From assembly GCA_012729785.1 (NCBI GenBank), contig JAAYCL010000033.1, positions 1 to 39,564 of the forward strand: a stretch of DNA of 39,564 nt. The letters are read 5' to 3'. This DNA comes from Chlamydiota bacterium. GTDB taxonomy: Bacteria; Auribacterota; Tritonobacteria; UBA1439. Below are positions 1 to 39,564 of the stretch, piece by piece. How positions within the stretch are numbered: position 1 is the stretch's first letter; the number at the start of each line of letters is the position of its first letter. The translations under genes were made by a program, and so were the position numbers. The notes beneath the pieces were generated by a model. The model did not search any database, had not been told where the DNA came from, and saw only the letters and a list, made by a program, of their open reading frames with translations.

Positions 1-45
1 GGCCGGCTTGAGCGGAGCCCTTGAAGGCTCAACCTCAAGCCGGCC
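1..45. repeat. Nested perfect hairpin at window edge
   Basis: Bases 1-12 (GGCCGGCTTGAG) are perfectly complementary to 34-45. Inside the loop, GAGCC at 15-19 pairs with GGCTC at 26-30. The structure precedes the first cassette-like ORF and lies in the AT-richer section. It could be a terminator-like hairpin or part of a recombination site cut by the window edge. No GTTRRRY-type attC core is visible in it on the plus strand, so it is not called attC. Confidence 0.6.
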
Positions 46-114
46 AGGGAGATATGTCATGCCTGATGCTGGTACTCCTGTCGCAGCCGTGAAAATCTTT
101 CACAAAGAAACGTC

Positions 115-438
115 ATGAGCCTTATTTGGTTGAGTTGGGGATTTTACACCAGGGATATTGAGGTGATGACACACAACAATATGGGTGCGGCGCAACTCGG
201 TCTGGGACAGCTAGCAGAGGCAGAGCAGCATTTTGACATGGCCAGACAAATCGACAGCCAAGCCCCACTGCCCTATTACAATCTCGCGTTGTTGGCACAG
301 ATAAGAGGGGATGCTGACAGCGCCAAGGCGTTGCTGGAGAAGTCACAGATACTCGGGTACAGAGGGACAACCTACGATAAGCTGATTGAAGTAGCGGGTT
401 CTGTTCTAGCACAGATAGAAGGTCATGGCGCTGGATAG
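115..438 (+). CDS. Short tetratricopeptide-repeat protein, cassette-borne
   Basis: A 107-residue ORF. Residues about 18-85 form roughly two TPR units: an NNMGAAQLGLGQLAEAEQHF helix pair, then a second unit beginning PYYNLALLAQIRGDADSAKA. TPRs are protein-protein interaction scaffolds; no catalytic domain is present, so the partner is unknown. The frame is open back to base 67 after a TGA at 64-66, and no convincing Shine-Dalgarno sequence precedes the ATG, so the start is uncertain. Only two repeats may mean a truncated remnant. Base composition is far less GC-rich than the LPS cluster to the right. The stop lies 18 bases before an attC-like site, the arrangement of an integron gene cassette. 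It could also be the 3' end of a larger TPR gene with a decayed front. Confidence 0.6.
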   Translation: MSLIWLSWGFYTRDIEVMTHNNMGAAQLGLGQLAEAEQHFDMARQIDSQAPLPYYNLALLAQIRGDADSAKALLEKSQILGYRGTTYDKLIEVAGSVLAQIEGHGAG

Positions 439-456
439 GCATTGATAGATGATGCA

Positions 457-588
457 ATCTAACAAGCGCGTGCAGGCCGACGCCGCTGTCGCGGCCGGTG
501 TAGCGGCGAAAATTGGTTATGTAACGCGGCTTGAATGGAAGCCGATCTCGGTAAACTCGCGGCGCGGCTGACGCGCAGAGCGTTGGCT
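457..588 (+). other. attC-like recombination site 1
   Basis: The left core ATCTAAC (457-463) fits the RYYYAAC consensus. The right core GTTGGCT (582-588) fits GTTRRRY with one mismatch. Inner arm 466-484 (GCGCGTGCAGGCCGACGCC) pairs with 561-576 (GGCGCGGCTGACGCGC) over 16 bp, leaving three unpaired bases, all in the left arm. Imperfect pairing with extrahelical bases confined to one strand is the hallmark of integron attC sites. The length of 132 bp is within the known attC range. The site directly follows one short ORF and the next ORF starts 5 bases after it. No integrase gene is in the window. Confidence 0.68.
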
Positions 589-593
589 CAATT

Positions 594-1082
594 ATGACAA
601 TGACTCTGCAAATAAAGGCAGCAATTCGAGGATTCAACGATATCATTATAGATGGCGTTCCCTTTCTGCTTAGGCAAAACGAGACCGCATTTTTGTCATT
701 TATGTGCTCCGTTGCTGCAATTGATGCTTTGGCAGGTTATCGCTACGAGACAGATAATGTTGGGGAACGTTTTGTAGCCTTCATCATAGACTATTTTCCG
801 GACAGTTATGCCCCCCATGCTAAAAACCTCTATAAGCTGCGGTGTCGCTTGCTCCATAACTTCTCGCCTGCATACTTCACATTGGCTCATGCGCAACCCG
901 CAAAACATCTACATAAAAGTGGGATAGGCGACACAATCCTCAGTGACAATGTATTCTTTGATGACCTGAAAGCAGCTGCTAAGGAATTTTTCACTGAAGT
1001 AGAAAACGATGTTAAGCGCCAGGATGTCATGCATGCTCGTCTTATCAATTTAGACAGAGGGGGTGCTATTTTTTACATATAG
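594..1082 (+). CDS. Cassette-encoded HEPN-like hypothetical protein
   Basis: A 162-residue protein starting 5 bases after the right core of the preceding attC-like site and ending 3 bases before the next one, exactly as in integron cassettes. I do not recognise the family by name. The segment around residues 80-90 reads YKLRCRLLHNF, an R-x4-H motif in a helical context as in HEPN nucleases and toxins, preceded by a helix-rich region (FLSFMCSVAAIDALAGY). HEPN proteins often act as RNases in toxin-antitoxin or defence systems, so such a role is possible here but not shown. The gene is much AT-richer than the neighbouring LPS genes, which suggests acquisition. ATG codons at 594 and 600 are alternative starts; no strong ribosome-binding site is seen. 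Confidence 0.62.
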   Translation: MTMTLQIKAAIRGFNDIIIDGVPFLLRQNETAFLSFMCSVAAIDALAGYRYETDNVGERFVAFIIDYFPDSYAPHAKNLYKLRCRLLHNFSPAYFTLAHAQPAKHLHKSGIGDTILSDNVFFDDLKAAAKEFFTEVENDVKRQDVMHARLINLDRGGAIFYI

Positions 1083-1085
1083 ACG

Positions 1086-1223
1086 GGCTAACCAAGCGCT
1101 GCACCTGACCTGAGAAACGCGGGTTTGTATGATCAGCAGCCCCAGGTGTGGCAAACGTCGGCGATTGTTCTTGTAGGCCGGTGCTGTACTATTTTCTCAG
1201 GCAGGTGAGCTTCACGGTTGAGC
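1086..1223 (+). other. attC-like recombination site 2
   Basis: The left core GGCTAAC (1086-1092) matches RYYYAAC except at its second base. The right core GTTGAGC (1217-1223) matches GTTRRRY exactly. The inner arm GCTGCACCTGACC (1098-1110) pairs with GGCAGGTGAGC (1200-1210), leaving extra bases only in the left arm, including an A that corresponds to an extra A in the first site. The length of 138 bp is typical of long attC sites. It closes the cassette carrying the HEPN-like ORF, and the region after it returns to high GC. Confidence 0.65.
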
Positions 1224-1408
1224 CGACGCGTGCGCGTCGGCTCAACGGGCGGCGGCTGTTCCCAGCCGCTGGCCGGTCCGCGCTGCGCGCGGCCCAACCA
1301 GCGGCTGGAGCCTACGGCCCTGCGGCGAGCGAGCTCGCCTCCGCGTACGCCGCTGATCCGCAGCGCTGCGCCTGAGTGTTCCCCGGCGCGCTGATCCACG
1401 CGCCCGGA
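1217..1408. repeat. Series of strong hairpins, no gene seen
   Basis: This stretch, and the gap on to the next gene, holds no convincing coding frame. It carries a 30-base palindrome at 1217-1246 (14-bp arms GTTGAGCCGACGCG with a 2-base loop, overlapping the right core of attC-like site 2). An 11-bp stem CCAGCCGCTGG (1262-1272) pairs with 1298-1308 and is extended by GGCCG/CGGCC. A near-perfect stem GTTCC..GGCGCG lies at about 1378-1408. The GCTCAAC at 1240-1246 also fits the left attC core, but no matching right core follows. Confidence 0.55.
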
Positions 1409-1463
1409 ACAATCGGCACGATCGGTCACCCCGCCCCGCCCACGCGGTCGGAGGCCCAGGGTC

Positions 1464-1489
1464 GGGCCGGTTTGCCGCTCAGCCGGCCC
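1464..1489. terminator. Hairpin between convergent genes, possible terminator
   Basis: GGGCCGG (1464-1470) pairs perfectly with CCGGCCC (1483-1489) around a 12-base loop. On the plus strand it is followed by TGTATTGTTT, a moderately T-rich tail. It sits between the plus-strand cassettes and the minus-strand envelope operon, so it could stop transcription from either side. The tail is imperfect, so the call is tentative. Confidence 0.4.
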
Positions 1490-1566
1490 TGTATTGTTTC
1501 CGATTCATCTTCTTCCACCATCTGCAGTTCTCGACGTGCGCTCTCGATGGAGGAGGTTGCGTCTGC

Positions 1567-1974
1567 CTACGAAGAATGCGATTGAGCCACGACCAGCACC
1601 GCGTACGCCGCCGCAAGGGTGCGGGAGTGGGAGAGGGAGACGAGGATCCTGGCTTCGGAGGCGATGGGTTCGGGGAGCATGCAATACGGCATGCCCCATT
1701 CGTCGCGTTCGATCGCGACGCTGCGGAAGGGGAGGGGGGGGAGGCCGGCCTGCCGCAGCGCCGCGCGGACCGCGGCCTTGGCGGCGAACCGGGCGGCGAG
1801 ACGCTGGAGGCGCGCGGCGCCCGAACCGCAGTAGGCCAGTTCGGCCGGCGTGAAGAGCCTGGAGAGGAGGCGGGCGCCGAACCGTTTTTCGGACGCCTTC
1901 AGGCGCTCTGTCTCCAGCAGGCAGAGGCCGTGGAACACGGGCGCCGCCGGGCCGTTCCTTCCCGCGGTGCTCAT
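1567..1974 (-). CDS. AcpS-like phosphopantetheinyl transferase, degenerate metal site
   Basis: 135 residues, the usual AcpS length, and last gene of the envelope cluster. The AcpS pattern is recognisable: GLCLLETERL at 16-25, RLFTPAELAYC at 39-49, ARFAAKAAVRAAL at 61-73, DEWGMPY at 91-97 and SLSHSRTLAAAYA at 113-125. Holo-ACP synthases transfer 4'-phosphopantetheine from CoA to a serine of acyl carrier protein and need Mg held by the Asp of G-[IT]-D-[IV] and the Glu of RFAAKEA. Here these positions are Cys18 and Ala67, so both metal ligands are missing. The protein may be inactive, regulatory or use different chemistry. Its ATG overlaps the upstream acyltransferase stop (ATGA). A true acpS would be expected elsewhere in the genome. 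Confidence 0.75.
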   Translation of the reverse strand: MSTAGRNGPAAPVFHGLCLLETERLKASEKRFGARLLSRLFTPAELAYCGSGAARLQRLAARFAAKAAVRAALRQAGLPPLPFRSVAIERDEWGMPYCMLPEPIASEARILVSLSHSRTLAAAYAVLVVAQSHSS

Positions 1975-2987
1975 ACGATCCTGTTCCCGTCGGACCCGCC
2001 GGACGGATTCAGACGGGGCGTTCCTCTCCGCCTCGCGACGTCCTCCGGTCTCGTGCGCCAGCGCCGGTGCATCCAGACCCACTGGTCCGGGTGCTCCCTG
2101 ATGTAGCGCTCGATGACGCGCGACCAGGCCTGCGTGTTGTGCACGAGGTCCGCCTCCCGGTCGCCGCTCCGGCGGAGGGGGATCGGTTCGTCGACGACGA
2201 TCCGGTGTTTCCGCCCCTCCCGGACGATGCGTGCGGGTATGAGCGGGGCGCCGGTCTTCATGGCGATGAGGACCGGCGCGGTCGGGGTGTAGGCGGGGCG
2301 GCCGAAGAACTCCACGAACACCCCGTCGAGCTTGCGGACGTCCTGGTCGGCGAGGATCCCCACCACCTCGTTGTTCTTCAGGGTCTTCAGGATCGCGCGC
2401 GGCGACTCGTCCCGGTAGAAGACCCGGAACCCTTTCGAGAGCCGGAGGCGCGAGAGGAGGCGCTCGTACTTCTCGTAGTAGACCCGCCGGGCGACGACGC
2501 CGCCGTGCAGGCCCACGGAGACGAAGTAGGCGGGGATCAGCTCCCAGTTGCCGAGGTGGCCGGTGATGATGATGATCCCCTTGCCCTTCCGTTTCTCGCG
2601 GTCGATGATCTCCCTCCCCTCCATCGAGACGAGCCGGTGGAGCGCGGCGGAGTCCATCCGCGGGGAGAGGGCGAGCTCCGCCATCGTTTTCCCCTGGTTG
2701 ACGAAGACGCCCCGCGCGATGCGGGCGCGTTCCGCGGCGGTCATCTCGCCGCCGAAGGCGGCGGCGAGGTTGTCGAGCGCCTTGCGCCGTTCGCGCCGGA
2801 GAAGGTGGTAGGCGCACCAGCCCGCGCCCGAGAAGAGGGCGAAGAGGAGGCGGGCGGGAACGACCCGCGCGGCGGCCAGCAGCCCCACCGCCGCGTAGTA
2901 GAGGAGATCCTTCCTGAATCTGTGCCGGACCTTCCTGGGCATCTGCGGCGTCTCTTTCGTCGGGCCGGGGGGCCTTTCAGAGGGCAT
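1971..2987 (-). CDS. LpxL/HtrB-type lipid A acyltransferase (first copy)
   Basis: About 338 residues. Enzymes of this family (LpxL/LpxM/LpxP) move a secondary acyl chain from acyl-ACP to Kdo-lipid A at the inner membrane. The catalytic H-x4-E motif is HLGNWE at about 144-149, followed by the typical region DQDVRKLDGVFVEFFGRPAYT and a TGAPLIP block. A hydrophobic N-terminal helix (LLYYAAVGLLAAARVVPARLLFAL) anchors the protein. The start is ambiguous: GTG 2996, ATG 2987 (preceded by GGGAGAAG) or ATG 2942. The 2987 start overlaps the upstream heptosyltransferase by 11 bases. The stop overlaps the AcpS-like start. A second, divergent copy lies at 13462-14373, so the two probably acylate different positions. 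Confidence 0.88.
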   Translation of the reverse strand: MPSERPPGPTKETPQMPRKVRHRFRKDLLYYAAVGLLAAARVVPARLLFALFSGAGWCAYHLLRRERRKALDNLAAAFGGEMTAAERARIARGVFVNQGKTMAELALSPRMDSAALHRLVSMEGREIIDREKRKGKGIIIITGHLGNWELIPAYFVSVGLHGGVVARRVYYEKYERLLSRLRLSKGFRVFYRDESPRAILKTLKNNEVVGILADQDVRKLDGVFVEFFGRPAYTPTAPVLIAMKTGAPLIPARIVREGRKHRIVVDEPIPLRRSGDREADLVHNTQAWSRVIERYIREHPDQWVWMHRRWRTRPEDVARRRGTPRLNPSGGSDGNRIV

Positions 2988-4029
2988 GGCGTGCACCGCG
3001 CTTCTCCCGCAACAGCTGCTCCACCGCCTCCCGGACCCGCTCCACCGGGATCGCCGCCATGCACCCCTCCCCCCTGTCGCACTCCCTGCGGTAGCAGGGG
3101 CTGCACGGCACCGGCGCGCAGACGATTCGATGCGTCGGGCCCCAGGGGCCTGTCCGCCGGAAGCTGGTCGGGCCGAACAGGGCCACGACCGGCGTCCCGA
3201 CGGCGGCGGCCAGGTGCATCGGCCCGGTGTCGTTGGTCACCAGCACGTCGAGCCGCTCGAGGAGGGCGGCCATGCGAAGCGGGTCCCAGACCCCGTCGAC
3301 CTCGAGCGCCGGGCCTTTCATCATCCGCACCGTCTCCGCCCCCTCATGTTCCGCGGCGCCGATCGCCACGACCGCCGCGCCCGCGGCGCTCGCCGCGTCC
3401 CCCAGCGCCGCGAAGGAGGCGCGCGGCCAGCGCTTGCTCGCCCAGCGCGCCGTGACGGAGAGCCCCACGCGCGGCGCGCGTCCTCCCGGATCGAGCCGGT
3501 CGAGAAGCCGCCGGGCCCAGTCGCGGTGCGCCTCCCCGGTGCCGAGCGGAAAGGAGACGCGGTCTCCCGAAACGCCGAGGGCCGCGGGGAGGAGCAGGTA
3601 CCGCTCGACGGCGTGCATCTCCGGGTGGGGGACGCGGACCCGGACGTTGTAGAGGAGCGGGGCGCCCTCGCGCGCGTTCGCGAACCCGGCGCGGACCGGC
3701 GAGACCGTGGCCGCGGTGAAGACGGCGCTCCGGAGCAGCCCCTGCAGGTCGAGGACGGCGTCGAAGCCCCCGCCGTAGAGCCCTCGGCAGAGGGAGATGA
3801 ACGACGCCGCCGCCCGGACGAGCGTGCCGGACGGTTTCCAGAGGTGGCGGGGGAAGGGGATGATGCGGTCGACGCAGGGGTTCTCCTCGAGGAGGCGCCG
3901 GTACTGGGTGTTGACGAGCCAGCTGATCGTCCCGTCGGGGAGCGCCTCGCGCAGGCGGGCGGCCACGGGGAGCGTCTGGACGATGTCCCCGAACGAGCTC
4001 GTCTTGATGATCAGGATGTTGCGCATCAT
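2977..4029 (-). CDS. LPS heptosyltransferase, GT9 family
   Basis: About 350 residues. It transfers ADP-heptose (or a related sugar) to the LPS inner core in the cytoplasm. GT9 features: N-terminal ILIIKTSSFGDIVQTLP, with the Asp used as catalytic base in WaaC; central VGLSVTARWASKRWP; and C-terminal VLVTNDTGPMHLAAAVGTPVVALFGPT. A Cys-rich tail (CSPCYRRECDRGEGCMAAI) resembles that of the WaaF-like protein at 12368-13465. The start is taken at ATG 4029, or 4026; a GTG at 4056 is possible but lies inside the inverted repeat of the neighbouring mobile element. No Shine-Dalgarno sequence is visible because the element ends directly upstream. It may be waaC-like, but the acceptor position cannot be fixed. 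Confidence 0.88.
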   Translation of the reverse strand: MMRNILIIKTSSFGDIVQTLPVAARLREALPDGTISWLVNTQYRRLLEENPCVDRIIPFPRHLWKPSGTLVRAAASFISLCRGLYGGGFDAVLDLQGLLRSAVFTAATVSPVRAGFANAREGAPLLYNVRVRVPHPEMHAVERYLLLPAALGVSGDRVSFPLGTGEAHRDWARRLLDRLDPGGRAPRVGLSVTARWASKRWPRASFAALGDAASAAGAAVVAIGAAEHEGAETVRMMKGPALEVDGVWDPLRMAALLERLDVLVTNDTGPMHLAAAVGTPVVALFGPTSFRRTGPWGPTHRIVCAPVPCSPCYRRECDRGEGCMAAIPVERVREAVEQLLREKRGARHAL

Positions 4030-4030
4030 T

Positions 4031-4128
4031 GTTGCCACAGAGGACACAGAGAGCACAGAGATATACCACAGTAACTACAGTTTCTCGTTTCTGGTCTTCG
4101 CGCGTTCTCTATGCCCTCTGTGGCGCAG
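4031..4128. repeat. Inverted repeat inside left end of element
   Basis: The CCACAGAGGACACAGAG motif of the left terminal repeat faces a reverse-oriented copy, CTCTATGCCCTCTGTGGCG, at about 4108-4126. The pair lies downstream of the GxxExxY stop codon and could fold into a hairpin in its transcript, ending or stabilising it. It may also record a second, older element end. Confidence 0.55.
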
Positions 4129-4156
4129 CGATGATGATGCAATGGCGGCACAGAAA

Positions 4157-4522
4157 TTACAGAGAAATGCGTTTGATCCCATCGACGAGCACTAATTCCC
4201 CGAAATTGATGATGAGACCGCGCCTCCGCCCTGTCGCTCTCAGATAGGATAGAACCTGAGAAGTGGCAACCTCGGGCACACTATGAAGGGACTTCAATTC
4301 AACGACCACTTCTCCCTCCACGAGTAGATCCAGTCTTTGACCGCTAATGGGATGACCCTTATATACTATATCCACGCCGATTTGACGCTCGAATCTGATG
4401 CCCCGGAGCACAAACTCGTGACAGAGGGCTTCTTCATACACGGATTCGAGCAGGCCGGGCCCAAGTGTCTTGTGCACTTCAATGGCGGCGCCGATGATCT
4501 TCCCCGTCAATTCGTCGGTCAT
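4157..4522 (-). CDS. GxxExxY family protein (PD-(D/E)XK nuclease-like)
   Basis: 121 residues, the normal size for TIGR04256/PF13366 proteins. The naming motif GLLESVY is at 23-29, preceded by GAAIEVHKTLGPG. The PD-(D/E)XK-like core is visible as DLLVEGEVVVELKS (Asp64, then Glu75 and Lys77), followed by a VLSYLRATG helix and LIINFGE. The family is thought to be nuclease-like, but its biological role is unsettled. The gene is alone between inverted repeats in the LPS operon and is less GC-rich than its neighbours, consistent with a mobile or homing-type element. It has the same orientation as the operon, so it may be transcribed with it. Confidence 0.88.
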   Translation of the reverse strand: MTDELTGKIIGAAIEVHKTLGPGLLESVYEEALCHEFVLRGIRFERQIGVDIVYKGHPISGQRLDLLVEGEVVVELKSLHSVPEVATSQVLSYLRATGRRRGLIINFGELVLVDGIKRISL

Positions 4523-4528
4523 AGTACC

Positions 4529-6268
4529 CTAATGGGTATTTGTTAACTCTGTGATCTCTGTGTCCTCTGTGGCAACGATGAGTGCATCCCCGCGGCGGAA
4601 TTCCCGCCCCGTCCTCTTCAGGTACCGCCGCGTCCTCCGCGAGAGCGTGCGCCAGATCCCGGGAAGCTCCGCGCGCCGCGCGGGGCCGAGGTACCATTTC
4701 AAAAACCGCATCCGATCGCGGATCCCGAGCAGGCCGAGGTCGAGGAACGACTTGTTGAGCTGGAGCAGGTTGCGGAGCACCTGCCGCCGGGAGAGGTCGA
4801 GCCGCGTCCGGACGAAGTCGAAGTCGGTGAGGAAGAAGGACGGCGTCCCGTCGCGGTTTGTCCCGACGAGGATGTTGGTCGCCTTCATGTCGCCGTGGTA
4901 GATCCCGACGCGGTGGACCTTCCTGAGGAAATGGGCGAAGAGGCGCATGAACGCCGCGACCTCCGCCTGCCGCGATCCGCCTCCGCGCCCGAGCCCCGCG
5001 AGGGCGTCGGCCAGGTTCACGACGCCCGGGATCTTCTCGGTGACGAGGTAGGCGTTGCGGAGGAGGTTCAGCGCGGAGCGCTCCTCGATCGCGGCCACCG
5101 CCCGCACCGCCCTGATGTTCCGGATCTCGATCGCGTAGGCGCCCCGCCAGGAGCGCAGCGCCTGCGAGCAGCGCCAGAGATAGTTGAACGCCTTCCAGCC
5201 GCGCTTGGGCTTGTAGTGCTTGATGAAGAGGGTGTGGCGGGCGCCGTGGAGCTCGATCTCCCGCTCCCAGAGGTCCTTGCTTCGCGACTCCTTGACCAGC
5301 CGCGCCCCGCCCGCCCGGAGGTCCCCGCCGAGGAACAGCTTCGCCATCCCGCCCCGCCACTCGCCGCGGCGGGCGAAGCCGCTGAATCCCTCGAAGGAGA
5401 GGCGCATGAAGTACTTGTTGTTGGCGAGGCAGCGCCCCTCCCTCCGTTTCCAGAGGCGCCAGCGCATCCGGCGCGTGCGCCGGTCGATCTCCGCCAGGTG
5501 CGCCCGCTTGTCGCGCTCCGAGCGCGCGTCGCCGGCGTAGTACGACTGGAGGAAGAGGAGGCGCTCGGGGGTGCTGAGGGAGATGCTCGCGAACATGTTG
5601 AACTGGGACAGACTGCGGAGCCGGCGCCGGAGGGGGAGCGAGGGGCTCGCGTTTGCCCGGTGGAGGTCGAGGAGGAAGATGCGCTTCCGGCCGCCGGGAA
5701 GCGTTTCGACGAGAAAGTTGCCCGGATGGAGGTCGCGGTGGTAGATCCCGCGGTCGTGCATCCGCCGCAGCAGGACGCCGAGGAGCACGATCAGCCGCCG
5801 CCGCTCCTTCGCGCCCGCCCGCAGGGTCCCGTCGGGGGAGAAGAGCGCCTCCTCGAGCGTCACGCAGTTGAAGAGCCGCACGGTCAGCAGGTAGCTCTCC
5901 CGCAGGACGCCGCCGCGGCGCCGTTCGCCGAAGGCGACCGGCACGACCGTCGGGAGGCCGCGCGCGGCCGCCGCCGTCGTGATGCGCCATTCCCGCCGCG
6001 CCTTGGAACCGCACAGGTTCGCCTTCAGCCACTCGCCCAGGTTCGCGTGCCGGTATATCTTCACCACGACCGGGACCTCGTCGGGATCGCCGGGGAGGGC
6101 GGCGCCGAAGATGATCCGTGCGGGGGACTTCTTGATCATCTGGCCGGCGCCCGCCCTGAGGAGCCGGCGCGGGCTGGGGGATCGGTCGGCGATGAAGAGC
6201 GGGGCGAACGCCGCGTTCACCTTCCAGCGGATGCCGCGCGAATCCTTGACCGTCACGACCTGGGACAT
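4529..6268 (-). CDS. Tandem lipopolysaccharide kinase (two WaaP/RIO-like domains)
   Basis: 579 residues containing two complete kinase-like domains. Domain 1 (about 50-275): Lys70 in VVVKIY, catalytic loop HRDLHPGN at 177-184, metal-binding DLHR at 201-204. Domain 2 (about 340-555): Lys350 in FIKHY, HGDMKATN at 458-465, DFDF at 482-485. Such kinases phosphorylate Kdo or heptose in the LPS core. Both domains keep the Lys/Asp/Asp set, so both may be active. The start ATG 6268 overlaps the upstream ligase-like gene by 16 bases. From Val565 the C-terminal tail (VATEDTEITELTNTH) is encoded by the terminal repeat of the neighbouring GxxExxY element, so the original end was replaced. Confidence 0.85.
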   Translation of the reverse strand: MSQVVTVKDSRGIRWKVNAAFAPLFIADRSPSPRRLLRAGAGQMIKKSPARIIFGAALPGDPDEVPVVVKIYRHANLGEWLKANLCGSKARREWRITTAAAARGLPTVVPVAFGERRRGGVLRESYLLTVRLFNCVTLEEALFSPDGTLRAGAKERRRLIVLLGVLLRRMHDRGIYHRDLHPGNFLVETLPGGRKRIFLLDLHRANASPSLPLRRRLRSLSQFNMFASISLSTPERLLFLQSYYAGDARSERDKRAHLAEIDRRTRRMRWRLWKRREGRCLANNKYFMRLSFEGFSGFARRGEWRGGMAKLFLGGDLRAGGARLVKESRSKDLWEREIELHGARHTLFIKHYKPKRGWKAFNYLWRCSQALRSWRGAYAIEIRNIRAVRAVAAIEERSALNLLRNAYLVTEKIPGVVNLADALAGLGRGGGSRQAEVAAFMRLFAHFLRKVHRVGIYHGDMKATNILVGTNRDGTPSFFLTDFDFVRTRLDLSRRQVLRNLLQLNKSFLDLGLLGIRDRMRFLKWYLGPARRAELPGIWRTLSRRTRRYLKRTGREFRRGDALIVATEDTEITELTNTH

Positions 6269-7611
6269 GGGGCCGATTCCTGATCCCGGGCGCGCGGCGC
6301 GGAGCGGGGGACGCGGGCCGGGTCCGCGTCGCACGCCATCGCCGCGAACAGGGCGACGAGGAGGTTGATGTGCAGAAACGAGCTCCCCGAGAACCTGCCC
6401 GTCCAGCTGCAGTCCACGAGGGAGAAGGCGGCGAACGCCGCGAGCGCGGCCGCCAGCCCCTCGGCCAGCCCCGGCGACGACCGCGCCCCGCGCGCGGCCG
6501 TCCGCGCCAGGACCGCCGCCCCCCAGAGCAGGGCGGCGAGCCCGGCGAGGCCGGTCTCCGCGGCGACCTGGAGCGGCAGGTTGTGCGCGTGCTCGCGGTA
6601 GCGCAGGCCCGCCCTGGTCTGCGCGGGAGGAGGCAGCGCGGCGTCCTTCTCCTCGTAGACGGCACAGGCCCGCCTGAACTCGCCGGGCCCGACCCCGAGG
6701 AGCGGGCGGGCGCGGACCATCCGCGCGGCGCTCTTCCAGACGACGAGCCGCCATGCCGCGGTGCGGTCTCGGGCCTGTCCGGTCGCGGCGAGGCGGCGCG
6801 CGACGCGGCCGCTCGGCAGCACGGCGAGCGCCATCGCCGCCGCGACGATCAGCCAGACCCACCTCCAGGAGCGGAGCAGCGCCAGGGCGGCCGCCGCCGC
6901 GACCAGGGCGAGCCAGGCCGCGCGGGAGTAGCTGTAGACGGCGCAGAGGAAGACGAGGAGCAGGGCGAGCGCCGCCCCCGTCCACGCCGAGGGGCGCGCG
7001 GGGGAGGGGAGCAGGGAGACGCCGAGGGCGAGGGCGAACGCCATGCAGAGCCCGAGCGCGTTCTTGCCGTCCCAGAGCGGGTACCGTTGGTCCACGATGC
7101 GCGTGAGCCCCGCCTGCGCGTGGTAGCCGAGATCCACGGCGGCGACCAGGACCGCCGCCGCGACGAAGGCGACCGCGACACGGCGCGGGCGCACCGCGCC
7201 GCGGAACAGGTACGAGGCGCCGTAGAAGAAGAGGGCGTAGCAGGCCGCCTCGAGGAGCGCGGCCCCCCGCTCGGAGGCGGGGCCGAACGGGGAGAGGAGG
7301 GCGGAGGCGGCGATCGAGGCGAGGAGGAGGGCGATCGGGAGGTCGAGGGGGGTGCGCACGATGTAGCGCCGCGGACGGACGACGGCGAGGGCGAGCCAGA
7401 GGCCGCAGAAGACGACGGCGATGTTCTTGGCGCTGGTGACGCTCAGGGACCCGAGCGGGGTCGCGAGCCGGAACGCGGACGGCCTCAAAAAGAGGATGAC
7501 GAGCACGGCCCAGAAGACCGCCGCGAGGAGCCGGTCGAAGGCCGCGAGGATGCGGTGTGCGCCGGTCACGGTTCGAAGGTCACAGTCCGTCGATTTCGAT
7601 CGCGCAGACAT
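6253..7611 (-). CDS. O-antigen ligase-like membrane protein (Wzy_C/WaaL)
   Basis: About 452 residues with roughly ten to twelve hydrophobic segments from residue 20 to 430. The large loop contains RPLLGVGPGEFRRA followed by HAHNLPLQVAAETG, the pattern of the PF04932 O-antigen ligase/polymerase family. These enzymes join undecaprenyl-linked glycans to lipid A-core, or polymerise or attach glycans to proteins, on the periplasmic face. Start ATG 7611, with GTG 7617 as alternative. The gene lies 34 bases after the GT2 gene and overlaps the tandem kinase start. Placement in a core-synthesis cluster favours a ligase role, but a polymerase or protein O-oligosaccharyltransferase cannot be excluded from sequence alone. 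Confidence 0.8.
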   Translation of the reverse strand: MSARSKSTDCDLRTVTGAHRILAAFDRLLAAVFWAVLVILFLRPSAFRLATPLGSLSVTSAKNIAVVFCGLWLALAVVRPRRYIVRTPLDLPIALLLASIAASALLSPFGPASERGAALLEAACYALFFYGASYLFRGAVRPRRVAVAFVAAAVLVAAVDLGYHAQAGLTRIVDQRYPLWDGKNALGLCMAFALALGVSLLPSPARPSAWTGAALALLLVFLCAVYSYSRAAWLALVAAAAALALLRSWRWVWLIVAAAMALAVLPSGRVARRLAATGQARDRTAAWRLVVWKSAARMVRARPLLGVGPGEFRRACAVYEEKDAALPPPAQTRAGLRYREHAHNLPLQVAAETGLAGLAALLWGAAVLARTAARGARSSPGLAEGLAAALAAFAAFSLVDCSWTGRFSGSSFLHINLLVALFAAMACDADPARVPRSAPRARDQESAPCPRS

Positions 7612-7645
7612 CCGCACGCTCCTGTGCGCACTCGCCCGTCCCCCC

Positions 7646-8626
7646 TCACTCCCAGAGCGAGAAGAGGAACCAGAACAGATCCCGCCTGATGAAGGTGCAG
7701 TAGGCGACGAAGAGCGCCTGCTTCTCCGCGGCCCCGGCCCGTTTCCCGGGCCTCAGGCGGTAGAGCCCGGCCTTGAGCCCCGCCCGCGCGGCGTCGACGC
7801 AGATGCCGAGGGCGAAGAGCGGGCGGAAGGCGAGCTCGAAGAGGGCGGCGCGGACTCCTCCCTCGTGCTTCCGGAAGTAGCGGAGCAGGCTGCGCGCCCC
7901 GGGAAGGATGACGCCGGCCCTGTTCTGCCGGCGGCTCCTCCCGCCGTAGTGCGTGACGACCGCCTCGGGGCGCAGGACGATGCGCCAGCCCGCGTCCTTG
8001 ATCCTCCGGCACAGATCCACCTCCTCGAAGAAGATGAAATACCCCTCGTCGAGGAGCCCGACGCGGTCGAGGGCGCTTCTGCGGAGGAAGAGGGCGGCGC
8101 CCGAGGGCTGGTCCACCTCGACCGCCTTGTCGAAACGCTCCCCGCGCATCTTCACCCGTTCGTAGGCCCGGCGGAAGAACCCGAGGCGGCCGAGCACCGT
8201 CTTGGAGGCGAAGGCGAAGGCGAAGGTCGGAAAGCGCCGCGCCGCGTGCTGGATGCTCCCGTCCTCGTTGAGGAGGAGCGGGCCGCAGGCGCCGACGCCG
8301 GGCTCGGCGTCCATGAAGGCGGCGAGCCGCTCGAGCGCCCCCTCGTGCACCTTCGTGTCCGGGTTGAGGAGGAGCGCGTAGCGCCCCGAGGCGAGGCGCA
8401 GCGCCTGGTTGTTGGCGGCGGCGAAGCCGCGGTTGGCGGTGTTGGCGATCAGCCGGACCCGCGGGAACTCTTCGCGGACGAGGGCGGCGGAGCCGTCGCG
8501 GGAGGCGTTGTCCACGACGAAGATCTCGACGGAGAGGCGCCCCGCGCCCGCCGGAATCGAGGAGAGGCAGCCGCGCAGGTACCGCGCCGAGTTCCAGCCC
8601 ACCACCACGACGGAGAGGTCGGTCAC
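7646..8626 (-). CDS. Family 2 glycosyltransferase, rhamnosyltransferase-like
   Basis: 326 residues from GTG 8626, which is preceded by AAGGGGG at good spacing and overlaps the upstream stop by four bases (GTGA). GT2 (GT-A fold) features: LSVVVVGWNSARYLRGCL at the N-terminus, FVVDNASRDGS, LLLNPDTKV as the metal-binding DXD equivalent, and FFEEVDLCRRIKDAGW near residues 215-230, the WbbL-type ED motif followed by THYGG. It probably adds a deoxysugar or hexose to the core or a glycan precursor in the cytoplasm. The basic, hydrophobic C-terminus suggests membrane association. The sugar cannot be determined. Confidence 0.87.
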   Translation of the reverse strand: MTDLSVVVVGWNSARYLRGCLSSIPAGAGRLSVEIFVVDNASRDGSAALVREEFPRVRLIANTANRGFAAANNQALRLASGRYALLLNPDTKVHEGALERLAAFMDAEPGVGACGPLLLNEDGSIQHAARRFPTFAFAFASKTVLGRLGFFRRAYERVKMRGERFDKAVEVDQPSGAALFLRRSALDRVGLLDEGYFIFFEEVDLCRRIKDAGWRIVLRPEAVVTHYGGRSRRQNRAGVILPGARSLLRYFRKHEGGVRAALFELAFRPLFALGICVDAARAGLKAGLYRLRPGKRAGAAEKQALFVAYCTFIRRDLFWFLFSLWE

Positions 8627-9633
8627 GAGGCCCCCTTGCCGCAGAGATCCGAGAGGATGGCGAGGAGCCGCGGCGCGTGCGCCGCGAGCGAGTAGCGTTG
8701 CTCGACCGTCTCGCGCCCCCGGGCGGAGACGGCCTGCCGCACGGCGGGGTCGCGGAGGAGGCGTTCCAGGGCGCCTTCCCACTCCGCGGGGGAGGAGGCG
8801 AGGAAGCCGTTGCGTCCGTTGGTGATGATCGTCGAGATCACGCCCACCGGCGCGCAGACGGCGGGGACGCCGCACGCCATGTAGACCAGCGCCTTCAGGG
8901 CGCACTTCCCGCGGGCCCACGGGGTGTCGGGCAGCGGCATCAGGCCGATGTCGAAGCCGGAGAACTCGGCCACCTCGTCCGCGGCGCTCCAGCGGGAGAA
9001 CTCGCTGCGCACCGCCGCGTGCCCCGCGAAATCGATGCCGTCCGCGGTGTCGCTCACGACGCGGAGGGTGAACGGCACGCGCCGGGCGAGCCGGTCGAGG
9101 ACCGGCAGCAGTTCGTTCAGGTAAGGGTTGGTGCTCCGGCTCCCGCTCCAGCCGACGACGGGGGGGGCGTGCGCGGCCCGCGCGGCCGGTCGGTAGCGCT
9201 CCGTGTCGACCACGGTCGGAAAACAGAAGACCCGCGCGGAGTGCCGCGCCGCCATGCCGCGGAGCGTCTCGTTGCCCGCGAGCACCAGGTCGCTCATTCG
9301 GACCATCCCGCGGAAGCGGCGCATCCTGGCGCGGTGGGGGGAGGCCGTTCGGCCGTCTTCGCGGTAGATCACCGCGTCGTCGACGTCGTAGACGAGACGA
9401 CGCGCCGCGCGCCGGAGGATGAACCGGTCGAGCGGGCGCAAAAGCTTCTTCTGGACGACGACGACGTCGTAGCCGCCGAGGCTGCGGAGGAGCCGGATCC
9501 GCCTGAACCCCGCGGGGGGGATGCGGAGCGGCGTGCAGGCGGCGCCGTGCCGCTCGAGGTAGGGGATGAACTGCGCCGCCCGGAACCGGAAGCTCGGCTT
9601 CTCGAAACGCGTGGTCAGGAACGCGATGTGCAT
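8623..9633 (-). CDS. Family 4 (GT-B) glycosyltransferase
   Basis: 336 residues. It starts MHIAFLTTRFEKPSFRFRA, a typical GT-B N-terminal strand. The C-terminal domain has VVGWSGSRSTNPYL, then FDIGLMPLPDTPWARGKCALKALVYMACGVPAVCAPVG. This last block is the GT4 nucleotide-sugar binding region, with Lys and Ala-rich helix in place of the classical E-x7-E. It likely adds a hexose during LPS core or surface-glycan synthesis. It sits between a SAM methyltransferase and a GT2 gene and overlaps the latter by four bases. Donor and acceptor are unknown. Confidence 0.83.
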   Translation of the reverse strand: MHIAFLTTRFEKPSFRFRAAQFIPYLERHGAACTPLRIPPAGFRRIRLLRSLGGYDVVVVQKKLLRPLDRFILRRAARRLVYDVDDAVIYREDGRTASPHRARMRRFRGMVRMSDLVLAGNETLRGMAARHSARVFCFPTVVDTERYRPAARAAHAPPVVGWSGSRSTNPYLNELLPVLDRLARRVPFTLRVVSDTADGIDFAGHAAVRSEFSRWSAADEVAEFSGFDIGLMPLPDTPWARGKCALKALVYMACGVPAVCAPVGVISTIITNGRNGFLASSPAEWEGALERLLRDPAVRQAVSARGRETVEQRYSLAAHAPRLLAILSDLCGKGAS

Positions 9634-9664
9634 GGGGACCCCGCTCTTGCGCCCGCCCGGGGCG

Positions 9665-10330
9665 CTACTCCCTCTCCGCGACGACGAGGATCGACTTCGC
9701 GAAGTCGACGCAGAGGTACTTGTGCAGGGGGGCGGCGACCCAGATTCTGAAGAGTCTCCGGAAGAAGGCGTCGTTGTAGATCCTGAAGATCTTCTTTACC
9801 TTGAAGCCGAGCGAGATGAGGATCCCGCCGATCTCGTCGTAGCGGTACGTCACCTTGTGGGAGTACTCCCACAAGCGGTTCGGGTGGAAGGCGTTGGGGG
9901 TCGTCAGGATCAGCTTCCCCCCGGGGAGGAGCAGCTCGTGGATGGCGCTGAGGAGCTGGACGCCGTCCTCGAACGACAGATGCTCGATGACCTCGAAGAG
10001 GAAGACCACGTTGAACCGCTCCTTGATCTCGTCGAGCGAATAGAAATCCTGCTTCGTCTCGCGGTCGATGTCCATGCTCTTGTAGGAGAGCCGGTAGCCG
10101 CAGACGTCCATCAACCGCTGCCGGAGCTCGCGCGTCGACGAGCCGATGTCGAGGATCGAGTCGCCGTCCCGGATCTCCTCGAGGACGACCTCGAGGTGCT
10201 TCTTGCGCACCCCGAGGTCCCAGAAGTCGGGGAATTTGCTCTGGATCTCCCGCCGGGTCTTGTACAGGGTGCTCCAGCTCGTCTTGAGCCGTGTAAGGGG
10301 GTCGCCGCAGGCGCTGCGCGTGTCGTTCAC
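9665..10330 (-). CDS. Class I SAM-dependent methyltransferase
   Basis: 221 residues from GTG 10330, whose GTGA overlaps the stop of the upstream kinase; GGAGGGAAG precedes it closely. Motif I is ILDIGSSTRE (about 59-68). Later motifs are VVFLFEVIEHLSFEDGVQLL and LLPGGKLILTTPNAFHPNRLWEYSH, typical of the Methyltransf_11/23 group acting on sugars or small molecules. A basic, aromatic C-terminus (FFRRLFRIWVAAPLHKYL) may contact membrane-bound substrate. Within a core-glycan operon, O-methylation of a sugar or chain termination is a reasonable inference, but the substrate is not shown. Confidence 0.82.
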   Translation of the reverse strand: MNDTRSACGDPLTRLKTSWSTLYKTRREIQSKFPDFWDLGVRKKHLEVVLEEIRDGDSILDIGSSTRELRQRLMDVCGYRLSYKSMDIDRETKQDFYSLDEIKERFNVVFLFEVIEHLSFEDGVQLLSAIHELLLPGGKLILTTPNAFHPNRLWEYSHKVTYRYDEIGGILISLGFKVKKIFRIYNDAFFRRLFRIWVAAPLHKYLCVDFAKSILVVAERE

Positions 10331-11211
10331 CTTCCCTCCGCGGCGAGCGCCTCGCGCGCCCGCTTGTTCGCGTCGTGCCGCCGTATCCGCTCCGTTTTCC
10401 GCGCGATCCTCCGCGCGAGACGCCTCCCCGCCGCGCCCGACCGGCGTCTGCCGAGGTAGGCGAGGAGGAAACGCATCCGATCCGCCCTCGTCACCGCGGG
10501 GGAGGGGGCGGAATAGTTCAACGCCGCGAGGTCCTTGACCGCGCGGCGGCGGTGCCCCGGGCCGCCCCGCGTCACCCGCTGCAGGTCGATGAGGGTCAGG
10601 CCCCCGTCCGACCGCAAAAACAGGTGGCACAGGTAGAAATCCCGGTGCGTGAAGCCGGCCCCGTGCATCAGGCGCGCGCACCGCGCCAGGGAAAGAAGTA
10701 TACACCTCTTTTCGCGAAAATGCCCCCGAAAAGAGGCGGCGAAATCCTCGAGGCGCGTCCCCGACACCCCCTCGGTCGCGATGAAGGAGCCGCCGAGCCA
10801 GGGGAAACGCCGGCGCTCGCCGAGGGCCACCGGGGCCATCGTGTCGAGGCCGGCGCGGCGGAGCGCCGCGATCGCCTCCCACTCGCGCCGCGCCGCGGAG
10901 CGCGGGGCCTTCCTGGCGAAAAGATCCCCGAGCGCCTCGCGAAGCGGGGTGCGGAGGTGCTGCTTGAGGTAGAGCAGCGGGGCCGGGGCGGCGGGCGGCG
11001 TCTCCGGCGTCCCCTGCGCCGCGGAGGCCCCCTCCGGGGGGGGCGCGGAAAAGACGACGCGCGCGATCCTCCGCCGGCGCTTCTCCCTCGCGGGGCCGTC
11101 CCCGGCAAAGTTGATCAGGGCGCTGTACGAATCGAGGCCGCGGGCGCGCAGCGCGGGCAGCCAGCGCGGGTCGATGCGCACCGTCCCCCGTTCGTCAGCG
11201 CGCGATTCCAC
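10327..11211 (-). CDS. waaP: WaaP-like LPS core heptose kinase
   Basis: 294 residues from GTG 11211, preceded by GGAGGAG and overlapping the waaG-like gene by 17 bases. The catalytic loop HRDFYLCHLFL (189-199) closely matches the HRD-x-Y-x-CH signature of E. coli WaaP. The ATP-site Lys is Lys83 in YLKQH and the metal-binding Asp is Asp209 in LIDLQR. WaaP phosphorylates heptose I of the inner core, which crosslinks LPS through divalent cations and stabilises the outer membrane. The waaG-waaP pairing is the classical order. An Ala/Pro-rich insertion (about 56-78) is unusual. Residues 1-45 correspond to the WaaP N-terminal region around the FAGD motif. Confidence 0.87.
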   Translation of the reverse strand: MESRADERGTVRIDPRWLPALRARGLDSYSALINFAGDGPAREKRRRRIARVVFSAPPPEGASAAQGTPETPPAAPAPLLYLKQHLRTPLREALGDLFARKAPRSAARREWEAIAALRRAGLDTMAPVALGERRRFPWLGGSFIATEGVSGTRLEDFAASFRGHFREKRCILLSLARCARLMHGAGFTHRDFYLCHLFLRSDGGLTLIDLQRVTRGGPGHRRRAVKDLAALNYSAPSPAVTRADRMRFLLAYLGRRRSGAAGRRLARRIARKTERIRRHDANKRAREALAAEGR

Positions 11212-12346
11212 GGCGCTCCTCCATCGCCAGGCGGTAGACGGCGAGGGTCGCCTCCGCGTTGGCTTCGACGGTGTAGGCCAGCGACTTCCTGCGCGCCGCC
11301 TCCGCCATCCGCGCACGCGTTTCTTCCCGGGCGAGGGCGGCCATCGGCCCGGCGAACGCCGCGGCGTTTCGCGGGTCGGCGACGACGAAGCCGTCCAGGC
11401 CCTCCCCGACGATCTCGGAGGCCCCGTTCATCGCGGTCGTGACGACCGGGAGGCCGCACGCCATCGCCTCGAGGCAGACGTTCGCGAACGGGTCGTAGCG
11501 GGTCGGGAGGACGAGGTAGTCGGCGGCGCCGTAGTACGGGCGGATGTCGGCGAGGTGCCCGAGGAAGCGGATGCGCGCCGCCGCGCCGAGCCCGCGGGCG
11601 AGGGAGGCGAAGCGGTCCGTGCCCCCCCTCCCCGCCACGAGGAGGTGCGTCCGGCGGTTCGCCGGGACGGCGGCGGCGCGGAGGGCGGTCTCGAGCCCCT
11701 TGCGGACCGGGTTGTGGGAGGCGAACAGGGCCACAGACGCCCCCGCGGGGATCCCGAGCTCCGCGAGGACCCGGGCGCGGTGTAGCGCGCGGAGGCGGGG
11801 GTGGAACATACCGTGGTCGACGCCGTTGTAGACCACCGACACCCGGCCCGGGGGGTACGGGTAGCGGGCGAGGAGCTGGTCTCGGCAGAGGCGCGAGTTG
11901 GCGATGACGCGGCCGCAGAGGCGCGGGTCGAAGATCCGCCTCTCCAGGTGCAGCGCGAGCCAGGTGAACGGGCGCGTGTAGGCGACCAGGCGGCCGGCGG
12001 CGGTGTCCGCCTTCTCCCGGAGCCAGACCCGGTGGATCCCCCCGCCCATCCGGTAGACGTCGAGCGGGTAGAAGCGGGTGAGGCCGCTCACGACGTCCCA
12101 CCCCCCCCCGGCGAGCATTCGGCGCGCGCGCCGGATGAACAGGACGGTTTTCAGCGAGGGCCCCGCCGCGGCGGGAACGGGCACACGGTGGAAGACGAAG
12201 CCGCCCCCCTCCGCCATTTCGCCGCGCGCGGCGAAGACGTGCAGGTCGTGCCCCCCCGCCGCGAGGGCGCCGAGCAGGCGCGACAGGTACCGTTCCTGCC
12301 CCCCGCGGGAAGGGGCGTAGTCGGAGATGAGGAAGGCGATTTTCAT
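11195..12346 (-). CDS. WaaG-like core glucosyltransferase (GT4)
   Basis: 383 residues. It begins MKIAFLISDYAPSRGGQERYLSRL, with the GGQE/GGxE motif of WaaG-type enzymes. The C-terminal half has VSVVYNGVDHGMFHP, ALFASHNPVRKGLETAL and YLVLPTRYDPFANVCLEAMACGLPVVTT; the last carries the E-x7-E-type donor-binding region (DPFANVCLEAMACG). WaaG adds glucose to heptose II of the inner core from UDP-glucose on the cytoplasmic side. Immediate linkage to a waaP-like kinase supports the assignment. The donor could be another hexose, so the gene symbol is left open. Start ATG 12346; the end overlaps the kinase start. Confidence 0.82.
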   Translation of the reverse strand: MKIAFLISDYAPSRGGQERYLSRLLGALAAGGHDLHVFAARGEMAEGGGFVFHRVPVPAAAGPSLKTVLFIRRARRMLAGGGWDVVSGLTRFYPLDVYRMGGGIHRVWLREKADTAAGRLVAYTRPFTWLALHLERRIFDPRLCGRVIANSRLCRDQLLARYPYPPGRVSVVYNGVDHGMFHPRLRALHRARVLAELGIPAGASVALFASHNPVRKGLETALRAAAVPANRRTHLLVAGRGGTDRFASLARGLGAAARIRFLGHLADIRPYYGAADYLVLPTRYDPFANVCLEAMACGLPVVTTAMNGASEIVGEGLDGFVVADPRNAAAFAGPMAALAREETRARMAEAARRKSLAYTVEANAEATLAVYRLAMEERRGIAR

Positions 12347-12367
12347 CTGAGCCGTATGACGCGCGAT

Positions 12368-13465
12368 TCAGCCCCTTGGAGGCAGCAGGTCCCTGACGGC
12401 GGCGAAGACCTCCTCCGCGGCGACGGCCGTCATGCAGCGGTGGTCCGCGGGGCAGCGCCGCTTCAGGCACGGGGCGCAGGAGGTCTCCCGCCTGACGATC
12501 GTCGCCCGGTTCGAGAGCGGGCCCGTGGCGACGGGGTCCGTCGGGCCGACAACCGCCACGACCGGCGTCCCGACGGCGGCGGCCAGGTGCATCGGCCCGG
12601 TGTCGTTGCTCACGAAGACCGCGCAGCGCGCCGCGAGGGCCGCCAGCTGCGCCACTGTCGTCTCGCCCGCGACGTTGATCCCGTCCGGGCCGAGCGGGGC
12701 GCAGACGGCCCCGGCGCGCTCCCGTTCCGCCGCCCCCCCCACCGCGAGGATCGCGGCGCCGAGACGGTCGCGCAGGAGGCGGGCGAGGGAGGCGAACCGC
12801 TCCTGCGGCCAGCACTTCGCCTCGCCGTAGGTCGCGCCCGCGTTCAGCCCGACGACCGTCCGCCCCGGGGCGACCCCCCGCGCCCGGAGCAGGGCGTCGG
12901 CCTGTTCGAGGAGGGAAGCGGGCAGGCCGAGCGACGGGCGGGGATCCGCCTCGACCGCACCGAGCGTCCGCACGAGCGCGAGGTAGCGGTGCACCTGGTG
13001 CCCCTCGAAGGCGGACGCCGCCCCCTCCCCCGCCTCGCCGCGGCGCGCGTGCCCGCCGTGATTGCGCGGATCGGCAAGCCGTTTCCCGCGCGGAACCGGG
13101 ACGGGGGAGGTGAGGAGGAGACCGCGCCCGTCCGTCGCGTAGCCGACGCGCCTGCGGACCCCGCCGAGGAAAAAGAGGAGCGCGGAGGAGAACGAGTTCG
13201 GGAGGAGGACGCCCAGGTCGTACCGGTCGCGCCTGAGTGCGGCGATGAGCGTTCGCGCCCCCCGCAGGCCCGCGGGCCTCGGCACGGGCACGACCCTGTC
13301 CGCGGAGCCCTCGAGTTCCCAGAGGCAGGCGAGGTTCGCGGGGGCGAGCATCGTGATCGGCGAGCCCGGGAAGAGGGCCCGGAGCGCCCGCACCGCCGGG
13401 ATGGCGATCACCGAGTCGCCCAGCCAGTTCGTTCCCCTGACCGCGATCCGGACGGTTTCGCTCAT
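12368..13465 (-). CDS. waaF: ADP-heptose:LPS heptosyltransferase II (WaaF-like)
   Basis: 365 residues from ATG 13465, with GGAGGAG two bases upstream and an ATGA overlap with the acyltransferase before it. GT9 features: IAVRGTNWLGDSVIAIPAVRAL, the N-terminal WaaF signature with the catalytic-type Asp; VVGLNAGATYGEAKCWP; and CAVFVSNDTGPMHLAAAVGTPVVAVVGPTDP. It adds the second L-glycero-D-manno-heptose to the inner core. The Cys-rich tail CAPCLKRRCPADHRCM resembles that of the paralogue at 2977-4029, suggesting a shared metal- or disulfide-type feature. It is a closer match to WaaF than the paralogue is. Confidence 0.88.
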   Translation of the reverse strand: MSETVRIAVRGTNWLGDSVIAIPAVRALRALFPGSPITMLAPANLACLWELEGSADRVVPVPRPAGLRGARTLIAALRRDRYDLGVLLPNSFSSALLFFLGGVRRRVGYATDGRGLLLTSPVPVPRGKRLADPRNHGGHARRGEAGEGAASAFEGHQVHRYLALVRTLGAVEADPRPSLGLPASLLEQADALLRARGVAPGRTVVGLNAGATYGEAKCWPQERFASLARLLRDRLGAAILAVGGAAERERAGAVCAPLGPDGINVAGETTVAQLAALAARCAVFVSNDTGPMHLAAAVGTPVVAVVGPTDPVATGPLSNRATIVRRETSCAPCLKRRCPADHRCMTAVAAEEVFAAVRDLLPPRG

Positions 13466-14373
13466 AGCTCCTCCGGCCGCTTCTTTTTCCGCCAGCGGCG
13501 CGCCATCCAGAGCCACAGGTCGGGGCGCCGGCGGACCCACCCCTCGAGCACCCGGTTCATCCGGGCGCACCCCTCGGCGATGTCGGCTTTCCGGTCGCCG
13601 GTGTCGGGGATCTCGATCGGGTCGCAGGCGTGGACCTCGTGGCGGCTGTACCCGACGCGCACGTCGAAGACCGGGACGATCGAGGCGCCGGTCTTCATCG
13701 CCAGCACGACGGCCGAGGGGGTCGTGGAGACCGGCCGGCCGAAGAACGGGGCGAACGGGGCGAAACGCCCCGCGTACTGGTCCGAGAGGATGGCCACGCA
13801 GTAGTTGCGGCCGAGAAGGTCGATAATGTCCTGCGCCACCCACTTCTTCTTGATCGGCATCAGGTTGCACATCGAGCGCCGCCGCTCGATCTCCCGGTAG
13901 ATGAGGGAGTTCCGGAACGGCCTGCCCACCGCCGCGACCGGTCCCATCAGGGGGGCGTCGCTCAGGGCCATGAACTCCCAGTTCCCGTAGTGGGAGACGA
14001 GGAAGATGAGCCCCTTCCCCTTCGCCCGCACCGCCCGGATCGCCTCCCCGTTGATGAGTTCTATGTCGGGCCCGCCGCGGCGCCTGATCTTCGGGGTGAG
14101 CATGAACTCGGTCATCGTGAGGAAGAGGTTCCTGAAGGAACCGCGCGCGATGCGGCGCTTCTCCGCGACGGTCTTCGCATCCCCGTACGCGAGGTCGAGG
14201 TTCGCCAGGGCCACCCGCCTGTAGCGGCTGTTCGGCAGGAAGGCGAGCCGGGAGAGGCCGGCGGCGATCCGGTAGACGAGCCCCTCGGGCAGGAGCTGGA
14301 GAGCCCCGCAGAACGCCTTGAGCAGGAGCCAGGCCGGGTAGTGCCGCCAGGGGACGCGTGCTTCCTCGCTCAT
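13462..14373 (-). CDS. LpxL/HtrB-type lipid A acyltransferase (second copy)
   Basis: 303 residues from ATG 14373, preceded by AAGGAGG and overlapping the CPBP stop (ATGA). Catalytic HYGNWE is at 128-133; SDQYAGRFAPFAPFFGRP and KTGASIVPVFDVR follow, and the C-terminus has RRPDLWLWMARRW. It shares only family-level similarity with the copy at 1971-2987, so different acyl chains or positions on Kdo2-lipid A are likely. One copy could instead acylate another membrane glycolipid. Located between waaF and the CPBP gene. Confidence 0.88.
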   Translation of the reverse strand: MSEEARVPWRHYPAWLLLKAFCGALQLLPEGLVYRIAAGLSRLAFLPNSRYRRVALANLDLAYGDAKTVAEKRRIARGSFRNLFLTMTEFMLTPKIRRRGGPDIELINGEAIRAVRAKGKGLIFLVSHYGNWEFMALSDAPLMGPVAAVGRPFRNSLIYREIERRRSMCNLMPIKKKWVAQDIIDLLGRNYCVAILSDQYAGRFAPFAPFFGRPVSTTPSAVVLAMKTGASIVPVFDVRVGYSRHEVHACDPIEIPDTGDRKADIAEGCARMNRVLEGWVRRRPDLWLWMARRWRKKKRPEEL

Positions 14374-15296
14374 GCCGCGCCTCCTTCTTCGCGCCCGCGC
14401 GGGCGGGGGGCGGGATGCGCCCGTCGCATCGCCCAGAGCAGGCCGAGGAGCACGATCCAGCCGAAGACGCCGGTGACCACCCGCCCGTCGCCGAAGAACC
14501 AGGGGGCCACCCCCTTCGCCCGGTTCAGGAGGAGCCCCTCCGCCTTGATGCCGAAGACGCAGCCCGCGTGCAGCCCCATCGCGAGGTAGAGCGAGCCGGT
14601 CCTGAGGACCGACGCGCCGAGCAGCAGGCCGAAGAGGAAGAGGCCGACGAAGCCCGGGAGCACCTCCGCCGGGGAGCAGAGCGGCGCGAAGAAGTACGCC
14701 AGCGCCTTGAAGCCGAGGAGCGGGTCGAAGGCGGCGGGCGCCGGCATATCCGAGGCGTTGAAGAAGTGCACGATCGCGAAGAAGGCGCTCATCGCGACGA
14801 CGGAGACGGCGGCGGGGAGGGTGCGGAGGCACGCCTGCAGCACGAATCCCCTGAAAAAGATCTCCTCGATGATCGCCACCACCACCCCCGTGAGAAACGC
14901 CTTCCCGACTTCGAACAGGAGCTCGCCTGAACCGGAGAAGTAGAGCCCGGGGATGCGCGCGCCGTATCGGGCCATCACGAGCAGCATCGCGGCGAGCGCC
15001 CCCGCGCCCGCGAGCCACCCGCGCAGGAAGAGGGGGGCGGGCCCGTCGGCGCCCCGCAACCCCACCGAGGCCAGCGAGACGATCTCGAGGCGGCGGCGCC
15101 AGGCGACGAGGAAGAGGACGCTGACGATGAGGACGACCCGGCGCATCACGCGGTCGAACGGGAAGTCGAGCGCTTCGTCGAGGGCCGGGCAGGCGCCGCG
15201 GATCAGGTCGATGCCGAGCGCCGCCCACGGCGCGACGATGCAGCTCGCCAGCAGCGAGAGGAGCAGCACGACGGCGAGACGCTGGTATGGTTGCAT
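14370..15296 (-). CDS. CPBP-family intramembrane metalloprotease
   Basis: 308 residues, strongly hydrophobic, about eight membrane segments. PF02517 motifs: IIEEIFFRGFVLQA (Glu144-Glu145 and Arg149), then FFAIVHFF (His177) and MGLHAGCVF (third motif His). Known members (Rce1, Abi/CAAX-like) are intramembrane glutamate-type proteases that process prenylated proteins or bacteriocin/immunity peptides. Inside this operon, between lpxA and an LpxL-like acyltransferase, it might control an envelope protein, but no substrate is evident. The start ATG 15296 follows a 49-base gap from lpxA. Confidence 0.85.
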   Translation of the reverse strand: MQPYQRLAVVLLLSLLASCIVAPWAALGIDLIRGACPALDEALDFPFDRVMRRVVLIVSVLFLVAWRRRLEIVSLASVGLRGADGPAPLFLRGWLAGAGALAAMLLVMARYGARIPGLYFSGSGELLFEVGKAFLTGVVVAIIEEIFFRGFVLQACLRTLPAAVSVVAMSAFFAIVHFFNASDMPAPAAFDPLLGFKALAYFFAPLCSPAEVLPGFVGLFLFGLLLGASVLRTGSLYLAMGLHAGCVFGIKAEGLLLNRAKGVAPWFFGDGRVVTGVFGWIVLLGLLWAMRRAHPAPRPRGREEGGAA

Positions 15297-15345
15297 AGCA
15301 GGGGATGCGCGCGCCCGGGCGATCGCCTCCCCGGGCCGGCGGGGC

Positions 15346-16152
15346 TCAGAAGTCGGCGCCCCGCTTCTCCGCCCACTCCGCGTAGCGGCAGACCCCGCGC
15401 GTGGAGCGGCGGATGAACTCGACGAAATGGCGCACCTCGGGCGTCATCTCCCCCTTCTCGATCTCCTCGATCGCGCGGGAGGCGTTGAGGCCCGAGGCAT
15501 AGAAGGTCTTGAACGCCTCCTTCAGGCGCGTCCGTCCCGCCTGCGTCACGCCGGCGCGCCGCAACCCGACGACGTTCAGGCCGGACGCGGCCGCGGGGCG
15601 CCCGCCCGCGATGACGAACGGCGGGATGTCGCGGTTGACGGCGGAGAGGCCGCTCAGCATCGCGAGGCGCCCGATGCGGCTGAACTGGTGGATGACGACC
15701 GCGCCCGAGATGACGACGTTGTCCTCCACGACCGTGTGCCCCGCGATGAGCGCGCAGCTCGTGACGATGACGCGGTTGCCGATGACGCAGTCGTGGCCGG
15801 CGTGGGAGAGCGCCATGAAGTAGTTGTGGTCCCCGATCACCGTCGCCTCGTTCTCGACCATGGCGCGGTGGACCGTGACGTGCTCCCTGAAGGTGTTGCC
15901 GGCGCCTATCCGGAGGAAGGTCGGAACGTCCTTGAATGAGAGCGACTGGGGAAGGTCCCCCAGCACCGCCCCGGCGTGGATCCGGTTGTTCTCGCCGATC
16001 GAGGTGCGGCGCTTGATGCAGGCGTGGCTCTCGATCACCGTGCCGCGGCCGATCGACACGTCCCCCTCGATCACGGCGTACGGCCCGACCGTGACGTCGT
16101 CCGCGATCTCCGCCGCGGCGTCTATCACGGCCGTCGGATGGATCTGCTTCAT
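15346..16152 (-). CDS. lpxA: UDP-N-acetylglucosamine acyltransferase LpxA
   Basis: 268 residues, family length. LpxA moves a 3-hydroxyacyl chain from ACP to the 3-OH of UDP-GlcNAc, the first step of lipid A synthesis in the cytoplasm. Hexapeptide repeats of the left-handed beta-helix fill residues 1-185 (IHPTAVIDAAAEIADDVTVG and onwards). The catalytic His is His120 in SHAGHDC, equivalent to His125 of E. coli. HQFSRIG (155-161) and GLNVVGLRRAG (about 191-201) are diagnostic. A helical C-terminal domain follows. The start overlaps the lpxK stop by four bases. LpxB, LpxC and LpxD are not in this window. Confidence 0.95.
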   Translation of the reverse strand: MKQIHPTAVIDAAAEIADDVTVGPYAVIEGDVSIGRGTVIESHACIKRRTSIGENNRIHAGAVLGDLPQSLSFKDVPTFLRIGAGNTFREHVTVHRAMVENEATVIGDHNYFMALSHAGHDCVIGNRVIVTSCALIAGHTVVEDNVVISGAVVIHQFSRIGRLAMLSGLSAVNRDIPPFVIAGGRPAAASGLNVVGLRRAGVTQAGRTRLKEAFKTFYASGLNASRAIEEIEKGEMTPEVRHFVEFIRRSTRGVCRYAEWAEKRGADF

Positions 16153-17282
16153 TCAGGCGCCGGACCTTTCCCGCGCCGCGCGGCGGTGCCGAGCGACTCG
16201 AACACCCATTCTAGCATCTGCGCCTCCCCCCCGCCAATTTTCATTTCGATCTCGAGGACGCGGAGCGGGAGGGGGAGCGTCGGCGTCTCCGGGATTCGGA
16301 CGGCGTCCTTGGCGGTCGTCACGAGAACCGCGGCGCCCGCCGCCGCCGCCGCGCGGGCGAGCGTCTCGATCTCCGCGGGACGGTACGGGTGGTGGTCGGG
16401 GAATCGGCGGGAGAGGACGACGCGCGCCCCGAGGCCCTCGAGCGTGCGGAAAAACCCCTCCGGCTCGGCGAGGCCGCAGAAGGCGGCGACCGGCGTCTTC
16501 CGAAGCGAGGCCGGGTCCTCCACGGGCCCCGGGCCGGGCCGGGCGAGCCGCGCGGGCTGGTGCGTCGCGGTGAAGATCCGCGCCCCCGCCCCGAGTTCGC
16601 GAAGTCGCCGGAGCGCGTGCGGCGGCGGCGGACCCGGGCAGCGCGTGAAGACGATCGCGTCCGCGCGGCGGGCGGCGGACGGCGGCTCGCGGAGCCGCCC
16701 CGCGGGCAGGAGGCGGCCGTTGCCGAACGGGTTTGTCCCGTCGAGGAGGAGGATGTCGAGGTCGCGCCGGAGGCGGCGGTGCTGGAAACCGTCGTCGAGG
16801 ATGAAGACGTCCACCGGGAAGCGGCGCGCCGCCATCTCCCCGGCCCGCAGGCGGTCCGGGTCGATCGCGACAACGGTGCCCGGGAGCCCGCGGGCGAGCA
16901 GGTGCGCCTCGTCCCCGGCCTCGCGGGGCGAAAGGATCGCCCCCGCGCCGTTTGAGACGAGGCGCGGGAAGAAGGGGCCCTCCGCCGAGGCGCCGTAGCC
17001 CCTGCTCAGCACCGCCGCGCGCAGCCCCCGCGCCCGGAGGCCGCGCGCGAGGAGCATCGCGAACGGCGTCTTACCCGCGCCGCCGACGGCGAGGTTCCCG
17101 ACGCTGATGACCGGGCGCGGGAGGCGCCGCGCGCGGAGGAGGCCGCGGTCGAACGCCGCGTTCCGGGCGGCGACCGCCAGCCGGTAGGCGAGCGACGGCG
17201 GGGCGAGGGCGAGGCGCAGGCAGCCGGCGGCGGCGCCGCGGCGCCGCCCCTCCACGATGTCGGCCCAGCCCAGTGCGTTCAT
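16149..17282 (-). CDS. lpxK: Tetraacyldisaccharide 4'-kinase LpxK
   Basis: 377 residues. LpxK phosphorylates the 4' position of the lipid A disaccharide at the inner-membrane surface. A basic, hydrophobic N-terminal helix is followed by the P-loop SVGNLAVGGAGKTP (60-73). Further markers are VLSRGYG, DEAHLLA, ILDDGFQHRRLRRDLDILLLD (Walker B-like, containing the DDGFQH motif) and VTTAKDAVRI near the C-terminus. Start ATG 17282 is preceded by GGGGGGCG. Downstream lpxA is coupled by ATGA. Confidence 0.94.
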   Translation of the reverse strand: MNALGWADIVEGRRRGAAAGCLRLALAPPSLAYRLAVAARNAAFDRGLLRARRLPRPVISVGNLAVGGAGKTPFAMLLARGLRARGLRAAVLSRGYGASAEGPFFPRLVSNGAGAILSPREAGDEAHLLARGLPGTVVAIDPDRLRAGEMAARRFPVDVFILDDGFQHRRLRRDLDILLLDGTNPFGNGRLLPAGRLREPPSAARRADAIVFTRCPGPPPPHALRRLRELGAGARIFTATHQPARLARPGPGPVEDPASLRKTPVAAFCGLAEPEGFFRTLEGLGARVVLSRRFPDHHPYRPAEIETLARAAAAAGAAVLVTTAKDAVRIPETPTLPLPLRVLEIEMKIGGGEAQMLEWVFESLGTAARRGKGPAPE

Positions 17283-17312
17283 GCACGCCCCCCGCGCGCG
17301 CCGCGCCGCCTT

Positions 17313-18614
17313 CTAGTCCGGCACGAGCCCCCGCAGCAGCTCCAGGTTCCGCCGCGTCGCGCCGCGGCTGCCCGCCATCGCCTCCGCCGCGCGCCGCCCG
17401 AGCTCCTCCCGAAGGGGGGCGTCCGCGAGCAGGGCGACGACCGATTCGGCGAGCCCGCGGGCGTCGGCGACCTGCACGGCGCCCCGGGCGCGGAGGAGGA
17501 GCTCCGCCGCCTCGCGGAAGTTCTGCATCGAGGGCCCGAAGAGGACCGCCTTGCCCAGACTCGCCGGCTCGATGATGTTCTGCCCCCCGCCGCCGACGAG
17601 GCTTTTGCCGACGAAGACCAGCGTCGCCGCGCGGTAGATGGCCGTGAGCTCGCCGATCGTGTCCGCCACGAGCACCGCCCCCGCGGGGACCCTCGCCCCG
17701 GCCGGGTGGCGGGACCTGAGGACGCAGGCGGCGCCGCGCCGTTCGCAGAGCGCCTGCACCTCCTCCCCGCGCTCGGGGTGGCGCGGCACGATGACCAGGG
17801 CGGTCTCGGGTCTTTCGCGCCGCGCCGCGTCCCACGCGTCGAGCACCGCCTCCTCCTCGCCCCGGTGCGTGCTGCCCGCGACGATCACCGGCGCGTACGC
17901 CTCCAGCCCAAGCGCGAGGCGGGCGCCGCGCGTCTCTTCCTCGCCGGCCGGCAGAAGCCCGCAGTCGAACTTCATGTTCCCGCCGACGGCGACCCTCTCC
18001 GCCGGCGCGCCGAGCGCGACGATCCGCTCCGCGTCGAGGACGGTCTGCATGCTGAAGCGCCGTATCGAGGGGAGGATCCGCCGCAGCAGGAACCGCGCCC
18101 TGCGGTAGCCGCGGAACGACCGGTCCGAGATGCGGCCGTTCACGACGGCGAGCGGGACGCCCCGGCGCGCGGCCTCGGCGATGAAGTTGGGCCAGAGCTC
18201 GGTCTCGACGATCGCGACGAAATCGGGGGAGACGAGATCGAAGGCGCGCCTGACCGCGGAAGGCAGATCGAGGGGGAAGTAGAAGGCGGTCGCCCACCCG
18301 CCCGCCTTCTCCCTCGCCACCCGCTGCCCCGTGAGGGTGACGGTCGAGAGCACGACGCGGTGTCCGGGGAGGGCCTCCGCGAGCGCCTTCACGAGCGGGA
18401 GCGCGGCGAGGACCTCGCCCACGGAGACCGCGTGGATCCAGACGCGCCGCCTCCCGCGGAGCGCGTCCCGCAGCGGAGACGGGTAGCGGCCGAGGCGCTG
18501 CCGGATGCCGGCGCGGTACTTCTCCCGCCGCGCCACCTGGACGGCGAACCAGGGCAGCGAGAGGGCGAAGAAGAGCCGGAGCAAGGCGTTGTAGAAACGG
18601 AGAACCTTCGTCAT
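17313..18614 (-). CDS. waaA: Kdo transferase WaaA (KdtA)
   Basis: 433 residues, full length. WaaA attaches Kdo from CMP-Kdo to lipid IVA. An N-terminal membrane anchor (LLRLFFALSLPWFAVQV) precedes HAVSVGE (61-67), whose Glu67 matches the catalytic Glu. VETELWPNF and the GSTHRGEEE region mark the domain junction; the C-terminal GT-B domain has VGGGGQNIIEPASLGKAVLFGP. Whether it adds one or more Kdo residues cannot be read from sequence. It lies 4 bases after xer and 30 bases before lpxK. Confidence 0.94.
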   Translation of the reverse strand: MTKVLRFYNALLRLFFALSLPWFAVQVARREKYRAGIRQRLGRYPSPLRDALRGRRRVWIHAVSVGEVLAALPLVKALAEALPGHRVVLSTVTLTGQRVAREKAGGWATAFYFPLDLPSAVRRAFDLVSPDFVAIVETELWPNFIAEAARRGVPLAVVNGRISDRSFRGYRRARFLLRRILPSIRRFSMQTVLDAERIVALGAPAERVAVGGNMKFDCGLLPAGEEETRGARLALGLEAYAPVIVAGSTHRGEEEAVLDAWDAARRERPETALVIVPRHPERGEEVQALCERRGAACVLRSRHPAGARVPAGAVLVADTIGELTAIYRAATLVFVGKSLVGGGGQNIIEPASLGKAVLFGPSMQNFREAAELLLRARGAVQVADARGLAESVVALLADAPLREELGRRAAEAMAGSRGATRRNLELLRGLVPD

Positions 18615-18618
18615 CGAA

Positions 18619-19524
18619 TCACGCCCGCGGGTGGGCCTCCTCGTAGACCTTCTTCATCCGCTCGGCGGTCACGTGCGTGTAGACCTGCGTGGTGGAGAGG
18701 CTCGCGTGCCCAAGGAGCTCCTGCACCGCCCGGAGGTCCGCGCCCGCGTCGAGCAGGTGTGTGGCGAACGAGTGCCGGAGGTAGTGCGGGGAGACGCGCG
18801 CCTCGAGGGCGGCCCTGCGCACGTGCCGGTCGATCACATCCCGGACGGACCTGGCGGTGAGCCGCCCCCCGCCGCGGTTGACGAAGACCGGCGTGCGCGC
18901 CTCACCCCGCGCCCGGAGGGGGCCGAGGTTCCGCGCCTCCAGGTAGGCCATCAGGGCTGCGACGGCGGGCTTCCCGAGCGGGACGAGCCGCTCCTTCTTC
19001 CCCTTCCCCTTCGCCCGCGCCATCTCGCCGAGGAGGTCCAGGTCGTCCGCGTCGAGCGCCGTGAGCTCGCTTACCCGCATCCCCGTGCTGTAGAGCGTCT
19101 CGAGGATGGCGCGGTCGCGGATGTCGAGCAGACGCTCCCCCCCCGCCGACTCGATCAGGCGGCGCACGGCGTCCACGTCGAGGAACCGGGGCAGCGCCTT
19201 CCTGCGCTTCGGGGTCGCGACGCCCGCGAACGGGTTGACCGCCGACATACGTTCGCGGACCATGAAGCGGTAGAAGGAGCGCAGCGACGAGACGAGGCGG
19301 CCGATGCTCGCCCGGGAGAGGCCCGCGGCGGCGACCTCGGCGAGGTACTGGCGGATCAGGGAACGGTCGGCGAGACGCCAGTGGCCTTCGGCGACGCCGC
19401 GGGCCCTCCGCGACAGGAAGGCGGAGAAGCGCTCGATGTCGCGCCGGTAGGCGTCGAGCGTGTGCGGGGAGGCGTCCTTCTCCGCCCGAAGGTAGCCGAG
19501 GAACCTTTCGACGGATGCGTCCAT
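18619..19524 (-). CDS. Tyrosine recombinase XerC/XerD
   Basis: 301 residues, the normal Xer size. Xer recombinases resolve chromosome dimers at dif. An N-terminal SAM-like core-binding domain covers 1-100. Catalytic residues: Arg150 in TGMRVSE, a Lys around 174-177 in GKGKKERL, His247 and Arg250 in HYLRHSF, His273 in LGHASL and Tyr282 in TTQVYTHV. Start ATG 19524 is preceded by AAAGG. The dprA-topA-xer order is conserved in several phyla, which supports a housekeeping Xer rather than an integron integrase. The extra patch of IntI proteins near the HxxR motif is not seen. XerC and XerD cannot be told apart here. Confidence 0.92.
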   Translation of the reverse strand: MDASVERFLGYLRAEKDASPHTLDAYRRDIERFSAFLSRRARGVAEGHWRLADRSLIRQYLAEVAAAGLSRASIGRLVSSLRSFYRFMVRERMSAVNPFAGVATPKRRKALPRFLDVDAVRRLIESAGGERLLDIRDRAILETLYSTGMRVSELTALDADDLDLLGEMARAKGKGKKERLVPLGKPAVAALMAYLEARNLGPLRARGEARTPVFVNRGGGRLTARSVRDVIDRHVRRAALEARVSPHYLRHSFATHLLDAGADLRAVQELLGHASLSTTQVYTHVTAERMKKVYEEAHPRA

Positions 19525-19573
19525 CAGTGCCTTTCTCCCCGCCGCGCCGCCGTCCTTCCGCGGCGGCGGCGCG

Positions 19574-21754
19574 TCAACGTTCCCGCTCCGGCCTTCCGCC
19601 GTCCTCCGCGGGCGGTTTCGGCGCGCCCTCGAGCCCGTCGAGGTTCTTGGGGCGGAACGCGCAGTCGGGATAGTTGCTGCAGCCGTAGAAGACCGAACGG
19701 CCGCGCCCCCGTTTCCGAATGATCTCGCCCCCGCAGCCGGGCATCGGGCATCGGATGCCGGTGGAGTCGGGTTTGACGTAGCGGCAATGGGCCTTGTAGC
19801 CGCTGCAGGCGGTGAACGGGCCGTATTTCCCGTGCCGCTCCATCAGGGGCCGGCCGCAGCGGGGGCACTTCTCGTCCAGGACGACCGGCTCCAGTATCGT
19901 GAAGCTCCCGTCCTCGCGCATCTCGATCCTCTTGATGCACCGGTGCCGCGGGAAGTCCGCGCAGGCGAGGAAGTGCCCCTTCAGGGTATGCCGGATGACC
20001 ATCGGGTGGCCGCAGTCGCAGACCGCGGAGGTGGGCTCGGGGGCCTTCTTGAGGGTCTCCATCCCGCTCTGCGCCTTCGACAGGGACGCCGTGTACGGTT
20101 CGTAGAACTCGCGGAGCACCCGGGTCCAGGGGATCGTCCCCGACTCGATCTCGTCGAGCTCGTCCTCCATCCTGGCGGTGAACTCCACGTTGATCAACTC
20201 GGGGAACCACCTGACGAGGAGGCCGTTTACCAGCTCGCCGAGCGGGGTCGGGAAGAGCCGCCCCCCCTCCTTCCCCACGTACGCGCGCTTCCGGATGGTG
20301 AAGATGGTGGGGGCGTACGTGCTGGGCCTCCCGATCCCGTTCTCCTCGAGCGCCCTGATGAGCGTCGCCTCCGTGTAGCGGGGCGGCGGTTTCGTGAAGT
20401 GCTGGGAGGGGGCGAGCGAGACGAGCGCCAGCGGTTCGCCGGGGGCGAGCGGCGGGAGCGGCGTCTCCTCCTCGTCCCGGGGCGGCGCGCCCGCCACCTT
20501 GAGGTACCCGTCGAAGACCACCTTCGTGTCCGCGGCCCTGAACAGGTACGGCCCCGCCGCGACGCCGACCTCGACCTTCTTCATCACCGCCGGCGCCATC
20601 TGGCTCGCGATGAACCGCTCCCAGACGAGGCGGTAGAGGGCGTGCTGCTCGCGGCTGAGGTGCGGTTTCAGGTCCTCGGGGGTGCGCCCGGCCGAGGTGG
20701 GGCGGATCGCCTCGTGCGCCTCCTGCGCCCCCTTGCGCGAGGCGTAGCGGTTGGGTTTGGTCGGGGCGTAGGCGTCGCCGTAGCGCTCCCGGATGAACCG
20801 CAGCGCCTCCTCCTGCGCCGTGGCCGCGATCCGCGTCGAGTCGGTCCGCATATAGGTGATGAGGCCGACCGTTCCCTTCGTCCCGACGTCGAGCCCCTCG
20901 TAGAGCTGCTGGGCGACCTTCATCGTCTTGGCGACGGGCCAGTGCAGACGGTTCACGCCCGCCTGCTGGAGGGTGCTGGTGATGAACGGGGGGGAGGGGC
21001 GCTGGCGGCGCTCCTTTTCCTCGACCGAGGCGACCGAGAACGGGCGTTTCGAGGCGTCCTCCACGATCGCGGCGGCGCGGGCGCCGTCGGGGATCTCCGC
21101 CTTCGCCCCGTCGATTTTCGCGAGGCGCGCCGTGAACGGCCCGCCGCCCCCCGCCGTCTTCTTCAGCGACGCCTCGATCGTCCAGTACTCCGTCGGTGTG
21201 AACGCCCTGATCTCCGCCTCGCGGTCGCAGATGAGCTTGACCGCGACCGACTGCACCCGCCCCGCGCTCAGTCCCCGTCCCACCTTCTTCCAGAGGAGGG
21301 GGCTCAGGGTGTAGCCGACGATACGGTCGAGGATGCGGCGCGCCTGCTGCGACTCCACCTTCTTCAGATCCACCTCCGCGGGCGCGGCGAAGGCGCCCCG
21401 GATCGCCTCGGTGGTGATCTCGTTGAACGTGACGCGGAGGAACCTCTTCGCCGAGCCCTTGAGCGCCTCCTGGAGGTGCCAGGCGATCGCCTCCCCCTCG
21501 CGGTCGGGATCGGGCGCGAGGTAGACCGCATCCGCCCCGCGCGCGGCCTTCTTGAGCGCGGTGACGGTCTTCCTGCTCTTGAGGGGGACGATATAGGTGG
21601 GCTCGAAGCCGTGCTCGATGTCCACGCCGATCCGGCTCTTCGGGAGGTCGCGCACGTGGCCCATCGAGGCCAGCACCGTGTAACGCTTCCCGAGGATCTT
21701 GTTGATCGTCTTGGACTTCGCGGGCGACTCGACGATGACGAGCGATCTGGACAT
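19574..21754 (-). CDS. topA: DNA topoisomerase I
   Basis: 726 residues. It relaxes negative supercoils via a Tyr-DNA link. The TOPRIM domain has VIVESPAKSKTI (Glu9) and DPDREGEA (82-89). The active-site Tyr301 is in LITYMRTDSTR. Three C-terminal zinc-ribbon-like units follow: CDCG..C..C around 595-620, CPRCGRPLMERHGKYGPF and CPMPGCGGEI with closing CSNYPDC. Together these are typical of bacterial type IA enzymes. A near-consensus promoter at 21912-21942 probably drives it. It heads the xer-waaA-lpxK-lpxA train on the same strand. Confidence 0.95.
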   Translation of the reverse strand: MSRSLVIVESPAKSKTINKILGKRYTVLASMGHVRDLPKSRIGVDIEHGFEPTYIVPLKSRKTVTALKKAARGADAVYLAPDPDREGEAIAWHLQEALKGSAKRFLRVTFNEITTEAIRGAFAAPAEVDLKKVESQQARRILDRIVGYTLSPLLWKKVGRGLSAGRVQSVAVKLICDREAEIRAFTPTEYWTIEASLKKTAGGGGPFTARLAKIDGAKAEIPDGARAAAIVEDASKRPFSVASVEEKERRQRPSPPFITSTLQQAGVNRLHWPVAKTMKVAQQLYEGLDVGTKGTVGLITYMRTDSTRIAATAQEEALRFIRERYGDAYAPTKPNRYASRKGAQEAHEAIRPTSAGRTPEDLKPHLSREQHALYRLVWERFIASQMAPAVMKKVEVGVAAGPYLFRAADTKVVFDGYLKVAGAPPRDEEETPLPPLAPGEPLALVSLAPSQHFTKPPPRYTEATLIRALEENGIGRPSTYAPTIFTIRKRAYVGKEGGRLFPTPLGELVNGLLVRWFPELINVEFTARMEDELDEIESGTIPWTRVLREFYEPYTASLSKAQSGMETLKKAPEPTSAVCDCGHPMVIRHTLKGHFLACADFPRHRCIKRIEMREDGSFTILEPVVLDEKCPRCGRPLMERHGKYGPFTACSGYKAHCRYVKPDSTGIRCPMPGCGGEIIRKRGRGRSVFYGCSNYPDCAFRPKNLDGLEGAPKPPAEDGGRPERER

Positions 21755-21911
21755 GGCATCACCACGGATTCAACGGCGCCGCAGAGGCACGGACCCCCCG
21801 CGCCCCGCCGCGGATCTCGGCGGATCCTGGCGCATGCTTCGATCCGTGCGCAGCCGCGCCGCCGCCCCCTCTCCTCGCGGCGGCGAGGGCGCCCTTCTCA
21901 GAAGAGGAACG

Positions 21912-21942
21912 ATTATACACGCGGCCGCGCGCGCGATGTAAA
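21912..21942 (-). promoter_or_regulatory. Predicted sigma70-type promoter for topA
   Basis: On the minus strand TTTACA (21937-21942) and a perfect TATAAT (21912-21917) are separated by 19 bases. The surrounding 207-base gap between dprA and topA is otherwise GC-rich. It would give a leader of about 150 bases before topA. Spacing is slightly long; TTACAT with an 18-base spacer is an alternative reading. Confidence 0.55.
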
Positions 21943-21961
21943 GGATATTCTCCCCCGGCGC

Positions 21962-23065
21962 TCAGCAGGCCTTCCGGAACATCTTGCCGGGCAGCTGGTT
22001 GGCGAGGTGCTTGAGTTCGAGGGAGAGGAGCGCCGCGGAGACGGCCGCCGGGGGGAGACCGCAGGCGGCGGTGATTTCGTCGATGGAGCGCTCCTCGGCG
22101 CCGAGACTGGCGAGGACGGCCTCCTCCCGGGGGCCGATGCGGGGTTTGGGGCGGTCGGGGCCGGCCTCCTCCGGGGACGGCACACGGTCGGGAAACAGGT
22201 AGGGGAACTCCGCGCAGACGTCCTCGACCGACTCCACCAGCCGGGCGCCCTCCTTCAGGAGCGCGTGCGCGCCGCGCGAAGCGAACGAGTCGATGCGGCC
22301 GGGCATCGCGAAGACCAGGCGGCCCTGCTCGAGCGCCTGGGCGGCGGTGATGAGCGAGCCGCTCCTGCGCGCCGCCTCGACCACGAGCACGCCCAGGGAG
22401 AGGCCGCTGATGACGCGGTTCCTGAGCGGGAAGTTCGTCCGCTGGGGCCCCGTCGAGAGGGGGAACTCGGAGAGCACCGCCCCGGAGGCGGCGATCTCGT
22501 CGGCGAGTTTCCGGTTCTCCGGGGGGTAGATGCGCCCGAGGCCGCTCCCGAGGACCGCGATCGTCCTGCCCCCCGCCTTGAGCGCCCCCCTGTGCGCGGC
22601 GGTGTCTATCCCCCGCGCCATCCCGCTGACCACGGTCATGCCCACGCCGGCGATCTGCCCGGCGAGGCGCTCCGCGTGGACGAGGCCGTACTGCGAGCAG
22701 CGCCGCGCGCCGACGACGGCGATCGCGTGCCGGTCCGCCTTCAGGACCGTCCCCCGCGCGTAGAGGAGCACCGGGGGGTCGTAGATCTGGGCGAGACACT
22801 CCGGGTAGGAGGGATCGGTGAACGGGATGACCGAGACCCCCATCCGCCGGGCCGTCTCCAGTTCCCGCGCGGCGGCGCCGGAGGAGCGCGCGGCGGCGGC
22901 CCGCGCGGCGAGGGCGGGCCCGATCCCGTCGATGCGGGCCAGCGCCCCCGCGCCGGCCGCCAGGGCCGCGGCGGCGGAACCGAACGAGCGGACGAGCCGC
23001 CTGACCGTGACCGGCCCGAGCCCCTCCGTCATCGCGAGCGCGGCCAGCGCCTCGAGCTCGTCCAT
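21962..23065 (-). CDS. dprA: DNA-processing protein DprA
   Basis: 367 residues from ATG 23065, preceded by GGGGAGGGGGCGCG. DprA protects incoming single-stranded DNA and loads RecA during natural transformation. An N-terminal SAM/HhH-like region (1-70) is followed by the Rossmann-like core: IAVVGARRCSQYG, VVSGMARGIDTAAHRGAL, AVLGSGLGRIYPPEN, SEFPLSTGPQRTNFPLRNRVISGLS and EAARRSGSLITA. A C-terminal winged-helix domain (about 300-360) is present. Adjacent topA and xer are usual neighbours. A prepilin peptidase also lies in the window, but no other competence genes are seen. Confidence 0.94.
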   Translation of the reverse strand: MDELEALAALAMTEGLGPVTVRRLVRSFGSAAAALAAGAGALARIDGIGPALAARAAAARSSGAAARELETARRMGVSVIPFTDPSYPECLAQIYDPPVLLYARGTVLKADRHAIAVVGARRCSQYGLVHAERLAGQIAGVGMTVVSGMARGIDTAAHRGALKAGGRTIAVLGSGLGRIYPPENRKLADEIAASGAVLSEFPLSTGPQRTNFPLRNRVISGLSLGVLVVEAARRSGSLITAAQALEQGRLVFAMPGRIDSFASRGAHALLKEGARLVESVEDVCAEFPYLFPDRVPSPEEAGPDRPKPRIGPREEAVLASLGAEERSIDEITAACGLPPAAVSAALLSLELKHLANQLPGKMFRKAC

Positions 23066-23175
23066 CGCGCCCCCTCCCCGCATTCATGGTACGCCGGGAA
23101 GCGCCGCCGGGGCAACCGGAATTCCTCTTCCCCGCGCGGGGGCCGGGGCGGCTCCTTCGGGGGGCGCCGCGCCGC

Positions 23176-24423
23176 TCACTCCTTCTCGCGCATGCGGCGG
23201 ATGCGGTCGTGCATCCGCTTTTTCCGGATCCGGTCGGCGAGGACGCCGTCGTCCTCGACCGGGCGGATGCTGCGGGAGAAGTACTGGGCCATATGGTAGG
23301 CCGCCTTCTCCAGGTCGTCGAGGGATTCGTAGAGCACGGCGAGGCGGCAGCGCAGCCGCTGGGCGGTGACGAGCGGCGCCTTGTCGATCGTCCTCTCGTA
23401 GAAGGAGGCCGCGATCTCCTCCCTCCCCCCCCGCCGGTACCCGCGCCCGAGGACGACGGTCCATGCGAATTTCCCGTCGTCCTCGAGCAGGTAATCGCAG
23501 AGGACGCCGAGGCGCAGGGTGGGGATGTGGGAGGCGGGGAAGCGCCACCCCGCCTTCGCGTAGACGGCGACGGCCTCCGCGTAGTTCTCCGCCCTCGACC
23601 GCGCCTCCCCCGCGGCGAGCAGCTCCTCCAGGGCGTGCGGGGGCGGGGCCTGGTCCGCCCTTTCGCCGGCCTCGAGGAGCAGCTCGATCTCCCAGAGGGC
23701 GCGCTTCCGCTGCCGCTCGTCGAGCGCCTCCCCGGCGAGGTAGGCGCGCCAGAGCTTGATGGCGGGTTCGTACTCCCCGAGGAGGCGATAGCAGTCGGTG
23801 AGCTCGCGCAGGAACCGCGGGTCGTTCCTGAGCTGCTCGGAGCCGGCCGCGAGGGCGTAGTAGAACGCCGCCTCCCGGTGGTTGCCGATCCGCGTGGAGG
23901 AGGCGGCCATCTTGAGCTGCAGGGCGTGGTTGTCCGGGTCGATCAGGAGCGCCCTGCGGAACAGGTCCCGCGCCCCCGCGTGGTCGCCCTTCTCGATGCA
24001 CCGGGCGGCCTCCTCCCGGAGGGCGTCGAGCTCCTTGTCCCTCGCGTGCACCATCGCCGGCCTCGAGAAGAAGATCGCCATCTCGCTGAACGCCTTCTCC
24101 ACGACGGCGGCGCTGTCGGGCGATTGGGAGATCGCCTGGTCGTAGCAGGAGAGCGCCTCCTCGTCCCGGCCCATCTTCTCCAGGCAGATCCCCTCGCGGA
24201 TGAGCGCCTCCGAGGAGAGCTCGTTGCCGGGCGGCAGGCCGTCGCGGAGGCGCCGGTAGGCGGCGATCGCGGCCTCGAGGTCGCCGCGCGCGATCTCCTC
24301 GTAGAGTCCCCGGTAGTAGAGGACGCGGGGCGCCGGGTCCGCGGGGGCGGCGGCCGCCGCGAGGGGGGCCGCCCAGGCGGAAACCGCGCACAAGAAAACG
24401 GGAAGCCGTGCGCCCGCTCTCAT
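23176..24423 (-). CDS. Secreted TPR protein
   Basis: 415 residues. An N-terminal signal peptide (RLPVFLCAVSAWAAPLAAAAA) indicates export to the periplasm. The rest is helical repeats. Clear TPR units include EALIREGICLEKMGRDEEAL, then a pair around GDHAGARDLFRRALLIDPDN, a unit with LLGEYEPAIKLWRAYL, and later NYAEAVAVYAKAG. The C-terminus is highly charged (RIRKKRMHDRIRRMREKE). The start is supported by GGGGAGGTGGA directly upstream. It follows the response-regulator gene after a 69-base gap on the same strand. Since the histidine kinase two genes away also has TPR-like helices in its sensor, a functional link is possible. No specific function is known. Confidence 0.8.
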   Translation of the reverse strand: MRAGARLPVFLCAVSAWAAPLAAAAAPADPAPRVLYYRGLYEEIARGDLEAAIAAYRRLRDGLPPGNELSSEALIREGICLEKMGRDEEALSCYDQAISQSPDSAAVVEKAFSEMAIFFSRPAMVHARDKELDALREEAARCIEKGDHAGARDLFRRALLIDPDNHALQLKMAASSTRIGNHREAAFYYALAAGSEQLRNDPRFLRELTDCYRLLGEYEPAIKLWRAYLAGEALDERQRKRALWEIELLLEAGERADQAPPPHALEELLAAGEARSRAENYAEAVAVYAKAGWRFPASHIPTLRLGVLCDYLLEDDGKFAWTVVLGRGYRRGGREEIAASFYERTIDKAPLVTAQRLRCRLAVLYESLDDLEKAAYHMAQYFSRSIRPVEDDGVLADRIRKKRMHDRIRRMREKE

Positions 24424-24492
24424 TCCACCTCCCCGGGGGATCCCGCCGCGATCCGCTCCGTCTCCCGCGCCGGCACCCGCATCCTGTCCCCC

Positions 24493-25173
24493 TCAGCCGA
24501 TGAACTTGTACCCCGCGCCGTAGACGGTGAGCAGCACGCGGGGGGTGTTGTGGTTCTTCTCGATCTTCTTGCGGAGCTTCAGGATCAGATTGTCGACCGT
24601 GCGGGTGGTCGGGTAGACGTCGTAGCCCCAGATCTCGTCGAGGAGCTTCTCCCGCGTCACCACGTCGTTGCGGTGGGCGATCAGGTACCGGATGATCTTT
24701 GCCTCCATCGCGGTGAGGGGCGTCGCCTTCCCCCCCCGGACGACCTGGAATCCTTTGAGGTCGATCGTGGCGTCGCCGATGACGTAGCGGGCGATCTCGT
24801 CGGGCTTCGACTCCCCGCGCCGCGCGAGCGTCCGCACGCGCGCGAGGAGCTCGCGGACGCCGAACGGCTTGGTCATGTAGTCGTCGGCGCCGAGCTCGAG
24901 CCCCAGCACCTTGTCCATCTCCTCCCCCTTGGCCGAGAGCATGATCACGCGCGCGGAGGGGAGCTTCGCCTTGACCTGCCGGCAGACGTCGTAGCCGCTG
25001 ATGTCGGGGAGCATGATGTCGAGGATCAACAGGTCGGGGGCCTTCTCCAGGGCGATCTTGATTGCCTCGTCGCCGCGCGTGGCGCAGAGCACCTCGTACC
25101 CCTGCGTGGAGAAGAAATCCTCGAGGCTCCGCAGCAGTTTCTTCTCGTCGTCCACGATCAGTATCCGTTCCAT
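24493..25173 (-). CDS. OmpR-family response regulator
   Basis: 226 residues from ATG 25173 with GGGAGGGG upstream. Receiver domain 1-120: acidic pair Asp8-Asp9, phosphoacceptor Asp52 in LILDIMLPD, Ser80 and Lys102 in YMTKPFG. C-terminal winged-helix DNA-binding domain 130-226, with LTAMEAKIIRYLI, TREKLLDEIWGYD and RTVDNLILKLRKKIE, ending VYGAGYKFIG. It is encoded 71 bases after the histidine kinase gene and is presumably its partner. Target genes are unknown; the PhoB/ResD-like layout does not identify a signal. Confidence 0.93.
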   Translation of the reverse strand: MERILIVDDEKKLLRSLEDFFSTQGYEVLCATRGDEAIKIALEKAPDLLILDIMLPDISGYDVCRQVKAKLPSARVIMLSAKGEEMDKVLGLELGADDYMTKPFGVRELLARVRTLARRGESKPDEIARYVIGDATIDLKGFQVVRGGKATPLTAMEAKIIRYLIAHRNDVVTREKLLDEIWGYDVYPTTRTVDNLILKLRKKIEKNHNTPRVLLTVYGAGYKFIG

Positions 25174-25244
25174 CGACCCCTCCCTTCCGGGCGGCGCCTC
25201 CCCGCGGGGGCGCGTGTGCCGCGCGCCCCCCGCGGTGCGCGGGT

Positions 25245-27377
25245 TCAGCCGGCCGGTTCCGCCGGCACCGGTATCACGATGGTGAAGACGCTCCCCGCGC
25301 CGAGGTCGCTCTCCACCTCCACGCGCCCCCCGTGCGCCTCGGCGATGTGTTTGACGATGGAGAGCCCGATCCCCGCCCCCTTGCGGGCGACTTTCCGGCC
25401 CTCGTCCACGCGGTAGAACTGGAAGAAGATCTTCTCCAGATCCCCGGGGGCGATGCCGATCCCGCGGTCGGAGACCCGGATCAGCACCTCGCCGACCTGC
25501 CGCCGGAGCTCGACGCGCACCGCCTTCTCCCCGGGGGAGAACTTCACGGCGTTGTCCAGCAGGTTCAGCAGCGCCTGGCTCAGCGCGTCCTCGTCCGCGG
25601 GAACGCGGGGGATGACCGGGTCCGCCTCGTAGACGATCTCGATCCCCTCCGGCTGCACGTACTGCCGGAAGGCGCGCACGGTGGAGGCGACCGTCTTCCC
25701 GAGGTCCGCGGGGCGGAGGGTGTAGGCCCGTTTGCCCGCCCCGATCCGCGAGAAGTCGAGGACGTTGTCGATCAGGCGAGAGAGGCGCTGCCCCTCCGAG
25801 GTGATGAAGGTAAAATACTCCTTCTCCTTCTCCCGGCTTGAGACGGCGCCCATCTCCAGCATCTCCCCGACCGCCCGTATGGTCGAGAGGGGGGTCCGAA
25901 GCTCGTGGGAGACGCGTGAGACGAACTCGCTCTTGAGGCGCGCGAGCTCGCTGTCCTTGGTGACGAGCCAGTAGGTGAGGGAGAGCCCCATCAGGATGAT
26001 CAGGAGGAGCAGGGAGCTGTAGACGGTTCGGGTCCTCCGCTCCCGCGAGGCGAGCTCGTAGAGAAGGCCGTCCTTCCGGTAGGCGAGGCGGAGGCGCCAT
26101 GCGGGGAAGACCGGCGCGAGGGACTGCGTGCGCACGTGCGGCGAATCGTTTCCGGGGTCTCCGCGCCCGGCGAACGCGTTCCCCTCGGCGTCCATGAGGG
26201 CGAGGTTCACGTCCGGTCCCGACGCGACCGTGTCGCGGAGAATGTCGCGCATCCTCTCCCTGAGCCCCCGCGCGTCGAGCACCGCCACGAGCACGGCGGG
26301 CTCCGCTTGCCCCTCCAGGGCGATCGTGCCGCACGCCGCGAGCGTCTCCTCGCCGCCGCTTGTCCGCGAGAGCATGCGGTATCCGCCCGCCCCCTCCTCC
26401 GCGACGCGCCCGAGGTCGGGCCCGAACCGCTCCCGCAGCCGCTCCATCGCCAGCGCCGCGCGTTTCGTCACGTCCCAGTCGCGCAGGACGGCGTCGAACC
26501 GCGCGGGGGCGGGCGCCTCCGCGCCGGCGGCCGCGAGCTCGCCGCGGAGATCCCTGACCATCGAGACGTAGAACGCGGCCTCATGGACGCTGCCCGCGAG
26601 TTCCCCCGCCGCGAGCCCGTGCAGGATGGCGAAGAAACGCTCCGCCGCCTCCGCCGCGTTCCCCGCCCGACGCGCCGCGTCCGCGGCCCCCGCCATCGCG
26701 AGCAGTCGCAGCGAGAGTCCGTGGTAGGAGACCCCCTCGCCGGCCCGCGCGAGGATCTCCCGGTAGCGGTCGAACGCCTCCGCGAAGTTCCCGGCCTTGA
26801 GGTTGCAGCGCGCCTCGGAGAGCAGGGCGATCGCCTGCGTCTGCGGGTTCCCCGCCTCCCGCGCCGCGGTGCGGTAGTCGCGCAGCGCCGCGCCGGGGTC
26901 GCCGGCGACGAACTCCTGCGCGCTCCCGGCGCGCATCGCGCGCGAGTAGCCCGCGATCCGCTCGTCGGGGCGCGCGCCGAAGAGGATGTCGCCGGTGCGC
27001 TCCGCCGGTTCCCGGAACGGGTAGAGCGGCCTCAGCCGCCGGTCGAGGATGAATACGTCGGTTACGTACGGGCAGGCGCTCCGGCTCGCGGCGACGGCGG
27101 AGGGGAGAAGGTCGGGGGAGAGGCCAGGGCGGGCGCGCCGCGAGAACTCCGGTTCGCAGTCGAGCACAGGCCGCGTCAGGATGCGGACCGCCCGCTCCCC
27201 CACCTGCGCGAGGTGGGCGTTGATCTCGGCCGCGATCGGTTCCCGGCTCCCGTAGACCGCCTTCAGGGCGAGCCAGGCGAGGGGGACGGCGGGGAGGAGC
27301 ACGAAGAGGAAGAAGAGGAACGGCAGCCGTTTCGTCCTGGGCGCGCCGGCCGCCGGGGAGAGGCCGCGCGGTGTCAC
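25245..27377 (-). CDS. Sensor histidine kinase with TPR-containing extracytoplasmic region
   Basis: 710 residues from GTG 27377, preceded by GGGAGGCGG. Membrane segments at about 18-40 and 452-471 enclose a sensor region of about 410 residues. Its part around 150-260 looks like TPR helices (SEARCNLKAGNFAEAFDRYRE and AGNAAEAAERFFAIL) and its part around 300-435 may be a PAS/Cache-like fold. HisKA: His491 in SRVSHELRTPLS. ATPase domain: N-box LLNLLDNAVKF, DRGIGI (637-642) and GAGIGLSI (667-674). It presumably phosphorylates the adjacent OmpR-type regulator. A TPR-type sensor suggests recognition of a protein or peptide rather than a small molecule, but this is inference. Confidence 0.9.
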   Translation of the reverse strand: MTPRGLSPAAGAPRTKRLPFLFFLFVLLPAVPLAWLALKAVYGSREPIAAEINAHLAQVGERAVRILTRPVLDCEPEFSRRARPGLSPDLLPSAVAASRSACPYVTDVFILDRRLRPLYPFREPAERTGDILFGARPDERIAGYSRAMRAGSAQEFVAGDPGAALRDYRTAAREAGNPQTQAIALLSEARCNLKAGNFAEAFDRYREILARAGEGVSYHGLSLRLLAMAGAADAARRAGNAAEAAERFFAILHGLAAGELAGSVHEAAFYVSMVRDLRGELAAAGAEAPAPARFDAVLRDWDVTKRAALAMERLRERFGPDLGRVAEEGAGGYRMLSRTSGGEETLAACGTIALEGQAEPAVLVAVLDARGLRERMRDILRDTVASGPDVNLALMDAEGNAFAGRGDPGNDSPHVRTQSLAPVFPAWRLRLAYRKDGLLYELASRERRTRTVYSSLLLLIILMGLSLTYWLVTKDSELARLKSEFVSRVSHELRTPLSTIRAVGEMLEMGAVSSREKEKEYFTFITSEGQRLSRLIDNVLDFSRIGAGKRAYTLRPADLGKTVASTVRAFRQYVQPEGIEIVYEADPVIPRVPADEDALSQALLNLLDNAVKFSPGEKAVRVELRRQVGEVLIRVSDRGIGIAPGDLEKIFFQFYRVDEGRKVARKGAGIGLSIVKHIAEAHGGRVEVESDLGAGSVFTIVIPVPAEPAG

Positions 27378-27491
27378 GAACCGCCTCCCGCCTCGTCGCG
27401 CACGCCGCCGAGCCGCGGAGCCGCGGAGACGGGGGCGGGACAGGCCGCCCGCATGAGACGAGGTGCGTTCACCATCCGATCCCCCGGGCGA

Positions 27492-27497
27492 ATTATA
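27492..27497 (-). promoter_or_regulatory. Possible -10 element for histidine kinase operon
   Basis: A perfect TATAAT on the minus strand lies 115 bases before the histidine kinase start, in an otherwise GC-rich gap. The -35 region at the expected distance is poor, so an activator or alternative contacts may be needed. It probably starts the kinase-regulator-TPR transcript. Confidence 0.4.
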
Positions 27498-27534
27498 CTA
27501 CATCGAACCGGGCGCATGCGGGCGATTCGAAGAA

Positions 27535-27569
27535 CCCTGATTCCGGGATCCTTTCAGGAGGAATCAGGG
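27535..27569 (-). terminator. Stem-loop at 3' end of secreted MBL-fold gene
   Basis: CCCTGATTCC (27535-27544) pairs perfectly with GGAATCAGGG (27560-27569). The stem overlaps the TGA stop of the minus-strand gene (27564-27566). The minus-strand sequence after it starts TTCTTCG, only weakly U-rich, so this could be a modest terminator or an RNA-stability element. Confidence 0.45.
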
Positions 27570-29477
27570 GAGGATCGTCAGCGTCACCGTGTGCAGGGTG
27601 ACGACGTGCGGGACCCCCTCGTAGAGCTCCGCGAGGCTGCGCACCGGCGGCATCCTACCGGCCTCCAGGAGCACGAGGTGGATCCAGAGAGGCCCCTCCA
27701 GACCCTCCGGGCACGGGAGGCCGTCCAGGAGCCGGATCCCCATCGGCGCGTCGAGATGCGGCACGCCGGCGGCCAACGGTGCGATCCCCGGCAGGATGCG
27801 CCCGCCGGGGAGGATGCTGAACAGCCCGCGCGCGGTGTCGGCGACCAGGTAGGCGTCGATGCGCATCCATACCGAGATCGTGAGTCTGCCGTCGAGCGCG
27901 ATGGGCGCCCCGGGCCTGAAGGCGGCGGCGTTCGCGGTCAGCTCGACGCCCGACGGACGCCCCGGCGTCGGCTCGGCGGTGGGGAACGGAGCGGGCGTCG
28001 GCGTCGGCTCGGCGGTCGGGGAAGGGGTGGGGGTGGGTACGAGTCTCGCCGCCTCGTTCGAGTAGCGCCGTTCGTAGCAGACCCGGAGTCCCGATGCCTC
28101 GTGGACCTTCGTCGACGACACGCGGTAGTAGTACGCCGTCCCCGGCCGGACGGTGGTGTCGGTGTAGCGGGACTCCGCGACGTGCGCCGAATTGATCCGC
28201 TCGTAGATCCCCGTGGCGTCGCAGCCGGGATTCGCGTGCCTTCCGCCGCCCGGGTCCCCGTTCGAAATCGCGGAGCGGTAGACGTCGTACCCGTACGCCC
28301 CCGCCACGTCGTCCCAGTCCAACTCCGCGAACGACGGCCCGGAGTCCGTGACGCGCAGGTTCTGGGGGATGCCGGGGGGCGGGGAGACGAGAAACCCCGA
28401 GGCGCCGGGCGTGGTCTCCTCGTCGACGTAGGCGCGCGCGCGCGTGATGTCGTAGTTCCCCTCGCTGTCGCAGGTCACCAGCACCGTTCCGTCGAGGTCG
28501 TTGCGGTAGACGATCGTCCCCGCGTTCCAGAGCCTGTGCAGCGATCCGGCTGCCGGCTGCGCGTGCGACCCCTCTCCTCCCCACCCGTATGCAACCTGGA
28601 CGACCGCGTAGGCGGCCCCCATCGCGTCCGCGAACCGCTGCCCGCTCGAGCTGTTGCTCCCGTGATGGTGGACCTTGTAGAAATCCGTGTCGGCCAGTTC
28701 GCCGGCGGCGCCGGGATACGAGTAGGCGGCGTTTTCGTCCAGTATCCCGCTCTCGGCGCCGCCCCAGTATGCGTCCCCCCCGCTGAGGAAGACGCTCTCC
28801 CCGCACCGGATCTGGTGCACCAGCGCGTAGGCGTTGTCGTCCCCCGAAGGGAACCCCCGCAGCGCGGCGAGCACCCTGTCCTCGACATACGGGTCGAACC
28901 CGTACGGATGGTCGTTCGGTCCGATCGTGCAGCGCGGTCCGCTCAGATGGTCGCCGGCGTCGACCTCGAAGTAGTGCCCGGGGGCGGAGTTGGGGCCGCA
29001 CCCCTCGGCGTCGAGCTTTTTCATCAGGTCGTCGTAGCCCCCCTTGGCTTCCGTGGGCCAGCGGAGATTCTGGTAAAAGTTCTTCACCTGGTACCGGTCT
29101 ACCACGTACCGAAGACCGTCGTAGTGGTCTTCGCCGGCGGAGGAGAGCGCCATGAACCAAAGCGTCCCCCCGGGGCCTATCTTCCCGTCCAGGAAGGGGA
29201 AGAGAACCTGGTAACGGTACCCGCCGCGCCCCCCGTCGATCAACAGGTTCCGGTCGTCGTCGGTGTCCAGGACGCCGTCCTCGCCGGGGAACTCGTAGTA
29301 CTGGCAGTCGCCGTAGGTGGAGGAGGAGCCCTCCGGGACGTACTGGATGTACCAGACCCGCATGTACCGCGTCTGGGCGGATGCGGAAGACGCCGCGAGC
29401 AGGGCGGCGAGGAACGCCGGGAGGAAGAGGCGTGGTGGTATCCCGGTGCGGAGTCGGCGCATGGATGCACGGATCAT
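27564..29477 (-). CDS. Secreted metallo-beta-lactamase-fold protein with FnIII domain and PTP linker
   Basis: About 637 residues. A signal peptide (LFLPAFLAALLAASSASA) gives export. The N-terminal part (35-350) resembles the ComEC/Rec2-type MBL fold: NLLIDGG (77-83), SSAGEDHYDGL (112-122), FLSGGD (230-235) and YKVHHHGS (267-274). The usual SHxDxDH stretch is altered, so two metal ligands seem missing. Residues about 365-478 form a fibronectin type III domain (PQNLRVTD, YGYDVYRS, AYYYRVSS). A Pro/Thr-rich linker (481-508) leads to a C-terminal beta-rich domain I do not recognise. The start is uncertain (ATG 29477 or 29462; no clear ribosome-binding site). Function is unknown; surface or extracellular hydrolase or scaffold are possibilities. 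Confidence 0.75.
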   Translation of the reverse strand: MIRASMRRLRTGIPPRLFLPAFLAALLAASSASAQTRYMRVWYIQYVPEGSSSTYGDCQYYEFPGEDGVLDTDDDRNLLIDGGRGGYRYQVLFPFLDGKIGPGGTLWFMALSSAGEDHYDGLRYVVDRYQVKNFYQNLRWPTEAKGGYDDLMKKLDAEGCGPNSAPGHYFEVDAGDHLSGPRCTIGPNDHPYGFDPYVEDRVLAALRGFPSGDDNAYALVHQIRCGESVFLSGGDAYWGGAESGILDENAAYSYPGAAGELADTDFYKVHHHGSNSSSGQRFADAMGAAYAVVQVAYGWGGEGSHAQPAAGSLHRLWNAGTIVYRNDLDGTVLVTCDSEGNYDITRARAYVDEETTPGASGFLVSPPPGIPQNLRVTDSGPSFAELDWDDVAGAYGYDVYRSAISNGDPGGGRHANPGCDATGIYERINSAHVAESRYTDTTVRPGTAYYYRVSSTKVHEASGLRVCYERRYSNEAARLVPTPTPSPTAEPTPTPAPFPTAEPTPGRPSGVELTANAAAFRPGAPIALDGRLTISVWMRIDAYLVADTARGLFSILPGGRILPGIAPLAAGVPHLDAPMGIRLLDGLPCPEGLEGPLWIHLVLLEAGRMPPVRSLAELYEGVPHVVTLHTVTLTILP

Positions 29478-29643
29478 AGTTGTCTTATCGCATCGCCAGG
29501 GGCCTGAATTGTCACGGAAATGTAAAAATCCACGTCGCGCCTTCTCCGGGAACATGGAGACGCGCGCCCCCGCCCCGGTGTGGCGGCGTCGCACCGTCCG
29601 CGCGGACGAGGCGCCCGGGGGCGTGGCCGCCGGGCATGGCGGT

Positions 29644-30495
29644 TCACCGCAGCATACCGAGGTACCAGCCGATCAGGCGCCCGCCCCAGAGGAAGGCGAC
29701 AAAGGCGCCGAGGCAGAGGAACGGCCCGAACGGCAGTCTCGACTTGAGATCGGCCTTCCTCGCGCCGATGAGCAGGAGCCCGGTGACGGAGCCGGCGAGG
29801 GAGGCGAAGAAGGTCGCGAGCAGGACGGGGACGGGGCCGAGGAGCGCTCCGAAGTACGCCATCAGCTTGACGTCGCCCAAACCCATCGCCTCCTCGCCGT
29901 AGAGCATCCCGCTGACGAGGCGGATGAGCCAGAAGAGCCCGCCGCCGACCGCGATGCCGAGGAGGGCGCTGACGAGGGCGCGTGCGGACGCGTCCGGAAG
30001 GAGGGGCAGCCGCGCCGCCGCGGCGGCGACGAAGCGCCCGAGGAGCGGCGTGCCGGCGACGGAGGAGTGGAGGGCGGGGCACGCGATGCTCGCCAGGATG
30101 CCGAAGCCGATCCCGCCGAGACTGATCTCGTCGGGGATGATCTGGTGCTCGAGGTCCACGAAGAAGACGACGACGAGACTCGAGGCGAAGGCGAGGGCGA
30201 CGGCGAGGAAGACCGGATCGGCGCGGAAACGGAAGAGCCCGAGGAAGAGGCACGCCGTGAGGAGCTCCACGGCGAAGTAGCGCGGGGAGATGGAACCGCC
30301 GCAGGCGCGGCAGCGCCCGCGGAGGAGGAGCCAGGAGAGGAGGGGGACATTGTCGTACGGCCTGACCGGCGTCCGGCAGCGCGGGCAGTGCGACGGCGGG
30401 GAGACGATCGACTCTTCGCGCGGGAGCCGGTGGATGCAGACGTTCAGGAAACTCCCGACGACTGCGCCGAGCACGAACACGAGGAGTGAGAGCAT
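29644..30495 (-). CDS. pilD: Prepilin peptidase (PilD/GspO type)
   Basis: 283 residues, eight or so membrane segments. It cleaves the leader of type IV pilin-like proteins and methylates the new N-terminus. The two CxxC pairs of the cytoplasmic zinc-like loop are CPRC and CRAC (about 37-65). The catalytic Asp residues are in VDLEHQIIPDE and MGLGDVKL. SFLNVCIHRLP near the N-terminus is typical. It is a bifunctional full-length form. It lies downstream of leuA on the same strand, after a 115-base gap. No pilin genes are in the window. Confidence 0.93.
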   Translation of the reverse strand: MLSLLVFVLGAVVGSFLNVCIHRLPREESIVSPPSHCPRCRTPVRPYDNVPLLSWLLLRGRCRACGGSISPRYFAVELLTACLFLGLFRFRADPVFLAVALAFASSLVVVFFVDLEHQIIPDEISLGGIGFGILASIACPALHSSVAGTPLLGRFVAAAAARLPLLPDASARALVSALLGIAVGGGLFWLIRLVSGMLYGEEAMGLGDVKLMAYFGALLGPVPVLLATFFASLAGSVTGLLLIGARKADLKSRLPFGPFLCLGAFVAFLWGGRLIGWYLGMLR

Positions 30496-30610
30496 CTGCC
30501 TGACCTGGTTGAGACGCCGCCGCCTCTCCGCGTGGATGTCGCGCGCCTCGACCCGTTCCCGCCGAAGGCGCGCCCGGCGGGTGCCGCGCGCCGCGCGGCG
30601 GCCGAAAGGG

Positions 30611-32155
30611 TCAGAAGCGGGGCGCCGCGGCCCGCGCTTTCCTCTGGCGGCGGCGCCAGAGGATCCGGTTGAGTGCGTTCAGATACGCCTTGGCGCTCGC
30701 CTCGATGACGTCGGTGCTGGTGCCGCGCCCCGTCTCCGTGAACCGGCCGCACGACACCTTGACGGTGACCTCGCCGAGGGCGTCGGTGCCGCCGGTGACG
30801 GCGCGCAGCGAGTAGTCGGCGAGCCGCCCCTCGATCTTTGTGATGCGCCGGATGGTCTGCATCGCCGCGTCCACCGGGCCGTCGCCGCAGGCCGCGTCCT
30901 GGAGGAGCTTGTCGCCGCGCCGCAGGCGGATGGTCGCGGTCGGGAGGGTCTTGTTCCCGCTCGAGATGCTGATGTAGTCCAGCCGGAACTCCTCGGGTAT
31001 GGCGGAGATCTGGTCGTCGATGAGGGCGAGGAGGTCATCGTCGAAGACGGCCTTCTTCTTGTCGGCGAGCTCCTTGAACGCCCGGAACGCCCGCTCGAAC
31101 TCCTTCGGCGGGAGGACGTGGCCGAGCTGCTTGAGCCGCTCGGCGAATGCGTGGCTTCCCGAGTGCTTCCCCATCACCATCGAGGTGCCGCGCCAGCCGA
31201 CCGACTCGGGCGTCATGATCTCGTAGGTGCGCCGGTTCTTCAGCATCCCGTCCTGGTGTATCCCCGACTCGTGCGCGAAGGCGTTGTCGCCGACGACCGC
31301 CTTGTTGGGCTGCACCGGCATCCCGGTGAGTCGGCTGACGAGGCGGCTCGTGTTCCATATCTGGCGCGTGACGACGCCGGTGGAGACCCGGTAGATGTCG
31401 GGGCGGGTGCGGACGGCCATCACGATCTCCTCGAGGGAGGCGTTCCCCGCCCGCTCCCCGATGCCGTTGATCGTGCACTCGACCTGCCGCGCCCCGTTCA
31501 CGATGGCGGCGAGCGAGTTCGCGACCCCGAGGCCGAGGTCGTTGTGGCAGTGGACGCTCAGGACCGCCTTGTCGATCGAGGGGACGTGCTCCCGGAGGTA
31601 GCGGACGAGCCGCCCGAACTCCCCCGGCATCGAGTAGCCGACGGTGTCGGGGATGTTGACGGTGCCCGCTCCCGCGGCGATCACCGCCTCGACGACCTCG
31701 GCCAGGAACGCCGGCTCGGTCCGCGACGCGTCCTCGGGGGAGAACTCGATGTCGTCGACGTATCTCCGCGCGAGGCGCACGGCGCCGGCGGCCAGCTTCA
31801 AAATCTCCCCCTTCGCCTTCTTCAGCTTGTAGCGGCGGTGTATCCCCGAGGTGGCGAGGAAGACGTGGATCCGCGGGCGCTTCGCCTTCTCGAGGGCGCG
31901 GGCGGCGGCCTCGATGTCCTTGGGGAGCGCGCGGGAGAGGCCCGCGATGATCGGCCCCTTCACCGCGGCGGCGATCGCCCGGACCGCCTCGAAGTCGCCG
32001 GGCGAGGCGACCGGGAACCCGGCCTCGATGGCGTCGACGCCCAGCCGCGCGAGCTGGAGCGCGATCTCCACCTTCTCGCGCTCGTTCAGGCTCGCGCCGG
32101 GGCACTGCTCGCCGTCGCGCAGCGTCGTGTCGAAGACGATAAGCCGTTCGGTCAT
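30611..32155 (-). CDS. leuA: 2-isopropylmalate synthase
   Basis: 514 residues, full-length LeuA type 1. It condenses acetyl-CoA with 2-ketoisovalerate, the first committed step of leucine synthesis. TIM-barrel motifs: [13 protein letters not shown] near the N-terminus (catalytic Arg and metal-binding Asp), [13 protein letters not shown] and [15 protein letters not shown], then [15 protein letters not shown]. The C-terminal regulatory LeuA domain (about 385-500, with [23 protein letters not shown] and [19 protein letters not shown]) mediates leucine feedback. Start ATG 32155; GTG 32170 is less likely. Last gene of the ilv block. Confidence 0.95.
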
Positions 32156-32170
32156 ATGGTGTAGCCGCAC

Positions 32171-32217
32171 GCCGTACGCTGCAATGAGCTGCAGGCGTAG
32201 AGCGTGCAGCGTACGGC
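32171..32217. repeat. Inverted-repeat hairpin between ilvC and leuA
   Basis: GCCGTACGCTGCA (32171-32183) is perfectly complementary to 32205-32217. The right half, GCGTAGAGCGTGCAGCGTAC and following bases, recurs with two changes in the ilvN-ilvB gap. It could be a processing or attenuation structure in the operon transcript or a small dispersed repeat family. Confidence 0.7.
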
Positions 32218-32225
32218 TGCCTATA

Positions 32226-33221
<996 letters not shown>

Positions 33222-33287
33222 GGCGCCCTCCTGTTGGCTGTACGCGGCACGCCCCGATCCGCCGTGCGCGCGCCGCGCAGTGCTGGT

Positions 33288-33761
33288 TCAGTTCCTCGCG
33301 ATTGCGATCTTGCCGGTCCGGACGAGCTCCCTGATCCCGAACGGCTTGAGGAGGTCGAGGAGCGCCTCGACCTTGTCCCCAGTTCCGGTGAGCTCCACCG
33401 TGACGCAGGTGTGGCCCACGTCGACGATCTTGCCGCGGAAGATGTTGACGATCTGCATCACCTCCGGGCGCGTGTGCGCGTTCGAGTGCACCTTCACGAG
33501 CACGAGCTCCCGCTCGAGCGCCTCGTCGGGCTCGTACTCCTGCACCTTGATGACGTCGACGAGCTTGTTGAGCTGCTTCGTGATCTGCTCGATGACCCGG
33601 TCGTCGCCGTGCGCGACGATGGTCATGTGGGAGACGGTCGGGTCCATCGTCTCGGCCACGGAAAGGCTGTCGATGTTGTAGCCGCGGCCGCTGAAGAGCC
33701 CCGCGATCCTGGCGAGGACCCCGAACTTGTTCTCCACCAGCACGCTGATCGTATGTTTCAT
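33288..33761 (-). CDS. ilvN: Acetolactate synthase small (regulatory) subunit
   Basis: 157 residues from ATG 33761. An N-terminal ACT domain (HTISVLVENKFGVLARIAGLFSGRGYNIDSLSV) binds valine for feedback control. Residues 75-157 form the second regulatory domain (ERELVLVKVHSNAHTRPEVM, IVDVGHTCVTVELTG, FGIRELVRTGKIAI). Length matches IlvH/IlvN of many bacteria. It pairs with the catalytic subunit encoded just upstream. The order ilvB-ilvN-ilvC is classic. A 66-base gap separates it from ilvC. Confidence 0.94.
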   Translation of the reverse strand: MKHTISVLVENKFGVLARIAGLFSGRGYNIDSLSVAETMDPTVSHMTIVAHGDDRVIEQITKQLNKLVDVIKVQEYEPDEALERELVLVKVHSNAHTRPEVMQIVNIFRGKIVDVGHTCVTVELTGTGDKVEALLDLLKPFGIRELVRTGKIAIARN

Positions 33762-33796
33762 GTCGCGCCCACCGGGCGAAAAGTGTAGCACAGCAC

Positions 33797-33847
33797 GCTG
33801 CAAGTTGTAAGCCGCATGCCGTAAGCGTAGAGCTTGCAGCTTACGGC
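33797..33847. repeat. Inverted-repeat hairpin between ilvB and ilvN
   Basis: Two nested complementarities occur: GCTGCAAG (33797-33804) with CTTGCAGC (33833-33840), and GCCGTAAGC (33818-33826) with GCTTACGGC (33839-33847). The right half matches the ilvC-leuA hairpin over about 25 bases with two substitutions. It is another copy of the same short repeat. Confidence 0.65.
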
Positions 33848-33851
33848 TGAT

Positions 33852-35576
33852 CTACACCAGCTCCGCCCCCTGGATCATTTCCTTCACGGATGCTCCGGCG
33901 GGGACCATCGGGAAGACGTTCTCCTCGTGTGCGACCTGGAAATCGATGACGACCGGTTTCCGTATCTTAAACGCCTCGCGGAGGGAGGGGGCAACCTCCT
34001 TCTCCGACCCCACGCGCATCCCGACGGCCCCGTACGCCTCGGCGACCTTGACAAAATCGGGGACGTACGGCGGACACTTGCCCGCCGTGCCGTCGCAGAC
34101 CTTCGGGCACATGGCGTTCCGGGCGAGGCAGGTGGCCGAGTAGCGCTTCTTGTAGAAGAGCTGCTGCCACTGCCGGACCATCCCGAGGTAGTGGTTGTTC
34201 AGGATGAGGACCTTGACCGGGAGGTCGTTCTCCACGGCGGTGGCGAGCTCCTGGATGTTCATCTGGAAGCTCCCGTCTCCCGAGATGACCGCGACGAGCC
34301 GCTTCGGGAACGCCGCCTGCGCCCCGAGCCCCGCGGGGAAGCCGTAGCCCATCGTCCCGAGCCCGCCGGAGGAGATGAAGGTCCGCGGCTTGACGATCTT
34401 GCAGTACTGCCCCGCCCACATCTGGTGCTGCCCGACGTCGGTCGCGATGATCGCCTCCCCCCCCGTCAGCTCCCGGAGCTTTTCTATGACGAACTGCGGC
34501 TTGAGCCCGTCCTTGCGCCGGTAGCTGAGCGGGTGCTTCTTCTTCCACTCCTCGATCTTCGCCAGCCACTCCGCGTCGTCGCACCGCTTGACGATCTTGA
34601 CGAGCTCGCGAAGGACCTGCTTCACGTCGCCCACGATCGGGACGTCGACCTTGACGTTCTTGTGGACGGAGGCCGGGTCTATGTCGATGTGGATGATCCG
34701 CGCGTGGGTGGCGAAGGTGGAGAGTTTGCCGGTGACCCGGTCGTCGAAGCGGGCCCCGATGGCGACGATCAGGTCGGCCTCCGCGATCGCGTAGTTCGCG
34801 TACACCGTCCCGTGCATCCCGAGCATCCCCAGGGAGAGCTCGTGCGTCTCGGGGAACGCCCCGAGCCCCATCAGGGTGGTGGTGACCGGGATGCCGGCCT
34901 TGACGGCGAGGGCGGTGACCTCCTTGTCGGCCCCCGAGGTGATCGCGCCGCCGCCGACGTACATGATGGGTCGCTTCGCCTTCGAGATCTCCGCCGCCGC
35001 GCGCTTGATCTGCTGCGGGTGCCCCTCGTAGGTCGGCTTGTAGCCGCGGAGCTCGATCGTGGCGGGGTAGGGGACGGCGGTCTCGGCCCTCTGGATATCC
35101 TTCGGCAGGTCGACGAGGACCGGCCCCGGGCGGCCGGTCGAGGCGATGACGAACGCCTCCTTGAGGATCCGCGGTAGGTCCTCGATCCGGTCCACGAGGT
35201 AGTTATGCTTGGTGATCGGCCTCGTGATGCCGACGATGTCCGCCTCCTGGAAGGCGTCGTTTCCGATCATCGGCGTCGGTATTTGGCCGGTGAGCGCCAC
35301 GAGCGGGACCGAGTCCATCGCGGCGGTCGCGATCCCCGTCACGAGGTTGGTCGCCCCGGGGCCCGAGGTGGCGAGGCAGACGCCCACCTTGCCCGAGGCG
35401 CGGGCGTAGCCGTCGGCGGCGTGCGCCGCGGCCTGCTCGTGCCGGGTGAGGATGAACCTGATCGGCGACTCGTAGAGCGAGTCGAAGATGTCCATAACCA
35501 TGCCGCCGGGGTACCCGAACAGGACCTCGACCTTCTCCCGGAGCAGCGCGTCGACGACGATGTCGCATCCTTTCAT
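33852..35576 (-). CDS. ilvB: Acetolactate synthase large subunit
   Basis: 574 residues. A ThDP/FAD enzyme making acetolactate and acetohydroxybutyrate. Catalytic Glu48 is in [16 protein letters not shown]; the ThDP motif is [19 protein letters not shown] (433-451) ending NN at 460-461. FAD-region motifs ([12 protein letters not shown]) are present. Residues 483-501 carry [19 protein letters not shown], a C-x6-C-x3-C-x6-C insertion between RYSAT and [11 protein letters not shown] where most AHAS proteins are shorter. It may bind a metal or cluster. Start ATG 35576; GTG 35579 is also possible. Small subunit and ilvC follow. Confidence 0.95.
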
Positions 35577-35595
35577 CACTGGTTCCCCGTCCGCG

Positions 35596-37311
35596 TTACC
35601 TGCAGATCGCCCCCGTCGCGGCGGAGGTGACGGACCGCGCGTACCGCGCGAGGTAGCCGGTCCGCACCTTCGGGGCGGGGGATTTCCACGCCTTCAGCCG
35701 GGCGGCCATCTCCCGGTCGCCGAGGGCGACCTTCAGGGAGCGCCGCGGCATGTCGATCTCGATCCGGTCGCCGTCGCGCACGGCGGCGATCGGCCCCCCC
35801 TCCATCGCCTCCGGGGAGACGTGCCCGATGCAGGGGCCCTTCGTGCCGCCCGAGAACCTGCCGTCGGTGACGAGGGCGACGTCGTCGGCGAGCCCGAGGC
35901 CGACGATGGCGGCGGTGAGGGAGAGCATCTCCCGCATCCCGGGGCCCCCCTTCGGCCCCTCGTAGCGCACGACGATGACCGTCCCCGGCTTGATCTTCCG
36001 TTCCATCACGGCCTTCATCGCCTCCTCCTCGCCGTCGAAGACCGCGGCGCGGCCGGTGAAGCGCCTAAGCGCGGGCTTGACCGCGCTCTGCTTGACCACG
36101 GCGCCGTCTGGGGCGAGGTTCCCCGACAGGACCGCGATGCCGCCCTCGGGGCCGACCGGATCGGCGAGCGGCCGGATCACCGCCGGGTCCCGCACGACGC
36201 CGAGGCGGGCGATCTCGAGGATCCCGCGGCCGTCCGCCGTGGGACTCTCCTCGAGCATCGGGGCCAGGACGGAGAGGACCGCCGGGATCCCGCCCGCCCG
36301 GTGCAGGTCCTCCATGCACCAGTTCCCCCCGGGCTGCATGCTCGCCAGGTGCGGGGTGGACTTCGAGATCCGGTCGAACAGGGAGAGCGGGAGGTTCACC
36401 CCCGCCTCGTGGGCGATGGCGGGCAGGTGCAGGACGGTGTTCGTCGAGCCCCCGAGCGCCATGTCGACGCGGATGGCGTTCATGAAAGCGGGGAGACGAG
36501 CGATGCTGCGCGCGCCGGTTCCCGCGCGCGCGAGGGCGACCGCCCGCTCGCCGCTCTGCTGGGCGATGCGGCACTTCTCCGCCGCGACGATCGGCGCGGC
36601 GGCGCAGCCGGGCAGCGACAGGCCCATCGCTTCGGTCAGGCACGCCATCGTGTTCGCCGTGTACATCCCCTGGCAGGAGCCGGGGCCCGGGCAGGCCCGG
36701 ATCTCGATCTCGCGCAATTCCTTCTCGTCGATCTTTCCCGCCTTGAAGCGTCCGATCGCCTCGAAGGTGTCCTGGACCAGGGTGAGCTTCTTGCCCGCCC
36801 AGTCGCCGGCGAGCATCGGCCCCCCGGTGACGACGACGCCGGGGAGGTCGAGGCGCATCAGCGCCATCAGCATCCCGGGGGTGATCTTGTCGCAGTTCGT
36901 CAGAAGCACGAGCCCGTCGAAGGCGTGCGCCGTCGCCACGCACTCCACCGAATCCGCGATCAGCTCGCGGAGCGGGAGCGAGTAGCGCATCCCGGCGTGC
37001 CCCATCGCGATGCCGTCGCAGACGCCCGGGATCCCGAAGAAGAACGGCACGCCGCCCGCCGCGCAGATTCCGCGCTCGATGAAGCGCTCGAGGCCGCGCA
37101 GGTGCGTGTGGCCGGGGATGAGGTCGTTCCAGGCGGTCGCGACGCCGATGAACGGCTTCTCGAGATCGCCCCTCCCGAGCCCCGTGGCGAAGAGGAGCGC
37201 GCGGTGCGGCATCCGCTCGAGCCCCTTCGTGACCGCCTCATGGCGCATCCGCGGCGACGCGCCGCGGGAACCCTTCGCGCCGCGCCCCTTCCTGTCCGTT
37301 CCAGGCATCAT
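35596..37311 (-). CDS. ilvD: Dihydroxy-acid dehydratase
   Basis: About 571 residues from ATG 37311, which overlaps the stop of a small ORF as ATGA; ATG 37308 is equally possible. An Fe-S enzyme that dehydrates dihydroxyvalerates to keto acids. Markers: [53 protein letters not shown] (Fe-S Cys), [20 protein letters not shown] (Fe-S Cys), [20 protein letters not shown]. The PGHxHL form, without an extra Cys there, suggests the 4Fe-4S type. The reading frame is open upstream through the whole of rnc, so translation could also start at the RNase III ATG; see that entry. Confidence 0.93.
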
Positions 37312-38238
37312 TCCCTCTTTTCTCCGCTTTTCTCGAGAAGGCGGATGATCTCCTCCAGCCGCTCCTCGAGTCGTTCCGTCCGGCGGTAGAACTCTCTGCT
37401 TGCGTCGAAGAAGTCCACCGTCTTCAGCGCCGCCAGGATCGCCACGGCGGTCATCACCGATAGGAGCAGCAGAAAGAACAGCACGGTGAACGCGACCATC
37501 GGCAACCTTTCCGGGCGCCCGCGGAGTGCCGTCGGCGACGCGCGCCCCGACGGCCGCCAGCGCCGCCCTGGCGGCCTCCTGCTCCGCCGCCTTCTTGTTC
37601 GGTCCCGCCCCGCGCCCCAGCGGCACGCCGCCGAGGCGCGCCTCGACCTCGAACGTCTTTCGGTGCTGCGGGCCGCGGCTCGACAGGAGGACGTACCGCG
37701 GAGACCCCTGCCCCCGCTCCTGCCCGTACTGCTGGAGCATGTTCTTGTAGTTCAGGCGGTCGCGCGTCGAATCGATCCGCGCCAGGAGCCCGCTGAACAA
37801 CGCCGAGGTGACGCGGCGCGCGGCCTCGATCCCCCCGTCGAGGTAGATCGCCGCGATGACGGCCTCAAGGGCGTTGGCGAGGTTCGAGCTCCTCTCCCGC
37901 CCGCCGCCGGCCGCCTCCCCCTTCCCGAGGAACAGGTGCGCGCCGAGCCCGACTTCGGCGGCGACGCCGGCGAGCGAGTCGCGGCTCACGAGCACCGACC
38001 GCATCAGCGTCAGCTCGCCCTCGTGTCGCCTGCGGTAGCGGCCGTACAGGTGCCGGGTGATGACCAGCCCCAGCACCGAGTCGCCCAGAAACTCCATCCG
38101 CTCGTTGCTCGGCGCATCCCCGCCGCCCCGCTCGTGCGCGTACGACGAGTGAGAGAGCGCCTCGAGCAGGAGCGCGCGTTTTTTGAAACGGTATCCCAGC
38201 CGCTCCTCGAGGCGTGCGAGCTGATCTGCGTCGGGCAT
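35596..38238 (-). CDS. rnc: RNase III, frame continuing without stop into ilvD
   Basis: The RNase III part is residues 1 to about 234 from ATG 38238 (GGAGAGG upstream). It cuts double-stranded RNA in rRNA and mRNA processing. The catalytic motif [14 protein letters not shown] and [18 protein letters not shown] are intact. The dsRNA-binding domain runs from [16 protein letters not shown] to [17 protein letters not shown]. No stop codon follows: the frame passes through about 75 low-complexity residues (the shadow of the 63-residue gene) and continues in frame into dihydroxy-acid dehydratase, 880 residues in total. Either a stop was lost, an indel in the sequence moved the frame, or a real fusion exists. 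The separate ribosome-binding sites inside argue for independent products. Confidence 0.78.
37308..37499 (-). CDS. Small single-pass membrane protein with coiled coil
   Basis: 63 residues from ATG 37499; GGAAAGG six bases upstream is a good ribosome-binding site. Residues 3-28 are strongly hydrophobic ([20 protein letters not shown]), followed by a charged heptad-like helix ([19 protein letters not shown]). It overlaps the open rnc-ilvD frame in another frame and ends in an ATGA overlap with ilvD. Codon choice is GC3-rich, like neighbouring genes. I do not know its function; FtsB-like or small envelope proteins have a similar plan but no specific similarity is seen. Confidence 0.6.
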
Positions 38239-38481
38239 GCGGGCCTCTCCGGCGGAAGGTAGTATAGCGCACAGGAGGGCGGGCCTGCACGAAAAATACT
38301 GGGGACGGAGGGGGGCGGTCCGAGGCGCCGGATCCGGATCCCCCCGCACCCGGAACCCGGACGGCGGCGGGAACGAGGGCGGTTTCGGGGAGGGGGGGCA
38401 GCGTAACGTAGTGTATGCATAAAGGAGGAAGGAGTCCCCGGAAGGGGGGTGAAAAGGGTAAGGTGACAAGGAGACAACAAA
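38239..38481. other. GC-rich non-coding upstream region of rnc
   Basis: No convincing gene. On the minus strand TATACT (complement of 38261-38266) is a possible -10 for rnc, with no good -35. A lone ATACTGGGGACGGAG at about 38297-38311 resembles the outer end of the element at 38610-39021 and might be a solitary end. The composition turns AT-richer from about 38400. Confidence 0.4.
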
Positions 38482-38528
38482 GGTATCCTCTCCGGTTCAA
38501 TCGGGCAGGAAAGAAAGGAGAGGATACC
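38482..38528. repeat. Perfect 12-bp stem-loop
   Basis: GGTATCCTCTCC (38482-38493) pairs perfectly with GGAGAGGATACC (38517-38528) around a 23-base loop. It lies in a non-coding, AT-richer stretch near the MITE-like element. No T-run follows on either strand, so terminator function is not claimed. Confidence 0.6.
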
Positions 38529-38740
38529 GTGCCACGAACGAGACGCAGTGTGTGGGAGTTCGATCCTGACAGGCAGACCTTGTCTTCATGGTGGGAGATG
38601 CGGCCTGTGGTATTGGGGTCGGACCACGATATTGTATTGTGCCGGAATGCGTTATGCCGAAAAATGCCCTGAAAAGGGCCTTAGAAGCGATGTTTGGGGG
38701 TCAAAACAGCGTGTAACAGATCCATCAGTCAATTTGAGTC

Positions 38741-38774
38741 GAGATTGCCTCGTCGCTGCGCTCCTCGCGATGAC
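38741..38774 (-). repeat. Copy of widespread GTCATTGCGAGGAGCG-type interspersed repeat
   Basis: On the minus strand this reads GTCATCGCGAGGAGCGCAGC followed by GACGAGGCAATCTC, a near match to the GTCATTGCGAGGAGCG-type intergenic repeat known from many genomes. It lies within the body of the MITE-like element. It is not protein coding. Confidence 0.6.
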
Positions 38775-38915
38775 GTGTCTGAACGATTCCGCAGTGGTTC
38801 GACGGAGATGAGTTGCATGGCGAATCGTGCGGGGCGAATCGCCTCGCGATCAGCAACACGAATGACCCGGGTTACGGCCTCGAGCGTTGGGTCGGCGCTC
38901 CCGCCCGGGAATGCG

Positions 38916-38949
38916 TAGAAGCGATTTTCGGGCCCCGAAATCGCTTCTA
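38916..38949. repeat. Internal hairpin of MITE-like element
   Basis: TAGAAGCGATTT (38916-38927) pairs with AAATCGCTTCTA (38938-38949), extended by CGG/CCG next to a one-base bulge. The same AGAAGCGAT word occurs in the inner terminal arm at 38683-38691, so the two elements of structure can compete for pairing. Confidence 0.65.
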
Positions 38950-39208
38950 AGGCCCTTTTAGGGACCAGAATAGTCGCACCATCTACTCCCGCAACGAATT
39001 ATCGTGGTCCGCCCCCAATACTCACATAAACCTTATGACGTTACTGGAGGTCGTGTGCGGGAGACGCGCCGTTCCGGCACTGCGCGCAAGACCTGTCTCA
39101 GGACGGCGGTTGCCCCCCGGATGCGGCGTACGGTATCCTGTACGGCGTGAGGACGATCTTCCGCGCAGACAGGCGGGGCGCGCGTGCATCCGGGGAGCGC
39201 AGACGGGG

Positions 39209-39564
39209 ATGAAACGGCACCTTGCGTATCTCGCCGCCGTTCCGGCCCTGGCCGTCATCTCGTGCGGGCGGACCGGCGAGGCGCCGCCCGGGCCGAACGG
39301 GGGCCGGACGCGAGTCGCGTGCGTGGGCGACAGCATCACCTACGGGCTCGGCCTGTGGAACCGGGGGCGGGACTGCTACCCCGCGCGACTGGGAGGGATG
39401 CTGGGCGGCGGCTACGAGGTTCGCAACTTCGGCGTGAGCGGCGCGACGCTCCGCGAGAACGGGGCGCTCCCCTACCGGGGCACGCGGGCGTTCGTCCAGG
39501 CGACGCGCTGGAACCCGCAGATCGTCGTCATCATGCTCGGCACCAACGACGCCGCGGAGTGGAA
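39209..39564 (+). CDS. SGNH/GDSL-type hydrolase lipoprotein, truncated by window end
   Basis: The first 118 codons of a plus-strand gene, open to the window edge. An N-terminal lipoprotein signal (LAYLAAVPALAVISC, Cys19 as lipidation site) is followed by CVGDSITYGLG, the SGNH block I with the catalytic Ser, and a VRNFGVSGATL block. VIMLGTNDA supplies the block III Asn. Such enzymes are esterases or lipases acting on acylated sugars or lipids at the cell surface. The block V Asp-His would lie beyond the end. Start ATG 39209 is preceded by GGGGAGCG at some distance. This is the only gene of the right edge transcribed away from the ilv block. Confidence 0.85.
   Translation, partial: MKRHLAYLAAVPALAVISCGRTGEAPPGPNGGRTRVACVGDSITYGLGLWNRGRDCYPARLGGMLGGGYEVRNFGVSGATLRENGALPYRGTRAFVQATRWNPQIVVIMLGTNDAAEW

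Follow-up and report, generated by a model that had tools for sequence, protein, structure and literature searches.

A contig end with two attC sites and a gene-less hairpin cassette: very probably the 3' end of an integron cassette array that has lost its integrase

The first 1,223 bases of the window very probably represent the 3' end of an integron cassette array from which the integrase has been lost. The window covers all of contig C33 (39,564 bp) of genome G000 (2.59 Mb in 45 contigs, completeness 96.6%), most likely a metagenome-assembled genome to judge from its fragmentation and the titles of its relatives; it was compared with a set of 44 genomes of the same phylum. The original prediction, made from the letters alone, had called this region an integron or CALIN fragment, which resolves to an intI-less array, with a truncated intI, a promoter and an attI-like head on another contig (C5). 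That reading stands; what it overlooked is a structured cassette without an open reading frame (ORF) that starts at 1217.

The stretches 457..588 and 1086..1223, both on the forward strand, are integron attC recombination sites. Site 1 has the R'' box ATCTAAC (457-463) and the R' box GTTGGCT (582-588), site 2 has GGCTAAC (1086-1092) and GTTGAGC (1217-1223), and each has one core position off the RYYYAAC / GTTRRRY consensus. Pairing of the inner arms is interrupted by a single extra A, located on the 5' side (L''), in site 1 (AGGCCG-A-CGCCGC / GCGGCGCGGCT) as in site 2 (CACCTG-A-CCTGAGAAA / TTTCTCAGGCAGGTG); both the attC-like cores and the unpaired base confined to one strand had been described correctly. 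Because the extra A lies in L'' in both (the asymmetry of attC), the two sites share the + orientation, and the start of the array is therefore to be expected leftward, off the contig.

A scan for RYYYAAC / GTTRRRY cores with pairing arms returned only these two sites at threshold in the whole window, and even the weaker of their two scores was matched by none of 1000 dinucleotide shuffles of 1-1500; a pattern scan (RYYYAAC...CC) was discarded as far too unspecific. A covariance model (R2), built from 12 attC sites on contigs with a full intI in genomes of the same phylum, neither window site being used, gave site 2 40.4 bits (E 9e-9) and site 1, the low-scoring one of the two, 23.0 bits (E 6e-4), the E-values being rough ones from a home-made model that is neither IntegronFinder's nor HattCI's and whose loops were filled with T as a modelling device admitting long loops. 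The third-best place in the 39.6 kb reached 10.2 bits, so that by this home-made measure both sites lie far over background, the opposite of the sub-threshold scores by which the original prediction was to fall. An earlier model (R1) had missed both sites, which we attribute to their long loops; rebuilt with long loops as R2, it recovered the two. The arm motif of site 2 (AACCAA.CGCTGCACCTG ... CAGGTGAGCTT) is shared with an attC on an intI-bearing contig of another genome (G019). The bottom strands of the two sites, each folded alone as DNA as had been proposed, fold only mildly better than shuffles (z -1.8 and -2.3).

Positions 1..582 (+) hold what the contig start leaves of a gene cassette, its 3' part, with a TPR-repeat ORF of 107 aa (115-438, +) and attC site 1, while 583..1217 (+; TTGGCT...G) form a complete gene cassette with an ORF of 162 aa (594-1082, +) and site 2. 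The spacings that had been pointed out are exact: the TPR-repeat ORF stops 18 bases before site 1, and ORF 594-1082 is separated from site 1 by 5 bases and from site 2 by 3, that is, a short ORF between attC sites of the same orientation, as in a cassette array or CALIN. This ORF had no match in a protein family search and no relatives in the collections of genome contigs and viral contigs; it has a weak similarity (27%) to a hypothetical protein of Arcobacter plasmids. The stretch is AT-richer than the LPS genes that flank it, as had been noticed (GC 0.46-0.54 across 1-1250 vs about 0.70 beyond). On the chromosomal side lie a holo-ACP synthase-like gene (4'-phosphopantetheinyl transferase family; 1567..1980, -) and after it lpxL-type acyltransferase and heptosyltransferase genes. 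The start of the contig (1-45) has an inverted repeat of 12 bp (GGCCGGCTTGAG / CTCAAGCCGGCC) as well as an open frame, the end of which overlaps the TPR ORF by ATGA.

The cluster combines at least two attC having cores, paired arms and an extrahelical base with the lack of a complete integrase nearby, as in arrays classed as CALIN, and the full-length intI of a complete integron is missing from G000, where no gene scored over the TIGR02249 cut-off (an assembly gap remains); it is because the assembly holds no complete intI that we speak of a decayed integron or CALIN. Three other recombinase genes of G000 were considered as IntI and rejected, being XerC, XerD-like and phage-type. One of them lies in the window (18622..19524, -) and is a XerC-type tyrosine recombinase and no integron integrase (it passes the TIGR02224 cut-off with 348 bits, and its TIGR02249 score of 124 bits falls short of the 265 required).

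The search for intI did recover its 5' remnant, at the heads of arrays on C5 and C20. The left ends of the arrays on these two contigs, in G022 and in G023 (JAQUPF010000002.1, bacterium isolate STD1_218, of the same family as G000 and another genus) show homology to the region that adjoins G020's complete intI (contig C368), and the homology of the C5 and C20 ends stops at ..ACAAG|TT, beyond which the sequences diverge. By their sequence, these ends appear attI-like; they stand beside an intI remnant only and off the window's contig. The heads carry the first intI codons on the opposite strand, 51 of them matched on C5 (with stops), 25 on C20, 26 in G023 and 41 on G022:C4; a conserved peptide left of the arrays, at one time considered a small gene, is the intI N-terminus read from this remnant. 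A promoter-like TTGACA-17-TATTCT on C5 points into the array, as does TTGACA-17-TATGCT at the same place in G020. It is unusual for promoter and attI-like end to be kept, as they are here at several independent loci, when intI has shrunk to a few dozen codons. Heads of this kind without a complete intI were seen at C5:40267-40605, C20:74763-74894 and C23:71637-71753 of G000, with further ones on G022:C4, C47 and C115 and on G023:C2, and the point at which intI is broken varies between loci.

Sites of the attC type elsewhere in the genome had been named as decisive for the original prediction, and the covariance model found them on three further contigs of G000 (three on C5, three on C36 and one weak on C20), where the 3' halves of the hairpin cassettes described below also score as attC. 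In G021 and G022 the genes of the C5 flank lie next to the acpS-lpxL-heptosyltransferase block of the window, with no array in between. Judged by this synteny, C5 and C33 most likely flank a single array that was inserted there, the stretch between the two contigs being unassembled. An integron integrase, since lost or unassembled, would have inserted circular cassettes at attI, recombining attI with attC between G and TT, and the intI gene would later have been shortened to its first codons, leaving a frozen array whose transcription could nevertheless start at the promoter that survives next to the attI-like site; its last cassette would be the gene-less unit of 150 bp, whose strand folds strongly. 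That promoter and attI-like site were kept repeatedly after the loss of intI suggests selection for expression of the frozen array.

We consider it unlikely that the integron is still a live one, its complete intI (or a second platform) sitting unassembled between C5 and C33 or in another place after cassette repeats had broken the contigs. The attC arrays of G000 do sit at contig ends, its completeness (96.6%) is below 100%, and draft genomes are cautioned to inflate counts of CALIN (PMC9024848); however, left of the attI-like site both C5 and C20 hold only the 5' remnant of intI and then chromosomal genes, and the same truncated heads occur in G022 and G023, where that of G023 lies in the middle of a contig of 249 kb. 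The loss of the integrase is the reading that we retain. Taken over the whole comparison set, attC matches were found in 24 of the 44 genomes and a full intI over the cut-off in 13 of the 44 (two of them in the same family as G000). Integrons are best known from pathogens and from Proteobacteria; here a poorly studied phylum holds them, with arrays in several states of decay.

The overlooked unit, 1217..1374 (+), begins exactly at the R' box of site 2 and is a damaged copy of a recurrent ORF-less structured cassette, GC-rich and about 150 bp long, recognized by BLAST and by a home-made covariance model (R3) built from the gene-less unit itself (85.1 bits, with a rough E of 1.7e-13). It consists of a 5' hairpin at 1217-1246 (GTTGAGCCGACGCG-TG-CGCGTCGGCTCAAC) followed by an attC-like part. 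We call it damaged because its halves belong to two subtypes (by BLAST, 1217-1343 is 98% like the C5 copy and 1320-1366 is 91% like a C20 copy) and because it lacks the 3' GTT; the chimera, joined at the repeat, could be an artefact of assembly. Other copies in G000 lie on C5 (two), C20 (two, one of them shared with the start of C36) and C36, with a decayed one on C42, and G023 has two. The copies measured are 149-163 bp long and almost fully base-paired. Complete ones start at G|TT, in most cases the one belonging to a canonical attC just before, and end in a GTTRRRY-like box (GCTATGT in one G023 copy), after which comes a cassette ORF. Cassettes with G|TT edges, an attC of their own at the 3' end and no ORF were thus found on C5, C36 and C20 and in G023 and G021; the window copy shares this layout without the 3' GTT.

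R3 also matched copies that were absent from its training: one on G021:C61 (70 bits), a contig with a full intI, directly after a canonical attC; three on G006:C364 (30-43 bits), likewise a full-intI contig, two of them directly after a canonical attC; and one on G019:C26 (62 bits). The ORF-less structured cassette is thus recurrent across genera of the phylum, also in arrays that bear intI. Searches of plasmid, phage and viral collections returned no copies. Rfam 15 gave no match in the window, and outside it the best was naRNA4 (33.5 bits, E 0.017), under the gathering score of 59.5; the structured gene-less family matched no Rfam family, even though ORF-less cassettes as such are known.

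That these repeats (1217-1374 and those on C5, C20 and C36) are instead MITE- or REP-type transposon-like elements inserting at the R' boxes of attC seems to us quite improbable. The copies are strongly palindromic, dispersed and mostly placed directly after an attC, as such elements would be, but both of their edges fall at the cassette crossover (G|TT at the 5' end and a GTTRRRY-like box at the 3' end), their 3' halves score as attC, and cassette ORFs come after them. Moreover, when the ends are brought together at G|TT, the arrangement expected of a circular cassette, three copies regain a perfect inverted repeat of 25-29 bp and others, including that of G021, one with mismatches; the same test gave nothing for the second G023 copy (G023b) and G006. 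Scarcely credible is the notion that the hairpins are terminators or ordinary intergenic stem-loops with coincidental attC-like features, for while they are GC-rich and lie downstream of ORFs, the independent model score, the asymmetric extra base, the R''/R' cores, the ORF spacing and the recurrence of such features next to intI in relatives all argue against it.

The unit folds into one hairpin followed by a stem enclosing two hairpins, with z = -9 both as DNA and as RNA. Compensatory changes occur in 16 of 56 pairs among six copies (0/500 shuffles, a count that is no probability because the six copies are related), and sliding the pairs by 1-3 columns abolishes this signal. The cassette fold and the fold of the preceding attC exclude each other, since the R' box of that attC forms part of the first cassette hairpin: when site 2 is folded alone, R'' pairs with R', and when it is folded together with the next 27 bases, R' moves into the cassette hairpin and R'' is free. 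The C5 copy forms this hairpin too, with the attC inner arms still paired. A cassette hairpin holding R' might thus win over the R''/R' pairing of the preceding attC, although this step is a weaker one, and on these thermodynamically predicted folds a gene-less cassette could shield the attC that precedes it; a role of the conserved fold as RNA is equally conceivable. More tentatively, and with considerable doubt, we propose that gene-less cassettes act as a structural switch in which the 5' hairpin takes R', blocks or redirects recombination by IntI and so stabilises the array, while in the circular form the same arm would pair across the crossover point. Control of cassette recombination at the level of DNA is a role for which the structured gene-less cassette is a testable candidate.

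CALINs and ORF-less cassettes are both already known. The present array resembles a CALIN in its attC sites (at least two) of one orientation, with cassette ORFs between them and no complete intI in the neighborhood, and differs in that its head keeps the truncated 5' end of intI, a promoter and an attI-like site; unlike a CALIN, too, G000 has two such heads and one remnant (C5, C20 and C23). In Xanthomonas, deletion or truncation of intI with the arrays retained is well documented, and its sedentary chromosomal integrons share with ours a chromosomal array, a truncated or deleted integrase, frozen cassettes and CALINs at several loci (PMC12444791). They differ in belonging to another lineage and in their locus, which is beside ilvD there and beside acpS here, and G000 has several arrays with attI-like heads. 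Among known gene-less cassettes, those of Treponema and Vibrio carry promoters (PMC6557892, PMC11014356) and one of Xanthomonas carries the small RNA sRNA-Xcc1 (as cited in PMC8876359). They and the present family alike lack an ORF, have their own 3' attC and lie among gene cassettes; what sets the present family apart is its length of 149-163 bp in the copies measured, its nearly full pairing and a conserved fold with compensatory changes, together with a 5' hairpin that takes in the R' box of the attC before it and a circular form with an inverted repeat across the crossover point.

Some further observations concern the other arrays. Positions 1-120 of locus L063 (from C36) are identical to 5064-5183 of locus L064 (from C20) over 120 bp, both being contig ends, and the end of C20 probably joins the start of C36 inside a second cassette array. 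Family matches were obtained for three cassette ORFs of G000: an SseB C-terminal domain (L062, 4796-5188), the Asp/Glu racemase family (L063, 818-1672) and a GAF domain (L063, 1967-2647). Finally, R3 found a weaker form of the unit, without the 5' hairpin, in a Bacteroidales MAG (SLOS01000018.1, 57.6 bits; L081 6275-6430, -), where by our reading it lies just upstream of a parD/parE-like toxin-antitoxin pair.
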